From Burkholderiaceae bacterium (GTDB taxonomy: Bacteria > Pseudomonadota > Gammaproteobacteria > Burkholderiales > Rhodocyclaceae): a DNA stretch of 64,000 nucleotides. Position 1 is the first letter of the stretch. The number at the start of each line of letters is the position of its first letter. The stretch covers positions 18,910-82,909 of the forward strand of contig JAIPCT010000002.1 of NCBI GenBank assembly GCA_021738065.1, given 5' to 3'. The notes beneath the pieces were generated by a model. The model saw only the letters and a program-made list of their open reading frames with translations, ran no database searches and had not been told where the DNA came from. A program made the position numbers and the translations under genes. This document shows positions 1-64,000 of this stretch, piece by piece.

Positions 1-785
1 AGCAAAGGCGCCGGACGATACTTGGAATCGTCGAAACCTTCATAGAAGACCTTCATGACCGCGAGCATTGTGTCCAGGCCGATCATGTCGGCCAGGGCCA
101 GCGGGCCGATGGGATGGTTGCATCCGAGCTTCATCCCGGCATCGATTTCCTCGGCGGTCGCCAAACCTTCGGCCAGCACGAAAATGGCTTCGTTGATCAT
201 CGGACAGAGAATGCGATTCACCACGAAGCCTGGATTGTTTTTCACCGTGATTGGCGTCTTGCCCAGCGCCTTGGCCAGGGCTTCGACGCTGGCATGCGTC
301 GCGTCTGATGTCTGCAGGCCGCGAATCAATTCGACCAGCGCCATCATCGGCACCGGATTGAAAAAATGCATGCCGATGAACCGGTCCGCGCGCCCGGTCG
401 CGGCGGCAAGCTGGGTAATTGATATCGACGACGTATTGCTGGCGATGATGGTCTCGGCGCCGATCACGGCTTCGACGTCCCTGAGTATCTTCAGCTTCAG
501 GCCTTCATTTTCGGTCGCCGCTTCGATCACGATATCGACGCCCTTCAAGTCCGCCGTCTGGGTGATCGGCTTGATGCGCGCCATCGCCGCGGCCTTCTGC
601 TCGGCCGTCATCTTTTCCTTCTTGACCAGCCGATCGAGACTGCCGGATACCGTGGCGACGCCTTTTTGCACGGCCGCCTCGTTGATGTCCAGCATCACCG
701 CATCGATGCCCACCACGGCACAGGCCTGGGCGATGCCATTGCCCATGGTGCCGGCACCGATGATGCCCACTGTCTTGATATTCAT
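1..785 (-). CDS. hbd: 3-hydroxybutyryl-CoA dehydrogenase, 3' end cut by window edge
   Basis: NAD(P)-dependent oxidation of (S)-3-hydroxyacyl-CoA to 3-oxoacyl-CoA, cytoplasmic, in beta-oxidation or butyryl-CoA metabolism. The reverse strand opens MNIKTVGIIGAGTMGNGIAQ, an N-terminal Rossmann GxGxxG. It continues with SNTSSISIT, the catalytic-histidine segment GMHFFNPVP and the start of the C-terminal domain at NNPGFVVNRI. About 261 residues are visible; the family is usually about 280-285, so only the last roughly 20 are missing. It is absent from the ORF track because no stop lies in the window. GGGAG sits 8 bases before the ATG at 785. Together with icmF 0.8 kb away it suggests a short-chain acyl-CoA locus. 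The exact acyl specificity cannot be read. Confidence 0.93.
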   Translation of the reverse strand, partial: MNIKTVGIIGAGTMGNGIAQACAVVGIDAVMLDINEAAVQKGVATVSGSLDRLVKKEKMTAEQKAAAMARIKPITQTADLKGVDIVIEAATENEGLKLKILRDVEAVIGAETIIASNTSSISITQLAAATGRADRFIGMHFFNPVPMMALVELIRGLQTSDATHASVEALAKALGKTPITVKNNPGFVVNRILCPMINEAIFVLAEGLATAEEIDAGMKLGCNHPIGPLALADMIGLDTMLAVMKVFYEGFDDSKYRPAPL

Positions 786-1038
786 GCCCGCTTCTCCCTT
801 TGATTCACTTGATGAGCACGCAAACGCGCTGTTGAGTTGACTGCGAGCGCAACAGCAGCAACTTCCCGCCGTTCGCCACGCAACATTATCGCCGAGTTCG
901 GTGTTGGCATCTCGTTTGCGGACGCTGGCGCATATATCGGGCTTGTCCCACCGGTGCACTCCTTGCGCCCGGGTTTTCCTGTTGCGAGCCGCCCTGGAAA
1001 GGGGGAGTATTCAGGCTACCCAAGCGGGAGTACGCATC

Positions 1039-1458
1039 ATGACCCCACTCGCCATCGGCACCAGCCTCTCCCTACCCGTCGATCCCCGCCCCTTTTTCGT
1101 CCCCAGTGGACTGAACGTGGCCCCCGGTGAGCGTTACCGCTTCACCGCCAGCGGAAAATGGCAGGACTGGTTTCGAATCACCACTGCCACAGGCTGGAAA
1201 CTCTGGCCGCTGCAACGCTGGAATCGTGTGCCCGGTGCGGCGTTCTTCTGCCTGTGCGGCTGCGTCGGCCAAAATGACAGGGATGCCTTTGTCATTGGCG
1301 CCGGCCTGGATTGGACGGTGCCCGATTCGATTGCCGGTTTTGACGACAAACAGCTCAATTTCTTCGCCAACGACTGGCCCGGCAGCTATGGCAACAACCT
1401 CGCGTTGCCGCCTGAGAAAGGCGGGCCGCTGACCGTTACCGTCACCCGACTGGCCTGA
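1039..1458 (+). CDS. Small LecA (PA-IL)-like carbohydrate-binding protein, putative
   Basis: A 139-residue protein with no signal peptide. The start at 1039 is preferred over the longer track ORF because GGGAG lies 8 bases upstream and the residues before it look non-coding. The C-terminal half resembles the PA-IL galactophilic lectin fold: an Asp-rich stretch (CGQNDRDAFVIGAG), a VPDSI segment, then FFANDWPGSYGNN, close to the NDVPGTYGNN loop that carries Ca2+ and galactose ligands in Pseudomonas LecA. The start of the protein (PVDPRPFFVPSGLNVAPGERY) fits the opening strands of the same beta sandwich. Lectin-like fold is an inference from these loops; sugar binding is untested. It stands alone between two minus-strand genes. 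Confidence 0.7.
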   Translation: MTPLAIGTSLSLPVDPRPFFVPSGLNVAPGERYRFTASGKWQDWFRITTATGWKLWPLQRWNRVPGAAFFCLCGCVGQNDRDAFVIGAGLDWTVPDSIAGFDDKQLNFFANDWPGSYGNNLALPPEKGGPLTVTVTRLA

Positions 1459-1569
1459 AGCCGACGAGCCCGAGACGCCGGCTTGTCGCCGTCCCGCCAT
1501 CCGCTACGACGGGGAGAGCGTCTTTTGCTCGACCGTCTTGAAGCGCTTTGCTTCACCGGCGCCTAGTTT

Positions 1570-4500
1570 TTACATGCTGCGCCGATACTGGCCGCCGACC
1601 TCGTAGAGGGCATTCGAAATCTGCCCCAGCGAACAGCAACGCACCGCCTCCATCATCACCGCGAAAACATTCTTGTTGTCGATCACGGCCTGTTTCAGAT
1701 CGGCGAGACAGGCCGCCGACTGGCCGCCGTTGCGGGTCTGGAAATCCTTGAGACGGCTGAGCTGCGACTGTTTCTCGGCCTCGGTCGAACGCGCCAGCTC
1801 GATTTCGCTGGCGACGCCGGAACCGTGTGGATTGAGGAAGGTATTGACGCCGATGATGGGGTAGGAGCCGTCGTGTTTCTTGTGCTCGTAGTGCATCGAC
1901 TCTTCCTGGATCTTACCGCGCTGATAGCCGGTTTCCATGGCGCCAAGCACGCCGCCTCGGCTGGCGATGGCTTCGAATTCCTTGAGCACGGCTTCCTCGA
2001 CCAGCTCGGTCAGCTCGTCGATGAGGAAGGCCCCCTGGTTCGGATTCTCGTTCTTCGCCACGCCCCACTCACGATTGATGATGAGCTGGATCGCCATGGC
2101 GCGACGCACGCTTTCTTCGGTCGGTGTGGTGATGGCCTCGTCATAGGCATTAGTGTGCAGACTGTTGCAGTTGTCGTAAATGGCAATCAGCGCCTGCAGC
2201 GTGGTGCGGATATCGTTGAAATCCATTTCCTGCGCATGCAGCGAACGGCCGGAAGTCTGGATGTGGTACTTGAGCTTCTGGCTGCGCTCGTTGGCGCCGT
2301 AGCGGTTCTTCATCGCCACCGCCCAGATGCGCCGCGCAACGCGGCCGATCACCGAATATTCCGGGTCCATGCCGTTGCTGAAAAAGAAGGACAGATTGCC
2401 GGCGAAATCGTCGATGTGCATACCACGCGCGAGATAGGTCTCGACATAGGTGAAGCCGTTGGCCAGGGTGAAGGCGAGTTGGCTGATCGGATTGGCGCCG
2501 GCTTCGGCGATGTGATAGCCGGAAATCGAGACCGAATAGAAATTGCGGATCTGGTTGTGCACGAAATACTCGGCGATATCGCCCATCATTTTCAGCGCGA
2601 ACTCGGTCGAGAAAATGCAGGTGTTCTGGCCCTGATCTTCCTTGAGGATGTCGGCCTGCACCGTGCCGCGCACCGATGAGAGCGTCCATTCGCGAATCTT
2701 TTCGGCTTCGTCCTCAGTGGCGTCGCGACCATTTTGGGTGCGGAACTTCTCGATCTGCTGATCAATCGCAGCGTTGAGAAACATCGCCAGAATCATCGGC
2801 GCCGGGCCATTGATGGTCATCGAGACCGAGGTGGCCGGGTCGCACAGATCGAAACCTGAATAGAGCACTTTGAGGTCGTCGAGTGTGGCGATCGAGACAC
2901 CGGAATTGCCGACCTTGCCGTAGATGTCGGGACGCGGATCGGGGTCGCAGCCATAGAGCGTGACCGAATCGAAGGCGGTAGACAGGCGTTTGGCCGGCAT
3001 GCCTTCCGAGACTTTCAGGAAACGCTTGTTGGTGCGAAAGGCATCGCCCTCGCCGGCAAACATGCGCGTCGGGTCTTCGTTCTCGCGCTTGAAGGCAAAC
3101 ACGCCTGCGGTGTAGGGGAAGGAGCCGGGAACATTCTCGCGCATGAGGAACTTGAGCAGTTCGCCTTCGTCATCGAAACGCGGAAGCGCGACTTTTCGGA
3201 TTTTGGTGCCGGAAAGCGTTTCGTGGATAAGTCCGGTGCGGATTTCCTTGCCACGGATTCTCACCACGTACTCGTCGCCGGCATAGGCCTTTTTCATGTC
3301 CGGCCACATCGCCAAAAGTTTGCGCGCGTGCGGCGTCAACTGCCCGTCCTTCCAGGCAATCAGTTCGTCGAAGTCACCGGCGTTCTTCTTGCATTCCTCG
3401 AAGATGGTCTTGGCGGTTTTCAGCGACTGGCGCTCGCGCGCAACGAGCGCCTGCTCGGTAACATGCGTGTGATAGGCACGCAGGGCGTCGGCGATCTCGG
3501 CCAAATAGCGCACACGGTCGGCCGGCACGATGGCGCGACCGGCCGAGGAATGCTTGACGCCGACCGCCGGCAGGCGATTCTTGCCGAACGCCAGCCCGCG
3601 CTCGGCCAGGCGCGGCGCCAACGCCTGATACAGCGCGGTGATGCCGTCGTCGTTGAAGCGCGCCGCCATGGTGCCGAACACTGGCATGTCTTCGGTCTTC
3701 TCGGTAAAGCGTTCGCGATTGCGCTGGTACTGCTTGCGTACGTCGCGCAGCGCGTCTTCCGCGCCCTTGCGGTCGAACTTGTTGATCGCGACGAAATCGG
3801 CGAAGTCCAGCATGTCGATCTTTTCCAGTTGCGAGGCGGCGCCGAACTCGGGCGTCATCACATACAGCGAGACATCGACCAGCGGCACGATGGCCGCGTC
3901 GCCCTGACCGATGCCCGAGGTTTCGACCACGATCAGGTCGAAACCGGCGACCTTGCAGGCGGCGATGACATCGGGCAGCGCCTTGGAGATCTCGCTGCCG
4001 GTGTCGCGTGTGGCCAGCGAGCGCATGTAGATGTTCGGATGCTGGATCGCGTTCATGCGGATGCGGTCACCGAGTAGCGCGCCGCCGGTGCGTTTGCGCG
4101 ACGGGTCGATGGAGATCACCGCAATTTTCTGGCTGTCGTCCTGGTCGAGTCTGAAACGGCGGATCAACTCGTCGGTCAGCGAACTCTTGCCAGCGCCGCC
4201 GGTGCCGGTGATGCCCAGGGTGGGAACTGCGGTCGGCGCATTCGCCGTGCCACCAGCGCCGACTTTTTCGAGCAATGCCTTCTTCGCCTTTTCCGGCCAG
4301 GCACCGTTCTCCAGGGCAGTGATGATCTGCGCCAGGTTGCGCATTTTCTGGCCGTGGTCCTCGACCTCCAGCGCCTTGATGTCCTGCGGCGCGCGCTTGC
4401 TGATATCCACGTCGCAACGCGCCACCATGTCGTTGATCATGCCCTGCAGGCCCATGCTCTGCCCGTCCTGCACCGAATACAGATGCGTCACGCCATACTC

Positions 4501-4860
4501 GTGCAGTTCCTGCATTTCGGCCGGCACGATCACGCCGCCGCCGCCGCCGAACACCTTGATGCTCTCGCCGCCACGCTCTTTCAGCAGATCGATCATGTAC
4601 TTGAAAAACTCGACGTGTCCGCCCTGGTACGAGGATATCGCAATGCCTTGGGCGTCTTCCTGCAGCGCCGCATTGACGATCTCTTCCACCGAACGGTTGT
4701 GCCCAAGATGAATCACTTCGACGCCGGACGACTGCAGGATGCGCCGCATGATATTGATTGAAGCGTCATGACCGTCGAACAGCGAGGTGGCGGTGACGAA
4801 TCGAACCTTGTGCTTGGGCTTGTAGGGAACGAGTTTGGCGGCGACAGAAAGATCGGTCAT
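1570..4860 (-). CDS. icmF: Fused isobutyryl-CoA mutase IcmF (B12 domain, G-protein chaperone, mutase)
   Basis: Adenosylcobalamin-dependent interconversion of isobutyryl-CoA and n-butyryl-CoA, with a built-in GTPase that loads and protects the cofactor. 1096 residues, normal for IcmF. Order: B12-binding domain about 18-150 (FDGHDAS gives Asp29 and His31; GGGGG near 105), linker, MeaI-type G domain with Walker A GTGGAGKS near 219 and NKFD near 360, then the TIM-barrel mutase from about 560. The two specificity positions read as the isobutyryl type: Phe601 in TRMFAGEG and Gln745 in GQNTCIF, where methylmalonyl-CoA mutase has Tyr and Arg and pivalyl-CoA mutase has Leu and Ala. AGGAG lies 8 bases before the ATG. 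The linker at 199-205 (KVGAGGT) is one copy of the dispersed DNA motif. Divergent from an AraC regulator. Confidence 0.97.
4241..4266 (-). repeat. Dispersed 26-base motif, copy 1 (in icmF linker)
   Basis: Reads AAAGTCGGCG, CTGGTG, GC, ACGGCGAA on the coding strand and encodes KVGAGGTAN in the linker between the B12 and G domains. Its first 20 bases are identical to copy 9 in the unrelated flavin reductase. Confidence 0.7.
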
Positions 4861-4913
4861 GGCAACGGCTCCTGGATGGGCGGCAGTGCTTTCATCATAG
4901 GCAAAGGCCGCTC

Positions 4914-4952
4914 GTCATGCCATGACACAAACCGACGATAACTATGCATAAT
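4914..4952 (+). promoter_or_regulatory. Palindrome and possible promoter in the icmF/araC divergent region
   Basis: GTCATG-C-CATGAC (4914-4926) is a perfect 6-base inverted repeat with one central base. It overlaps a possible -35 TGACAC (4923-4928), which is followed after 18 bases by CATAAT (4947-4952). The AraC ATG at 4961 lies where transcription would start, so the regulator may have a leaderless message. The palindrome is a candidate operator for either gene; which protein binds it cannot be told from sequence. Confidence 0.35.
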
Positions 4953-4960
4953 TAGCCAAT

Positions 4961-6010
4961 ATGCCTCAGATATCTCACCCCATCCGAAACCGCGTTGACA
5001 GCCCGTCGACTGTCGCTATCGGCTTTGTAGTAGGCATTCTTGCCGGAGTTTCACGAGCCGGCTTGAGTGCCGAGGACTTGCTCGAACATGCAGATATTGC
5101 CACAAGTGTTTTGCATGATCGCCAATCCCGTATTCCGGTGGCACGCTATGCGGCGCTCTATCGCCTGATCAACGAGCGTCTCGACGACGAAGGCTTCGCC
5201 CTGTTTTCCCGTCCCCTGCGCCGTGGCAGCTTCGAGTTCCTCTGCCGCGCCGTGCTTTCCGCTGCAACCCTGGAAGAGGCGCTGGAGCGCATCGCGCGTT
5301 TTCTGCAGGTACTGCAAGACAATCTCGACGTCGAGTTGGAAAGCAGCGGGGACGCCGCCGTCATTGTCATCAGCCAGGAACAAGCGCTGCCGGTCGGCCC
5401 GGCGGGCCGCGTGTTCGCCTTCGAGTGGCTGCTGCGCATGATTCACGGCCTGGCGGCATGGCTGGTGGCGCATCCCTTGCCGCTCGACGAAGTCTGCTTC
5501 CCCTATCCGCCGCCGCTGCATGCCGCCGACTACGAGCTGGTCTTCGCACCACGTTACACCTTCGATGCGCCACGTCTCGAAGCGCGCTTTCCCGCAGAAT
5601 GGCTGGCCCTCCCGGTACGCCGCGATGAAGCCGCACTGCGCGACTTTCTGCTCGGCGCCCCGGCCAGCATCACCACGCTCTACCGTCGCGACCGGGCGCT
5701 GAGCCTGCGCGTGCGAGAGTATCTGCGTGCCGCCCTGCCCGAACACCTGCTGCTGCCGGCCATCGCCCGCCGCGTGCTGCTCTCGCCGCGTACCTTGCAC
5801 CGCCGCCTGGAAGACGAAGGCACCAGCTTTCGCGCCATAAAGGATGGCCTGCGCCGCGAACTGGCGACCGAATGGCTGACCAAGTCCGACCGGCCGCTGG
5901 GTCGAATCGGCGCCGAGCTCGGCTTCGCCGACGCCGCAGCGTTTTATCGTGCCTTTGCCGGCTGGACCGGCAGCGGCCCACGCGACTATCGCAAACGCTT
6001 CGGGCAATAG
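4961..6010 (+). CDS. AraC-type transcriptional regulator (arabinose-binding-like N-terminal domain)
   Basis: A 349-residue DNA-binding regulator. The N-terminal two thirds (about 20-210, with GFALFSRPLRRGSFEFLCRA and VCFPYPPP) match the ligand-sensing domain found in OruR/ArgR-like AraC proteins. The C-terminal roughly 100 residues hold two helix-turn-helix units: IARRVLLSPRTLHRRLEDEG and the AraC signature region ELGFADAAAFYRAFAGWTG. Divergently transcribed from icmF, with only 100 bases between the two starts, so control of icmF and of itself is the natural guess. No ribosome binding site is visible before the ATG. The effector is unknown; a short-chain acid or acyl-CoA would fit the context. 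Confidence 0.9.
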   Translation: MPQISHPIRNRVDSPSTVAIGFVVGILAGVSRAGLSAEDLLEHADIATSVLHDRQSRIPVARYAALYRLINERLDDEGFALFSRPLRRGSFEFLCRAVLSAATLEEALERIARFLQVLQDNLDVELESSGDAAVIVISQEQALPVGPAGRVFAFEWLLRMIHGLAAWLVAHPLPLDEVCFPYPPPLHAADYELVFAPRYTFDAPRLEARFPAEWLALPVRRDEAALRDFLLGAPASITTLYRRDRALSLRVREYLRAALPEHLLLPAIARRVLLSPRTLHRRLEDEGTSFRAIKDGLRRELATEWLTKSDRPLGRIGAELGFADAAAFYRAFAGWTGSGPRDYRKRFGQ

Positions 6011-6076
6011 ATCGGACAGTTCGTGGGGCCAGGACCGCGATCTGCCACCCGCACAAGTCGGCACTTGCCGCTGCCG

Positions 6077-6547
6077 ATGTTAGGATTATTCTTTTCCCGA
6101 TGGCAACGACAAATCGTGAGCTCCCGTTCGACCAGTTCGGAAATCGACGGCTTCGAGATCGGTATTGCCGAAATCGATCTGCAGCATCGCCAGCTCAATC
6201 AACTTCTGCAACGCTTGCGGAATTCGGCCGACAAGCAATACGGCTATGCGGCGAACGCAATACTTGGCGAGTTGGTGATCCAGACCCGAATACATTTCGC
6301 GGTGGAAGAAAGCCTGATGCGGCTCCTCTCATACCCGGAAACGGAAGCCCATATTGCGGAACATCGTCACCTGATGGAACAGCTCGACAAGTTCAGGCTG
6401 CGCGCGCAGGATTTCGATGTCGCTGACGGCCTGGCGAGTTTCATTCAGACCTGGTTGCACGAGCATATCGATAGTTTTGACCGCAAATTCGTTGCCCATT
6501 TCATCGGCAAAGGCATCGATCCTTCGGCTGCGCCCAAGGTCGATTGA
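6077..6547 (+). CDS. Bacteriohemerythrin (oxygen-binding di-iron protein)
   Basis: A four-helix protein that binds O2 at a non-haem di-iron site. All expected ligands are visible: His in DLQHRQL, the HxxxE of HFAVEESLM, HIAEHRHLMEQ with HxxxH, and HxxxxD in HEHIDSFDRKF. 156 residues from the ATG at 6077, close to the usual size. The track ORF starts 54 bases earlier, but those residues have no hemerythrin similarity. Conserved opening EIDGFEIGIAEIDLQH supports the frame. Stands alone; likely oxygen storage, sensing or delivery in a cell facing changing oxygen levels, but no partner gene is adjacent to narrow the role. Confidence 0.92.
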   Translation: MLGLFFSRWQRQIVSSRSTSSEIDGFEIGIAEIDLQHRQLNQLLQRLRNSADKQYGYAANAILGELVIQTRIHFAVEESLMRLLSYPETEAHIAEHRHLMEQLDKFRLRAQDFDVADGLASFIQTWLHEHIDSFDRKFVAHFIGKGIDPSAAPKVD

Positions 6548-6601
6548 GCCGCGCCGAAGGGATTCACCTGCCGCTGCGCGGCAAGCTGGATCGCCCAAGG
6601 C

Positions 6602-6859
6602 TCATTGCTCCGAATCCGGCATCCTGGCCGGACGCTTCGGCAGCAGCCAGACCAGCAGCAGCGGAAGCACCGGAATCGACAGGGCAAACAACAGCCAGAG
6701 CGTCCGCGACCGTCCTTTGCGCTTGGCGATAATTGCCGTCGGCACCGCCGTCGCGAGCGCCACGACGGTAAGCAGAATCGCGCTCGTCAGCAAGGATTCG
6801 ATGGCGCCGGCGTCGTAGCCCAATTGATTGAGCAAAGCGCCGGCTTGCGGATCAAGCAC
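6602..6859 (-). CDS. Small two-helix membrane protein, function unknown
   Basis: 85 residues starting at a GTG with GGGAG about 7 bases upstream. Two hydrophobic segments are clear: residues about 22-45 (LLTSAILLTVVALATAVPTAI) and about 53-72 (LWLLFALSIPVLPLLLVWLL), joined by a basic loop AKRKGRSR, so the loop is probably cytoplasmic. No domain is recognised. It lies just downstream of the EF-G paralogue on the same strand, 38 bases away, so it may be its last co-transcribed gene. Confidence 0.6.
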   Translation of the reverse strand: MLDPQAGALLNQLGYDAGAIESLLTSAILLTVVALATAVPTAIIAKRKGRSRTLWLLFALSIPVLPLLLVWLLPKRPARMPDSEQ

Positions 6860-6897
6860 GGGCGCGCTCCCGACAAGGAACCATGATCGCGGGGCGA

Positions 6898-8961
6898 TCA
6901 GTCATCTTCGTCCTTCAGCTTGAAGCTGGCTGCCAGTTTTTGCTGCACCTGCGGCGGTACTTGCGCGTAGTGCGCGAACTCGATGCTGTAGGCGCCCTGG
7001 CCTCCGGTCAGGGACTTCAGACGCGACGCGTAGTCGGCGATTTCGGCCAGCGGCACCTCGCCGCCGACGCTGAGCAAACCCTGGCGCCGCGCCGCGAGAC
7101 TGCTTTGGGTCCCGGTGACGTGGCCGCGCCGGCTCGCCAGATCCCCTGCAATATCGCCCATCGCAGCTTCGGGCGTGGTTACCTCAATGCTGACGATGGG
7201 CTCCAGCACGATGGCCTCGGCGGCTCGAATTGCCGCCACCGTTGCCTTGCGACCGGCGCTGAAAAAAGCGACTTCCTTGCCGTCCACCGGGTGCGTCTTG
7301 CCGTCATGCACGATGACGCGAATGTCTTGCACCGGAAACCCCGCGACCACGCCGTCGGCCAGGGCCTGACGTACACCTTTCTCCACGGCCGGCATGAAAA
7401 CACCGGGAATCACGCCACCCTTGACGTGGTCCACAAACTCGAATCCAGCGCCGCGCGGCAAGGGTTCGATGCGCAAGAACACCTCGCCGAACTGGCCCGC
7501 TCCTCCCGACTGCTTCTTGTGCCGGCAATGCCCATCGGCGGCGGCGGTAATGGTTTCGGTGTAGGGAATCAGCGGCAGTCGGGTATCGAGTTCGAGCTTG
7601 TACTGGCTTGCCATCTTTTCCAGCTTGTAGCGCAAATGCATCTCGCCCAGGCCCCGAATCACGGTCTCGTGCGTTGTCGGATGACGCTCGACCTCGAAGC
7701 AGGGATCTTCCAGTTCCAGCTTGTGCAGTATGTCGAACAGGCGCTGCTCGTCGCCCTTGCGCCGGGTCTCTACGGCAAGCCCTTGCATCGGCCTGGGAAA
7801 TTCGAGTGGGCGCAAATGGATACGGTCCTCGTCGTGCGAGTCATGCAGCACGACGTCGAATTCGATCTCATCAACTTTTGCCACGGCACCGATATCGCCG
7901 GGCAGCAGTTCACCGACTTCGACATAGTCCTTGCCCTGCAACTGGTAAAGATGGGCAACCTTGAAGGGCTTTCTACCCTCGCCGACGAAGAGCTGGCTAT
8001 CCTTGCGCACCGTACCCTGGTGCACTCGGAAAACACCGACTTTCCCCATATAGGGATCGACAATGATCTTGAACACGTGGGCGAGAACATGCAGTGCGGG
8101 ATCGGGGCGGGCAGCGAACGCCTCGCCGGCCTGGCCTGCTTCGCCGCGGTAAAAAGGCGGCGCATTGCCCTCGGTGGGATTGGGCGCGAGAGTCGCCAGC
8201 ACGTGCAAAAGTTGATCAATGCCCGCGCCGGTGCGCGCCGAAGTGAATAGTATGGGAATCAGGTGGCCGGCACGCAATGCCCGCTCGAATGGCGCATGCA
8301 GTTCGGCGGCATCCGGCTCCTTGCCATCCTCGAGGTAACGCGCCAGCAGGGCCTCGTCCTCCTCCACCAGTTGATCGATCAACTCGCGATGAGCATGCGC
8401 GATCGAATCGAAATCCGCGTCACCACTATCGTGCTCCAGCACTTCAACCACGTCGTGACGATCATGCGCCGGCAAATCGAGCAGCAAGCACTCCTTGCCG
8501 AAGCGCTCGCGGATTTCGCTGACCAGCCCCGACAGATCGAGGTTCTCGGCGTCGATCTTGTTGATCACGATCATCCGCGCCAATCCGCGGGCCTGTGCCG
8601 CGCTCATCATGCGCTCTGTCGCCAGTTCGATGCCCGTCTGGGCGTTGATCACCACCACGGCGGTATCCACGCCCGCCAACGCGGCCGTGGCCTGTCCCGC
8701 AAAGTCGGGGTAGCCCGGAGTGTCGATGAGATGAATATGGACATCCTCCCAGACGAAGTTGACCAAGGCCGCGTTGAGCGAATGGCCGGCAGTTTTTTCC
8801 TGAGGGTCGAAATCGCATACCGCACTGCCCTTTTCGACCGAGCCTCGTGCGGAGATCGCGCCGGATTTCAACAACAGGGCTTCCGCCAGGGTGGTCTTGC
8901 CCGCGCCGCCATGGCCTACGAGCGCCAGGGCGCGGATTGATTCAGTGGTGTATCTGGACAT
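6898..8961 (-). CDS. Elongation factor G-like translational GTPase (EF-G2 type)
   Basis: A paralogue of EF-G, 687 residues. G domain motifs: P-loop GHGGAGKTTLAE near residue 16, DTPGYPDF near 80 and NKID near 133. EF-G domains II to V follow (GKVGVFRVHQG, GLGEMHLRYKLEKM, HCRHKKQSGGAGQFGEV, ASRRGHVTG). It is a short G-prime-region type, and it does not sit in a str operon with rpsL, rpsG and tuf, so it is unlikely to be the housekeeping fusA. Relatives are annotated as elongation factor G-like or FusA2. Some help ribosome recycling or work under stress; which applies here cannot be seen. A GGGGA run precedes the ATG by about 10 bases. Confidence 0.92.
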   Translation of the reverse strand: MSRYTTESIRALALVGHGGAGKTTLAEALLLKSGAISARGSVEKGSAVCDFDPQEKTAGHSLNAALVNFVWEDVHIHLIDTPGYPDFAGQATAALAGVDTAVVVINAQTGIELATERMMSAAQARGLARMIVINKIDAENLDLSGLVSEIRERFGKECLLLDLPAHDRHDVVEVLEHDSGDADFDSIAHAHRELIDQLVEEDEALLARYLEDGKEPDAAELHAPFERALRAGHLIPILFTSARTGAGIDQLLHVLATLAPNPTEGNAPPFYRGEAGQAGEAFAARPDPALHVLAHVFKIIVDPYMGKVGVFRVHQGTVRKDSQLFVGEGRKPFKVAHLYQLQGKDYVEVGELLPGDIGAVAKVDEIEFDVVLHDSHDEDRIHLRPLEFPRPMQGLAVETRRKGDEQRLFDILHKLELEDPCFEVERHPTTHETVIRGLGEMHLRYKLEKMASQYKLELDTRLPLIPYTETITAAADGHCRHKKQSGGAGQFGEVFLRIEPLPRGAGFEFVDHVKGGVIPGVFMPAVEKGVRQALADGVVAGFPVQDIRVIVHDGKTHPVDGKEVAFFSAGRKATVAAIRAAEAIVLEPIVSIEVTTPEAAMGDIAGDLASRRGHVTGTQSSLAARRQGLLSVGGEVPLAEIADYASRLKSLTGGQGAYSIEFAHYAQVPPQVQQKLAASFKLKDEDD

Positions 8962-9016
8962 GATGCGGACTTCCCCTTGGTATGTTCTGGTGAAATTCTA
9001 ACCCCGGCACGTCCGT

Positions 9017-9454
9017 TCAACTCGCCGCCGCGGGCCGATCGCGCGAGGGTACGCGCCAGAGCCAGACCGACGTCGAGACGCCAATCAGCGCCAGCGTCGC
9101 TTGCAGCCAGGGCAGCGCAGACAAGGTCCAGATCGACGCACAGATGGTCAAACTCATCAGGATGATGGCAATGATCTTGACGCGAAATGGAATGCTGTGG
9201 TGCCGCCGCCATTCGATGATCAGCGGACCGAAGGTCTGATTGGCAATCAGCCATCGATAAAACGGTTCCGAGGCCCGCGCATAGCATGCGGCGGCAAGCA
9301 GAATGAAGGGCGTGGTCGGCAGGCCCGGAAGGAAAACACCGATGATCCCCAGCAGCAGGGCGAGACTGCCGAGCGACCACAAGAGCACGCGCACCAGCAT
9401 CGACGGGTGGAGCTCTGACTCGGGTATTTCGTAGGGGATTTCGTCTTCGTTCAT
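9017..9454 (-). CDS. DUF454 (YbaN-like) inner membrane protein
   Basis: 145 residues from the ATG at 9454; the longer track ORF adds upstream residues that look non-coding. The hallmark of the family is visible: LGIIGVFLPGLPTTPFILLAAACYARASEP, a first membrane helix followed by the PGLPTTPF loop and a conserved ARxSEPFYRWL segment. Two more hydrophobic helices follow (VKIIAIILMSLTICASIW and LQATLALIGVSTSVWLW). Biological role of YbaN proteins is not established. The short acidic N-terminus is probably cytoplasmic. Not in an obvious operon: 56 bases from the EF-G-like gene and divergent from the GGDEF/EAL gene. Confidence 0.85.
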   Translation of the reverse strand: MNEDEIPYEIPESELHPSMLVRVLLWSLGSLALLLGIIGVFLPGLPTTPFILLAAACYARASEPFYRWLIANQTFGPLIIEWRRHHSIPFRVKIIAIILMSLTICASIWTLSALPWLQATLALIGVSTSVWLWRVPSRDRPAAAS

Positions 9455-9657
9455 TTCAGACTCGCTGCTTTCCGACACTTTGCCAGAAAGCGCCGGGATC
9501 CGCTGCCGCATGCGACACCAGAGCCGACGCCCGGACTCGCATGGCGTAGTTCGCCTGCGTGGATGACGGGGGGGCTGTCCGCGCCTACTGTTTGCCGTCT
9601 GAATTGTTCCAGCCCATAATGCACGTGGAATCGATAGCGCCAATGAACGGAGGACCG

Positions 9658-12600
9658 TTGTACGAAAACAGCATGGGAGCGCAACTGAGCAGCAGAAGCA
9701 GGCCATGGCTAGGTCGCGCCATCTGCCTGTTTCTGCTGCTCGCTGCGCCGGCGGCGTCCTGCGCCGACAGCGCGCCTGCAGATCAGCCGGCGGCCGTCAA
9801 AAACAGTTTGACGGTGGTGACGGACGACAACTACCCACCCTATGTGTTTCGTGATTCGAGCGGTGTCCTGCATGGATACCTGATCGACCTCTGGCAGCTA
9901 TGGGAAACCAAGACCGGGGTTGGCGTCGATCTGGTCGCCACCGACTGGAAAATAGTGCAGCAGCGCATGGCGTCCGGTCAAGCCAAGGTCATCGACACCA
10001 TCTTCCGCACGGCAGAGCGCGAGCGAACGCTCGACTTCACGTCACCCTACGCGCAGATTCATGTTTCCATTTACAGCCACACCGGGATCGGCGGCATTAC
10101 CGATGCCGCCACGCTGCAGGGCTTTTCCGTTGGCGTCAAGGCAGGCGACGCCTGCATCGACGCGCTGGGGAAATCCGGCATCGAGACCGTGCGGGAGTAT
10201 CCCAGCTATGAGGCATTGATACAGGCGGCGATTGGCGGACAAGTCAAGGTGTTCTGCCTCGACGAGCCTCCGGCCAACTATTTGCTCTATCGCAACCAGG
10301 CCGAGGGCGACTTCAACCAGGCATTCAGGCTCTATACCGGCGAGTTTCACCGTGCCGTGCAGAAAGGCGATACAGAAACCATGGCCCTGCTGAATCGCGG
10401 CTTCTCTGCCATCACGACGGCGGAACAGCAGGCCCTCAAGGAGAAATGGTTCGGTACCAGCCTGGCACGATCTCCCTACGCCCGCTATCTGGGCTATGCC
10501 CTGTTGGCCACCGTGCTGGCCGGATTTCTGCTGGCGCTGTGGGGCATCACCTTGCGGCGCAAGGTACGACAGCGCACCGCGGAACTGGCGGCGGAACATG
10601 CGCGACTGAGGGTATTGCTGGAAACCATCCCCGATCTGGTCTGGTTGAAGGATCTGGACGGCGTCTATCTGCTGTGCAATCCGATGGTGGAACGAGTCTA
10701 CGGCCTGAAAGAAGAGCATATTGTCGGCAAGACAGATTACGACCTGGTGGACAAACAACAGGCAGACAGGTATCGCGAGCATGATCGCAAAGCCCTCGCG
10801 TCGATCAAACCCGTTAGCCATGAAGTCTGGATCCGCTTTGCCGACAATGGCCAGCGGGTTCTGGTGGAGACCACCAAGACGCCGCTGCGCGACGCCCAGG
10901 GCAAGCCGGTCGGCGTACTGGGCATTGCCCGCGACATCACCCAGCGTGCACAGGCCGAACAGGCGGTGCGCGAAAGCGAAAGCCTGCTGCGCTCGTTCTA
11001 CGAACTGGGCCTGGTCGGCCTGGCCATCACCTCGCCGGACAAGGGCTGGATTCGCGTAAACGACTATCTGTGCAAGCTGCTGGAATATTCCGAACAGCAG
11101 CTGCACCAGATGTCGTGGGCCCAGCTGACCTATCCGGCCGATCTGCCCGCCGACGAAGCTCAATTCAAGCGCCTGCTTGCCAATGAAATAGATGGCTACG
11201 CCATGGACAAGCGCTTCATCACCCGCAGCGGAAAAATTGTCCCGATACGCCTGGTGGTGCGCTGCACCCGAAAATCCGACGGATCGGTCAACTATGTCAC
11301 GGCAATGGTGGAGGATGTCACCGAACGCAAGCAGGCAGAAGCCGCCCTGCGCTCCAGCGAGGAACGCTATCGCATTGCTTTTCGTACCAGCCGGGATGCA
11401 ATCAACATCAACCGCGTAGCCGACGGCTGTTATCTGGACGTCAATGAAGGCTTTGAGCGAATCACCGGCTGGAGCCGCGAGGAGGCCATCAATCACAGCT
11501 CCCTGAAACTGAGTATCTGGGCCGACCCAGCGGATCGGCAACGCATGATTGACGCAATCAAACGCGATGGGTTCTGCGAGAACCAGCAATTTCGCTTTCG
11601 ACGCAAAGATGGGAGCGAACTGGTTGGCCTGATGTCGGTACACAGGCTTCCCATCGATGGCACTGAATGCATTCTGTCCGTCACCCGCGACATTACCGAC
11701 CGGATCCGCATCGAGGATGAGCTGCGCCAAAAAGAACGCTACCAGCGTGCACTGCTGGATAATTTCCCCTTCGCCGTCTGGCTCAAGGACACCAAGAGCC
11801 GCTTCCTCTCGGTCAACAAGACTTTTGGTCGACTATTCGGCGGACACAGCCCGGACGAGCTGACCGGGAAGACTGACTTCGACATCGTTCCATGGAATAT
11901 TGCTGAACGCCATCAGATTGAAGACCGCGCGGTGCAGGTCTCAAGGCAGAACACAAGCGTCGAAGAAGTCATCAAGACCGCAGACGGGGCCCAGTGGTTT
12001 GAAACCTACAAAGCGCCGGTGATCGACGAAAGCGGAGAACTGCTCGGCACGGTAGGCTTCTCGCGCGATATCAGCGCGCGAAAATCGGCAGAGGAAGAAA
12101 TCCGGCGACTGGCGTTTTACGACTCATTGACACTTCTGCCCAACCGGCGCCTGCTGCTTGACCGACTGCAGCAAGCACTGGCGTCGAGTGCCCGCAGCGG
12201 CAAGGAGCTTGCGGTATTGTTCATCGACCTCGACAACTTCAAGACCCTCAACGATACCCTCGGCCACGACATCGGTGACCTTCTGCTGCAGCGGGTCGCT
12301 GAACGTCTTGGAACCAGCGTGCGGGAAGGTGACACGGTTGCGCGCCTGGGTGGTGACGAATTTGTCGTCGTCCTCGAAGATCTGAGCGACTCCGTTTATG
12401 AAGCCGCAACCCAGGCCGAACTGGTCGGCGAGAAAATTCTCGCATCCCTGAATCAGCCCTACGAACTCAACGGACATCGTTGTTTAAGTTCGCCCAGCAT
12501 CGGCATTGCCTTGCTCACAGAAGAGCAAACCACCATCGACGACCTGATGAAGCGGGCCGACGTCGCCATGTACCAGGCCAAGGATGCGGGGCGCAACACA

Positions 12601-13419
12601 CTGCGCTTCTTCGATCCGGATATGCAGATCGTGGTTGAGAATCGGGTCAAGCTTGAAGGCGAGCTGAGAAAAGGGCTTGAAAGCGCCCAACTGATACTCC
12701 ACTATCAACCCCAGATCGACGGCATCGGTACGGTAACCGGTGCCGAAGCGCTGGTGCGCTGGCAGCACCCTCAACGCGGCCTGGTTTCCCCGGCTGAATT
12801 CATACCGCTCGCCGAGGAAACCGGATTGATTCTCCCTCTGGGCCGCTGGGTACTGACCACTGCCTGCGAGCAGCTGGTCGAATGGGCAGCTCAGCCTGAA
12901 CTGGCGAGGCTCACGCTGGCAGTCAATGTCAGCGCGCGTCAATTCCGCCAAGCGGACTTTGTGGCGCAGGTGTCGGCCATTCTGAATGACTCCGGCGCCA
13001 ACCCGAGAAAACTCAAGCTGGAACTCACGGAAAGCCTGCTGCTGGAAAACGTGGAAAACACCATCGCCACGATGAATGCGCTGAAAGCGATCGGCGTCAG
13101 TTTCTCGCTGGACGACTTTGGCACCGGGTACTCGTCGCTGTCCTACCTGAAGCGCCTGCCGCTCGACCAGCTGAAAATCGATCAATCCTTCATCCGCGAC
13201 GTGCTGACCGACCCCAACGACGCCGCCATCGCCCGCACCATTGTCGCCTTGGCCCAAAGCCTGGCGCTTTCGGTGATTGCCGAGGGCGTTGAAACCGAGG
13301 CGCAGCGGGAGTTTCTCGCCAATTCCGGCTGCCATGACTGCCAGGGCTATTTGTTCAGTCGTCCGCTACCGGCGGAAGAATTCCGAAAGTTTGTCGCCCG
13401 CTCGAAACCGCCGGCGTGA
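9658..13419 (+). CDS. Periplasmic-sensor, four-PAS, GGDEF and EAL cyclic-di-GMP signalling protein
   Basis: A membrane hybrid that could both make and degrade cyclic di-GMP. From the chosen start: signal/anchor helix about 15-35, SBP_bac_3 ligand-binding domain about 50-270 (LTVVTDDNYPPYVFRDSSG), membrane helix about 279-301, four PAS/PAC repeats about 315-815 (each ending in a VxDITxR-like stretch), GGDEF domain with intact GGDEF near 897 and an inhibitory RxxD (REGD) five residues before it, then EAL domain with AEALVRWQHP near 1029 and DDFGTGYSS near 1151. Both catalytic signatures look complete. Start: TTG at 9658 has GGAGG four bases upstream; ATG at 9643 and 9673 are alternatives. The sensor half suggests an amino-acid-like periplasmic ligand. 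Ends one base from the convergent radical SAM gene. Confidence 0.93.
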   Translation: MYENSMGAQLSSRSRPWLGRAICLFLLLAAPAASCADSAPADQPAAVKNSLTVVTDDNYPPYVFRDSSGVLHGYLIDLWQLWETKTGVGVDLVATDWKIVQQRMASGQAKVIDTIFRTAERERTLDFTSPYAQIHVSIYSHTGIGGITDAATLQGFSVGVKAGDACIDALGKSGIETVREYPSYEALIQAAIGGQVKVFCLDEPPANYLLYRNQAEGDFNQAFRLYTGEFHRAVQKGDTETMALLNRGFSAITTAEQQALKEKWFGTSLARSPYARYLGYALLATVLAGFLLALWGITLRRKVRQRTAELAAEHARLRVLLETIPDLVWLKDLDGVYLLCNPMVERVYGLKEEHIVGKTDYDLVDKQQADRYREHDRKALASIKPVSHEVWIRFADNGQRVLVETTKTPLRDAQGKPVGVLGIARDITQRAQAEQAVRESESLLRSFYELGLVGLAITSPDKGWIRVNDYLCKLLEYSEQQLHQMSWAQLTYPADLPADEAQFKRLLANEIDGYAMDKRFITRSGKIVPIRLVVRCTRKSDGSVNYVTAMVEDVTERKQAEAALRSSEERYRIAFRTSRDAININRVADGCYLDVNEGFERITGWSREEAINHSSLKLSIWADPADRQRMIDAIKRDGFCENQQFRFRRKDGSELVGLMSVHRLPIDGTECILSVTRDITDRIRIEDELRQKERYQRALLDNFPFAVWLKDTKSRFLSVNKTFGRLFGGHSPDELTGKTDFDIVPWNIAERHQIEDRAVQVSRQNTSVEEVIKTADGAQWFETYKAPVIDESGELLGTVGFSRDISARKSAEEEIRRLAFYDSLTLLPNRRLLLDRLQQALASSARSGKELAVLFIDLDNFKTLNDTLGHDIGDLLLQRVAERLGTSVREGDTVARLGGDEFVVVLEDLSDSVYEAATQAELVGEKILASLNQPYELNGHRCLSSPSIGIALLTEEQTTIDDLMKRADVAMYQAKDAGRNTLRFFDPDMQIVVENRVKLEGELRKGLESAQLILHYQPQIDGIGTVTGAEALVRWQHPQRGLVSPAEFIPLAEETGLILPLGRWVLTTACEQLVEWAAQPELARLTLAVNVSARQFRQADFVAQVSAILNDSGANPRKLKLELTESLLLENVENTIATMNALKAIGVSFSLDDFGTGYSSLSYLKRLPLDQLKIDQSFIRDVLTDPNDAAIARTIVALAQSLALSVIAEGVETEAQREFLANSGCHDCQGYLFSRPLPAEEFRKFVARSKPPA

Positions 13420-13420
13420 A

Positions 13421-15322
13421 TCAGCGCAGGGCGCGGGTGATGAACTGACGCGCGACCGTGGTACGCGGCACGCGGCCGGAAAACCAGCTGCGCACGTCTT
13501 CCTCCAGACCCAATCCGTGCATGTAGTTGTAGAGCGCCTTGTTCAGGGCGGTGCCAAGGGCAGCATGGTCGACGCCGCTCGGATCGATGAAGCCGACGTC
13601 GTTCCTGGCAAAGGAGACTGCCGGCAGTGGTTTCAGTTTCACGCCGAAATGCGCTGGATCGCGCCCGACCGGCGAATGCACCGTGCAGGCAAAGCGATGG
13701 AAGAAGCCGGACTGGATGCAACCGGCGGCAAACAGTTGCCGCACATATTCGAGCGCGTCGACCGTGTCCTGCAGCGTCTGCGTCGGGAAGCCATACATCA
13801 GATAGGCATGCACCAGAATGCCGGCATCGGTGAAGGCGCGGGTCACGCGCGCCACCTGCTCGACCGAGACGCCCTTTTGCATCAGCTTGAGCAAGCGATC
13901 GGAGGCGACTTCCAGCCCGCCGGAAACGGCGATGCAGCCGCTGTCGGCAAGCTCTGCGCAGAGTTGCGGCGTGAAGGATTTCTCGAAACGGATATTGCCC
14001 CACCACGAAATCGCCCGCTGGCGCTTGTGCAACTCTTCGGCCAGCGCCTTCAGCGACTTCGGCGGCGCGGCTTCGTCGACAAAATGAAAACCGGTCTGCC
14101 CGGTTTCCGCGATGATGCTTTCGATGCGATCGACCAGCGTCACCGCAGCGACGGTGTCGTAACGCGAGATGTAGTCGAGCGAGACGTCGCAAAAACTGCA
14201 CTTCTTCCAGTAACAGCCGTGCGCCACGGTCAGCTTGTTCCAGCGCCCGTCGGACCACAGGCGGTGCATGGGATTGAGCATGTCGAGCACGGACAGATAG
14301 CGGTCCAGCGGCAGTCCGTCCCAGGTCGGCGTGCCGACATCGGCGAAGGCGATGTCGGCTTCGCCGGCATCGATGTAGCGCACCGCAACGGGTTGCGCGG
14401 TTCGCACATAGGTGCGTACCAGCCTGTCCTGCGCGCGTTTGCCGTCCAGATGTTCGAGCAAGGCCAGCAGCGGCCGTTCGCCATCGTCCAGGGTGAGGTA
14501 ATCGAAATAGTCGAACACCCGCGGCTCGGTGAGCTCGCGCAATTCGGTATTGACGAAGCCGCCGCCGAGGACGGTAACAATCGCCGGATCGTGCAACTTG
14601 ATCGCCTGCGCGATGCGAAACGCGCCATACACGTTGCCGGGAAACGGTGCCGAGACCAGCACCAGACCGGGTCTGTGACGCTCCAACGCAGCAATCGTCA
14701 ACTCGCGCAAGCTGCTATCGACGAGATTGAGCGGCGCCGCCAGCGCCTCGGCCAGCGGTTCGAAACTGGCCTGGCTTTGCGCCAGCGATTCGGCGTAGCG
14801 AACGAACTCGAAACGCGAATCGACCGCCTCGCGCAACACGTCGGCAACGTCGTTGAGGTAGAGCGTGGCGAAGTGCCGCGCGCGATCCTGCACGCCCAAA
14901 GCGCCGAATGCCCAGGCCAGCGGATCGCCGCCATCCGGATCGACATAGGCGGCCAGCGGTTCGAAACGCGAGCCTTCGGGCAGAAAGTTGCGCCCGCCGA
15001 TGCGATGGCCGATCGAGGGATCGCGCCCTTGCAGAAACGCCACTGCGGAATCTATCGTGGCGAGATAACGGTCGAATTCCCGATCAAAAGCCTGCACCCT
15101 CGGGCTGCGCTGTTTCTGTGGCAGGGCTTTGATGCACTCGCGAATCGCCCGCAATCCGTCACGCGAGAACAGGCGCAGAACCAGCGCCAGCGCCAGATCC
15201 TCCTGTGCGGCGTCAAACCCGCGCGAGCGCAGGAAACCCGTCAGGTAAGCGGTCGACGGATAGGGCGTATTGAGTTGCGTCATCGGCGGGATGACGGACA
15301 GGATGCGTCTGGGATTCATCAT
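13421..15322 (-). CDS. B12-binding-domain radical SAM protein with CX4CX2C cluster motif
   Basis: A 633-residue protein of the cobalamin-binding-domain radical SAM class. The region around 230-330 (HRPGLVLVSAPFPGNVYGAFRIAQAI, TVLGGGFVNTEL) resembles the B12-binding Rossmann fold but has no DxHxxG. The radical SAM barrel starts near residue 360 with HGCYWKKCSFCDVS, whose three cysteines are spaced CX4CX2C, not the usual CX3CX2C. Further signatures are GFHFVDEAAPP and SGGLEVASDRLLKLMQKG. Substrate unknown; it does not resemble a named maturase or tRNA enzyme. The start MMNPRRILSV is chosen because the longer ORF runs into the SRAP gene, whose stop lies 4 bases upstream, so the two are probably one transcript. 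Confidence 0.85.
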   Translation of the reverse strand: MMNPRRILSVIPPMTQLNTPYPSTAYLTGFLRSRGFDAAQEDLALALVLRLFSRDGLRAIRECIKALPQKQRSPRVQAFDREFDRYLATIDSAVAFLQGRDPSIGHRIGGRNFLPEGSRFEPLAAYVDPDGGDPLAWAFGALGVQDRARHFATLYLNDVADVLREAVDSRFEFVRYAESLAQSQASFEPLAEALAAPLNLVDSSLRELTIAALERHRPGLVLVSAPFPGNVYGAFRIAQAIKLHDPAIVTVLGGGFVNTELRELTEPRVFDYFDYLTLDDGERPLLALLEHLDGKRAQDRLVRTYVRTAQPVAVRYIDAGEADIAFADVGTPTWDGLPLDRYLSVLDMLNPMHRLWSDGRWNKLTVAHGCYWKKCSFCDVSLDYISRYDTVAAVTLVDRIESIIAETGQTGFHFVDEAAPPKSLKALAEELHKRQRAISWWGNIRFEKSFTPQLCAELADSGCIAVSGGLEVASDRLLKLMQKGVSVEQVARVTRAFTDAGILVHAYLMYGFPTQTLQDTVDALEYVRQLFAAGCIQSGFFHRFACTVHSPVGRDPAHFGVKLKPLPAVSFARNDVGFIDPSGVDHAALGTALNKALYNYMHGLGLEEDVRSWFSGRVPRTTVARQFITRALR

Positions 15323-15326
15323 TGCC

Positions 15327-16007
15327 TCATGCCACCTCAAGCAATTCCGGCCCCTCATTTCTGGCATTGCTGACACGACTGCTGACCGGGTAGGCACGCA
15401 TTGCGTCGTCCGCTGCCGGTACCAGCCACGCTCTCAGCGCTTCGCTGTCGCGCATTGCCGGATCCAGCCAGGCATCGAAATGCTGCCGTGGCAGCAACAC
15501 CGGCATACGCTCATGAATCGGCGCCATCACTGCATTGGGCGTCGTGGTGATGACGCAGGCTGTGACAACGTCCTGCCCCTCGGGAGACGTCCACACTGCG
15601 AGGAGGCCGGCAAACGCGAAGAAGTCTTCATCGTTGGCAGGGCGGACGAACCAGGGCTGTTTGCGCGCTTTGCCTTCCGCGCTGACCGCTTGCCATTCGT
15701 AGAAGCCGTTGGCGGGAATCAGGCAGCGGTGACGCTCGAAACTAGCCTTGAAGGAGGGTTTTTCGGCAACCGTTTCGGCCCGCGCGTTGTTCAGCTTCTG
15801 GCTGATGGCGGCGTTCTTCGCCCAGCGCGGAATCAGCCCCCACTTAACCATCTGGCCGACGCGACCGATCCCGGTCCGATCACGCACGACCAGAATCGCG
15901 CTTTGCGGCGCAATGTTGTAGCGCGCCTCCCAGTCGGCACACGTCTGCAGATCGAAGTATTCCGTGAGTCGTGAAAGGGGGCCGTAGAGAGCGTAGCGTC
16001 CGCACAT
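15327..16007 (-). CDS. SRAP-family (YedK/HMCES-like) abasic-site processing protein
   Basis: 226 residues. The protein begins MCGRYALYG, so Cys2 becomes the N-terminal nucleophile that crosslinks to abasic sites in single-stranded DNA. Other family marks: WGLIPRWAKN, LNNARAETVAEKPSF, the ANGFYEW motif with the conserved Glu, and the conserved His in IHERMPVLL. Length matches YedK (about 222). The start is fixed by the need for Met-Cys; the track ORF extends 132 bases too far. Acts in the cytoplasm to shield abasic sites during replication. Upstream of and probably co-transcribed with the radical SAM gene, though no functional link between the two is known. Confidence 0.95.
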   Translation of the reverse strand: MCGRYALYGPLSRLTEYFDLQTCADWEARYNIAPQSAILVVRDRTGIGRVGQMVKWGLIPRWAKNAAISQKLNNARAETVAEKPSFKASFERHRCLIPANGFYEWQAVSAEGKARKQPWFVRPANDEDFFAFAGLLAVWTSPEGQDVVTACVITTTPNAVMAPIHERMPVLLPRQHFDAWLDPAMRDSEALRAWLVPAADDAMRAYPVSSRVSNARNEGPELLEVA

Positions 16008-16091
16008 GAGCGATGAATTCCGATTGAAGACGGAAGGGTAACCGATTCGCTGCGGCATCACCCTTCCCTCGGCTGCGTGGCGTAATCCCAG

Positions 16092-16117
16092 AAAGTCGGC
16101 GATGGTGGCACGGCTCC
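16092..16117 (+). repeat. Dispersed 26-base motif, copy 2 (intergenic)
   Basis: AAAGTCGGCG, ATGGTG, GC, ACGGCTCC. Outside any gene. Matches copy 1 at 19 of its first 20 bases. It is preceded by GTGGCGTAATCCCAG, which is repeated in similar form before copy 3, so the local repeat unit is longer than 26 bases. Confidence 0.65.
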
Positions 16118-16145
16118 AATTGCCGCGGCGGTGGCGCAATCGCGA

Positions 16146-16171
16146 AAAGTCGGCGATGGCGATACGGCGAT
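16146..16171 (+). repeat. Dispersed 26-base motif, copy 3 (intergenic)
   Basis: AAAGTCGGCG, ATGGCG, AT, ACGGCGAT: one base from the consensus, outside any gene, in direct repeat with copy 2. Flanked upstream by GTGGCGCAATCGCGA, similar to the flank of copy 2. Confidence 0.65.
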
Positions 16172-16428
16172 CCCATGTCCCAGCGCCTGAACGACGGCGC
16201 CATCATGACCTCAAATCGCACATCAACGGCAACGCAGCCCTGGCCGCCAAAGCCTCCCGACGCGTCAGCCGCGCCTTGTGGAGTCAAGACGCTCAGGATT
16301 GGCCTTCGACATATCGCCGGGCCGACTTGTACAATCGGCGACAAACAGGGACTCCGCTCACAACATGCTCGCCGGATCGAACATCGGCGGCGGCAGGTCA
16401 CAACACTCTGAATCCGGTATCAGCAACG

Positions 16429-16866
16429 ATGACCAACGACTACATTTTTTTTGACAGCGGGCTGTGCGATCGCTTCCTGCGCTTCGTGATCGAACAAGGT
16501 ATCCCGGGCGAGACGAGGGCGGACAACATGGACGGCTTCGTCGTCACCGTTCCCGGCAATCTGGCGGACGAGCTCGAGGAGGTCCTTGAACAAGAGTACG
16601 AGACGCTGATGGATGAGCAGCGCGATCTGGTGGACGCAGCGGAAAGCGCAACCACCCACAGCCTGATGGCCGTGGGCGCTCAATTGCCGGACGGGCGGGA
16701 AATCTCGGTACGCATTCCCGCCGCCTATGCGCGGCGGCTTTACGCGCAATTCAGCCTGGAAGAGATCCGCGAACTGGTATCCGCCATTGCCGCCGACGCG
16801 ATCAATCCTTCTGACGGACCGCTTTGCCGGAAATCCTTGTTATCCGGCGACAAGCAGAGGCTTTAA
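16429..16866 (+). CDS. Uncharacterised protein, 145 aa
   Basis: Starts MTNDYIFFDSGLCDRFLRFV. I do not recognise the family. It is soluble, acidic and mostly helical in appearance, with a Glu-rich stretch DELEEVLEQEYETLMDEQRD in the middle and a second conserved-looking block DGREISVRIPAAYARRLYAQFSLEEIRELVSAIA near the end. No signal peptide, membrane helix or metal motif. The start at 16429 is chosen because codons before it look non-coding, although no strong ribosome binding site is seen. It is transcribed toward glmS and ends 10 bases before the glmS-end repeat array. Confidence 0.75.
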   Translation: MTNDYIFFDSGLCDRFLRFVIEQGIPGETRADNMDGFVVTVPGNLADELEEVLEQEYETLMDEQRDLVDAAESATTHSLMAVGAQLPDGREISVRIPAAYARRLYAQFSLEEIRELVSAIAADAINPSDGPLCRKSLLSGDKQRL

Positions 16867-16875
16867 TTTTCTCCA

Positions 16876-17143
16876 CCGCCTCACTCCACCGTGACGCTCT
16901 TCGCCAGGTTGCGCGGTTTGTAGCTGCGGCCGCGCGCCGATGCGGCGGGCTCGCTTAACCGGCTGCGCCGCTTAGCCTTCGCTGCAAACCGCGGATCGCT
17001 GCTCTTCAACCGCCTCACTCAACCGTGACGCTTTTCGCCAAGTTGCGCGGTTTGTAGCTGCGGCCGCGCGCCGATGCGGCGGGCTCGCTTAACCGGCTGC
17101 GCCGGTTAGCCTTCGCTGCAAACCGCGGATCGCTGCTCTTCAA
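16876..17143. repeat. Two 134-base tandem units, each a copy of the glmS 3' end plus an 88-base palindromic element
   Basis: Unit 1 is 16876-17009 and unit 2 is 17010-17143; the first 46 bases of a third unit (17144-17189) are the real end of glmS. Each unit starts with the 46 bases that encode [12 protein letters not shown] and the stop, followed by 88 bases of element. The element is bounded by 13-base inverted repeats (CGCGGTTTGTAGC and GCTGCAAACCGCG, one mismatch), the left one shared with the glmS segment. It holds an inner hairpin TAACCGG-CTGCG-CCGGTTA (17090-17108 in unit 2). Units 1 and 2 differ at only four positions: three in the glmS-derived part, all synonymous in the glmS frame, and one in the inner hairpin stem. 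No ORF or transposase is present. The array lies between convergent genes and may also act as a terminator. Confidence 0.9.
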
Positions 17144-17148
17144 CCGCC

Positions 17149-18978
17149 TCACTCAACCGTGACGCTTTTCGCCAAGTTGCGCGGTTTGTCCACGTCCGTG
17201 CCTTTGACCAGGGCGGCGTGGTAGGACAGCAGTTGCAGCGGCACAACGTGCAGTACGGGTGAGAGCAGGCCGTAGTGCTCGGGCAGGCGCAGTACGTGCA
17301 CGCCGGCATCTTCGTCAACTGCCGAATCCGCATCCGCGAAGACATAGAGCTCGCCGCCGCGAGCAGAAACTTCTTTCAGGTTGGACTTGAGCTTTTCCAG
17401 CAGGGCATCGTTGGGAGCTATGCTGATCACCGGCATGTCCTTGTCCACGAGCGCCAGCGGACCATGCTTGAGCTCGCCTGCCGGATAACCCTCGGCATGA
17501 ATGTAGGAAATTTCCTTGAGCTTCAGCGCGCCTTCCAGCGCGATCGGGTAGTGGTGCCCGCGACCGAGAAACAGCGCGTGGTGCTTGTCGGCAAAGCGCG
17601 CAGCCCAGATCTTTATTTCCGGTTCCAGAGCCAGCACTTTCTGCACGGCCACCGGCAAATGGCGCAGGGCCGTCAAGTGCCCGGCTTCCTGTTCTGCGGT
17701 CAACCGCCCGCCCTGCTTGGCCAGCGTCACCGCCAGCAGGAACAGCGCAGCCAGCTGTGTGGTAAACGCCTTGGTCGAGGCAACGCCGATCTCGGGTCCG
17801 GCACGGGTCAGAAAGCGCAGCGCGCATTCGCGCACAATGGCCGACTCGGGCACGTTGCAGATTGCCAGGGTGCGCGCCATGCCTTGGGCCTTGGCGTGCT
17901 TCACCGAGGCCAGCGTATCCGCCGTTTCGCCGGATTGTGAAATCGCCACCACCAGTTGCTGCGTGTTGGGCACCGAGATGCGGTAGCGGTACTCGCTGGC
18001 GATCTCGACGCTGCAGGGCACCCCTGCGATCCGTTCGATCCAGTAGCGCGCCACGAGGCCTGCATGATAGCTGGTGCCGCAGGCAAGAATCAGCACCGAG
18101 CTCACGCCTTGCATCATTTCCGGTGCGGCCACGCCGAACAGATTGGGGCTCAAGGTCTGCGCGCCGCCGATCATTTCCAGCGTTGCCGCCAATGCCTGCG
18201 GTTGCTCGAAAATCTCTTTTTGCATGTAATGCCGGTAATCGCCCAACGCCACTTCGTCGGCCGAGAGCGTGCTTTCATGCACCGGCCTGTCTCCCGGTAT
18301 GTCCATCGCCGTACCGCCAGCGCCGACTATTCGCACTGCGTCGCGCTTGAGCTCGGCAACATCGCCGTCTTCCAGGTAGATGATGCGGCGCGTGACCTGC
18401 AGCAGGGCGGATGCATCGGACGCCGCATAGTTGCCATCCTCGCCCAGGCCAAGCAACAGCGGAGCGCCATTGCGGGCGACCACGATGCGATCGTCCTCCT
18501 CCTGCAAGATGGCAAGGGCGTAGGCGCCTACCAGCTGAGCCGTGACTCGGCACACGGCATCGAAAAGATCCGGCGCCGACTTCAGCTCATGTTGAATCAG
18601 GTGGGCGACAACCTCGGTATCGGTGTCGGAGGTGAACTCATAGCCGCCTGCGATCAGTTGCTGCTTGAGCTCGACGTAGTTCTCGATGATGCCGTTGTGC
18701 ACCACCGCCAGCCCGGCCGAGACATGCGGATGCGCATTGCGCTCGCAGGGCGCGCCATGAGTCGCCCAGCGGGTGTGGGCGATGCCGTGATGCGCCGTCT
18801 TGTCTTGTGCCTGAGTAGCCAGTTCGGCGACACGGCCGACGCTGCGCAATCGCGTCAGCGCCGGATCGAGTATCGCCAGACCGGCGGAGTCGTAGCCGCG
18901 ATACTCGAGCTTCAGCAAGCCTTCGATCAGCACGGGAACGATGTTGCGTGCAGCAACGGCTGCGACAATGCCGCACAT
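17149..18978 (-). CDS. glmS: Glutamine-fructose-6-phosphate aminotransferase (isomerising)
   Basis: Makes glucosamine-6-phosphate from fructose-6-phosphate and glutamine, the first step to UDP-GlcNAc for peptidoglycan and lipopolysaccharide. 609 residues, the same as E. coli Glm[13 protein letters not shown] gives Cys2, the glutaminase nucleophile; the N-terminal domain includes [10 protein letters not shown] and [10 protein letters not shown]. Two SIS domains follow ([43 protein letters not shown]), and the C-terminal tail ends [12 protein letters not shown] with the active-site Lys. Three bases separate it from glmU, so they form an operon. Residues [11 protein letters not shown] near 218 carry motif copy 4. 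The 3' end is duplicated twice downstream. Confidence 0.98.
18305..18330 (-). repeat. Dispersed 26-base motif, copy 4 (in glmS)
   Basis: ATAGTCGGCG, CTGGCG, GT, ACGGCGAT: one mismatch to the consensus outside the variable pair. Encodes IVGAGGTAM in a loop between the glutaminase and isomerase domains, where GlmS proteins vary. Confidence 0.65.
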
Positions 18979-18981
18979 GAT

Positions 18982-20382
18982 TCAGTCCTTTTTCTTCGGG
19001 CCGGTATTTTTCACCGGGCGCTTCCAGCCCGGAACCGACATCTGTCTGGCGCGCGAAACCGTCAGCTGGTCCGCTGGCGCGTCCTTGGTCAGGGTCGTGC
19101 CCGCACCCAGGGTTGCACCGCGACCGACGGTGACAGGCGCCACCAGTTGCGTGTCGGAACCGATGAATACGTCGTCCTCGATCACGGTGCGAAACTTGTT
19201 GGCACCGTCATAGTTGCAGGTGATGGTGCCGGCGCCGACGTTCACGCGACTGCCGATCGTGGCATCGCCGACATAGGCCAGATGATTGGCCTTTGAATGG
19301 TCGGCGATGGTCGAATTTTTCACTTCGACAAAATTGCCGATATGGACATCGCGACCCAGGGTCGTGCCGGGGCGCAGACGGGCGAAGGGTCCGACGATGC
19401 TGTCCGGCCCCACCACGGCGTCCTCGATGTGACAGAAGGGCGCGATTCGAGCGCCGGCGCCGATGCGGCAGTTTTTCAGCACGCAGTTGGCGCCGACGGT
19501 GGCGCCGTCGGCGAGTTCGACACGGCCCTCGAACAGGCAGTTGATGTCGATGCCGACATCGCGACCGCAATTCAGTTCACCGCGCACGTCGATGCGCGCC
19601 GGATCGCTCAGCGTTACGCCGGATTCCATCAAGCGCTCGGCGATGTTGCGCTGATGCACGCGTTCCAGCATGGCGAGCTGGACTTTGCTGTTGACGCCCT
19701 CGGTTTCCCAGACCGCATCCGGGTGGGCCGTGGCGACCTGCATGCCTTCGGCCACCGCCAGGGCGACGATATCGGTCAGGTAGTACTCGCCCTGCGCATT
19801 GCGGTTGCCCAGCGTCGGCAACCAGCGCTGCAGCGCGGCGGTGGGGGCGACCAGTATGCCGGTGTTGATTTCACGAATGGCCCGTTCGGCGTCATCTGCA
19901 TCTTTTTCCTCGACGATGCGCGTGACGCGGCCCTCGACCCGGACGATGCGGCCATAGCCCTGCGGTTTGTCGACATGCGCGGTGAGCAGGGCCAGTGAGC
20001 CGCCGGCTGCCGTCTCGATCAAGCGCTGCAGGGTCGAGGCGCGAATCAGCGGCACGTCGCCGTAGAGGACCAGGGTTGAAGACTCAGTCGGCGCTGACAG
20101 GACGCCGCCCGGCAGCGCCTGCAAGACCGCGTGACCGGTGCCGAGTTGCGGCTCCTGCACTACCCAGGTGATGTCCGGCGCATCCAGCGCGGCGCGGACC
20201 TGCTCGCCGCCATGACCGTAGACCACACGAATGTGTTCCGCACCAATGGTGCGCGCTGTGTCGAGCACATGAGCGAGGAGCGCCTTTCCTGCCAGCGCAT
20301 GCAAAACCTTGGGCAGATCGGAATGCATGCGCTTGCCTTGTCCGGCGGCGAGTATGGTGACATTGAGCATCGGTGAGTTCAT
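18982..20382 (-). CDS. glmU: Bifunctional N-acetylglucosamine-1-phosphate uridyltransferase / glucosamine-1-phosphate acetyltransferase
   Basis: Acetylates GlcN-1-P and then transfers UMP to give UDP-GlcNAc, in the cytoplasm as a trimer. 466 residues, slightly longer than E. coli (456). The N-terminal pyrophosphorylase domain carries [18 protein letters not shown] near residue 12. The C-terminal left-handed beta helix shows hexapeptide repeats ([35 protein letters not shown]) and the acetyltransferase core with the conserved [21 protein letters not shown]. First gene of glmU-glmS; that pairing places both UDP-GlcNAc branch enzymes on one transcript. The NVGAGT segment resembles the dispersed motif but is normal for the family. 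Confidence 0.98.
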
Positions 20383-20427
20383 GCGATGTTGATGACGACG
20401 CAGTTTAACAAGGCCTGCGGCCGGAAC

Positions 20428-21036
20428 TCAATTGAAGGTCCTGACAAAACCATGGATGCCGCGCAACAGCATCTCGATTGCCAGGGCGCTGAGTATCAGG
20501 CCCATGAGTTTTTCAATCGCGCTGAGCATGCGCTCGCCGAGAATGTCAATCAGTTTGCCCGCCGCCAGCAGCACGATGGTCGACACGGCCATCGCCGCGC
20601 TCAAGGCGCCGAACCATTCCAGCAAGCGCTGCGGCTCGCGCGAAACCAGCAGCATGACCATGGCCAGTGCCGACGGGCCGGCAATTGCCGGCACTGCCAG
20701 TGGCACGACGAAGGGTTCGCCTCCGCTGCTGTCGCCATAAACATTGCCGCCCGGCGGCGGAAAAATCATGCGTAGCGAAATCAGGAAAAGAACCACGCCA
20801 CCCGATATGCCAAGCGACGTATCCGACAACTGCATGAAACTCATCACGTGGCGCCCAAAAAACAGGAACAGCACCAGCACGGCGTAGGCAATCAGGCATT
20901 CGCGCAGCACGACTTTCCAGCGTCGGGCCACGGGCACGTTGCGCAGAACCGAAGCGACGATCGGCGTGTTGCCGAAAGGATCGAAGACCAGCAAAAGCAG
21001 CACCGCCGCTGAGAGAAAACTGCCACTGGTTTCCAT
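20428..21036 (-). CDS. MarC-family integral membrane protein
   Basis: 202 residues from the ATG at 21036; the longer track ORF overlaps gltD in another frame and is not credible there. About six membrane helices, beginning FLSAAVLLLLVFDPFGNTPIV, which carries the FDPxGNTP loop typical of MarC/YchE/YhgN proteins, and VPLAVPAIAGPSALAMVMLL, which carries the PLAxPxIAGPG-like loop of the second half. The function of this family is unresolved; early claims of a drug-resistance role were not upheld. It lies 38 bases downstream of the gltD stop on the same strand and so may be the last gene of gltB-gltD-marC. Confidence 0.92.
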   Translation of the reverse strand: METSGSFLSAAVLLLLVFDPFGNTPIVASVLRNVPVARRWKVVLRECLIAYAVLVLFLFFGRHVMSFMQLSDTSLGISGGVVLFLISLRMIFPPPGGNVYGDSSGGEPFVVPLAVPAIAGPSALAMVMLLVSREPQRLLEWFGALSAAMAVSTIVLLAAGKLIDILGERMLSAIEKLMGLILSALAIEMLLRGIHGFVRTFN

Positions 21037-21074
21037 TGCGACTGTGCTCTCGGGGCGCGGTGCGTGGTTTGCGT

Positions 21075-22538
21075 CTAGCGCGGCAGCGTGCTTGAACCCA
21101 TCAGGAATTCGTCGACGCTGCGCGCGCACTGACGGCCTTCCCGGATGGCCCAGACCACCAGAGACTGGCCGCGGCGCATATCGCCCGCGGCAAATACGCC
21201 TTTGACGCTGGTGGCGTAGGCGTTGGCGGTCTCGGTATCGGCCCGGGCATTGCCACGGCTGTCGCGGCTGACGCCGAAGGCATCGAGAATTCCGCCCACC
21301 GGGCTGACGAAGCCCATGGCCAGAAAGGCAAAATCGGCACGGATATCGAATTCGGAACCCGCCACCTCGGTCATCTTCCCGCCCTGCCATTCAAGACGCA
21401 CGGCGCGAATCGCCGTGAGCTTGCCGTTCTTGCCAATGAAGGCCTTGGTGCCGATCGACCAGTCGCGCTCACAACCTTCGAGTTGCGAAGACGAGGTACG
21501 CATCTTCAGCGGCCAGTACGGCCAGGTTTGCGACCCATCTTCCTGCTCGGGGGGCTGCGGCATCAGTTCGATCTGGGTGATGCTCGCCGCACCATGCCGA
21601 TTCGAGGTACCGACACAGTCCGAGCCGGTATCGCCGCCGCCGATCACGACCACATGCTTGCCCTTGACGTTGATAGGATTCTTGCCGGCGCCGGCGACTT
21701 CCTTGTTCTGCGGAATCAGAAACTCCAGCGCGAAATGCACGCCGGCCAGGTCGCGCCCGGGAACCGGCAAGTCGCGCGGATGCTCGGCGCCGCCGGCGAG
21801 TATCACTGCCGCAAAGTCCGTTCTCAATTGCTCGGTCGTCACCACCCATTTGGCATCGCTGGCAACGCCCTTGGGCATGCTGGCATGCGTCACCATGGTG
21901 TTGGTGACAAAGCTCACACCTTCGACCTGCATTTGCTGCATGCGCCAGTCGATCAGGCGTTTGTCGAGCTTGAAGTCGGGAATGCCGAAGCGCAGCAGGC
22001 CGCCGATGCTTTCGTTTTTCTCGAATACGGTGACCTCGTGTCCGGCGCGCGCCAACTGCTGGGCGGCGGCCAGGCCCGCGGGACCGGAGCCGACGATGGC
22101 CACTTTCTTGCCGGTTTTCTTTGCCGGCGGTTGCGGCACGACCCAGCCGTTTTCACCCGCCTTGTCGATGATGGCGCGCTCGATCGACTTGATGCCCACT
22201 GGTGTCTGCGGAATGTTCAGCGTGCAGGCCGCCTCGCATGGCGCGGGACAGACCCGGCTGGTGAATTCCGGAAAATTATTGGTCGAATGCAGGACGCCGA
22301 TCGCTTCCTTCCAATGCCCGCGATAGACCAGGTCGTTCCAGTCTGGAATGATGTTGTTGACCGGGCAACCGTTGTTGCAGAACGGAATGCCGCAATCCAT
22401 GCAACGCGCGCCCTGAATCTTGGCCTCGGCATCGCTCAGGTGTGGAACGAACTCGTGATAGTGGGTGACGCGCTTGTCGGCCTTTTCATAGGTCTCGGCG
22501 ATGCGCTGATACTCGAGAAATCCGGTGGGCTTACCCAT
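21075..22538 (-). CDS. gltD: Glutamate synthase small (beta) subunit
   Basis: NADPH-oxidising FAD subunit of glutamate synthase; passes electrons through Fe-S clusters to GltB. 487 residues from ATG 22538, which has GGAGG seven bases upstream. Cysteine clusters [13 protein letters not shown] near 44-56 and CPAPCEAAC near 93-101 bind Fe-S. FAD-binding [17 protein letters not shown] near 155 and NADPH-binding [18 protein letters not shown] near 297 follow, with [14 protein letters not shown] close to the C-terminus. Separated from gltB by a 127-base spacer that looks inserted (see the repeat at 22536-22678). Confidence 0.97.
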
Positions 22539-22678
22539 TACGCTGCCTCCGCAGGGCCGCCCCAAGGGGGCAGCAAATCAATGCATGGAAGTCGCCGCGC
22601 AGTTCGCGGCGGCTGAACCAAAGTCGCCCCCGTCCTCGGGTGGGGGGCCGGGGGGAAGGCTTTCATCACGCTGCCTCC
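22536..22678. repeat. Direct repeats flanking a palindromic insertion between gltB and gltD
   Basis: The 15-base sequence CAT(T/C)ACGCTGCCTCC occurs at 22536-22550 and 22664-22678 with one mismatch. On the coding strand it is GGAGGCAGCGT(A/G)ATG: at gltB it spans the last codons and stop, at gltD it is the ribosome binding site plus start. The DNA between is rich in GC hairpins, such as CGCCGCG-CAGTT-CGCGGCG and GCCGCCCC-AA-GGGGGCAGC, resembling intergenic repeats common in betaproteobacteria. The simplest reading is that gltB and gltD once overlapped at GTGATG and a small element inserted with a 15-base target duplication. Confidence 0.7.
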
Positions 22679-25600
22679 AACCGGGTCGATTTTTGCGCCA
22701 TCTCGGTCAATGCGCGCCGATACTCGTTCGGGAAAACCTTGACGAACAAATCGCGCGCAGCCGCCCAATTGGCCAGTACCGCCTTGGCGTGCGTGCTGCC
22801 GGTCCGTTCCAGATGCTGTTCGAGCATGCGCTTGAGTTGCACTTCGTCAGCTTCGCCGCGATGCCTGGTGCCATCGTTCGCCTGTTTACTGGCCGGCAGG
22901 AGTTTTTCCAGCACGACCATCGCTTTGTTGCAGCGACTGGCGAAATGGCCGTCGGCGTCATACACATAAGCCACGCCGCCCGACATGCCGGCGGCAAAAT
23001 TGCGCCCGGTGGCGCCCAGGACGACGACGGTGCCGCCCGTCATGTACTCGCAGCCGTGATCGCCGGTACCCTCGACCACCGCCTGCGCGCCGGAGTTGCG
23101 CACACAAAAGCGTTCGCCCGCCACGCCGTTGAAGTTGGCCTCACCATCGGTCGCGCCATAGAGCACGGTATTGCCGACGATGATGTTCTCTTCCGCCGGG
23201 CCGCGGAAACCTTGCGGTTTGCGCACGATGATGTGTCCGCCGGACAAGCCCTTGCCGACGTAATCATTCGCCTCACCGGTCAGATCCAGGGTGATGCCGC
23301 GCGCGAGGAAGGCACCGAAGCTCTGTCCGGCCGTGCCGGTGAGTTTGATGCTGATCGTGCCGTCGGGCAGGCCCGCCGCACCATAGCGCTTGGCCACCGC
23401 GTTGGACAGCATGGCGCCGCAACTGCGGTTGACGTTGCCGATCCGGGTTTCGATGAGGACCTTTTCGCCGCGCTTGAGCGCAGGCGCGGCCTTGGCAATC
23501 AAGACATGATCGAGCGCACCCTTCAAGCCATGATCCTGGGTTTCGCAATGCAGGCGCGCAACTTCGACCGGCATCTTCGGCTGATAGAAGATCCTGCTGA
23601 AATCCAGCCCGCGGGCCTTCCAGTGATCGATGCCCGGACGCGTGTCCAGCAGATCGCTGCGACCGATCAGGTCGTCGACCTTGCGCACGCCCAAATTGGC
23701 CATCAACTCGCGCACTTCCTCGGCGACGAAGAAGAAGAAGTTGACCACATGCTCCGGCTGGCCGGTAAAGCGCCGACGCAAGATGGGATCCTGCGTGGCG
23801 ACGCCGACGGGGCACGTGTTGAGATGGCATTTGCGCATCATGATGCAACCCTCGGCGACCAACGGTGCCGTGGCGAAACCGAATTCGTCGGCACCCAGCA
23901 GGGCACCGATGACGACATCGCGCCCGGTCTTCATCTGACCATCGGTCTGCACCCGCACACGGCCGCGCAAGCGGTTGAGCACCAGCGTTTGCTGCGTTTC
24001 CGCCAGACCCAGTTCCCAGGGCGTACCGGCATGCTTGATCGAGGAAATCGGCGATGCGCCGGTACCCCCATCGTGACCGGCAATGACGATATGGTCGGCC
24101 TTGGCCTTGACCACGCCAGCCGCGACGGTACCGACGCCGACCTCGGACACCAGCTTGACCGACACTGAGCCTTCCGGATTGGCATTTTTCAGATCATGAA
24201 TCAACTGCGCCAAATCCTCGATGGAATAGATGTCGTGGTGCGGCGGCGGTGATATCAGTTGCACACCCGGTACCGAATGACGCAGAAAACCGATGTATTC
24301 GGAAACCTTGTGACCAGGCAACTGGCCACCTTCGCCGGGCTTGGCGCCCTGCGCCATCTTGATCTGCAACTGGTCGGCGTTCGCCAGGTACTCGGCAGTC
24401 ACGCCGAAGCGGCCTGACGCCACCTGCTTGATAGCCGAGCGCAGCGAATCCCCTGCCTGCAGCGGCGTGTCACGCTCGATATTGGCCTTGCCGATGACGC
24501 TGGCCACCGTCTCGCCAGCGCCGACTTTCTGGAAGCGCTTCGGATCTTCGCCGCCTTCCCCCGTATTCGACTTGCCGCCGATCCGGTTCATGGCGATGGC
24601 CAGCGTGGTGTGCGCTTCGGTCGATATCGAACCAAGCGACATGGCCCCGGTGGCAAAGCGCTTGACGATTTCCTTGGCCGACTCGACTTCCTCAAGCGGA
24701 ACCGGCGGCCCCGCCGGACGGATGTCGAACAAGCCGCGCAACGTCATGTGACGCTTGCTCTGGTCGTTGATCAGCGCCGCGTATTCCTTGTAGGTTTCGT
24801 ACTTTCCAGAACGCGCGGCGTGCTGCAGCTTGGCGATCGTATCGGGCGTCCACATATGGTCTTCGCCACGAATGCGGAAAGCATAGTCGCCACCGGCGTC
24901 GAGCGCATCGGCGAGTACCGGATCATTGGAGAACGCCGCGCGATGGACGCGCACTGCTTCCTCTGCGACCTCGGCCACACCAATGCCCTGCACTTTGCTT
25001 GGCGTACCGGTGAAGTAGCGCGCGACAAATGCCGACTCGAGACCGACGGCTTCGAAGATCTGTGCACCGCAATACGAGCGATAAGTGGATATGCCCATTT
25101 TGGACATGACCTTCATCAGTCCCTTGCCGATGGCCTTGATGAAATTCTTGCTGGCCTGGCGATAGTCGCCACCGTCCGACTGACACATGTCGCTGATGGT
25201 TTCCAGCGCCAGCCAGGGGCACACAGCTTCGGCGCCATAACCAGCCAGCAGGGCGAAATGATGCACTTCGCGCGCCGAGCCGGTGTCGACCACCAGACCG
25301 CAGTTGGTGCGCAGTCCCTGTCGCGTCAGATGATGGTGGACCCCCGAACAGGCCAGCAGGGCCGGAATCGCCACGCGCTGCCGATCGACGCTGCGATCGG
25401 AAAGAATCAGCACGTTGTAACCCTCGGCAACCGCCTGCTCGGCGGCGACGCACAAATGCTTGAGCGCCTCCTCGCAGCCGAACGGACCTTCGGCAACAGG
25501 GTAGGTGATGTCCAGTACCAGCGACTTGAAGCGGCCGCCGGACAAGCGGGCAACATCATGCAGGCGCGAAATGTCGACTTCATCGAGCACCGGCTGCTTG

Positions 25601-27303
25601 ACCTCAAGACGCGGCGTCACTTCCTCGTTCCTGTTGACCAGACCCAACAAGTTGGGCTTCGGCCCGATATAGCTGATCAAGGACATCACGATTTCTTCGC
25701 GTATCGGATCGATCGGCGGATTGGTCACTTGCGCAAACAGCTGCTTGAAGTAGCTGTACAGCGGCTTGTTCTTGGCCGACAGGACTGGCAGCGCTGTATC
25801 GTTGCCCATCGCCCCGGTCGGTTCCTCGCCATTGGCCGTCATCGGTCCGAGGATGAACTTGCAGTCTTCCTGGGTGTAGCCGAAGGCCTGTTGCGTGTCG
25901 AGCAGAGATTCCTTGAGATCGGCCACGGCGCGCAGGCGCGGGACGGGAAGATCGTCCACAAACACGCGGGATTCCTCGATCCACTTGCGATAGGGTCCCT
26001 CACTCGCCAAGGAACTTTTCAGTTCGTCGTCATTGATGATGCGGCCCTGCTCCAGATCGATCAGGAACATCTTGCCCGGTTGCAGGCGCCATTTCTTTAC
26101 GATCCGCTCTTCGGCGATCGGCAGCACGCCGATCTCGGAAGACATCACCACCAGATCATCGTCGGTGATCAGATAGCGGGCCGGACGCAGACCGTTGCGA
26201 TCGAGTGTCGCGCCGATCTGGCGGCCGTCGGTGAACGCCACGGCAGCGGGGCCGTCCCACGGCTCCATGATCGGTGCGTGAAACTCGTAGAAGGCACGGC
26301 GTTCCGGCTCCATCAGCGGATTGCCGGCCCAGGCTTCCGGGATCAGCATCATCATCGCGTGGGTCAGGGAAAAACCACCCATCACCAGCAGTTCCAGCGC
26401 ATTGTCGAACGATGCCGAATCGGACTGGCCATCGTAAATCAGCGGCCAAATCTTCTTCAGATCGTCACCGAGCACTACCGAGGAAATCGCCTTCTGCCGC
26501 GCGCGCATCCAGTTCACGTTGCCGCGCAGGGTGTTGATTTCCCCATTGTGGGCAATCATGCGGAAGGGATGCGCCAGGTCCCAGGTCGGGAAGGTATTGG
26601 TCGAGAAACGCTGGTGCACCAGTGCCAGGGCGGTCACCAGGCCTTTGTTGCCCAGGTCGAGAAAATACTCGCCGACCTGATTGGCCAGCAGCATGCCCTT
26701 GTAGACCACGGTGCGCGCCGACATCGAGGTCACGTAGTACATCTTGCCGTCAGGGAGCTTCAACGCCTGAATGGCGTGGCCCGACTCCTTGCGGATGATG
26801 TAGAGCTTGCGCTCGAGCGCATCGGTGTCGGCGGTACCTTTGCCACGCCCGATGAACACCTGTCGAATGACGGGTTCGATGTCTTTGGCCGCCTGAGCGA
26901 GGCCGGCGTTATTGCACGGCACATCGCGCCAGCCGAGCAGCGTCTGCCCTTCGGCGGCAATGGCTCCATTGATCGCGGCCTCGCAGGCTTGGCGACTCGC
27001 TACATCGCGTGGCAGGAAAATCATGCCGACCCCGTACTCGCCAAGAGGCGGCAACGCGACCCCCTGCCGGGCCATTTCCTTGTGGAAAAACTGGTCGGGA
27101 ATCTGGATCAAAATGCCGGCGCCGTCGCCCAGCAAGGGGTCGTAGCCGGTCGCCCCGCGGTGTTCGAGGTTTTTCAGGATCAACAAGCCCTGCTCGACGA
27201 TGGCATGGCTTTTCTGGTTCTTGATATGCGCGACAAAGCCGACGCCACAGGCGTCGTGCTCGTTTGCCGGGTCGTAAAGACCCTGGGACTGGGGGAGGAC
27301 CAT
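22666..27303 (-). CDS. gltB: Glutamate synthase large (alpha) subunit
   Basis: Converts glutamine and 2-oxoglutarate to two glutamates, the main ammonium-assimilation route with glutamine synthetase. 1545 residues from ATG 27303, with GAGGAAAG upstream. An 18-residue propeptide precedes Cys19 of ACGVGF, which should be the N-terminal nucleophile after processing. The central and FMN-binding synthase domains include [35 protein letters not shown] and [11 protein letters not shown]. The 3Fe-4S ligands are in [15 protein letters not shown]. The C-terminal beta-helix has [14 protein letters not shown] and GCEYMTGG. An expansion loop after EGGEDPKRF, usual for betaproteobacteria, contains motif copy 5 (KVGAGETVA). 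Own promoter and a terminator-like leader lie upstream. Confidence 0.98.
24503..24528 (-). repeat. Dispersed 26-base motif, copy 5 (in gltB)
   Basis: AAAGTCGGCG, CTGGCG, AG, ACGGTGGC. Encodes KVGAGETVA in a loop that is variable among GltB proteins, just after [10 protein letters not shown]. Confidence 0.65.
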
Positions 27304-27330
27304 CTTTTCTTTCCTCGGAAATGCGGCCGG

Positions 27331-27361
27331 CAAAAAAGCCGGGGCGATGCCGCTCCCCGGC
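27331..27361 (-). terminator. Intrinsic-terminator-like hairpin in the gltB leader (candidate attenuator)
   Basis: On the minus strand a stem GCCGGGG / CCCCGGC with a 10-base loop is followed directly by TTTTTT (27332-27337), 28 bases before the gltB start. The 3' arm can instead pair with the GCCGG just after the T run, so two exclusive folds are possible. It could end read-through from dgt, but it also lies downstream of the gltB promoter and would therefore act on gltB itself. Confidence 0.65.
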
Positions 27362-27369
27362 CTTGAATG

Positions 27370-27389
27370 GTCCGCCGAACACGGCGGAC
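27370..27389 (-). promoter_or_regulatory. First hairpin of the gltB leader
   Basis: Perfect 7-base stem GTCCGCC / GGCGGAC with a 6-base loop, just after the predicted transcription start and before the terminator-like hairpin. With that hairpin it makes a structured leader of about 90 bases. Confidence 0.55.
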
Positions 27390-27398
27390 GAACGTGCG

Positions 27399-27427
27399 AA
27401 TATACCGCTAATGGAGCTCGATTTCAA
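27399..27427 (-). promoter_or_regulatory. Sigma-70-type promoter of gltB
   Basis: TTGAAA (-35, 27422-27427) and TATATT (-10, 27399-27404) on the minus strand, spaced by exactly 17 bases. The predicted start near 27392 gives a leader of about 89 bases to the gltB ATG. This is among the best promoter matches in the window and shows that gltBD need not depend on the aroK-aroB-dgt transcript. Confidence 0.65.
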
Positions 27428-27463
27428 TACGCTGCAACGCAGCATCCGAGTCGCCGGCCCGCT

Positions 27464-28579
27464 TCAAAGCTCTCCCACGGAGAACAGGCGACGGTGCTCC
27501 TTCATCGAATAGCGGTCGGTCATTCCCGCGATGTAGTCAGCGGTGGCGCGGGCAAGGTTTCCATTCGCCGCCATCTCCTGATACTGCGGCGGCAAAAGGC
27601 GGGGGTTTTCGGTGAACGCCGCGAACAGATCGCGAATGATACGGCGCGCTTTGGCCGTCATTCGAAGCACTTCGTAGTGATGGTACAAATGCTCACGCAG
27701 GAAACCCTTGAGTTTCTGGTTCTCTTCCTGCATCGCATCCGTAAAGGCGATCAGCGCGGGTGCGGCATGGATATCGGCCAGGGTTAGCGGCGCAGCAGCC
27801 TGAATGCGCCGCGTCGATTCCGCAAGCAAGTCGGCTACCTGAGCGCCGATCATGCGGCGTATGGTTTCATGTACGCGCCGGCGCAGGGATATTTGCGGAA
27901 ACTCACGGTCGGCTTCCGTGGCATGTCGTGAAAACAGGCTGACCTGATCGAGTTGCTCCAGTGTCAGCAAGCCCGATCGCAGGCCGTCGTCGACATCATG
28001 GTTGTTGTAGGCAATTTCGTCGGCCAGATTGCATATCTGGGCCTCAAGCGATGGCCTGCGGTCCTCGATGAAGCGCTGCCCGAGATCACCGAGTTCCCTC
28101 GCTCGCGCCGGCGAGCAGTGCTTGAGTATTCCTTCGCGCGTTTCGAACATCAGATTGAGGCCGTCGAAAGCTCCATAACGCTCTTCAAGCCGATCAACGA
28201 TACGCAGGCTCTGACGGTTGTGCTCGAATCCGCCGTGCGCCTGCATGCACTCGTTGAGCGCCTCCTGGCCGGCATGCCCGAATGGTGTATGGCCCAGATC
28301 ATGGGCCAGGGCGATGGCTTCCGTCAGGTCGTCATTGAGGTTCAGCGCCCGCGCCACCGACCGGGCAACCTGGGCAACTTCGATACTGTGGGTAAGTCGG
28401 GTCCGAAACAGGTCACCTTCGTGATTGACGAAAACCTGAGTCTTGTATTCGAGGCGGCGAAACGCCGTGGAATGAACAATGCGGTCGCGGTCGCGCTGAA
28501 ATTCGCTGCGCGCCTTTGGGCGCGGCTCCGGCACAGCGCGACCTCGGCTGACGCCATCGCTTACCGCGTAGGACATCAT
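27464..28579 (-). CDS. dgt: Deoxyguanosinetriphosphate triphosphohydrolase-like HD protein
   Basis: Cleaves dNTPs to deoxynucleoside and triphosphate. 371 residues, the shorter dGTPase-like class usual in betaproteobacteria. HD-domain ligands are visible: His in [10 protein letters not shown], His-Asp in [17 protein letters not shown], and Asp in [15 protein letters not shown]-terminal [26 protein letters not shown] is the family's opening. Start MMSYAVSDG at 28579 sits one base after the aroB stop (TGA-A-ATG); the longer track ORF would overlap aroB. Third gene of aroK-aroB-dgt, a common betaproteobacterial order. Confidence 0.95.
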
Positions 28580-28580
28580 T

Positions 28581-29675
28581 TCACGCACGGCAGCACGATT
28601 CGATGGCAGCCACAACCTGGTTCTGGGGCGCATCGGCATGGGTAACGGCCTCGCCCAAGGACTTGAGTAGAACGAGGCGCAGCCTTCCCGCCACGACTTT
28701 CTTGTCATGAGACATCAGTTCGAGGTAGCGCACCGCGCCAAGTTTGGGGCCCTCGACTGGCAAGTTGGCGCGCTTGAACAGGCTGCGTATCCGATCGACT
28801 TCGGCCGCCGACAGCCACCCCAGGCGCTGCGATAGCTCAGCCGCCATCACGCTGCCGATGGCAACCGCTTCGCCGTGCAGGCAGACGCCGTAGCCGAGCC
28901 CCGTTTCGATGGCGTGGCCGAAGGTATGGCCGAGATTAAGCAAGGCCCGCCCACCGTCGCGCGCCGTTTCATATTCATCCGCGGCCACAACTTCTGCCTT
29001 GTTCATGCACGAGCGCTCAATGGCGTAGGCAAGGAGTTCGCCATCCTTTGCCAGTAGACCGTCCATATTGGTTTCGAGCCACTCGAGAAACGGCAGGTCG
29101 CGAATCAACCCATACTTGATGATCTCCGCCAATCCCGCGGACAACTCCCGGTCAGGTAGGGTTTTCAGCGTGTCCGTATCCGCCAGCACCAGTTTGGGCT
29201 GCCAGAAGGCGCCGATCATGTTCTTGCCGAACGGATGATTGATGCCGGTCTTGCCGCCCACCGATGAATCGACCTGCGACAGCAGCGTGGTGGGAATCTG
29301 GATAAAGGGGACGCCACGTTGAAACGTGGCGGCGGCGAAACCCGCCAGATCGCCGATCACCCCACCGCCCAAGGCCAACACGGAAGTGCCTCGATCGCAG
29401 CGATGCGTAAGCATGGCGTCATAGATCAGATTGAGTGACTCCCAGTTCTTGTGCGCTTCGCCATCGGGGAGAATGATCGGCGTAATGCCAACGCCGACTT
29501 TTTCGAGCGCATTGGCCAAGGTCTCAAGATACAAGTCGGCAAGCTTTACATTCGTCACCAGCGCGACGCGTTTTGTCTGCAGCATGGGAAGCACAAGGCC
29601 GGTCTGGGACAGCAATCCTTCACCGATCAGGATTGGATAACTACGCTCGGCGAGCGAGACATTCAGGCGACGCAT
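28581..29675 (-). CDS. aroB: 3-dehydroquinate synthase
   Basis: Second step of the shikimate pathway: DAHP to 3-dehydroquinate, NAD- and metal-dependent, cytoplasmic. 364 residues, standard length. Signature segments: PDGEAHKN near 74, [19 protein letters not shown] near 107, [20 protein letters not shown], and the metal ligands in [11 protein letters not shown] and HGEAVAIG. Overlaps the aroK 3' end by 13 bases, so translation is likely coupled. The segment [11 protein letters not shown] near 60-70 carries motif copy 6, in place of the usual more variable strand before LPDGE. Confidence 0.98.
29476..29501 (-). repeat. Dispersed 26-base motif, copy 6 (in aroB)
   Basis: AAAGTCGGCG, TTGGCA, TT, ACGCCGAT. 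Encodes KVGVGITPI. It shares a 17-base stretch including the preceding GCTCGAAA with copy 1 in icmF, so similarity extends upstream of the core. Confidence 0.6.
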
Positions 29676-30190
29676 TGCTTTTGCAACTCCCTTTCCACCA
29701 GTTTCACCAAGTGAAGAATGCTGCCACCGGCACTGTGAATAACCACGTTTGCCACCTCGCGATAGAGTGGGTCACGCGCCGCAAACAATTCGTCGAGTTT
29801 TTTCATAGGATCGCTAACCTGCAACAGCGGCCGGTTCGGATCAAGGCGGGTGCGTTCGAACAGCAGATTGGGTCCTACGTGCAGATAGACCACCGTACCT
29901 CCTTGCCTGAGCGCCGCACGATTCTCAGGACGCAACACGGCACCCCCGCCTGTAGCCACCACCAGATTGGATTCATTGGCCAACTCGGCAATCACTTTGG
30001 TCTCGCGATCACGAAAACCCTGTTCGCCTTCGATGTCGAAAATCAGCGGAATCCTGACGCCGGTGCGCGCTTCGATTTCGTGATCGGCATCAATGAACGA
30101 GCGCCCCAGTCGCCGTGCCAGATGGCGGCCGACCGTGGTCTTTCCGGCACCAGGCATTCCAACCAGAAAAATGTTGTTCTTTGTGATCAC
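29663..30190 (-). CDS. aroK: Shikimate kinase
   Basis: ATP-dependent phosphorylation of shikimate. 175 residues if translation begins at the GTG at 30190 ([21 protein letters not shown]), close to the family's usual 173; the track ORF starts 21 bases earlier at a TTG. Walker [12 protein letters not shown] near 11-21, substrate-binding [16 protein letters not shown], and [11 protein letters not shown]; lid region near [18 protein letters not shown] at 30200-30205 could be a -10 giving a very short leader. First gene of aroK-aroB-dgt, just after the terminator of the pil operon. Confidence 0.95.
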
Positions 30191-30211
30191 GATCGAATTG
30201 TAGCAGCGCAA

Positions 30212-30241
30212 TAAACAAGGGCTGGCTCACGCCAGCCCCTT
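30212..30241 (-). terminator. Intrinsic terminator of the pilMNOPQ operon
   Basis: Stem GGGCTGGC / GCCAGCCC (30219-30226 and 30231-30238), perfect over 8 bases with a 4-base loop, followed on the minus strand by TTGTTTAT. Lies 23 bases after the pilQ stop and separates it from aroK. Confidence 0.8.
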
Positions 30242-30260
30242 TTCGACGCATCGCAGCGGG

Positions 30261-32486
30261 CTACCGTTGAGCCAAGGCCTCGCTGACAATGCGCGGCGTG
30301 ATGAAGACCAGCAACTCGCTGCGCGATATGCTCTTCTGCGTTGTCTTGAACAGGAAGCCGACATAGGGCAGGTCGCCAAGGAAAGGCACACGGTCCTGAG
30401 TTTGAATATCGGACTCGCGCGCAAAACCGCCGATCACCACGGTACCTCCGTTCTCGACAATTACGTTGGTGGTAACGGTGTTGAGGTCAAGGCTTCCCGT
30501 CGAGGCATTGGTGATGGTACTTTTCGCAATATTCAGTTCAAGACTGATGCGATTGTCGGGATTCACCGAAGGCGTGACACCGAGGGTCAATGGTGCCGAA
30601 AAAGTCTGGTAGATCGGCAATCCTGTCTGTGCATTGACCCCGGTAAGAATGGTTACCTGTTGCGTATTGTTGATTCTTGCGGCTTTGCGGTTCAGGGTAA
30701 GCACTCTCGGCGAGGAAATGGTCTTGTTCCGCGAATCGTTCTCTGCCGCCTGCAATTCCAGCGAAAGGACTTTGGTGGCGGCGGCGTTGAACAGCATCAA
30801 GCCGAAATTTCCGGCGCCCGCCAAGTTATAACTTGGTCGGAATATCACCGGTGAAGTCGTCAGGGAAGGAGCCGCCGCGCTGCCGAAAACATCGACGTTG
30901 CCAGTCGCAAGCAGGTTGTTCGGCGAGGCACTCAAAGCCGCCCGTGTCGTGGTGCCGGGAATGCGATAGCCTCCATTCGTCGTCATATTGCCCACCGTCA
31001 TGCGCACACCCAGCGAGTTGGCAAACCCGGTGGAGGCTTCGACAATCCGGGCTTCGATCATCACCTGCTTGGGCGGTACATCGACATTGCGGATAACTTC
31101 CCGGATAGCTTCGATTACGCCGGACGTATCACGTACAAACACCTGATTAGTGGCATCGTGAATCGATATTCCGCCGCGCGAACTCAGCATGCCCTTGGTC
31201 GAACCACCGGCGGCGGCGGCGGGGCCTGCGGCAGCCGGCGCGTCCGCTGCAGGGGCTGCTGCTGTCGCACCTGTCGGCGCCGCAGTGGCAAAACTGCTGT
31301 TCACCAGCGCAACAAGATCCGCGGCCTTGACATAATTGAGCTTGAAGGTTTCTGAAACCAGCGGGGCGATATCGTTTGCCCGCGTCAGTTCATCCGCCGT
31401 GTCTTGATCGCGCTTTTGCAGGACCGCTCGATCGCCGAACAAAATGATGTCGTTGCGCACCCGCATTCCAGCATTGACCTGCGCCATGATTATTTCCAGG
31501 GCCTGGTCATAGGGAATATTGTCAAGGTTTGCCGTCACCAACCTACCGTTCAGCGACGGATCAACCAGCACGTTCTTGCCCGAAATATCCGCGAGCGTGC
31601 GCAAGACCATGGTTGCGTCCGCGCTGAAAAAATTGATCGAAATCTTCTGACCTTGCTGCCCGGTCTGTACCAGCTTGTTCGCTTCGTCGGCGGGTATCGG
31701 TTTGACTTCGATGGTCAGTTGGTTGTTCGCCAAGTGCGCTTGATGAAACCAGCGGCCCCGAGCGGCGATTTCCAGGCGGGTCAAATCGCCCATGGCGCGC
31801 GAAGTAATCGAATTCACCGGGGTTGCGAAATCATTGACGTCACGCCGGTTCTGCAAACGCTCGGGCAGTTCCACGTCGCGCAATTCAACGGTAAGGCCCG
31901 TCCCTGTGCGCTTGATGTCGATCGGTACGGTGCCATCCGTCAGATCGACCAAAATGGAAGCCTGACCGTCTTCGCCCCGACGGAACACGATATCGCGAAT
32001 GGCGGCTGATATTTCAGACTGCGGCTTCGCCGTACCTGCCTTGGCCATCGGCGTCGGCTGATAGACGCTTGGTGCAGGTTCCTGGTTCGCCTGGACACCT
32101 TGCGCCTGCAGTTTGATGAAAAGGACATCACCGGCGATTTCAGTTGAAAATTTTGTCGGACGATAAAGGTTCAGCACCAACCGCGTCAGCTTGTCGGTTT
32201 GCACCAGATTCAAACTCTTTAGATCGCCTTCGGTGATCTGCCGCGAATTCTGGCCGGATTGATTGTCGGTGTCGGGAAAATCAATCACCACACGAGGCGG
32301 TTCCACAACACTCCAGTTACCAGGCAGATTCTTCAAAGGCGAGGCCATCTGAACCTTGAGCAGAACCTGATCGCCATCTCGCCTGACCTGAATCTGTTTA
32401 ATGGAGTTTTCGGCCGCAATCGTTGCTCCCGACAAGCCAAACCATAAGCCCGCCATTGCAACTGCGGCTGCGTAGAAATGTTTCAT
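30261..32486 (-). CDS. pilQ: Type IV pilus outer-membrane secretin PilQ
   Basis: Forms the outer-membrane pore through which the pilus passes. 741 residues from ATG 32486, with AGGAGG seven bases upstream. Signal peptide MKHFYAAAVAMAGLWFGLSGATIAA; two AMIN-type N-terminal regions about 30-265 that bind peptidoglycan (VVIDFPDTDNQ, DVELPERL); secretin N domains about 280-430; an Ala/Pro-rich linker near 425-460; then the secretin barrel (PPKQVMIEARIVEAS near 510, VENGGTVVIGG, PFLGDLPYVGFLFK, LLVFITPRIV at the end). ATGA overlap with pilP. Last gene of pilMNOPQ. PilQ also serves DNA uptake in transformable bacteria. Confidence 0.97.
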   Translation of the reverse strand: MKHFYAAAVAMAGLWFGLSGATIAAENSIKQIQVRRDGDQVLLKVQMASPLKNLPGNWSVVEPPRVVIDFPDTDNQSGQNSRQITEGDLKSLNLVQTDKLTRLVLNLYRPTKFSTEIAGDVLFIKLQAQGVQANQEPAPSVYQPTPMAKAGTAKPQSEISAAIRDIVFRRGEDGQASILVDLTDGTVPIDIKRTGTGLTVELRDVELPERLQNRRDVNDFATPVNSITSRAMGDLTRLEIAARGRWFHQAHLANNQLTIEVKPIPADEANKLVQTGQQGQKISINFFSADATMVLRTLADISGKNVLVDPSLNGRLVTANLDNIPYDQALEIIMAQVNAGMRVRNDIILFGDRAVLQKRDQDTADELTRANDIAPLVSETFKLNYVKAADLVALVNSSFATAAPTGATAAAPAADAPAAAGPAAAAGGSTKGMLSSRGGISIHDATNQVFVRDTSGVIEAIREVIRNVDVPPKQVMIEARIVEASTGFANSLGVRMTVGNMTTNGGYRIPGTTTRAALSASPNNLLATGNVDVFGSAAAPSLTTSPVIFRPSYNLAGAGNFGLMLFNAAATKVLSLELQAAENDSRNKTISSPRVLTLNRKAARINNTQQVTILTGVNAQTGLPIYQTFSAPLTLGVTPSVNPDNRISLELNIAKSTITNASTGSLDLNTVTTNVIVENGGTVVIGGFARESDIQTQDRVPFLGDLPYVGFLFKTTQKSISRSELLVFITPRIVSEALAQR

Positions 32487-33007
32487 TGACTTCCTCCTTC
32501 TTTCGGCACCAAGAGCGTCCGTTCCTGCTGAACCCATACGCCGTTCGTATCCTTGGCCGATTCGAGCACCGTGACACCTTCTTTGGCAATTGCCGTGATC
32601 TTTCCGAAGTTGCGGCCCATGTATTCGCCAATACGCACGTGCTTTGGCTTGTTTGGTGCCGGCGTCTCGATCAGTGCATAGGGCACTGTTCCCGCCGTGA
32701 TGATGCCGATAACCTTGAGGTCTTCGATAGGAAATATTTCCAGGGGCTGCTGGGGTCGAGTCCGATCCGGCGCGGTCTTGTCCGAAGCCACCTCCTGGGT
32801 GATGATCTTTCCGGGGGCAAAGGGTGGCGTCAAGTCCTCGGTTTCATAAGCGACCACCGGGAAAGCAGTAATCTCGGGCAATGGAGCGACCTTGCCTTTC
32901 ATGGTTTTTGCCTCTTCGCGCATCCACTCCCGAAGATCCTGGTGATCTTCGCCGGCGCAGCCCATTAGCCACAGCGGTATGAGGCAGACAAGCCAGCTAA
33001 GCCTCAT
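32483..33007 (-). CDS. pilP: Type IV pilus inner-membrane lipoprotein PilP
   Basis: Lipoprotein that links the PilMNO platform to the PilQ secretin. 174 residues with lipobox LWLMGC near residues 12-17, so Cys17 is the likely lipidated residue. The C-terminal beta domain includes the conserved PLEIFPIEDLKVIGII and the segment PNKPKHVRIGEYMGRNFGKITAI. Shares ATGA overlaps with pilO upstream and pilQ downstream, so translation of all five genes is probably coupled. Confidence 0.96.
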   Translation of the reverse strand: MRLSWLVCLIPLWLMGCAGEDHQDLREWMREEAKTMKGKVAPLPEITAFPVVAYETEDLTPPFAPGKIITQEVASDKTAPDRTRPQQPLEIFPIEDLKVIGIITAGTVPYALIETPAPNKPKHVRIGEYMGRNFGKITAIAKEGVTVLESAKDTNGVWVQQERTLLVPKEGGSQ

Positions 33008-33756
33008 TTTTTGCCTTTCTTGGCTTGCTTCTTCTGACTGGCCAATTCGGTGTCATCGAGATAGCGAAAGGTTTTGGCAGTCGTTTTCAACGACATGCTC
33101 CCGTTTGCATTCATGCTCAAATTGATATCGTTCAAGGTGACAATACGCGGCAACTTGGCAATATCACCGGTAAATGCCCCGATGTCGTGATAACTGCCAG
33201 TGAGATTGAGCGTAATCGGCACTTCGGCATAGAACTCCCGCGGTGCCTCACCCTCCGGCTTGAAGAACTCAACCGCCAAACCCCTGGCCTGTGCCGCCTT
33301 GTTGATGTCGACCAGCATGTCACCCATCTCGGCTTTATTGGGCAATTGCTTTAACAGAGCGCCGAAAGAGCGATCGATCTCCGCCAGTTGTCTGCGGTAT
33401 TCATCGAGATTGACGGCCTGTTGCTTCTTTTTGCGCCATTCTTCCTTGTGCGTAGCTTCCTGATTCCGCATCGCCTCCAGTTCCTCGAGCTGAACGCTCC
33501 AGCCAATGGCACCAAAACCCCAGGCGGCGGCGATCAAAGCGGCAAACAAGCCGATCAGTATGACTATTCTTGGAGCAAGCGGCCACAGCCCCGGATCCTT
33601 TGGATCGAGAGTCTTGAAATCCGTCGCCAGTTGTTGAAAATCGATCAGTGGCGGCTTTGGCGCGGCGGGCTCCTCTTTGACAGCCTGCTTTTCAGCCATT
33701 CGTTCGGCAGCTGTCTTTCGCTTGAACAACGAGGAGAGAGAGGGCAGCTTCATCAT
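33004..33756 (-). CDS. pilO: Type IV pilus assembly protein PilO
   Basis: Inner-membrane alignment protein that dimerises with PilN. 250 residues: a cytoplasmic N-terminus, one membrane helix about 66-88 (RIVILIGLFAALIAAAWGFG), a coiled-coil stretch rich in Glu and Lys (EELEAMRNQEATHKEEWRKKK), then the periplasmic ferredoxin-like fold including FKPEGEAPREFYAEVPITLNL. The C-terminus is lysine-rich (KKQAKKGKK). The cytoplasmic N-terminus is longer than in Pseudomonas PilO. ATGA overlaps on both sides. Confidence 0.95.
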   Translation of the reverse strand: MMKLPSLSSLFKRKTAAERMAEKQAVKEEPAAPKPPLIDFQQLATDFKTLDPKDPGLWPLAPRIVILIGLFAALIAAAWGFGAIGWSVQLEELEAMRNQEATHKEEWRKKKQQAVNLDEYRRQLAEIDRSFGALLKQLPNKAEMGDMLVDINKAAQARGLAVEFFKPEGEAPREFYAEVPITLNLTGSYHDIGAFTGDIAKLPRIVTLNDINLSMNANGSMSLKTTAKTFRYLDDTELASQKKQAKKGKK

Positions 33757-34319
33757 TTCTTCCCCGGTGCTGTCGCCGTCTGGCGAGTAATCATCGTGGT
33801 AATGCTGAATGCGTTCAAGCGCCGATTGCGCACCGACTCGGCCTTGGTTTCGATCAGGGTCGAGCGTTCAAGCAGAGGCGACTCGTCAAGATTGTTCATC
33901 AAGGTGGTGATCCGCGCGTTCGACTGAGCGTAGCCAGTAATCGCGATTTTCTGACCTGTCTGTCCAAGAGTTCGCAGGTAGATTCCCTCCGGTACCTGCT
34001 TGGCCAATTCGTTGAACAGGTGCACCATTTCCGTTCGATTGGCCTGCAGTGCCTCGATAACCCGCTTGCGGGCCAGAAGCGCATCAGTCTGGGCTTGAAT
34101 AACCTTGATCTCGCTGATCTCCTTGTCCAGACTGGCGATTTCGCGCTTCAGAAACGCGTTCTTTTCGTTCTGTACGTCGATCTCCCTATTTATCACCGAG
34201 AAACCCAGGAACCAGATGACTGCGGCCAGCACCGACACCAATCCAAGCAGTACATAGAACTGCTGACGCCGTCCCTTGCGCTTTTCCTCACGATGAGGAA
34301 GAAGGTTGATCCGGATCAT
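33753..34319 (-). CDS. pilN: Type IV pilus assembly protein PilN
   Basis: Inner-membrane partner of PilO; its short N-terminal tail docks into PilM. The tail MIRINLLPHREEKRK is the conserved PilM-binding INLLP motif. One membrane helix about 22-43 (FYVLLGLVSVLAAVIWFLGF), a coiled-coil segment, then a periplasmic domain with YLRTLGQTGQKIAITGYAQSNARI. 188 residues, normal length. ATGA overlap with pilM. Confidence 0.96.
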   Translation of the reverse strand: MIRINLLPHREEKRKGRRQQFYVLLGLVSVLAAVIWFLGFSVINREIDVQNEKNAFLKREIASLDKEISEIKVIQAQTDALLARKRVIEALQANRTEMVHLFNELAKQVPEGIYLRTLGQTGQKIAITGYAQSNARITTLMNNLDESPLLERSTLIETKAESVRNRRLNAFSITTMITRQTATAPGKK

Positions 34320-35407
34320 TGATCAAATCTCCTGAGCGCCAGCCCGCAAGCCACCATCAAGGAAGGCGCATCGGCTGCCAGCTGTTTGGCCCGAATGCGC
34401 GGAGACAGCGCCATACCGGCGAACGGATCGGCCAGCAGGGTGTTGACGTTGGTGCGTTCGCCGACCAGTTCGGCAACGCCGGGAATCAACACCGAACCGC
34501 CGGCCAATATGATGTGATGTACCTCGTTGTGCGGCGTCGAAGTAAAGAAGAATTGCAAGGCTCGCGCGACTTCCTGCGCCATGTTTTCAATGAAGGGATG
34601 AAGAATTTCAGCTTCGTAATTGTCCGGCGGCGTACCCGAGCGCTTCAGATTTTCGGCTTCATCCGGTCCCATTCCATAGGCGCGCATGATTTCATCGGTG
34701 AGTTGCGAACCGCCGAAAGCCTGTTCGCGGGCATAGAGCTGCTCGTCGTCCTTCATGATGGCGACCTTCATCGCCGAGGCGCCGACGTCCACCAGAGCAA
34801 CGATCTGCCCCTTGCCCTCCTGGGGAAGCTGCTTGGTCACCAACTCGTACGCCGCCTGAATTGCATAGGACTCGACATCCATGATCACAGGCTTGAGCTC
34901 TGCGACTTCGGCTGCCGCGACCCGATCTTCGACCTTTTCCTTGCGCGATGCAGCGAGCAGCACTTCGACATCGTCGGGACTCGATGGTGCCGGCCCTATC
35001 ACCTGAAAATCGAGATTGACTTCTTCCAGCGCAAAGGGGATGTACTGATTGGCCTCGGACTCGACCTGAATCTCCATTTCCTGCTCTCGCAGGGCCGCCG
35101 GCAAAGTAATCTTTTTGGTAATTACCGCCGATGTCGGCAGCGCCATGGCGACAAAGCGCGTGGTGGTACCCAATCGCTTCCAGCAACGCTTCAGCGTTTC
35201 CGCCACCGCCTCGAGCGACGCGAAATTTCCATCGAGCACCGCATCGTTCGGCAACGGCTCAATGGCGTAGCGCTCGACCTGCGGCTGCCCCTTGCCGGCG
35301 TCAACCAGTTCGACCATCTTTACCGCAGTCGCGCTGATATCCACGCCGATGAGCGGACGCAGCTTCGGGTTAAAGATCGACTTCAGTGCCGAGACATCGA
35401 TCTGCAA
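34316..35407 (-). CDS. pilM: Type IV pilus actin-like ATPase-fold protein PilM
   Basis: Cytoplasmic actin-like protein that binds ATP and the PilN tail. 363 residues. The actin/FtsA fold shows GVDISATAVKMVEL near 20, VALVDVGASAMKVAIMK near 200 and ILAGGSVLIPGVAELVGERT near 300. The start is a TTG at 35407: AAGGA lies seven bases upstream and no ATG or GTG fits the conserved N-terminus. First gene of pilMNOPQ, divergent from mrcA, as in many beta- and gammaproteobacteria. Confidence 0.96.
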   Translation of the reverse strand: MQIDVSALKSIFNPKLRPLIGVDISATAVKMVELVDAGKGQPQVERYAIEPLPNDAVLDGNFASLEAVAETLKRCWKRLGTTTRFVAMALPTSAVITKKITLPAALREQEMEIQVESEANQYIPFALEEVNLDFQVIGPAPSSPDDVEVLLAASRKEKVEDRVAAAEVAELKPVIMDVESYAIQAAYELVTKQLPQEGKGQIVALVDVGASAMKVAIMKDDEQLYAREQAFGGSQLTDEIMRAYGMGPDEAENLKRSGTPPDNYEAEILHPFIENMAQEVARALQFFFTSTPHNEVHHIILAGGSVLIPGVAELVGERTNVNTLLADPFAGMALSPRIRAKQLAADAPSLMVACGLALRRFDQ

Positions 35408-35461
35408 AGGATTTTCCTTTAAAAATAGTGCGTTACAAGCTATACAGATAATTCACTTCAG

Positions 35462-35490
35462 ATGCTAGCAGCAACTATATCGACTGTAAA
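35462..35490 (-). promoter_or_regulatory. Probable sigma-70 promoter of pilMNOPQ
   Basis: TTTACA (-35, 35485-35490) and TAGCAT (-10, 35462-35467) on the minus strand, 17 bases apart, in AT-rich DNA. Predicted leader to the pilM TTG is about 48 bases. Confidence 0.5.
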
Positions 35491-35539
35491 GCAAAATTAT
35501 CAGGAATAGGCATCGGCGGCGTGTCTCCAGCACCACAGC

Positions 35540-35545
35540 TATAAT
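35540..35545 (+). promoter_or_regulatory. Possible -10 element of mrcA
   Basis: Perfect TATAAT 31 bases before the mrcA GTG start. No good -35 is visible at 16-18 bases, so this is tentative. Confidence 0.4.
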
Positions 35546-35576
35546 TCGTCGCGCTACCTTCCGTCTCCTTCCATCC

Positions 35577-37970
35577 GTGTCCAATTCCGCTTTGCCTGCA
35601 CCCGTTCGCGGGCTGTTCTATCTGCTGCTACTGATTGGCGGGGTTCTGCTGGGTATCGTCGCGCTTGGCGGCATCGTGTTGATTCTCGCCTATCCCCAGC
35701 TTCCCTCGGTCGAGGTGTTAACGGATTATCAGCCCAAGATTCCTTTGCGCATCTACTCCAGTGACGGGCACTTGATTGGTGAGTTTGGCGAGGAGCGACG
35801 AAACTATGCGCGCATCAACGATGTGCCGGTCGTAATGAAGCAGGCAATTCTTGCCGCCGAAGACGAACGCTTCTATCAGCATCCAGGCATCGACACCCTC
35901 GGGATACTTCGCGCGGCGTACTCGAATTTTCTTGGCGGCGGCAAACGTCAGGGGGCATCGACCATCACCATGCAAGTGGCGCGCAATTTTTTCCTTTCCA
36001 GCGAAAAAACCCTGACGCGGAAGCTTTATGAAATGTTGCTGGCTTTCAAGATTGAGAATAGCCTGAGCAAAGACCAGATTCTGGAGGTATACATCAACCA
36101 GATTTATCTCGGACAGCGCGCTTACGGTTTCTCGGCGGCAGCGCAAATCTATTTTGGCAAAACCCTCAAGAATGTCAGCATTGCCGAGGCCGCCATGCTT
36201 GCCGGATTGCCCAAGGCGCCTTCCGCCTACAACCCGGTGGCCAATCCGAAGCGCGCACAGTTGCGCCAGCGCTACGTCCTGCGCCGAATGCACGAACTCA
36301 GCTTCATCACCGACGCACAATGGTCAGCAGCCCAGTCGGAAAGTCTGCTCGTCAAGCATGACGTCAATGATTTTGGTGTCCATGCCGAGTATGTTGCCGA
36401 GATGGCGCGCCAGATCGCGACCGAGAGCTTCCCTGATGACATCTACAGCCGGGGCCTGCGCGTAATCACAACCATCAACCGCAGCGAACAACAGGCCGCC
36501 TATCAGGCATTGCGCCGCGGCATCCTCGACTATGATCGCCGCCACGGCTATCGCGGCGCGGAAGCCTATGTTGAAATCAAGAGCTCGGGCGCGAATCAGG
36601 ATGAAGAACTCGAAGAATTATTGAGCGACTACAGCGACAGCGACGATCTGCTACCCGCCGTCGTGCTCGAGGCCACGCCGAAACAGGTGCGCGCTTATTT
36701 GCGTGGCGGCGAAATCCTGAAGATCGAAAACGATGGTCTCAAGTTTGCCGCCCGCATGTTGAGCGACAAGGCCCCACCGAACAAGCAGCTGCGCCGTGGC
36801 GCGATAGTCCGCGTGGTGAAAACCGACAAGGGCTGGGAGATTGTTCAACTACCCGAGGTCGAGGCGGCTTTTGTCGCGGCCAGTCCGGTTGACGGCGCTA
36901 TTCGAGCGCTGGTAGGCGGCTTCGACTTCAACCGCAGCAAGTTCAATCACGTCACCCAGGCCTGGCGCCAGCCTGGTTCAAGTTTCAAGCCCTTCATTTA
37001 TTCGGCCGGCCTGGAAAAAGGCTACACCCCGGCCTCGGAAATCCCTGACGAGCCGGTTTCGATCACCGCAGAAGAAACCGGTTCGCAAGCCTGGGAGCCG
37101 AAAAACTATGACGGAAAATACGATGGCTTGATGACGCTGCGCAACGCCCTGGCCAAATCCAAAAATATGGTGTCCATCCGTTTGCTGCGGTCCATCGGTC
37201 CGCAGTACGCACAGGACTATGTCACCCGCTTCGGTTTCGACGCGGAAAGAAACCCCCCGTTTCTCACCCTGGCGCTGGGCGCTGGCGCGGTGACGCCGTG
37301 GCAACAGCTTGCCGCCTATTCAATCTTCGCCAACGGCGGCTACCGGATTCAACCGCACATCGTGCGTCAGATCACCGATGACAAAGGCAGGATACTGGCG
37401 GCAATGCAGCCGCCGCTGGCGGGCGACGAGTCACTGCGCGCGATTGACGCCCGCAATGCCTGGTCGATGGACAGCATGATGCGAGACGTGGTCCGTCGCG
37501 GCACGGCAACCCGCGCCGCCGTGGCGCTGAAGCGCGGCGACCTGGCGGGAAAAACGGGTACCACCAACGACTATATCGATGCCTGGTTCTGCGGCTACCA
37601 GGCAACGGTTGTCGGCATCGCATGGATTGGATTCGACCAGCCCAAACGCATGGGCAACGGGGAAACCGGTGGCGCGGCCGCGCTACCGATCTGGATCGAC
37701 TTCATGAAAATGGCCTTGAAGGATGTTCCGGAAAGCACGCAGGCAGCACCGGAGGGGCTGGTATCGCTGATTGCAACCGACTCCTCGGGCAAGTCCTCCA
37801 CCGAGTTCGTGTACAAGGAATACTTGCCGCCACCGGCAGACGACCTGCCCAGGGATGCACCAAGAGAGATTCCCAGAATGGCGCCCGTGCAGGACGCTAA
37901 ACCGAAACTCGTTGCGCCGCCTGCCGTCCCGCTGACCCTGCCGGCCAAGCCCGCTGAGAAGAAACCCTAG
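35577..37970 (+). CDS. mrcA: Penicillin-binding protein 1A (bifunctional glycosyltransferase/transpeptidase)
   Basis: Polymerises and crosslinks peptidoglycan at the periplasmic face of the inner membrane. 797 residues with one N-terminal membrane helix (LFYLLLLIGGVLLGIVALGGIVLIL, about 13-38). Glycosyltransferase motifs: AAEDERFYQHPGID near 97, GASTITMQVARNFF and EVYINQIYLGQRAYG. An OB-like insert follows, then the transpeptidase triad: SSFK (GSSFKPFIYSAGLEKG near 465), SKN (near 525) and KTGT (near 659). GTG start with no clear ribosome binding site. The C-terminal tail is Pro/Lys-rich. Divergent from pilM and overlapping the convergent cyaY stop by 4 bases. Confidence 0.97.
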   Translation: MSNSALPAPVRGLFYLLLLIGGVLLGIVALGGIVLILAYPQLPSVEVLTDYQPKIPLRIYSSDGHLIGEFGEERRNYARINDVPVVMKQAILAAEDERFYQHPGIDTLGILRAAYSNFLGGGKRQGASTITMQVARNFFLSSEKTLTRKLYEMLLAFKIENSLSKDQILEVYINQIYLGQRAYGFSAAAQIYFGKTLKNVSIAEAAMLAGLPKAPSAYNPVANPKRAQLRQRYVLRRMHELSFITDAQWSAAQSESLLVKHDVNDFGVHAEYVAEMARQIATESFPDDIYSRGLRVITTINRSEQQAAYQALRRGILDYDRRHGYRGAEAYVEIKSSGANQDEELEELLSDYSDSDDLLPAVVLEATPKQVRAYLRGGEILKIENDGLKFAARMLSDKAPPNKQLRRGAIVRVVKTDKGWEIVQLPEVEAAFVAASPVDGAIRALVGGFDFNRSKFNHVTQAWRQPGSSFKPFIYSAGLEKGYTPASEIPDEPVSITAEETGSQAWEPKNYDGKYDGLMTLRNALAKSKNMVSIRLLRSIGPQYAQDYVTRFGFDAERNPPFLTLALGAGAVTPWQQLAAYSIFANGGYRIQPHIVRQITDDKGRILAAMQPPLAGDESLRAIDARNAWSMDSMMRDVVRRGTATRAAVALKRGDLAGKTGTTNDYIDAWFCGYQATVVGIAWIGFDQPKRMGNGETGGAAALPIWIDFMKMALKDVPESTQAAPEGLVSLIATDSSGKSSTEFVYKEYLPPPADDLPRDAPREIPRMAPVQDAKPKLVAPPAVPLTLPAKPAEKKP

Positions 37971-38293
37971 AGTTCGACCTTGACGCCCGCCTGCTCGGAC
38001 AGCGTGCGCGCAACAGCTGCCAGCAGTTCTTCGCCATCACGCGTACCCATCCACCGACCCGCTTCGGGTCGAAAGTGATAGCCCCCCGATTTTGCCGCGA
38101 GCCAGATTTCCCGCGCCGCCGCGTGGCGATTCAGTATGATTTTGGTTCCGTTCTCACATTCGATCTCGATCACGCCTCCGGGCTTGGTTTCGAAATCGAA
38201 ATCGACGATACCGCTCTCGCTCGCGCGCTCAAGGGCCGCTTCGACGCGAGTCAATTCAGTATCCGCCGCCGCCAAGAATTCCCGTTCATCCAT
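37967..38293 (-). CDS. cyaY: CyaY, bacterial frataxin
   Basis: Iron-binding regulator of Fe-S cluster assembly that acts on IscS. 108 residues, the normal length. Opening MDEREFLAAADTELTRVEAALE gives the acidic first helix that binds iron, followed by VDFDFETKPGGVIEIECENGTKIILNRH and the conserved WLAAKSGGYHFR. Divergent from lptM-lysA by 43 bases, as in many proteobacteria. Confidence 0.96.
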   Translation of the reverse strand: MDEREFLAAADTELTRVEAALERASESGIVDFDFETKPGGVIEIECENGTKIILNRHAAAREIWLAAKSGGYHFRPEAGRWMGTRDGEELLAAVARTLSEQAGVKVEL

Positions 38294-38336
38294 CGCGTGT
38301 TACCATCCTTCGCCTATCGAGACACACCCATCCGCC

Positions 38337-38537
38337 ATGCGTCTGATTTCCTCATTTTTCTATGCCCTGACTGCCATCACAGCCCTCTCCGGCTGCGGCA
38401 CCAAGACTCCGCTTACGCTGCCGCCGCCAGTACCGCGCGCTGCAACACCCCCGGTTGCCGCGCCGGCCGCAAGCCGCGAGGCAAGCTCAGCTACGACGAC
38501 TGATGATAGCAACAAAGCGACGGAGCCACGCCAATGA
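38337..38537 (+). CDS. lptM: LptM-type (YifL) small lipoprotein
   Basis: 66 residues, hidden in the track inside a longer ORF. Signal peptide MRLISSFFYALTAITALSGC with lipobox LSGC; the mature start CGTKTPLTLPPP matches the CGxKxPLxxP signature of LptM, a lipoprotein that mimics LPS and helps the LptD/LptE translocon mature. The rest is an Ala/Pro/Ser-rich low-complexity tail. Stop overlaps the lysA start by ATGA. Its position between cyaY and lysA is the same synteny as yifL in other proteobacteria, which strengthens the call. Confidence 0.85.
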   Translation: MRLISSFFYALTAITALSGCGTKTPLTLPPPVPRAATPPVAAPAASREASSATTTDDSNKATEPRQ

Positions 38538-39838
38538 CTCTCGCCGCGATGCGGCGCGCCGGCACTGAAGACACGCTGCATGTCGAAGAAGTCGCCTTAA
38601 GCGAGATCGCCACGAAATTCGGCACCCCGTGCTACGTTTATTCGCGCAGGGCGCTAACGGCGGCTTTTACCGCCTATCGCGATGCGCTGCAGAAGCATGG
38701 CGTGCTGGCGCGATCCTTGATCTGCTATGCGGTCAAAGCCAATTCCAATCTCGCGATTCTCAATCTGTTCGCTCGGCTCGGCGCCGGGTTCGATATCGTT
38801 TCTGGGGGCGAGCTGGCACGGGTGATCGCCGCCGGTGGCGATCCCGAGAAAATAGTTTTCTCGGGCGTCGGCAAGTCGCGCACGGAAATGCACGCGGCGC
38901 TGAAAGCCGGTATCCATTGCTTCAATGTCGAATCTGCCAGCGAGCTCGATCAACTCAGCGAAGTTGCCGGCAATGTCGGCTACCGGGCTCCGGTCTCGCT
39001 GCGCGTGAATCCGGACGTTGATGCCAAAACCCATCCCTACATTTCCACCGGCCTCAAGAGCGCAAAATTCGGCATCGCTTACGACCAGGCCCTCTCCCTT
39101 TACCGCCACGCCGCCGCCTTGCCGCATATCGCGGTGAAGGGCATTGACTGCCATATCGGATCGCAACTGCTCGATCCCTTGCCGGCGGCCGAGGCGACCG
39201 AAAAGATACTGGCCCTGGTCGACCAGCTCGCGACGGCCGGCATTGCGCTTGAGCACATTGATCTCGGCGGCGGCATGGGCATCCAGTACCGATCCGAGGA
39301 AGCGGCGCCGACGGTTGCCGACTACCTCGCGCCGATGCTGAACAAGCTGAAGGGGCGCCACGAAAAACTGCTGTTCGAACCCGGGCGCTCGCTGGTCGGC
39401 AATGCAGGACTGCTGCTGACTCGTGTCGAAGTCCTCAAGCACGGTGAGGAAAAGCACTTCGCCGTGGTCGACGCGGCAATGAACGATTTGATGCGCCCGG
39501 CGCTCTATGACGCCTGGCACGACATCGTGAAAGTTATGCAGAGCGGTATCCCGGGGGACGGCGCTGGCGATACGGCGAACCGGACGTCCCTGCCCTACGA
39601 AATCGTCGGCCCGGTCTGCGAATCGGGCGATTTCCTCGGCCATGACCGCCAACTCGCTCTCGCTGAAGGCGACCTGCTCGCCATCCTCTCGACCGGCGCC
39701 TACGGCATGGCGATGGCTTCCAACTACAACAGCCGGCCGCGCGCCGCCGAAGTCATGGTCGATGGCGCGGCTGTGCATCTGATCCGCCGCCGCGAGGACA
39801 TCGCGGAACTGTTCGCCCTGGAATCGATTCTTCCCTGA
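38534..39838 (+). CDS. lysA: Diaminopimelate decarboxylase
   Basis: PLP enzyme that converts meso-diaminopimelate to lysine, the last step of the pathway. 434 residues. The PLP lysine sits in CYAVKANSN near 63; HIGSQL, the glycine loop DLGGGMGIQY, EPGRSL, and the second-subunit cysteine in GPVCESGDFLG follow, with YGMAMASNYN near the C-terminus. Fold type III TIM barrel plus beta domain in usual order. Overlaps lptM by 4 bases and is followed after 4 bases by the RND adaptor gene, so the efflux genes may be on the lysA transcript. Confidence 0.98.
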   Translation: MTLAAMRRAGTEDTLHVEEVALSEIATKFGTPCYVYSRRALTAAFTAYRDALQKHGVLARSLICYAVKANSNLAILNLFARLGAGFDIVSGGELARVIAAGGDPEKIVFSGVGKSRTEMHAALKAGIHCFNVESASELDQLSEVAGNVGYRAPVSLRVNPDVDAKTHPYISTGLKSAKFGIAYDQALSLYRHAAALPHIAVKGIDCHIGSQLLDPLPAAEATEKILALVDQLATAGIALEHIDLGGGMGIQYRSEEAAPTVADYLAPMLNKLKGRHEKLLFEPGRSLVGNAGLLLTRVEVLKHGEEKHFAVVDAAMNDLMRPALYDAWHDIVKVMQSGIPGDGAGDTANRTSLPYEIVGPVCESGDFLGHDRQLALAEGDLLAILSTGAYGMAMASNYNSRPRAAEVMVDGAAVHLIRRREDIAELFALESILP

Positions 39839-39842
39839 TCCG

Positions 39843-40973
39843 ATGCGTGCGACCCTGCTTGCACTAATCGCCCTGGCGCTCTCCGCCTGCGGCCAGAAGG
39901 CCGAGGAAAAGAAGGCCGTGCCGCCGCCTTCGCTGATCACCGTGACCCAGGCCGCCAAGGGCGAGTTTGAGGTCGTGCTGGAAACCCTTGGCACCCTGGA
40001 AGTGCTGGCAGACCCGAAGATCGGCGCCGAAGTCGCCGGACGCGTGACCCAGGTACTGGCCCGCACCGGCAAGATGGTCAAGGCCGGCGAACTGCTGGCG
40101 GTGATCGATGCCGGCGATGTCACGCTGCAGAACAAGGCCGACGAAGCCGATGCCCGCCGCATCGAGGCGCTGGCCCGCCAGCAGGAGAAGCTTGCCGAGC
40201 GGCAGCAAGCGCTGATGGACAAGGGCTTCCTCTCGAAGAATGCCGGCGAGGATGTCGCCGCCCAGCGCGCGGCCCTGTCTGCCCAGTTCGATGCCGCACG
40301 GGCGCGCGCCGACAACAGCCGACGCGCCGTCGGCAAGACGCAGGTACGGGCGCCGATCGACGGCATCATCGAAGTTCAAATCGTCTCCCCCGGTGAATAT
40401 GTCAAGGTCGGCGATCCCCTGTTCAACCTGGTCGCGCCGAAGAAACTGCGCGCCCACCTGCCCTTCGCCGAAAGTGCCGGCCCGCGTCTGAAACCGGGCC
40501 AGGAAGTCCGCCTGATCTCGCCGCTGACGCCGGGCAAGGTGCATACCAGCCGCATCAAGGACATCCGCCCGGGCATCGTCGAGAGCGGGCGCAACCTCGA
40601 CGTGCTGGTCGACCTCGACAACGACGGCAGCCTGCGCGGCGGCGGCACGGTGAATGCCAGCGTGATCGTCGCGGCGCGCGCCGAAGCCCTGACCGTGCCT
40701 GAACAAAGCGTGGTGCTGCGCCCCGCCGGCAAGGTCGTCTATGTTGTCAGCGACGAAGGCGGACAGAAGAAGGCGCTGCAAAAACTGGTCAAGGTCGGCG
40801 CCCGGCGCGGCGGGCGCGTCGAGATCCTCGAAGGCCTGGCCGGCGGTGAAATCATCGTGCTCGACGGCGCCGGCTTTCTCACCAACGGCGCGCCGGTCGC
40901 CATCAAGGAGCCGGCTGTACCCAAGGCCGGCCCCGACGCCAAGGCAACGAAGACCAAACCCGCCGCGCAATGA
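39843..40973 (+). CDS. RND efflux periplasmic adaptor (membrane fusion) lipoprotein
   Basis: Connects an inner-membrane RND pump to an outer-membrane channel. 376 residues with signal peptide and lipobox LALSAC, so Cys17 is probably lipidated. Barrel-sandwich (lipoyl) halves around 55-90 (VAGRVTQVLARTGKMVKAGELLAVID) and 160-185 (VRAPIDGIIEVQIVSPGEYVKVGDPL) flank a short alpha hairpin rich in Ala, Glu and Gln (ADARRIEALARQQEKLAERQQ). A beta-barrel and membrane-proximal domain follow. ATGA overlap with the RND gene fixes the pair. No outer-membrane TolC-type gene is adjacent. Confidence 0.93.
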   Translation: MRATLLALIALALSACGQKAEEKKAVPPPSLITVTQAAKGEFEVVLETLGTLEVLADPKIGAEVAGRVTQVLARTGKMVKAGELLAVIDAGDVTLQNKADEADARRIEALARQQEKLAERQQALMDKGFLSKNAGEDVAAQRAALSAQFDAARARADNSRRAVGKTQVRAPIDGIIEVQIVSPGEYVKVGDPLFNLVAPKKLRAHLPFAESAGPRLKPGQEVRLISPLTPGKVHTSRIKDIRPGIVESGRNLDVLVDLDNDGSLRGGGTVNASVIVAARAEALTVPEQSVVLRPAGKVVYVVSDEGGQKKALQKLVKVGARRGGRVEILEGLAGGEIIVLDGAGFLTNGAPVAIKEPAVPKAGPDAKATKTKPAAQ

Positions 40974-43900
40974 CCCTGCCCGAGCTTTCCGTCAAGCGCC
41001 ACGTTCTGGCGTGGATGGCGAACGCCATGCTGGTGCTGTTCGGGGTGATCGCCTTCACCCGCATCGGCATGGACCGCTTGCCCTACATCGAGTTTCCGGT
41101 GGTCTCGGTCACCACCACGCTGAAAGGCGCCAACCCGGACATCGTCGATTCGAGCGTCACCAACCTGGTCGAGAGCTCAGTCAACAGCGTACCGGGCATC
41201 GAGCATATCCGGTCCACTTCCTCGCCCGGCGTTTCGGTGGTGAATATCACCTTCGGGCTGGAAAAGAACGTGGATGTCGCCTTCAGCGAGGTTCAGTCCA
41301 AGGTCAACCAGGCCCAGCGGCGCCTGCCGAAAGACGTCGATCCGCCGGTGGTGGCCAAGGTCGAAACCAATGCCTCGCCGATCTTCTGGATGGCGGTGCA
41401 GGGTGACCGCACCCAGCAGCAGTTGAACCAGTATGCGCTCAACGTCATCAAGAAGAAGCTGGAAACCATCAGCGGCGTCGGCGAGGTGCGCCTCGGCGGC
41501 CGTCGCGACCGCACCATCCGCGTGAACCTGCTGCCCGATCGCATGGCGGCGCTCGGCGTTTCGGCGCAGGACATCAGCGACGCCTTCAGTCGCGAGCATG
41601 TGCAACTACCCGGCGGCTTCGTCGTCGGCGAAACCACAGAACACCTGGTCAAGCTCGACCTCGAGTTCCATTCTCTCGATGCCCTCGGCGGCATGGTCCT
41701 CGGCTACCGCGGCTCGCCGCCGAATGCGGCGCCGATCCGCCTGGCCGACATCGCCGAACTGGAAGACGGCCTGACCGACAACCGCCAGCTGGCGCGCTTC
41801 AACGGCGAGACCACGGTCGGCATGGGCGTGGTCAAGGTGACCAACGCCAATACCGTCGCCATCATCGAGCGCGTCCGCGAGAAACTCGCCAATGAAATCG
41901 AGCCGCAACTGCCGCCAGGCATGAAGATCAGCATCGTCTCCAACGATGCCGTCTTCATTCTTGAAATCGTCAACTCGCTCAAGCAACACCTGATCGAAGG
42001 CACCCTGCTGGCCTCCCTGGTGGTCTGGTTCTTCCTGCGCTCGCTGCGCTCGACGCTGATCGTCGCCCTGGCCATCCCGGTTTCGCTGATGGGCGCCGTC
42101 GCGGTGATCTATTTCTTCGGCTACACCCTCAATTCGCTGACCATGCTGGCACTGCTGCTGCTGATCGGCGTCGTCGTCGACGATGCCATCGTCGTCCTCG
42201 AGAACATCTTCCGGCATCGCGAGGAGATCGACGCCGACCCCGTCGCCGCGGCCGTGAACGGCAGCCGCGAGGTGGTCTTCGCGGTGATCGCCGCGACCCT
42301 GTCACTGGTCTCGATTTTCGCCCCGGTGATCTTCCTCTCCGGCATCATCGGCCAGTTCTTCCGCTCCTTCGCCGTGGTCGTCACCTTCGGCGTGCTGGTT
42401 TCGCTGTTTGTCTCGCTGACGCTGACACCGATGCTCTGTTCGCGCTACCTCAAGGTAGAAAAGCAGCATGGGCGCATCTACCATCTGTTCGACCGCATTC
42501 TCGGCGGTCTCGACCGCCTCTATATCACGCTGCTCGACCGCGCCCTGCGCCGGCGTTGGCAGGTCGTCGCGCTGACCGTCGCCGTGGTCGGCTCCTCGGC
42601 CTTCTTCTTCATGAACGTCGGCAAGACCTTCACTCCGGACGAAGACGAAGGACGCTTTCGCATTTCCTTGCGCACGCCGCTGGGCTCCAGCATCGACTAC
42701 ACCGACAGCAAGTTGCGTGAGGTCGAAGCGATTCTCGATCGCTACCCCGAGATCCGTACCGAATTCGCCCTGATCGGCCTCGGTACTGCCGGCCAGGTGA
42801 ACCAGGGCACGGTGGTGGTGCGCATGGCGCCGCGCGAGGAGCGCAGGCGCAGCCAGCACGAAGTGATCACCGCGGTGCGCCGCGAACTCGGCGCCATCCC
42901 CGGCGCGCGCGCCTTTGCCGCGCCCTTCGCGGTAGTTGGCGGGCAGCGCGGCGAGCCCTTGCAGTTCGTTCTCGCCGGCGACAATCTCGGCGAAGTCGGC
43001 CGCCTCTCGCGCGAGTTCCAGCAGAAGCTCGCTACCGTGGCGGGCCTTGGCCGCATTGATTCCGACATCCAGCTCGACTTGCCGCAACTGGTTTTCATTC
43101 CCGACCGGCTGCGCATCGCCGCCGCCAACCTGTCCTCCAGCGACGTCGCGATGGCGGTGAACATGCTGACCGGTGGCATCGACATCGCCAAGTTCAACGA
43201 CGAACCCGGCGACGGCCAGCGCTACGACATCCGCGTCAAGGCCAAGCCCGGCGAATTCACTCAGGCCTCCGACCTGTCGAAGATTTTCCTGCGCAGCCGC
43301 GACGGCAAGATGGTGCGCCTCGATTCCGTCGCCCGCTTCGAGGAACGCCTCGGCCCGGCGGTGGTGGGCCGTTTCGACCTGCAGTACGCCGCCACCTTCT
43401 ACGCCACGCCGGCCATCCCGCTGGGCGAAGCCGTCGAGGCGGTGCGCGTCGCCGCCCAGGAGGTGCTGCCGGCCGGCTATCAGGTGCGCTTCATCGGCCA
43501 GGCCGAGGAATTCGGCAAGACCATGAAGTACATGGTGTTCACTTTCGGCCTTGCCCTGGTGCTGCTCTACATGGTGCTCGCCAGCCAGTTCAATTCCTTC
43601 ATCCAGCCGGCGATCGTCATGCTGGCGCAGCCGCTGGCGGTGGTTGGCGGCATTGCCGCGCTGTGGGCCACCGGGCAGACGCTGAACATCTATTCGATGA
43701 TCGGCCTCACGCTGCTGATCGGGCTCGTCGCCAAGAACTCCATCCTGCTCGTCGATCTGGCCAACCAGCGCCGCGCCGCCGGCATGGCCATCGATGCAGC
43801 CCTGCGCAACGCCTGCCCGATCCGCATGCGCCCGGTGCTGATGACCTCGGCCACCGTGATCCTCGCCCTGACCCCGGCCGCACTGGGCCTCGGCGCCGGC

Positions 43901-44026
43901 GCCGAAACCCAGCAGCCGCTGGCAATTGCCGTCATCGGCGGCATGGTGTCGTCGACGCTGCTGACCTTGGTGGTGGTGCCGGCGGTGTATTCGTTGCTGG
44001 AGGGATGGCTGGAACGAAACGCCTGA
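40970..44026 (+). CDS. RND efflux transporter, inner-membrane pump (AcrB/MexB superfamily)
   Basis: Proton-driven exporter, 1018 residues. Topology is the standard 12 helices with two large periplasmic loops: helix 1 near 12-30, helices 2-6 about 330-480, helix 7 near 520, helices 8-12 about 850-1010. Helix 4 carries the paired aspartates of the proton relay in LLIGVVVDDAIVVLENIFRHREE, and KNSILLVDLANQRRAAGM lies in helix 10-11. N-terminal MTLPELSVKRHVLAWM and MGAVAVIYFFGYTLNSLTMLA are typical. Substrates cannot be inferred. Needs a TolC-like channel encoded elsewhere. Confidence 0.95.
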   Translation: MTLPELSVKRHVLAWMANAMLVLFGVIAFTRIGMDRLPYIEFPVVSVTTTLKGANPDIVDSSVTNLVESSVNSVPGIEHIRSTSSPGVSVVNITFGLEKNVDVAFSEVQSKVNQAQRRLPKDVDPPVVAKVETNASPIFWMAVQGDRTQQQLNQYALNVIKKKLETISGVGEVRLGGRRDRTIRVNLLPDRMAALGVSAQDISDAFSREHVQLPGGFVVGETTEHLVKLDLEFHSLDALGGMVLGYRGSPPNAAPIRLADIAELEDGLTDNRQLARFNGETTVGMGVVKVTNANTVAIIERVREKLANEIEPQLPPGMKISIVSNDAVFILEIVNSLKQHLIEGTLLASLVVWFFLRSLRSTLIVALAIPVSLMGAVAVIYFFGYTLNSLTMLALLLLIGVVVDDAIVVLENIFRHREEIDADPVAAAVNGSREVVFAVIAATLSLVSIFAPVIFLSGIIGQFFRSFAVVVTFGVLVSLFVSLTLTPMLCSRYLKVEKQHGRIYHLFDRILGGLDRLYITLLDRALRRRWQVVALTVAVVGSSAFFFMNVGKTFTPDEDEGRFRISLRTPLGSSIDYTDSKLREVEAILDRYPEIRTEFALIGLGTAGQVNQGTVVVRMAPREERRRSQHEVITAVRRELGAIPGARAFAAPFAVVGGQRGEPLQFVLAGDNLGEVGRLSREFQQKLATVAGLGRIDSDIQLDLPQLVFIPDRLRIAAANLSSSDVAMAVNMLTGGIDIAKFNDEPGDGQRYDIRVKAKPGEFTQASDLSKIFLRSRDGKMVRLDSVARFEERLGPAVVGRFDLQYAATFYATPAIPLGEAVEAVRVAAQEVLPAGYQVRFIGQAEEFGKTMKYMVFTFGLALVLLYMVLASQFNSFIQPAIVMLAQPLAVVGGIAALWATGQTLNIYSMIGLTLLIGLVAKNSILLVDLANQRRAAGMAIDAALRNACPIRMRPVLMTSATVILALTPAALGLGAGAETQQPLAIAVIGGMVSSTLLTLVVVPAVYSLLEGWLERNA

Positions 44027-44073
44027 GATTAGTCAGTAGGATGCAGAGTGCAGTTCAGGGGGACTGCGACTGG

Positions 44074-44865
44074 TTATAGCTGGGTCAAACCGTGACCGAC
44101 CAGTAACTCGACCAGCATTTTCCCGCTTTGTTCCCGATGAGAAAAGTGAATCTCGCGCGCGCGCTTGGCATCGTGAGCCTCCACCGCATCCACCACGGCC
44201 TCGTGGTCACGGTTTGACATGACGGGTTTGGCACGCAGACGCAGCGTCAGCATGCGCACGCGGTGCGATTGGCCGACATAGGTCTGTACCAGTTCGCTCA
44301 ATCGTGCATTGCCCGCTGCCGCTACCAGCAAGGTGTGAAACTGTTCATCAGCCCGAGCCCATGCCTTCAGATCGTCAAGCTTCAGAGCTGCATCCATCTC
44401 GCTGATCGCATGGCGTAGTTGTTTGATCGAATCGCCTTGATCAGTGCGCGCGGCCGCAAGCGCGGCGGCCGTCGACTCCAGCGCCGTCAGCACTTCATAA
44501 ATTTCGCGCATGTCGACCACAGACACCGGCTTGACCCGCATTCCATGCCGTGGGCGCACTTCCACCAATCCTTCTCCCGCCAGACGCAGCATGGCTTCCC
44601 GGGTGGGTGTCCGGCTCATGTCGAGCATCGATGCCAGCTCATCTTCCGTGTATTGCTCACCGGAAGGCATGCTGTTGTCAAGAATGCGCGCCCGCAGCTC
44701 GCGGTAGGCCTTGTCAGCAAACGGCTCCCGCGCACGATGGCCCGTGCGGGCTGCAGCAGATTTCTTGGCGGCTGTCGGTTTTGGAACCGAATTGCCTAAC
44801 GACTTGACGGAACTACGTGGCGAACCGGCAGAGCGCGCTCGAAGTGGCTTCATTGCTTTGAACAT
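44074..44865 (-). CDS. GntR-family regulator with FCD effector domain
   Basis: 263 residues. A basic, probably disordered N-terminal tail of about 45 residues (KPTAAKKSAAARTGHRARE) is unusual for the family. Winged helix about 50-115: PSGEQYTEDELASMLDMSRTPTREAMLRL. The FCD domain follows, with metal/effector residues in EQFHTLLVAAAGN, GQSHRVRMLTLR and HEAVVDAVEAHDAKRAREIHF. It is the last gene of the ten-gene catabolic run and most likely controls it, perhaps through the palindrome at 53279-53298. The effector should be a pathway sugar acid or lactone; this is inference. Confidence 0.93.
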   Translation of the reverse strand: MFKAMKPLRARSAGSPRSSVKSLGNSVPKPTAAKKSAAARTGHRAREPFADKAYRELRARILDNSMPSGEQYTEDELASMLDMSRTPTREAMLRLAGEGLVEVRPRHGMRVKPVSVVDMREIYEVLTALESTAAALAAARTDQGDSIKQLRHAISEMDAALKLDDLKAWARADEQFHTLLVAAAGNARLSELVQTYVGQSHRVRMLTLRLRAKPVMSNRDHEAVVDAVEAHDAKRAREIHFSHREQSGKMLVELLVGHGLTQL

Positions 44866-44901
44866 CGGAGTAAATAGGCTGAATTGTATTCGCCTAATGA
44901 C

Positions 44902-45192
44902 TCAGTCGTTGGCCAACTCATAGACATGAATCACTTTGGCCGCCACCATCGCCTTCACCGAGTTATCGATAGACTTGAAATGCGCAGTCGCCAGATGCGC
45001 TTCAAATGCAGTTCGATCATCGTAAATCTCATAGAGAAAAATCTGCTCCGGCTGCTCCGGATCGAAGCAAACATCGAAGCGTCGACAGCCCGGTTCCGTC
45101 TCGCGCGAAAGGCGTGCATTCTCAAGCATCAGTGGCATGAAACTGGACAGGGACTCTTGATGAATTGTGAAATTGACTGCAATGACATACAT
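44902..45192 (-). CDS. ABM-domain (YgiN/LsrG-like) small enzyme
   Basis: 96 residues, a single dimeric alpha+beta barrel of the antibiotic-biosynthesis-monooxygenase type: MYVIAVNFTIHQESLSSFMPLMLENARLS, then EPGCRRFDVCFDPEQPEQIFLYEIYDDRTAFEAHLATAHFK. The EPGC and E-x-Y-x-D-x-x-A-F-x-x-H elements are family hallmarks. Relatives include quinol monooxygenases and LsrG, which acts on phosphorylated AI-2. Nine bases downstream of the OtnC-like gene, so part of the sugar-acid operon, where an isomerase or tautomerase role on a keto acid is possible but unproven. Confidence 0.85.
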   Translation of the reverse strand: MYVIAVNFTIHQESLSSFMPLMLENARLSRETEPGCRRFDVCFDPEQPEQIFLYEIYDDRTAFEAHLATAHFKSIDNSVKAMVAAKVIHVYELAND

Positions 45193-45202
45193 GGAACACT
45201 CC

Positions 45203-45838
45203 TCAATTTGGGTGACGCAGCCTCAATTCTGCGCACTGTTCCGGCGTGAGCAGGCGCAAACGCTCACCGCGCAGTAGCAAATAGAGCCGCGACGTGGCTT
45301 CGAGTTCCTCAATCGCATCCGTGGCTGCGGCAAGTGTACTGCCGGCAACCACCGGGCCGTGATTGGCTAGCAGCATGGCGTGGTATTTGCCAGCCAGTGC
45401 CCGCACGGCATCAGCCAGCGCGAGATCTCCTGGCGGGTAGTAGGGGACCAGAGGCAAAGTGCCGATGCGCATGATGTAGTAGGCGGTCAAGGGCGGCAGC
45501 AGGTCGGCAGGATCAAGCTCATCCAACAGCGACAGCGCGACGGAATGTGTCGAATGCAGATGCACCACGGCGCCGCTGCCCGGCCTTTGCTGATACATCG
45601 CCAGATGCAGGAAGGATTCCTTGGTCGGCTGATCGCCGCCGACATGCCGGCCTTCCGCGTCGAGCCGCGACAGTCGGGCCGGATCGAGTTCGCCCAGCGA
45701 GGCGCCGGTCGGGCTCAGCAGCCAGCCATCGCCGAGGCGGACGCTCAGGTTACCGGTCGAACCGTGGGTCAGGCCGCGCTCGTAGAGGGAGCGCGCGGTG
45801 CGGCACAGGGCATCGCGTGCGGCGGATTCGGCGCTCAT
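45203..45838 (-). CDS. otnC: Class II aldolase family, 3-oxo-tetronate-4-phosphate decarboxylase type (OtnC)
   Basis: 211 residues of the class II aldolase/adducin fold. Metal ligands HxH in VVHLHSTHSVAL near 94 and a third His in LLANHGPVVAG; THGSTGNLSVR near 24 forms the phosphate-binding loop; the catalytic acid is in TKESFLHLAMYQ. Known OtnC enzymes decarboxylate 3-oxo-tetronate 4-phosphate to DHAP and CO2. Its ATGA overlap with the DUF1537 kinase is the classic otnK-otnC arrangement, which is the main reason for choosing this function over a fuculose-phosphate aldolase. Confidence 0.85.
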   Translation of the reverse strand: MSAESAARDALCRTARSLYERGLTHGSTGNLSVRLGDGWLLSPTGASLGELDPARLSRLDAEGRHVGGDQPTKESFLHLAMYQQRPGSGAVVHLHSTHSVALSLLDELDPADLLPPLTAYYIMRIGTLPLVPYYPPGDLALADAVRALAGKYHAMLLANHGPVVAGSTLAAATDAIEELEATSRLYLLLRGERLRLLTPEQCAELRLRHPN

Positions 45839-47112
45839 TGCACCATGTCCAGCGCCCGGCTGAAAAAGTCGGTGCGGCCGAAGTTACCGGATTTGAGCGC
45901 CAGTAACAGGGGCTCGGGGCCAAGTACGCGCGTCCAGGGCACACCGGGATCGATCTGCGGCCCGATTGCCAGCGCTTTCACGCCCAGGGCCCCGACCACG
46001 GCGCCGGAAGTTTCTCCGCCTGCCACCACCAGACGCCGCACGTTCTGCGCGACCAGCGCCTGCGCCAGCAAGGCGAATGTCTGCTCGACCAGGCTGGCCG
46101 CGTGTTCCAGACCGAGGCGCGACTGCACCGCAGCGATGGCCGCCGGATCGGCACTTGAGTAGAACAGCACGGTCTCGCCACGGGACAGCGCGCCGGCGGC
46201 CTTGCCCAGGGCGGCTGCGGCAAGCCCGGCGGCGTCATCCGCCACCAGCGGATCGATCACCACCGCCAGGCAGCGGCGGGCCATGTCGGCTACCTGCGCC
46301 CGTGTTGCTTCCGAGCAGCTTCCGGCGAGACCCGCCGCTGCGCCGCCGACCGTGCCCAGCGCATCGGCATTGGCCTCAACCGGCAGGAGACCGGCCTCGC
46401 GGAAATTTTGCGGCAAACCCAGTGCCAGTCCCGCGCCGCCTGTCAGCAGGCGCAGGTTGCGACTGGCGGCGCCAATGGCGTAGAGGTCTTGGTCGCGCAC
46501 CGCGTCGACCACGGCGTGGCGCACGCCTTGCGCTGCCAGCGCGGCCAATTCCTCATTGATCGCCGTCTCGCCGGCGCCGACTTTTGACCAGGGCAGCAGG
46601 CCGACCGGATGCCGGCTTTGGCGTCCCATCACGCGCACCAGGCTGGCGTCGGTCATCGGAGTCAGCGGGTGATTGCGCATCGGCGAATCGGATAGCAGCG
46701 CCTCGCCGACAAACAGATGGCCCTGAAACACGGTGCGCCGGTTGTCCGGATAGGCCGGGCACACCACCGCGATCTTTTCGCCCAGGGCGTCGAGCAGGGC
46801 ATCCGCCACCTGCCCGATATTTCCGGCATCGGTGGAATCGAATGTCGAGCAAACCTTGAAAAAGAATTGCCGCGCCCCGCGCGCCTTCAGCCATTCGAGC
46901 GCGGCCAGCGACTGTGCCACGGCTTCGCCCACGGGAATGGTGCGTGATTTCAGCGCAACGACCACCGCGTCGCATTCCGGCAGTCCGGTGTCCGCAGTCG
47001 GTATACCGATAGTCTGCACCGTGCGCATGCCGCCGCGCACGAGGATATTGGCGAGGTCGGTGGCGCCGGTGAAATCATCGGCAATTGCGCCGAGAAGAAT
47101 CCTGTTGGCCAT
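45835..47112 (-). CDS. otnK: Four-carbon acid sugar kinase, 3-oxo-tetronate kinase type (OtnK, DUF1537)
   Basis: 425 residues. The N-terminal domain has GAIADDFTGATDLAN near 8-22 (substrate binding) and KVCSTFDSTDAGNIG near 84; the C-terminal nucleotide domain has VVAGGETSGAVVGALGV near 360 and ALKSGNFG near 405. This is the OtnK/YgbK architecture. Reaction expected: ATP-dependent phosphorylation of a 3-oxo-tetronate, feeding the adjacent OtnC. DUF1537 kinases can also act on D-threonate, D-erythronate or branched acids, so exact substrate is open. WSKVGAGETAIN near 178 carries motif copy 7. Confidence 0.88.
   Translation of the reverse strand: MANRILLGAIADDFTGATDLANILVRGGMRTVQTIGIPTADTGLPECDAVVVALKSRTIPVGEAVAQSLAALEWLKARGARQFFFKVCSTFDSTDAGNIGQVADALLDALGEKIAVVCPAYPDNRRTVFQGHLFVGEALLSDSPMRNHPLTPMTDASLVRVMGRQSRHPVGLLPWSKVGAGETAINEELAALAAQGVRHAVVDAVRDQDLYAIGAASRNLRLLTGGAGLALGLPQNFREAGLLPVEANADALGTVGGAAAGLAGSCSEATRAQVADMARRCLAVVIDPLVADDAAGLAAAALGKAAGALSRGETVLFYSSADPAAIAAVQSRLGLEHAASLVEQTFALLAQALVAQNVRRLVVAGGETSGAVVGALGVKALAIGPQIDPGVPWTRVLGPEPLLLALKSGNFGRTDFFSRALDMVQ
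46559..46584 (-). repeat. Dispersed 26-base motif, copy 7 (in otnK)
   Basis: AAAGTCGGCG, CCGGCG, AG, ACGGCGAT: one base off the consensus outside the variable pair. Encodes KVGAGETAI in the linker region between domains. Confidence 0.65.
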
Positions 47113-47119
47113 GGGCGTC

Positions 47120-48403
47120 CTAAAGCATCAGCTTCCAGATGACCGACGTCATCGAGGGAAAGTAGGTGATGAGCAGCAGCACCACCAGCGAGGCGGCAAA
47201 CAACGGTACCAGCTCCTTGGTGATCTCGCCAATGCTCGCCCCTGCGAGCTTGGCCGCAACGAACAGTGTGCCGCCCACCGGCGGCGTGTACAAGGCCAGG
47301 GCAAGGTTGGCCGTGATCACCACGCCAAGATGGATCAGGTCGATACCCATGGCTTTCGCCAGTGGCATCAGCAGCGGCACGGTAAGCAACATCGCCGGCA
47401 GCGGCTCGATGAAAATTCCGAGCAGCAGCAGTGCGACATTGACCATGGCAAGGAACTGCCAGGGCTCGGTGGCGACCACGCTGACCCAGGCCGCGAGTTG
47501 CGCCGCCACCTGCTCGGCCGTGATCAGCCAGGCCAGGGCACCCGTGGCGCCGATCACGAGCATCACCGTGGCGCTGGTGGAAAATGCCCGGAGCAGCAGG
47601 CGCGGCAAATCGCGCCAGCCTATGTCGCGGTATAGAAAGATCGAGATGCAGAGGCCATACACGACCGCGATCGCCGCCGCCTCGGTCGGCGTAAACAAGC
47701 CCGACCAGATTCCGCCGATGATGATGATCGGCATCAGCAGCGCCGGGCCGGCCGCCACCGTCGCCTGCCAGATCTGGCGCCAGTTGGAACGATCTGAGCC
47801 GTTGTCGCAACCGGTCTTGCGTCCGTACCACATGCAGACCACCACCAGCGCCACGGCCATGACCATCGCCGGAATGACGCCCGACATCGACAGTTGGCGC
47901 ATCGACACGCCGGAGATGAAGGCATAGACGAGGAAGGGAATCGACAGCGGCATCAGCAAGGCCAGGGTTCCGGCCACTGCCAGAAGCGCCGCCGCGAAGC
48001 CGCGCGAGTAGCCCCGCTGCACCATGGCCGGTATCACCAGCGAGCCGATGGCGGCGGTATCGGCGATTGCCGAACCCGAGACGCCGCCGAACATCAGGCA
48101 GGAGGCGACGGTTACCACACCCAGCCCGCCGGGCATGAAGCCGAGCAGCGCATGGGCGAAATCGACGATGCGACGGCCGACGCCGCCTTCGGAAAGCAGT
48201 TCACCGGCAAAGATGAATAGCGGCACCGCGATCAGGATGAATGGCTCGACGCCGCCGATGTAGGAAAGAAAAATCGTTTCCAGCGGGTGGCCGAGGTCGG
48301 CGACCAGAATGAAGCCGACGGTGGTTGCCAACAGGGCGTACACCAACGGCAGGCCACCCAGGGCGATCAGGAAAAATACGGCAAAGAGCGAAAAGGCGAA
48401 CAT
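47120..48403 (-). CDS. dctM: TRAP transporter large permease (DctM family)
   Basis: Sodium-driven inner-membrane subunit of a tripartite ATP-independent periplasmic transporter. 427 residues with about 12 hydrophobic segments. Family features: FILIAVPLFIFAGELLSEGGVGRRIVDFA, GGLGVVTVASCLMFGGVSGSAIADTAAIG, and the C-terminal GVVITANLALALYTPPVGGTLFVAAKLAG. Eleven bases from the DctQ stop and seven from the otnK start; part of the operon. Substrate is set by DctP. Confidence 0.96.
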   Translation of the reverse strand: MFAFSLFAVFFLIALGGLPLVYALLATTVGFILVADLGHPLETIFLSYIGGVEPFILIAVPLFIFAGELLSEGGVGRRIVDFAHALLGFMPGGLGVVTVASCLMFGGVSGSAIADTAAIGSLVIPAMVQRGYSRGFAAALLAVAGTLALLMPLSIPFLVYAFISGVSMRQLSMSGVIPAMVMAVALVVVCMWYGRKTGCDNGSDRSNWRQIWQATVAAGPALLMPIIIIGGIWSGLFTPTEAAAIAVVYGLCISIFLYRDIGWRDLPRLLLRAFSTSATVMLVIGATGALAWLITAEQVAAQLAAWVSVVATEPWQFLAMVNVALLLLGIFIEPLPAMLLTVPLLMPLAKAMGIDLIHLGVVITANLALALYTPPVGGTLFVAAKLAGASIGEITKELVPLFAASLVVLLLITYFPSMTSVIWKLML

Positions 48404-48414
48404 GTCGTGGTCTT

Positions 48415-48996
48415 TCAGTTGACGCCGAAGCGCTCTTCACGCGATCTGCCGCGCGCGATCTGCAAGCCATCCCAGAGTATGAAAAGCAAGGTGACCAAGG
48501 AAGCCACGGGCAGCGACAGGTATTGAAACGACATAGGGATGTCGAGTACCGTGAGCCGGTTGGTCCACCCGGCCTCGACCAGCAGCCAGCCGTACCAGAC
48601 CAGCTGGCCCAGGACGACGGCGGAAACCGCCGCGATCGCCAGATCGACCATGCGACGCGAACTGACGTTCAGCTTGTCGATGAGTTCGGTGATCGCCATG
48701 TGCGCGCCGCGCCGGGTGGCCGCCGCGCCACCGAGAAAGGTCACCCACACCATCAGCAGTTCGCACATCTCGGTGGTCGCCGCCATGTCCTTGCCGAACA
48801 GGTGCAAGACGACATTGATGAAGACCAGCACGATCATCACCGCACCGATGCCGACGATGGCCCAGTCCACGGCATCGCCGATCACGCGCAGGAAAGCGGG
48901 CGCCGGAGGCGCCGGGGGCAGCAGCCCCCGGCGCCCCGGCGGGGCCTTTACCAGATCATCGGCATGCGCATGCTGATGCAGGCCCGGAGAGATCAC
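48415..48996 (-). CDS. dctQ: TRAP transporter small permease (DctQ family)
   Basis: 193 residues with four membrane helices: VDWAIVGIGAVMIVLVFINVVLHLF, ATTEMCELLMVWVTFLGGAAATRRGAHMAI, VDLAIAAVSAVVLGQLVWYGWLLV and LPVASLVTLLFILWDGLQI. RRGAHMAITELID is the conserved loop of DctQ. The start is taken as the GTG at 48996, which overlaps the DctP stop (GTGA); the track ORF runs further into dctP in a different frame. The first 50 residues are Pro/Gly-rich, so a shorter start near the first helix remains possible. Confidence 0.88.
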   Translation of the reverse strand: MISPGLHQHAHADDLVKAPPGRRGLLPPAPPAPAFLRVIGDAVDWAIVGIGAVMIVLVFINVVLHLFGKDMAATTEMCELLMVWVTFLGGAAATRRGAHMAITELIDKLNVSSRRMVDLAIAAVSAVVLGQLVWYGWLLVEAGWTNRLTVLDIPMSFQYLSLPVASLVTLLFILWDGLQIARGRSREERFGVN

Positions 48997-50000
48997 TTGA
49001 CGGCCTTGCGCACGGCTTCGGCGTGGGCAAGAATGCCATCGACATCGGCGCCGTACTTCTCCCTGGCCTTGGCGTACGCTTCCTTGACCGAGTCGCGCCA
49101 CGGGCCGATGGCCGGACGATTGATCTTGGCGCCCTTGCTCGCCATGTCCTTCAACTGGCGCTCGTCGTTGCTGCGGATCTCATTGCGGCTCCACTCGCCC
49201 GCCTCCTTGGCGGCCTTGGTCACGGCGGCCTGATCGGCCGGCGTCAGTTTCTGCCAGGTCTTTTCCGAAATGGTCAGGGGAATGGGGCTGTAGACGTGGT
49301 TCGTCATGGTCACGTTGGGCGCCACTTCATAGAACTTGTTGGAAAAGATCGTATCGACCGGGTTCTCCTGTCCCGCCACGGCACCCTGCTGAATCGCCAG
49401 ATACACCTCGGGCAGCGGCATGATCTGCAACGAGAAGCCCATCGATTCCAGCGTCCAGCGCATCATTTCATTCGGGAAGGAACGCAGCTTCTTGCCCTTG
49501 GCATCAGCCGGCGTGTTCAGCGGATCCTTGGTGGTCATGTTGCGAAAGCCCGCTTCCCAGGTCGCCAGGAAGCGGAAGCCTTTTTCGGGGGCTTTGGCGA
49601 ACTGCGCATGGAGCCACTTCGATTCGTCGTAGAACTTCCACCCCTGATCATAGTTTTCGACGATGAAGGGCAGCATGGTCAGATTGAGCGTTGCCAGGTG
49701 CGTGGCGTAGGAGCCGGTGCTGGAAACGGTAAAGTCGATGCCGCCGAGCTGCAACTGCTCGATCGCCTTCGGATCGTTGGCGAGCTGGCCCGCCGGGTAG
49801 ACCTTGACCTCGTAACGGCCCTGGGTATAGCTCCCGACTTTCTCGGCGAACATGTGGGCCGCCTTGTCGCGCGCTCCGCCGGGCTGGTCGGTATGGCTGA
49901 ACTTGAGGGCCGTGGCTGCCCCGGCAGACAGCGGCAGCGCAAAGGCAACAGCAAGACTTGCAGCTATCAAACTACGTGCTACGAATGTTCTGCGTTTCAT
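48993..50000 (-). CDS. dctP: TRAP transporter periplasmic solute-binding protein (DctP family)
   Basis: 335 residues. Signal peptide MKRRTFVARSLIAASLAVAFALPLSAGA, cleaved before ATALKFSH. Mature protein shows the DctP fold: GGARDKAAHMFAEKVGSYTQGRYEVKVYPAGQLAND, the conserved Arg in WEAGFRNMTTKDPLN that binds the ligand carboxylate, and QQGAVAGQENPVDTI. The conserved Arg supports a carboxylate ligand, that is a sugar acid more than a neutral sugar. Four bases upstream lies the oxidoreductase stop. Confidence 0.96.
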   Translation of the reverse strand: MKRRTFVARSLIAASLAVAFALPLSAGAATALKFSHTDQPGGARDKAAHMFAEKVGSYTQGRYEVKVYPAGQLANDPKAIEQLQLGGIDFTVSSTGSYATHLATLNLTMLPFIVENYDQGWKFYDESKWLHAQFAKAPEKGFRFLATWEAGFRNMTTKDPLNTPADAKGKKLRSFPNEMMRWTLESMGFSLQIMPLPEVYLAIQQGAVAGQENPVDTIFSNKFYEVAPNVTMTNHVYSPIPLTISEKTWQKLTPADQAAVTKAAKEAGEWSRNEIRSNDERQLKDMASKGAKINRPAIGPWRDSVKEAYAKAREKYGADVDGILAHAEAVRKAVK

Positions 50001-50003
50001 GAT

Positions 50004-51104
50004 TTATTCCTCCTGGGTTGAGTCAGTACGGCCGTCGAAAGTTTGCAGCACGGGGCGTTCCTCGGGATCAAAGCCGGCCAGTTCGATCCTTCTGCCTTCC
50101 TGGTGGGAGCGATACACCGCTTCCTGAATTTTCAGATTGGCAAGGTATTCGCGCGCCGTGTTTTCCAGCGGCGCGCCTTGTAGCAAATGTTCAACCACGT
50201 GGCGCTGCATCCATTCGCAAGCGCCGCCGCCGAAGCTGTCGGTCTGGCCTCGGTCATAAACGTGCTCGGTCTCGTCGCCGTGATGCGGTTTCCACCACAG
50301 GCGTGCCTCGCCATCGAGACGCAGCACGCCACCACTGCCTTCCAGCCACATCTCGCCCATGGTGCGGCGCGGATTGCTGGCGACGTGATCGTTGAGTCGG
50401 TTGCCGTCGAACAGGCCGGTCGCGCCGGATTCGTAATCGAAAACGATGTAGCCGGCGTCCTCGCCGGCAATCACCGGATTGATCCTGCGCAGCCGCGCAT
50501 AGACAGCGCTGACTTCGCCCATGAGGAAGCGGAAGGTGTCGATCCAGTGGATGGCGGTTTCATACACCAGCAGGCGCGGCATCTGCTGGAAATAGGGCTG
50601 GCGGTCGAGATAGGCCTGCGGGCCCTGACCGTCGCCGGGACGCAGGCGGAAGGCCGCGCTGTGCAGGACGCCCAGTTGACCGGCGTCGATCATCCGCCTG
50701 GCTTCGCGGTACCACGGCTGCCAGCGGAAGTTTTCATGCACCGCCAGCTTGATGCCGGCCTTCTCGGCGATCCCGGTCAGTTCCACGGCCTCGGCGTAGC
50801 TGCGGCCGAAGGGCTTCTGGCAGATCACGTTGATGCCGCGATCCGCCGCCAGCATTATGTATTCGCGATAGGTGGCCGGCGTGGTAATGATGTCGAGTAA
50901 ATCGGGCTGCTCTGCATCGAGCATTTCCCCGACATGGCCATAGACCTTCGGCACGCCGTAGCGCGCCGCCAGTGCCTGGCCCTTGGCGACGTCGCGGTTG
51001 GTCAGTGCCACGGTGTCGACCGCCGCGATGTTGCGCCAGCCTTGGTACTGGAACTGGCTGAAGTAGCCGGCGCCGACCGCCGCGACCTTGAGTTTCTTTT
51101 CCAT
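50004..51104 (-). CDS. Gfo/Idh/MocA-family sugar oxidoreductase
   Basis: 366 residues. Rossmann domain KVAAVGAGYFSQFQYQGW near 5, EKPxG-type catalytic segment here as VICQKPFGRSYAEAVEL near 93 (the lysine is conserved, the usual Glu is Gln), then the alpha/beta C-terminal domain with HENFRWQPWYREARRMIDAGQLG and HWIDTFRFLMG, where His and Asp are expected catalytic residues. Typical reaction is NAD-dependent oxidation of an aldose to its lactone. The track ORF extends upstream through motif copy 8; ATG at 51104, five bases after the previous stop, is the natural start. The family is broad, so substrate is unknown. Confidence 0.9.
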   Translation of the reverse strand: MEKKLKVAAVGAGYFSQFQYQGWRNIAAVDTVALTNRDVAKGQALAARYGVPKVYGHVGEMLDAEQPDLLDIITTPATYREYIMLAADRGINVICQKPFGRSYAEAVELTGIAEKAGIKLAVHENFRWQPWYREARRMIDAGQLGVLHSAAFRLRPGDGQGPQAYLDRQPYFQQMPRLLVYETAIHWIDTFRFLMGEVSAVYARLRRINPVIAGEDAGYIVFDYESGATGLFDGNRLNDHVASNPRRTMGEMWLEGSGGVLRLDGEARLWWKPHHGDETEHVYDRGQTDSFGGGACEWMQRHVVEHLLQGAPLENTAREYLANLKIQEAVYRSHQEGRRIELAGFDPEERPVLQTFDGRTDSTQEE

Positions 51105-51128
51105 CGCCGTCACGCCAGCGCCGACTTT
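51103..51128 (-). repeat. Dispersed 26-base motif, copy 8 (stop/start junction)
   Basis: AAAGTCGGCG, CTGGCG, TG, ACGGCGAT: an exact match to the consensus. It contains the last codons and TGA stop of the dehydrogenase gene and the first two bases of the next gene's ATG, so here it serves as a junction and not as a peptide. Confidence 0.7.
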
Positions 51129-52228
51129 TTGGCCAGGGCGCCGATGATGGCGTCGGCGATGGCGCGCGAGCCGTCCTGGCCGCCCTGTTCGCAGGAATGC
51201 AGCCGGCCGCCGGCAAAGGCCGCGTCGACGGCCCGCGTCAATCGCGCGCCTTCCTGCGTCGCTTCCGGCATGCCGTGCTTCTGGCCCAGCCATTCCAGCA
51301 TCATCGCCGCCGAAAGAATCATGGCCGTCGGATTCGCCTTGCCCTGGCCGGCAATGTCGGGCGCCGTGCCGTGGCTGGGCTGGAACAGACCGTGTTTGTC
51401 GCCGATGTCGCCCGAGGGCGACATGCCCAGACCACCGATCAGGCCGGCGGCAAGGTCGGAAAGAATGTCGCCGAACTGGTTTTCGGTCGGAATGACATCG
51501 TATTCCCAGGGGCGCTTGACCAGATTGAGCGCCATGGCATCCACATAGCAATGGTCGGCTGCGATATCCGGATTCAGCTTGGCGCGCTCCCAGTAGATCT
51601 TGTGGAAGAAGGCCATGCTGTTGAGTACGTTGGCCTTGTCCACGCAGGTAACACGACCCTTGGCCGGATTCGCCGCGCGGCGCTGGCGGGCCAGGCTGAA
51701 GGCGAAATCGAACAAGCGCTCGGAACCGGCGCGCGTGATTCGGCCCAGGTCGAAGGCCTCGTTGTCGTTGGCCGGCGGCTGGTGTTCGGGATAGAGGCGA
51801 CCATAGAACAGGCCTTCGGATTGTTCGCGAATCAGCACGAAGTCGATTTGCGCCGCGCGCGGATCAGCCAGCACCGAGGGCACGCCTGGAATCGCCCGGA
51901 TCGGACGGACGCCGGCGAAGAGGTCGAAATCCTTGCGCAGTCCGAGTTGCGGATTCACTTCGGTGCCGTCGGGATAGCGGATATGCGGCAAGCCCATGGA
52001 GCCGAACAGGATAGCGTCGGCATCTTCGCAACTGCGCATGGTGCTGTCGGGCAGTGCGATGCCGGTATCGGCATAGTGCTGTGCGCCCCCGGCACCATGC
52101 ACAAAGCTCAAGCCGAAGCGGGGCTGATCTTCCAGCAGACGCTGTAACACTTCAATACAGACGTTCATGATCTCCGAGCCGATACCGTCACCCGGAAGTA
52201 CTGCAATTTTGAACTGATGCTTGGTCAT
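51110..52228 (-). CDS. Isocitrate/isopropylmalate dehydrogenase family enzyme, acid sugar type
   Basis: 372 residues. Family signatures: AVLPGDGIGSEIMN, RKDFDLFAGVRPIRAIPG (the RxxxDLFxxxRP region), REQSEGLFYGR, the Lys-containing VTCVDKANVLN, IPTENQFGDILSDLAAGLIGGLGMSPSGDIG, and SHGTAPDIAGQGKANPTAMILS. These bind Mg2+ and NAD(P) and oxidise a hydroxyl beta to a carboxylate, often with decarboxylation. It is not leuB by context: no leuC/leuD nearby, and REQSEGLF departs from the leucine enzyme. Closest named group is tartrate/D-malate dehydrogenase-like. In this operon it may oxidise a tetronate or similar acid at C3. Confidence 0.87.
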   Translation of the reverse strand: MTKHQFKIAVLPGDGIGSEIMNVCIEVLQRLLEDQPRFGLSFVHGAGGAQHYADTGIALPDSTMRSCEDADAILFGSMGLPHIRYPDGTEVNPQLGLRKDFDLFAGVRPIRAIPGVPSVLADPRAAQIDFVLIREQSEGLFYGRLYPEHQPPANDNEAFDLGRITRAGSERLFDFAFSLARQRRAANPAKGRVTCVDKANVLNSMAFFHKIYWERAKLNPDIAADHCYVDAMALNLVKRPWEYDVIPTENQFGDILSDLAAGLIGGLGMSPSGDIGDKHGLFQPSHGTAPDIAGQGKANPTAMILSAAMMLEWLGQKHGMPEATQEGARLTRAVDAAFAGGRLHSCEQGGQDGSRAIADAIIGALAKKSALA

Positions 52229-52269
52229 GATGGTCGGTATCCTTAACGTCTTGCGCTGACCATGTTGTG

Positions 52270-53253
52270 TCAGAATTTCCAGTGAAAGGGAGGGTGGCCA
52301 GCCACGGGTGCATCAAAGTACGCCAGGCGGTCGTCGAGCAGGCAACCCAAGTATGCAGTGCGCAAACCGGGGCCACCGAAGGCCAGGCTTGAGATGTTCT
52401 TCAGAATCCGGCCGCTGGCCTTGTCCAGATGAGGCCGGCCCATTTCACCCGCCTGAAAGGCTTGTTCGACCCAGTCCACATGCTCCAGGTCGCAATCCTC
52501 CAGCATCAGAACCTGGCTACCGTCGGGCATGACGCGGATTACCCGGTTGGAGACGATTGAGGTAATCCAGATGCCGCCCTCCGCATCAAAAGTCAAACCG
52601 TCAGGATAGGTGCCATGGCCGAAGGTGGTGACGGTCTCCCTGCCTGACAGCGAGCCATCGTCGGCAATGCGAAAACGTGTCAGGCGACGGGCGAAGGTTT
52701 CATTGACGTAGAGCCATTGCCCGTCCGGACTGGGAACGGCCTCGTTGGTGTAGCACAGGCCGTCGGCGACGATACGGGCACCGTGTGCGTCGATGACGGC
52801 AATGAAGCCGTCTGCGATATCACTACGATAGGCCAGTGCACGTGGCTGATGGCGAGTACTGACCGTCAGCCAGGTGCGCTTGCCGTCCTCAACGACATAG
52901 TTGGACGGCGGCACTGGAACACCGTCGATCTCTTCGAGAAATGGCACGACAGTACCGTTGCGCTGCAAATGGAAAAGCCCGCCTTGTGTATCGCCCAGAT
53001 CGGCCAGCAGAAAACTGCCATCCGGGCGCAAAGCGATGCCGTTGGGTTTGAGTGGCCGCCCGTTGGGCAAGCTTGCGGCGAAGAGCGTCTGGCTGCCATC
53101 GGGCATTGTTTGCGCCACACCACCACGCCAGTCCGCGGTGTACATGGCGCCGCGCGCCGTTATGAGCACACATTCCGGGCGCTTCAGCCCACTGCCGGCG
53201 AATCGCAATGAAGACAATGAAATTTGTGGCGCCAAGCAAGCCATCGAGCCCAC
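52270..53253 (-). CDS. SMP-30/gluconolactonase-type lactonase
   Basis: About 327 residues of the six-bladed beta-propeller SMP-30/LRE fold. Metal-ligand segments: GLKRPECVLI (Glu), PPSNYVVEDG (Asn), LCYTNEAVPSPDGQWLYVNET (Asn) and HGTYPDGLTFDAEGGIWI (Asp). Hydrolyses a sugar lactone to the acid. No signal peptide, so cytoplasmic. Start uncertain: the GTG at 53253 has GGGAGAG six bases upstream; ATG 53244 and the track TTG 53268 are alternatives. First gene of the operon and directly behind the palindrome at 53279. Confidence 0.88.
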   Translation of the reverse strand: MGSMACLAPQISLSSLRFAGSGLKRPECVLITARGAMYTADWRGGVAQTMPDGSQTLFAASLPNGRPLKPNGIALRPDGSFLLADLGDTQGGLFHLQRNGTVVPFLEEIDGVPVPPSNYVVEDGKRTWLTVSTRHQPRALAYRSDIADGFIAVIDAHGARIVADGLCYTNEAVPSPDGQWLYVNETFARRLTRFRIADDGSLSGRETVTTFGHGTYPDGLTFDAEGGIWITSIVSNRVIRVMPDGSQVLMLEDCDLEHVDWVEQAFQAGEMGRPHLDKASGRILKNISSLAFGGPGLRTAYLGCLLDDRLAYFDAPVAGHPPFHWKF

Positions 53254-53278
53254 CAAGATCTCTCCCAAACTGCGTGCT

Positions 53279-53298
53279 CGTTAATGTATGCATTAACG
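53279..53298. promoter_or_regulatory. Palindromic operator candidate upstream of the sugar-acid operon
   Basis: CGTTAATG-TATG-CATTAACG, perfect 8-base arms with a 4-base centre, 26 bases before the chosen lactonase start in AT-rich DNA. Size and symmetry fit a dimeric regulator such as the FCD/GntR protein encoded at the operon's end. Confidence 0.6.
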
Positions 53299-53388
53299 TT
53301 TTCACTGTCAATAGGTGAATCAAATTTTTCTTTCGACCGCTCTGTATCTGCAAATGACTGTTTGCTGCGACGCCTACAGACAGAGGGT

Positions 53389-54297
53389 TTATTGGAGAGT
53401 AAGCGCCAACACGATCGGAATAGATACCAGCGCACCGAGGTTGCCGAGCATGACCATGGAGGCCACCTTGGCGGGCTCCTGTCGGTAACGTTCGGCGAAC
53501 ACGAAGTTCAGCACTGCCGGCGGCAGCGCGCCGAAAACCATCAGCATGGCTGCATCGCGCCCGCTCAGATCAAGCAGCGGAATGCACAGCGCAGCCAGGG
53601 CCATGCCCAATGCCGGCGAGGCAATCGCACCAATCATGCCGATGCGGAAATCGGAGAGGGAGGATACCGCGAGGCGCACACCGAGGGAGAACAGCAGCAG
53701 GGGAACGGCCACTTCACCGAGCATCTTGATGGCGAGGTAGAGCGGTTGCCACAACTCGATTTTCGTCAAACTCAGCCCTATGCCAACGAGGGATGCCACT
53801 ATTACCGGGTTGCGCCACAGGTTCCACCATCGCGCCCGATGATCGAGCAGCCATGTGCCCAGGGTGTAATGCAGGGTGTTCTCGACGAAAAACAGTACCA
53901 CCGCCGCCGGCAGTGCGTCCTCGCCGAAGGCCAGTACCATCAGCGGCAACCCCATGTTGCCGGCATTGACGAACATCACCGGCGGCACGAAAGTCTTGGC
54001 CTGTTCGCGCAGCAATATCGACAGCCACCAAGCCAACAGGCCGCTGCCGAGCATGACGAGCAGCGCACCCAGAGCCAGCCACCGGTAATTCACCGGATCG
54101 AAGCTCTTGGTCGCCATTGCCGAAATCACCAGTGCCGGAACGAACACATCCATGTTGAGCTCGTTGGCGAAGGCCATATCTATGCCGCCACGGTCGCGGC
54201 GGTAGCGAGCATAGACCCAGCCGATCGCCATCACGGCGAAAATCGGGAAAACGATGGAGATTATCCGCAGCAGCGGATCGCTGCTGCCGGGCATCAC
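53389..54297 (-). CDS. AEC-family (auxin efflux carrier-like) transporter
   Basis: 302 residues with about nine or ten membrane helices, starting [23 protein letters not shown], the family's typical N-terminal helix. [42 protein letters not shown] (the conserved NxGxxGLPL crossover) and [17 protein letters not shown] (the second crossover) mark the two halves of the fold. Substrates in this family include malonate, malate and other carboxylates. Its ATG overlaps the hslU stop by ATGA, so it is translated from the hslVU message, although no functional link is known. Confidence 0.92.
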
Positions 54298-55619
54298 AAG
54301 ACGAAGCGCGAAAGGTCTTCGTTCTTCGCCAGTTCACCGAGCTTGGCATCGACATACGCGCCGTCGATGAGCAGTCGCTCACCGTTACGCTTGCCGGCCT
54401 CGAATGAAATCTCCTCGAGCAGCTTTTCCATCACGGTATAGAGTCGGCGGGCGCCGATGTTCTCGGTTTTTTCGTTAACCTGGAAAGCAATCTCGGCCAG
54501 GCGCTTGACGCCGTCATCGCCAAACTCCAGGCTGACGTCTTCGGTGGCCAGCAGCGCCTGATACTGGCGTGTCAGACAAGCGTCGGTCTGCGTCAGGATG
54601 CGCTGGAAGTCGTCGACCGAAAGCGAATCGAGCTCGACTCGAATCGGGAAACGGCCCTGCAATTCTGGAATCAGGTCGGAGGGCTTGGCTACGTGAAACG
54701 CACCGCTGGCAATGAACAGGATGTGGTCGGTCTTGATCATGCCGTATTTGGTCGAGACGGTCGTGCCTTCGACCAGCGGCAGCAAGTCGCGCTGCACGCC
54801 CTGACGCGAAACTTCGGCGCCATGCCCCTCGGAACGCGAAGCAATCTTGTCGATTTCGTCGAGAAACACAATGCCGTTCTGTTCGACATTCTTCAAGGCG
54901 TCGGCCTTGACCTCCTCGTCGTTGATCAGTCGTGCCGCTTCTTCATCGGCCAGCGACTTCAGCGCATCCTGGATATTCATCTTGCGCACGTGCTTCTTGC
55001 CACCGCCGAGATTCTGGAACATGCCCTGAATCTGTTGCGTCAGATCTTCCATACCCGGCGGGGCAAATATTTCCATGCTGGCCTGGGATGCCGCCACCTC
55101 GATCTCGATTTCCTTGTCGTCGAGGCCGCCTTCACGCAGCTTTTTGCGGAATTTCTGCCGCGTACCGGTGTCCTCGCTGACGGCTTCGCCGGTGCCGGTT
55201 CTTGCCGGCGGCAGGAGTACATCCAGCACCCGATCCTCGGCGGCATCCATGGCACGGCCGCGTACGATGCGCATGGCATCCTCGCGGGCATCCTTGATCG
55301 CCGTCTCCACCAGATCGCGAATGATGGTGTCGACATCACGGCCAACGTAGCCGACTTCCGTAAACTTTGTCGCCTCAATCTTGATGAAGGGCGCATGGGC
55401 GAGCCGCGCCAGGCGTCGCGCAATTTCAGTCTTGCCGACTCCGGTCGGCCCGATCATCAGTATGTTCTTTGGCGTGATTTCGGTGCGCAGCGGCTCGGCG
55501 ACCTGGATGCGACGCCAGCGGTTGCGCAGCGCGATTGCCACGGCACGCTTGGCGCGCGACTGGCCGACAATATTCTTGTCGAGTTCGGAAACAATTTCGG
55601 CGGGGGTCATGGAAGACAT
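54294..55619 (-). CDS. hslU: ATP-dependent protease ATPase subunit HslU (ClpY)
   Basis: Hexameric AAA+ unfoldase that feeds the HslV peptidase. 441 residues. Opening [34 protein letters not shown] is the conserved pore/N-domain start; Walker [16 protein letters not shown] near 63; pore loop GYVGRD; intermediate I domain about 110-240; Walker [14 protein letters not shown] near 255; sensor regions and the C-terminal tail [10 protein letters not shown] that docks on HslV. An internal Met three codons in (MTPAE) could be the true start. Downstream of hslV by 82 bases. Confidence 0.98.
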
Positions 55620-55701
55620 TGCAAAAGCCTTTCACCACGGCGACACGTCTAACACGGCGACTGCTGGCCGGTCTGGCCCGGCGCTACCGCACGTATTCCT
55701 G

Positions 55702-56238
55702 TCAATCCAGGGTTTCGATTAAATGGTTCTGATTGGTATAAATGCAAAGATCGCCGGCGATTTCCAGGGACTTCTTGACGATCTGCGCCGGAGTCATCTC
55801 CGTGTTCTCCAGCAGCGCGCGCGCGGCGGACTGCGCGTAGGCGCCACCACTGCCGATGGCGACCAGACCATACTCCGGCTCCAGCACATCACCATTGCCG
55901 GTGATGATCAGCGAGTGCTCGCGGTCGGCGACGGAGAGCATGGCTTCCAGCCGGCGCAACATGCGATCGGTGCGCCAGTCCTTGGCCAACTCGACGGCCG
56001 AACGCAGCAGGTTGCCCTGATACTGCTCAAGCTTGGCCTCGAAGCGCTCGAATAGCGTAAACGCATCGGCGGTTCCGCCGGCGAATCCGGCCAGAATCTG
56101 CTCGTTGTACAGGCGCCGTATCTTGCGCGCCGTGGCCTTGACCACGATATTGCCCAAGGTGACCTGACCATCGCCGCCGAGCGCAACGTTGTCGCCGCGC
56201 CGCACGGACAGAATGGTGGTGCCGTGATATTGCTCCAT
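55702..56238 (-). CDS. hslV: ATP-dependent protease peptidase subunit HslV (ClpQ)
   Basis: Proteasome-like threonine peptidase. 178 residues from ATG 56238. The short propeptide MEQYHG is removed to expose Thr at TTILSVRRG; the rest shows [34 protein letters not shown] and the C-terminal IYTNQNH. The track ORF begins upstream at a poor start. Lies 40 bases beyond the STAS gene stop, with a hairpin between them. Confidence 0.98.
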
Positions 56239-56261
56239 GGAATTCCTTGCTGAACTAACCA

Positions 56262-56280
56262 AGAGCCTTTGGCAGGCTCT
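56262..56280 (-). terminator. Probable terminator between the STAS gene and hslV
   Basis: AGAGCCT / AGGCTCT, 7-base stem with a 5-base loop, followed on the minus strand by TTGGTTAGTT. It overlaps the stop codon of the STAS-like gene. Confidence 0.45.
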
Positions 56281-57382
56281 AAATGGCGCGGGCGCGCAGC
56301 TCCGCGACTTCCTTGAAACCCAGTGTTTCAAGATAGGCCGCGACCAGCGTACTCAAACCGACGATCCGCAGTTTCTTCCCGGCGGCGTGCAGACGTGTCA
56401 GCACTTCAAGCAATTGCGCGGCGCTGCCGGCATCGATGCGCACCAGATAATGTGCATCGATGTCTGCCTCGTCGGTTTTACCTGCCGCCGTTTCAAGCGG
56501 TGCGAATTCTGCGTCCGTGGCGCCCAGCATCTGCCCGCGCAGCGCGAACACATCCGCCTTGGGTGCCGGCGTGGAAGCATCCTGGGCCGAGGACGGGCGC
56601 GGTGAAAGGGCTTCCCAGGAAGGCGGCGAAACCTCGAACGTCACCGCATAATTCACGGCGGCCTCTTCGAATGCCTCCTGTTTGTAAGCCTGCTGGTACA
56701 ACTCAAGCAACAGCAGCCACATTGCTTCGTTACTGCGCTCGCCCATCACCAGCTTGTCGGCCAGAATCTGCGCCAATTGCTCGGGGCTGCCGAAAACGAT
56801 TTCCTTCTTGGCTCGCTTCAGCGCGGCCATCGCGCGCATCAGCAACGTCGCACCGTTGTTGTCGGCCTCCACCAGCTTTGCCACGTCCATGCGTATCACG
56901 GCGCTGTTGGCCGCCAGTTTCATGGTCTGCTTCAGGACTTCGCCGATACCGGCATTCAGGGCACCGCTCAGGGAAACATGCGCTCGCCCCCCGTCGCTTT
57001 CGCCGACCGTGTGCGGTCCCTCGGTGACCGCGCTCCAGGCGGGAGGCGATTTCTCGAAGCGCCGCGCAAACGTCAAGGCAAGCGCATCAAAGGCCGGGCG
57101 GCGGCCAAGCACCTGCAGCAGTTCGAACAGGCAGCCCCAGGCACGCACGGCCGAGTCGCCGAGATCTTCCCCGTTCTTGATCGCGGCCTCCAGTCGACGC
57201 ATGGCATCGAGATCCTGTCCGGCGGCGTACATCGTCGCAGCCTCTTCCAGCGCCGGCGGCAATGCCACGCTCGGCGGTGGCTCGGTGGTGGGAACTTCGG
57301 GCGCAGCAGGCTCTTCTGCCGGCGCATTGAATGCTCCGGGCACCGTGAAATCTAGGGACATCAGATCGTCGTCGTCTTCCAC
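56279..57382 (-). CDS. STAS/MlaB-like domain protein with two repeated modules
   Basis: 367 residues, no membrane helix or signal. A Pro/Glu-rich acidic N-terminus (about 1-45) precedes two similar modules. Both contain a helical segment ending in a matching phrase: [18 protein letters not shown] (near 105) and [18 protein letters not shown] (near 245). Each is followed by a STAS-type fold: [47 protein letters not shown] in the first, and [34 protein letters not shown] in the second. STAS folds act as anti-anti-sigma factors or in lipid transport; no kinase partner is adjacent. Start is a GTG (57382); the ATG at 57361 is an alternative. Confidence 0.75.
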
Positions 57383-57677
57383 TGATCTTCAGCTTTGTTG
57401 TATCGAAGTTGGGATGAGGGAGTATAACTCGCCGCATCGAGCCGGGAATACACCCGGCATGCCCCCAAATTGCGCGCCATTGCGGCCTTTGACGATTGCA
57501 CCCCGCGTCGCCTTGCAATTCCGCGAAAGACGATCACCGACACCGCTCGCCGATCCATCGGGAAAGCCAAAGCGGTGCTTGCCAAGGGGCATTGCATTGG
57601 CGGAAGAGTCTGATCTGCAAAGTAGTCTGCGGTGCGGCAAGCACCAAGCACCGCTCCGCCGTGCCCGACACGCACGA

Positions 57678-58866
57678 TCAATCCAGCTGCAGCAGCAGGC
57701 CTTTCAGGTAGTCGCTCCGGAAAGGCCAGATCGACCGGATGGTCGGCAGCGCCCTGCAAACGCTGCACGATGCGCGCTGAACGGCCGGCGTCAAGCGCGG
57801 CGCCGGCAACAACCTTCTGAAACAGCTCGGTACTGACACCACCGGAACACGAGTAGGTCATCAACAGTCCACCCGGCGCCAGGATCTGCAAAGCACACAA
57901 ATTGATGTCCTTGTACGCCCGTGCCGCACGCTCGGCATGTGCCGCGGTGTGGGCGAACTTTGGCGGATCGAGAATAATCAGGTCGTAGCGTTCGCCGCTG
58001 CCACGCAATTTGCGCAGCTCGGCAAACACGTCGGCCTCAAGCCAGACCGCGCGCGACGGGTCGAGTTGCGGATTGAGTGCCAGATTGCCTTGCGCGATGG
58101 CCAGCGCGGGGCCGGAACTGTCCATCGACACCACCTCGCGCGCGCCACCGGCCAGCGCCTGCAGCGAAAACCCGGCCGTGTAGCAAAAGCAGTTGAGCAC
58201 GCGACGGCCCGCAGCCAGTTCACCCACGCGACGACGATTCTCGCGCTGATCGAGATAGAAGCCGGTTTTGTGACCGGCGAGAATGTCCACCGCCATCCTC
58301 ACGCCGTTTTCCTCGATCACCAGGCCATCCTCCGCCGCCGCGCCGAGCAGCCAGCCGGTGACTGGCTCGAGACCTTCGAGTTTGCGCACCTCGAGATCGG
58401 AACGTTCGTAAATGCACCGGCAACCGGTAGCCTTGTGCAAAGAATCGGCGATGGCGGCGCGCCACTTGTCCGCCCCCACCGTGCTCAGCTGCACCACCAC
58501 GGTATCGCCATAGCGATCGGCGATGACACCCGGCAAGCCATCGGACTCGGCGTGAATCAGGCGCAAGCCCTGCTGCTTGGCCAGCTCCGGCAGGGCGGCA
58601 CGGCGCGCGACGGCAGCCGCGACACGACGCTTGAAGAAGGCGTGATCGATGGTTTCTTCGGGATCGAAACTCCAGACCCGGGCACGAATCTGCGAATCGG
58701 GGCTCCATGCCGCGCGCGCCAATCGCCGCCCCTGGTGAGAAACGACATCGACCGTATCGCCGGGCCTTACCCGACCCTCGATTTGCGCCACTGCGCCGGA
58801 AAATAGCCATGGATGACGGCGCAGCACGGACTTTTCCTTGCCGGGATGAAGTGTCAGAGTTGCCAT
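57678..58866 (-). CDS. rlmI: 23S rRNA (cytosine(1962)-C(5))-methyltransferase RlmI, frameshifted near the C-terminus
   Basis: PUA domain at the N-terminus (LTLHPGKEKSVLRRHPWLFSGAV), an EEHEE-like connector, then an SAM methyltransferase: VLNCFCYTAGFSLQALAGGAREVVSMDSS near 220, YDLIILDPPKFAHT near 295 and MTYSCSGGVS, whose cysteine is conserved. The family ends about FPEGxYLKGL. Here the open frame reads LAFPE and then RLPERPAAAA, while the other frame reads DYLKGLLLQLD and stops at 57678. Two bases appear to be missing at about 57714-57720. The open frame runs on to 57361 with unrelated residues. Either a sequencing error or a real mutation that replaces the last dozen residues. Confidence 0.85.
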
Positions 58867-59106
58867 GGCTTTGCGTCCACTCGTGGGTCAATCGTCGCTG
58901 GTACCGCCCGGCCAAAAAAAGGTGAAGCGCGGCTGGGAATGAGGCATGGTACATCCATGCCGCGACCACAACGCGCCAGGCAGGCCGATACCCGAAGATA
59001 CGCCGCAGTTCGCAAGCCTCCAGGCTCGGCGATTCGCAAATTGCATATAATCGCGCTGTCGTGGACACGCCCTGCGTTCGCCTCGATGCCACTTTGGACC
59101 CATGCC

Positions 59107-59907
59107 ATGCAAGCGCTCGCATTCCTTCTTGTTCTTCTGTACTCGAGCCTGAGTTGGGCGGTCTGCCCGCCGCATGCGTTTACGGATCCTGCCCGGATAA
59201 AACTCCAGGGCGACTCGGTGATGATCGTGGTCCATGAGTCCTCGGCTTACGACGCTCGCCTGGCCACCAAAAGGGGGCTTGATGAAGCGGTGAGTTTCGC
59301 CAAGGACAGGAAAATACCCGTCATCTACCTGCAGGACGACTCGCCCGAGCGCTTCTATTTCGTGGAGGACTGCAATCCGGATTATTGGGTGTATTCACAG
59401 GGAGGGGAAATCAGCTTTGATGTGGCGCCGACGCATGTCTACATTGTTGGCGGGCATCTCGAAATCTGCATGTCGGCGACGCTGCACGACTTACTCTATC
59501 AATGGTCGAAAAAGCCGGCACGCAATCTGCGAGTGACCTATCTCATGGATGCGATCTACTCGAACGGGAAGCTGGTCGATCCCGCAGATCCGTTTTACGC
59601 CGATTTTTCCCGCTTCATGAGTATCGTCAGCTATGGCCGCCCCGGCGGCGAGCACTGGCCCAAGCTCAGCCTGCTCGAATCCATGGGAATCATCGTCAGG
59701 CAGGATCACCAGTTGGAATACATCCGCCAGATTCTGCCGCGCTGGGACAGAACCTTTCCCGATACCTATCGGGTCGAGGTGCAACTGAACGATTCGGTGA
59801 AGAAGGTTTTGCGCCCGGCCTCGGGCTGGCGGCCGCCGACGCTGTTGTTCCACTTTGTCGATTCCGCCGTCAATTTGTCGACCCCGCCTTTGGCACCCGG
59901 CAACTAG
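59107..59907 (+). CDS. Secreted protein of unknown function
   Basis: 266 residues. Signal peptide MQALAFLLVLLYSSLSWA, cleaved before VCPPHAF; ATG 59107 is chosen to give this, and ATG 59089 is an alternative. The mature protein has about four cysteines (VCPPH, EDCNPDY, EICMSAT), consistent with an exported protein. It shows alternating strand/helix text such as KIPVIYLQDDSPERFYFVEDC and THVYIVGGHLEICMSATLHDLL. I do not recognise the family. No operon partner: the preceding gene is divergent and the next one convergent. Confidence 0.8.
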   Translation: MQALAFLLVLLYSSLSWAVCPPHAFTDPARIKLQGDSVMIVVHESSAYDARLATKRGLDEAVSFAKDRKIPVIYLQDDSPERFYFVEDCNPDYWVYSQGGEISFDVAPTHVYIVGGHLEICMSATLHDLLYQWSKKPARNLRVTYLMDAIYSNGKLVDPADPFYADFSRFMSIVSYGRPGGEHWPKLSLLESMGIIVRQDHQLEYIRQILPRWDRTFPDTYRVEVQLNDSVKKVLRPASGWRPPTLLFHFVDSAVNLSTPPLAPGN

Positions 59908-59922
59908 CGCAGCGTCAGCGCC

Positions 59923-60834
59923 TCAGCTTCGGTTCTGCCGCCAGGGAGCCGCTCCGAATTCCTCGACCAGAAAATCCACCATCGCTCGCACCTTGGGCGA
60001 CAGGTTGCGACCGCTCGGATAGACAGCGAACAAGGGTACCGGCTCGACGTGATGCCAGTCGGCAAGAATGGGAACCAGTTTGCCGCTGCGAATAGCATCA
60101 CCGACCACGACGTCGGCCAGACGCGTGATGCCGACCCCGGCCACAGCCAGTTGCATTACGGTTTCGGCATTGTTGGCGGAAACATTGCCGCCGACATGCA
60201 CCACCCGGATACCGTCGTCGGTATCGAAGGGCCAGCGGCGCAGGGCGGGCTGACTGGTGATCCACAGGCAGTTGTGGCGTTGCAGGTCATCCGGGGTGAT
60301 CGGTGTGCCGCGACGCTCCAGGTAGCCCGGCGAGGCGCAGATCACCCGTTCCAGATTGCAGATGCGACGCGCCACCATCGACGACTCGTCGAGCGGGCCA
60401 ATGCGAATCGCAAGGTCGATGCCTTCGTCCGTGGCTCCCGGCGCTTGATCGCTGATGGTGATATCCATCTCGACCTCTGGATAGCGCTGCTGAAAACGCG
60501 GTATGGCGGGAGCCAGCTGATGCATGCCGAAGGTTGATCCACAGTGCAGGCGCAACATGCCGCGCGGGCTGGCACCGGCTTGCGCGACCTCCGCCTCGGC
60601 TTCATCCATGGCGGTCAGGATGGGCCGGGCCCGGGCATAGAAGGCCTCGCCTTCAGCGGTCAGTTGCAGGCGCCGCGTTGTGCGGTGCAATAGCCGAGCC
60701 CCGAGCCTGTCCTCAAGCCGGGTTACCAGTTTCGATAGCGCCGAGGGCGTCAAACCGATGTCCCGCGCCGCGGAAGAGAAGCCTCCGGTTTCCACGGCAC
60801 GAACAAAAGCCGTCATCTCTGCAGATCGATCCAT
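59923..60834 (-). CDS. LysR-family transcriptional regulator
   Basis: 303 residues. N-terminal winged helix: MDRSAEMTAFVRAVETGGFSSAARDIGLTPSALSKLVTRLEDRLGARLLHRTTRRLQLT, the CrgA-like subgroup that often controls a divergent gene. Substrate-binding domain follows (PRGMLRLHCGSTFGMHQLAPAIPRFQQRYPEVEMDI, DEGIDLAIRIGPLDESSMVARRI). Separated from the divergent small gene at 60956 by 121 AT-rich bases with two palindromes, so it probably regulates that gene and itself. Effector unknown. Confidence 0.95.
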   Translation of the reverse strand: MDRSAEMTAFVRAVETGGFSSAARDIGLTPSALSKLVTRLEDRLGARLLHRTTRRLQLTAEGEAFYARARPILTAMDEAEAEVAQAGASPRGMLRLHCGSTFGMHQLAPAIPRFQQRYPEVEMDITISDQAPGATDEGIDLAIRIGPLDESSMVARRICNLERVICASPGYLERRGTPITPDDLQRHNCLWITSQPALRRWPFDTDDGIRVVHVGGNVSANNAETVMQLAVAGVGITRLADVVVGDAIRSGKLVPILADWHHVEPVPLFAVYPSGRNLSPKVRAMVDFLVEEFGAAPWRQNRS

Positions 60835-60845
60835 TGGATTATTAT

Positions 60846-60879
60846 TGAATAATATTCATCAATGTTGTTCCATTAATGG
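60846..60879. promoter_or_regulatory. Two palindromes in the lysR divergent region
   Basis: TGAATA-A-TATTCA (60846-60858), a perfect 13-base palindrome with the T-N11-A outline of LysR sites, and CCATTAATGG (60870-60879), a perfect 10-base palindrome. Both lie in AT-rich DNA between the lysR start and the small gene. Confidence 0.5.
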
Positions 60880-60955
60880 TGATTGTACCCGATTCAATAA
60901 GTAATTAAAGTTCAGGTAGGCGGTGTTGCACCGCAGCATAAAGAAAGAAATCATC

Positions 60956-61153
60956 ATGGACTACCTCGACATATCAGCAACCATACAAGACGCCAAAAAA
61001 CAGCGCGACCAGGAATTGCAGCGCATTCTGGCAAGCGTTCCGGCGCGTCTCCACGCAATCGGCCAATGGCTGACGAACGACCTGCCGGTGCGTCTCCGCC
61101 GCCTGGCGCGCAGCTATATCAACTGGAATCCCAGGGCGCATCCCTTCCACTGA
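60956..61153 (+). CDS. Small basic protein, 65 aa, function unknown
   Basis: MDYLDISATIQDAKKQRDQ opens a mostly helical, basic sequence; SVPARLHAIGQWLTNDLPVRLRRLARSYI in the middle is amphipathic, and the protein ends NWNPRAHPFH. No signal peptide. The track start 33 bases earlier is less likely; a purine-rich AAAGAAAGAAAT precedes the ATG at 60956. Divergent from the LysR gene across two palindromes, the usual position of a LysR target. No family recognised. Confidence 0.6.
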   Translation: MDYLDISATIQDAKKQRDQELQRILASVPARLHAIGQWLTNDLPVRLRRLARSYINWNPRAHPFH

Positions 61154-61194
61154 GTCATGGGCAGCGGGCGGCAAGCAGCCGTCCCGGCCATCAT

Positions 61195-62100
61195 TTAGCC
61201 CAGCTTCGGTGCCTGTCGCGCGCCCATCACCGCGCCTGCGGTAACGGCGCCCAGCCCGGCCAGAGTCAGCAGCGATAACGGCTCGCCGAGTATCGGTACG
61301 GCCGCCAGTGCGGAAAGACCGGGCACTACCGCCATCATCAAGGCTACTGTCTGCGGCCCGAGTTGGCGCACCGCAAAGGTGTACAGCAACATGGCGACAA
61401 ACACCACCAGCACGCCCTGATACACGGCCTGGAGCAGAATCTCGGCGAGCGGCGCCTGGCTCAGGGTGCTGGGTAAAAACAAATACCAGACCGGCAGATA
61501 GGCCAGCGCACTGCCGAGTGTGGTGGCGACGGTTGCCGCCAATGGCTGCATGGGATAGCGGCGCAAGAGCAGGGTAAACACGGCCCACGAGCTTGACCCG
61601 CAAAGAAACAGCAGGTCGCCGGCCACCTGCATCCCGGTAATCCGGGCACTACCCGAAAACGTATCGGCTGCGGTGAGCACGATGCCCGCGAAAACCATCC
61701 CCAAGGCAATGCGCTGGCGCCGCGAGGGTGCCTGCTTGAGCCACAACCAGGCGATCAACGCTGTCTCGAAGGGCAAGGCGCCCGGCAACAACACCGCCGC
61801 GTGGGCTGCGGGCGCCATGCGAAAGGCCGAATACACGGCGACGGCATAGCCGATGCCGCCAAACAGCGAAAACAGCGCGATCACTTTCAAGGGCGGCAGG
61901 CTCACCCGCCGCAAAAAGAACAAAGCAAGCAGGGCGCCGACGCCGAAGCGCAGTGCGGTCACGTCCCAACCGGTGAGCACGCCCTTGCCGCCGGCCCGGG
62001 TGACCAGAATGAAACCGCTCCAGATGCAGATGGCCGCGACAACCGCGATCCAGCCTTTGCGGGAACCGGAAGGCGCATCCTGCGCGCCGGACGTGGTCAT
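61195..62100 (-). CDS. DMT-superfamily (EamA) transporter
   Basis: 301 residues, ten membrane helices in two EamA repeats of about 140. First repeat: WIAVVAAICIWSGFILVTRAGG and LTGWDVTALRFGVGALLALFFL. Second repeat: VAGDLLFLCGSSSWAVFTLLLRRY and LGPQTVALMMAVVPGLSALAAVPILGEPLSLLTLAGLGAVTAGAVMG, the conserved proline-containing pair near the end. Exports or imports small metabolites; substrate not predictable. Followed on the same strand by nothing; 27 bases separate it from the flavin reductase gene upstream, so the two may be co-transcribed. Confidence 0.93.
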   Translation of the reverse strand: MTTSGAQDAPSGSRKGWIAVVAAICIWSGFILVTRAGGKGVLTGWDVTALRFGVGALLALFFLRRVSLPPLKVIALFSLFGGIGYAVAVYSAFRMAPAAHAAVLLPGALPFETALIAWLWLKQAPSRRQRIALGMVFAGIVLTAADTFSGSARITGMQVAGDLLFLCGSSSWAVFTLLLRRYPMQPLAATVATTLGSALAYLPVWYLFLPSTLSQAPLAEILLQAVYQGVLVVFVAMLLYTFAVRQLGPQTVALMMAVVPGLSALAAVPILGEPLSLLTLAGLGAVTAGAVMGARQAPKLG

Positions 62101-62127
62101 GGTTTGCTTGCGCCGCGCCGGCCGGCG

Positions 62128-62619
62128 TCAGGGCAAAAACCGATAGTTGCCGCCGTGAAAAATCAGGGGCGGCTTGTCTTCGCGATGCAGGTTCTCGACA
62201 TGACCGACGAGAATGACGTGGTCGCCACCCGGATAGCGGAACTCGTTGCGGCACTCGAACCAGGCGCAGCAGCCCGGCAGAATCGGCGTGCCACCAGCGC
62301 CGACTTTCAGGGCTATGCCGCCGAACCGGTCGCTTTGCGACTGGGAAAAACGTTGCGAGAGCTCGACCTGGTCGGCTGCGAGCACATTCACCACGTAGTG
62401 ACTGCAGGTCTCGAACACCGTCCGCGAGGGCGACTGCATGCCGAGACTCCACAACACCAGTGGCGGCTCGAGCGAGACCGCGGCAAAGGAGTTGACGGTG
62501 ACGCCCACCGGCTGGCCGCCCGGCCCGCGGGCGGTGACAACCGTCACGCCGGTGGCGAACGTACCCAGCGCGTCGCGAAGACTGCGCGGGTCAAAACTGT
62601 ACTCATGCGGCTGGTTCAT
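62128..62619 (-). CDS. Flavin reductase-like FMN-binding protein (HpaC/NtaB type)
   Basis: 163 residues. Split-barrel flavin-binding fold: [54 protein letters not shown] (the phosphate/isoalloxazine region), [11 protein letters not shown] and [29 protein letters not shown], the conserved end. Usually supplies reduced FMN or FAD to a two-component monooxygenase, but no oxygenase is adjacent. [14 protein letters not shown] near 105 contains motif copy 9. Divergent from purT. Confidence 0.93.
62282..62307 (-). repeat. Dispersed 26-base motif, copy 9 (in flavin reductase gene)
   Basis: AAAGTCGGCG, CTGGTG, GC, ACGCCGAT. Encodes KVGAGGTPI; its first 20 bases are identical to copy 1 in icmF. Confidence 0.7.
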
Positions 62620-62729
62620 TGGGGCTGATCGTCCTACAATCCGGCGAACATTTTGTTATGACCGTTAGGCTTGACGTCGAGAATCCGGCGCCAGCCTTCA
62701 CTGGAACTACTCTGAATCGGGAGCACCTG

Positions 62730-63965
62730 ATGAGCATCATGAATCGAATCGGCACTCCGTTGTCAAAGTCCGCCACGCGCGTCATGCTTTTGGGCTGCGG
62801 CGAACTGGGCAAGGAAGTCATTATCGCATTGCAACGCCTGGGTTGCGAAGTGATTGGCGTCGACCGCTATGCCGACGCGCCGGGCATGCAGGTGGCGCAT
62901 CGCAGCCATGTCGTCGCCATGACCGATGGCGCGGCCCTGCGCGCACTGATTGAGAAAGAAAAACCGCAGCTGGTGGTGCCCGAGATCGAAGCCATCGCCA
63001 CGGCCATGCTGGTCGAGATCGAGCGCGACGGCGTCGGCGGACATTTCCCGGAAATCATTCCCACGGCGCGTACCGCGCAATTGACCATGAATCGGGAAGG
63101 GATACGCCGCCTGGCGGCGGAGGAACTGGGCCTGCCGACTTCGCCCTACCGCTTTGCCGACTCGCTGGCGGAACTGCAAGCGGCGATCGACGGCGTCGAC
63201 GGCAAAGCCATCGCGTACCCCTGCGTGGTGAAGCCGGTGATGTCCTCCTCGGGCAAGGGTCAGTCACTGCTGAAAACACCGGCTGACGTGGCCGCTGCCT
63301 GGGACTATGCCCAGGCCGGCGGACGGGTCGGTGCGGGGCGCGTCATCGTCGAGGGCTTCATCGACTTCGACTACGAGATCACCCTGCTGACCGTGCGCGC
63401 CGTCGGCGTGTCCGGTGAAGTCGAGACCCACTTTTGCGATCCGATCGGCCACGTGCAGGTCAACGGCGACTATGTCGAATCCTGGCAGCCGATGGCAATG
63501 AGCGCCGGCGCCCTGCAAAAATCGCGCGAGGTCGCCCGGGCAATCACCGGCAATCTCGGCGGCCGCGGCATCTTTGGCGTCGAGCTGTTCGTCAAGGGAG
63601 ATGACGTATGGTTCTCCGAAGTCAGCCCGCGCCCTCACGATACCGGGCTGGTAACGCTCGCCACGCAACGCCTTTCCGAATTTGAATTGCACGCCCGCGC
63701 CATCCTCGGCTTGCCGGTCGACACCGCGCTGCGCCGCCCGGGCGCATCGGCGGTGATCTACGGCGGCATGGATCAAAGCGGCATCGCGTTCGAGGGCGTC
63801 GCCCACGCCTTGCAGGTTGCCGAGTCCGACCTGCGCCTGTTCGGCAAGCCCGAAAGCTTCGTCAAGCGCCGCATGGGCGTCGCCGTGGCCAACGCCGACA
63901 CCACCGATGAAGCACGGGCGCGGGCGAAACTGGCCGCAAGCCGGGTGAAACCCGTTAAAGGCTGA
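62730..63965 (+). CDS. purT: Formate-dependent phosphoribosylglycinamide formyltransferase
   Basis: ATP-grasp enzyme making formyl-GAR from GAR, formate and ATP in purine synthesis. 411 residues from ATG 62730, which has GGGAG eight bases upstream; the track start 111 bases earlier gives a non-conserved extension. Signatures: [21 protein letters not shown] near 20, [62 protein letters not shown] near 165, and [25 protein letters not shown] near 295. Folate-independent alternative to PurN. Confidence 0.97.
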
Positions 63966-64000
63966 TGACCACGGCGGGCACGGCGACACGGCGCAAGGCA
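63965..64000 (+). CDS. Possible start of the next gene, cut by window edge
   Basis: An ATG overlaps the purT stop as TGATG at 63963-63967 and stays open to the window end ([12 protein letters not shown]). The coupling pattern suggests a real gene on the purT transcript, but twelve residues are too few to identify it. Confidence 0.35.
   Translation, partial: MTTAGTATRRKA

Follow-up and report, generated by a model that had tools for sequence, protein, structure and literature searches.

The 64,000-nt stretch of DNA analyzed here (hereafter, the window) encompasses the gene series pilQ-aroK-aroB-dgt-gltB-gltD, and the gltB leader lies on the minus strand between the dgt stop at 27464 and the gltB ATG (Table 1). 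A promoter, two hairpins, a T6 run, a ribosome binding site and a start codon had been read in this interval by a first-pass annotation; all of these were found on the minus strand at the positions given there. The putative promoter, TTGAAA-17-TATATT, has 10 of 12 matches and is the only one in 1.5 kb (shuffling expects 0.5); judging from the position of the -10 element, transcription would start at about 27393. It is followed by two stem-loops, the second of which has the form of an intrinsic terminator with a U6 tail. A generic terminator scan did not report this site because its limit on the loop is 8, and the loop here is about 10.

Table 1 Features of the gltB leader and the adjacent genes (positions in the window)
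Feature	Position	Strand	Evidence or remark
PhaR/PhbF-type box, inverted repeat TGCTGCGTTGCAGC; core TGCN3GCA at 27441..27433	27431..27444	-	14 nt before -35
gltB promoter, -35 TTGAAA	27422..27427	-	promoter scan
gltB promoter, -10 TATATT (spacer 17)	27399..27404	-	promoter scan
Hairpin 1, GTCCGCCG/CGGCGGAC (GTCCGCC/GGCGGAC)	27370..27389	-	five pairs changed on both sides
Intrinsic terminator, stem GGCCGGGG/CCCCGGC(U) and T6	27332..27362	-	predicted -16.3 kcal/mol; kept in 38 of the 41 genera where a promoter was called
GCCGG 3' of the T-run, pairable with the terminator 3' arm	27327..27331	-	judged not to be a switch
gltB ribosome binding site (SD) GAGGAAAG	27309..27316	-	sequence; kept across the genus
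gltB ATG	27303..27301	-
gltB, glutamate synthase large subunit	22666..27303	-	NF008730, 1712.6 bits
dgt-type dGTP triphosphohydrolase gene, upstream	27464..28708	-	NF002326, 626.4 bits

The distance from the last T of the T-run to the gltB ATG is 28 nt, which leaves no space for a further promoter, so that the TTGAAA/TATATT promoter reaches gltB solely by read-through; any transcription starting further upstream must likewise pass the terminator to enter gltB. The gltB start codon is thus separated from its own promoter by an intrinsic terminator, as is expected of an attenuator of the intrinsic-terminator type. Within the window, a terminator was detected in the 115 nt upstream of 4 of 46 genes, gltB among them. 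Its placement directly after the promoter suggests that production of an enzyme central to nitrogen assimilation is held down by the early ending of many transcripts.

The leader region could be aligned over its full length in 30 of the 31 genomes of the same genus. Conservation was then traced across the family Rhodocyclaceae in the GTDB sense, a set that includes Accumulibacter, Azonexus, Dechloromonas and Thauera (genus names inferred) as well as Sulfuritalea, which NCBI places in Sterolibacteriaceae; the leader of the two loci annotated as Sulfuritalea (L062 and L064) is the same as in the window's genus, which makes a Sulfuritalea-like bacterium the very probable source of the window. Among the 147 family loci examined, from 46 genera, a promoter was called in 123 (41 genera), and 107 of these 123, representing 38 of the 41 genera, have a terminator between the -10 element and the ATG, usually in the form AAGCCGG...CCGGCTTTTTTGAC. 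When the family leaders were filtered to less than 75% identity, a terminator was present in 61 of the remaining 74, whereas dinucleotide shuffles, repeated for 20 rounds, gave 9.9 on average and 15 at most; the trait is not universal in the family, given the 13 filtered leaders that lack it. In loci named as Burkholderia-, Herbaspirillum- and Massilia-type, the leader terminator is mostly absent, and the trait accordingly appears to be lineage-bound. A covariance model built from the genus retrieves the leader, correctly positioned, in several further genera (best E-value 1.2e-12); in the window's own genome, the same model finds the gltB leader only (8.2e-25; next match 0.17), and the search for a second copy of the leader came out negative. 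Two further observations on sequence can be mentioned here. Where the RNA presumably begins (about 27393 in the window), diverse leaders of the family keep a GTTCGCCC-like stretch, and in four Sulfuritalea-like loci (L011, L016, L020 and L043), the terminator 3' arm, the T-run and GCCGG are tandemly duplicated, which lengthens the sequence ahead of the ATG by about 21 nt.

Conserved folding was analyzed in 29 distinct leaders from the clade to which the window belongs. In hairpin 1, both partners have changed at five pairs, a number matched by 3 of 500 shuffles; the terminator is nearly invariant and lacks covariation in this clade because it hardly varies at all. The covariation search among related gltB leaders, which the first-pass annotation had recommended, thus bears out hairpin 1 but yields nothing for the alternative pairing proposed there. 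In models of the nascent RNA, the terminator 5' arm is predicted to be sequestered with a value of 0.00 in the window versus 0.72 in shuffled leaders, and the average over the 29 leaders is 0.23 versus 0.64 in shuffles. Hairpin 1 therefore looks to be pro-termination, leaving the terminator 5' arm free, such that the RNA alone looks set to stop; with hairpin 1 conserved as a structure and the 5' arm kept free, termination would be the default in the window's genus. Tests of pairing, covariation and sequestration identified no mutually exclusive antiterminator in this genus. A second candidate pairing, between the terminator 5' arm and CCGGCC after the T-run, was rejected for lack of covariation. 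A general antiterminator across all leaders was rejected as well, since sequestration of the 5' arm shows no excess (0.50 versus 0.58 in shuffles). An antiterminator is not required of attenuators that employ trans factors or leaky termination.

Beyond this general picture, only single clades stand out for sequestration of the 5' arm, such as g68, which we tentatively take to be an Azoarcus-type genus. The g68 set consists of the leaders of the 16 of 17 genomes that matched, plus one leader of a related genus (loci L304 to L319 and L224), and here three helices share segments: A:B, B:C and the terminator C:D, with CACTGGCC as segment B. Helix A:B is paired in 95.2% of cells and has two pairs changed on both sides (7 of 500 shuffles), helix B:C is paired in 94.6% (23-49% in slid versions) and has pairs changed on one side only, and the terminator is paired in 97.6%; because the g68 sequences are related rather than independent, the shuffle figures are indicative only. 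Prediction places most of the 5' arm in an upstream pairing with segment B as long as the terminator 3' arm has not been transcribed. As modeled, the three helices are arranged as in an attenuator with competing structures; the pairing, and in part the covariation, conforms to a mutually exclusive antiterminator, making g68 a better candidate for a two-state element than the window.

Known types of regulatory leaders were searched for as well. In the window, ATG is absent from the interval 27393 to 27332, and none of the reading frames is conserved among the 29 leaders, which rules out a leader peptide for the window's genus; a GTG frame seen in some g68 leaders was discarded as a candidate leader peptide, being lost in other leaders of that clade. 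For the window and 20 related loci, no Rfam family matched at the gathering threshold, and the best permissive matches were at chance level, so that catalogued riboswitches, the T-box and other Rfam cis elements can be ruled out for lack of a covariance-model match. A search of the accessible literature found no attenuator of gltB, and the main text of a 2010 genome-wide survey of attenuators does not mention glt (PMC2965389). The earlier remark that no described leader matches that of gltB agrees with these negative results from Rfam and the literature.

A close analogy appears in the Escherichia coli ampC attenuator, where the short leader likewise places an intrinsic terminator ahead of the gene and behind its promoter and encodes no leader peptide, although the gene and the lineage are different and the gltB leader is kept over tens of genera while the upstream genes change. 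The ampC hairpin can end the upstream operon too. The trp/his-type attenuators share with the gltB leader a leader terminator in an operon of amino acid metabolism and, in g68 only, competing helices; they differ in that gltB has no conserved leader peptide or regulatory codons and that the window has only about 30 nt of leader before the terminator. The cyanobacterial glutamine-sensing RNAs in Rfam (glnA RNA and the Downstream-peptide motif) are cis RNAs preceding nitrogen-assimilation genes as well, but the gltB leader shows no Rfam match and, in the window's genus, no conserved unpaired aptamer-like core.

Another feature of the locus concerns the promoter rather than the terminator. A TGCN3GCA dyad is located exactly 14 nt before the -35 element in 26 of 77 family representatives, against an expectation of 0.4 for any position within 30 nt. 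The motif published for PhbF is TG[N]TGC[N]3GCAA, and that for PhaR is CTGC[N]3GCAG (PMC3206438); the box in the window, CTGC-GTT-GCAG, is an instance of the PhaR motif, and it adjoins the -35 element as at phasin promoters. In the same genome, the same type of box lies beside the promoters of two of the three phasin genes (L300 and L302), and PhaR itself is encoded, such that both the operator motif at the promoter and its regulator are present. The TGCTGCNNTGCAGC box was rejected as a predictor by sequence alone: with one mismatch allowed, it has 61 matches genome-wide, most of the examined ones inside open frames, so that the sequence as such is unspecific and it is the fixed offset at gltB that carries weight. 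By way of this predicted PhaR-type operator, gltB may belong to a carbon-storage regulon; our search found no literature linking PhaR to gltB.

Because the dgt gene lies directly upstream on the same strand and no other terminator is found from the dgt stop to the gltB promoter, the hairpin could conceivably belong to dgt and have come to lie after the gltB promoter merely through the shortness of the intergenic region. The gene upstream of gltB varies, however, being a codirectional dgt, aroB, gdhA or PEP-binding-domain gene or else pntA, which lies on the opposite strand, and the promoter-terminator-gltB unit is kept where aroB, gdhA or the PEP-binding-domain gene replaces dgt. Among the six cases of divergent pntA (L071, L242-L245 and L252), the leader terminator is retained in five, 62-71 nt before gltB and behind a -10-like element (the promoters of these cases are weaker matches, read by eye); the sixth, in the Accumulibacter group (L252/L216), instead carries, upstream of its promoter, a hairpin followed by a T-rich tail. 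The terminator thus travels with the downstream gene and shows no dependence on a codirectional upstream one, and throughout the window's genus the gltB promoter sits between the dgt stop and the terminator. These observations make the assignment to dgt very unlikely and contradict the possibility, raised in the first-pass annotation, that this is only the dgt terminator, although a side role in ending transcripts of dgt or other upstream genes is possible. That annotation also envisaged a two-state switch, in which the terminator 3' arm would pair with GCCGG after the T-run and so prevent termination. Such pairing exists in the sequence, and in the full leader it is about as stable as the terminator (-39.2 versus -39.1 kcal/mol); in the equilibrium fold of the leader plus 40 nt of gltB, the pair probabilities are 0.84-0.92 for the GCCGG alternative versus 0.05-0.08. 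Yet conservation lends it no support: there are zero covarying pairs, one pair is broken in 8 of 29 related leaders, and many genera have GAC in place of GCC after the T-run. Moreover, the pairing forms only once the polymerase is past the T-run, that is, after the termination decision, and since it needs RNA made 3' of the terminator, it could matter solely for the read-through mRNA. We therefore give the switch almost no credence.

Harder to set aside is the explanation that the leader terminator is a constitutive brake that ends a fixed share of transcripts, with all regulation of gltB at the promoter. This overlaps with the attenuator reading, since some of the gltB transcripts end at the terminator in either case and the two differ solely in whether read-through is regulated, and it fits the lack of an antiterminator or sensor in the window's genus as well as the promoter boxes at fixed or frequent places (PhaR-type and, in some genera, NtrC-type). 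Against it, the competing three-helix layout in g68 suggests a switch at least there, and the strict conservation of the terminator sequence exceeds what a brake needs; we regard the brake as a real but lesser possibility. The promoter might instead produce a 5'-UTR-derived small RNA of about 60 nt that acts elsewhere, with gltB read-through being secondary. A short transcript with a conserved 5' stretch (GTTCGCCC-like), a terminal hairpin and U6 is the usual layout of a small RNA, but the element always adjoins gltB and is single in its own genome, and in the window's genus the 5' stretch lies inside hairpin 1, where the sequence varies and the pairing is kept. A small RNA as the main product is thus improbable.

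The reading that we consider probable from these comparisons is that gltBD is controlled by a cis attenuator that is distributed family-wide and apparently has not been described before. Under this attenuator model, gltBD would be transcribed from its own sigma-70-type promoter, the leader terminator would end part, and probably most, of the transcripts after about 60 nt, and gltB would be made solely from read-through transcripts; it counts against the model that a strong terminator ahead of a needed enzyme would demand substantial read-through. Since the window's genus shows neither a conserved leader peptide nor a known aptamer or an antiterminator, the level of read-through would be set, and possibly regulated, in trans, whether by a protein, by a small RNA or through the elongation state of the polymerase, and the most natural candidate for the signal would be nitrogen or carbon status. 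Trans-factor control or leaky termination remain as mechanisms. Hence the original proposal of a leader that acts by premature termination holds as regards the conserved promoter-terminator-gltB unit, independent of the upstream gene, whereas regulated attenuation is only plausible. A composite scheme, combining a family attenuator read, in most genera, by a trans factor responsive to nitrogen or carbon storage, a self-contained RNA switch in g68 and a PhaR-type operator, is tentative and, taken as a whole, rather unlikely.

Glutamate synthase is half of the main route of ammonium assimilation, and its commonly described regulators, Nac, Lrp and GltC, act at the promoter. A regulated leader terminator, if real, would add a control point for this enzyme at the level of termination, and the genera with a gltB leader terminator include those of wastewater phosphate-removal and denitrifying communities. 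If functional, the PhaR-type box would link carbon storage with nitrogen assimilation in bacteria that are studied for polyhydroxyalkanoate.

Promoter regions of gltB in other lineages show additional sites. An NtrC-like sequence, TGCACC-N5-GGTGCA, lies between the gltB promoter and the terminator in eight Thauera-type loci (L109, L126, L206, L207, L209, L227, L239 and L241), and all of these except L239 have a T run directly after the -10 element (TATAGTTTTTTT), where initiation slippage could occur. NtrC-like sites also occur immediately upstream of -35 in L084, L163, L175 and L229, where they overlap with the TGCN3GCA box or directly adjoin it. In four loci of the Herbaspirillum/Massilia/Undibacterium type (L100, L101, L120 and L127), the TGCN3GCA box, for example TTGCGCTGCA, is located within the spacer that separates the -35 and -10 elements of the putative gltB promoter.
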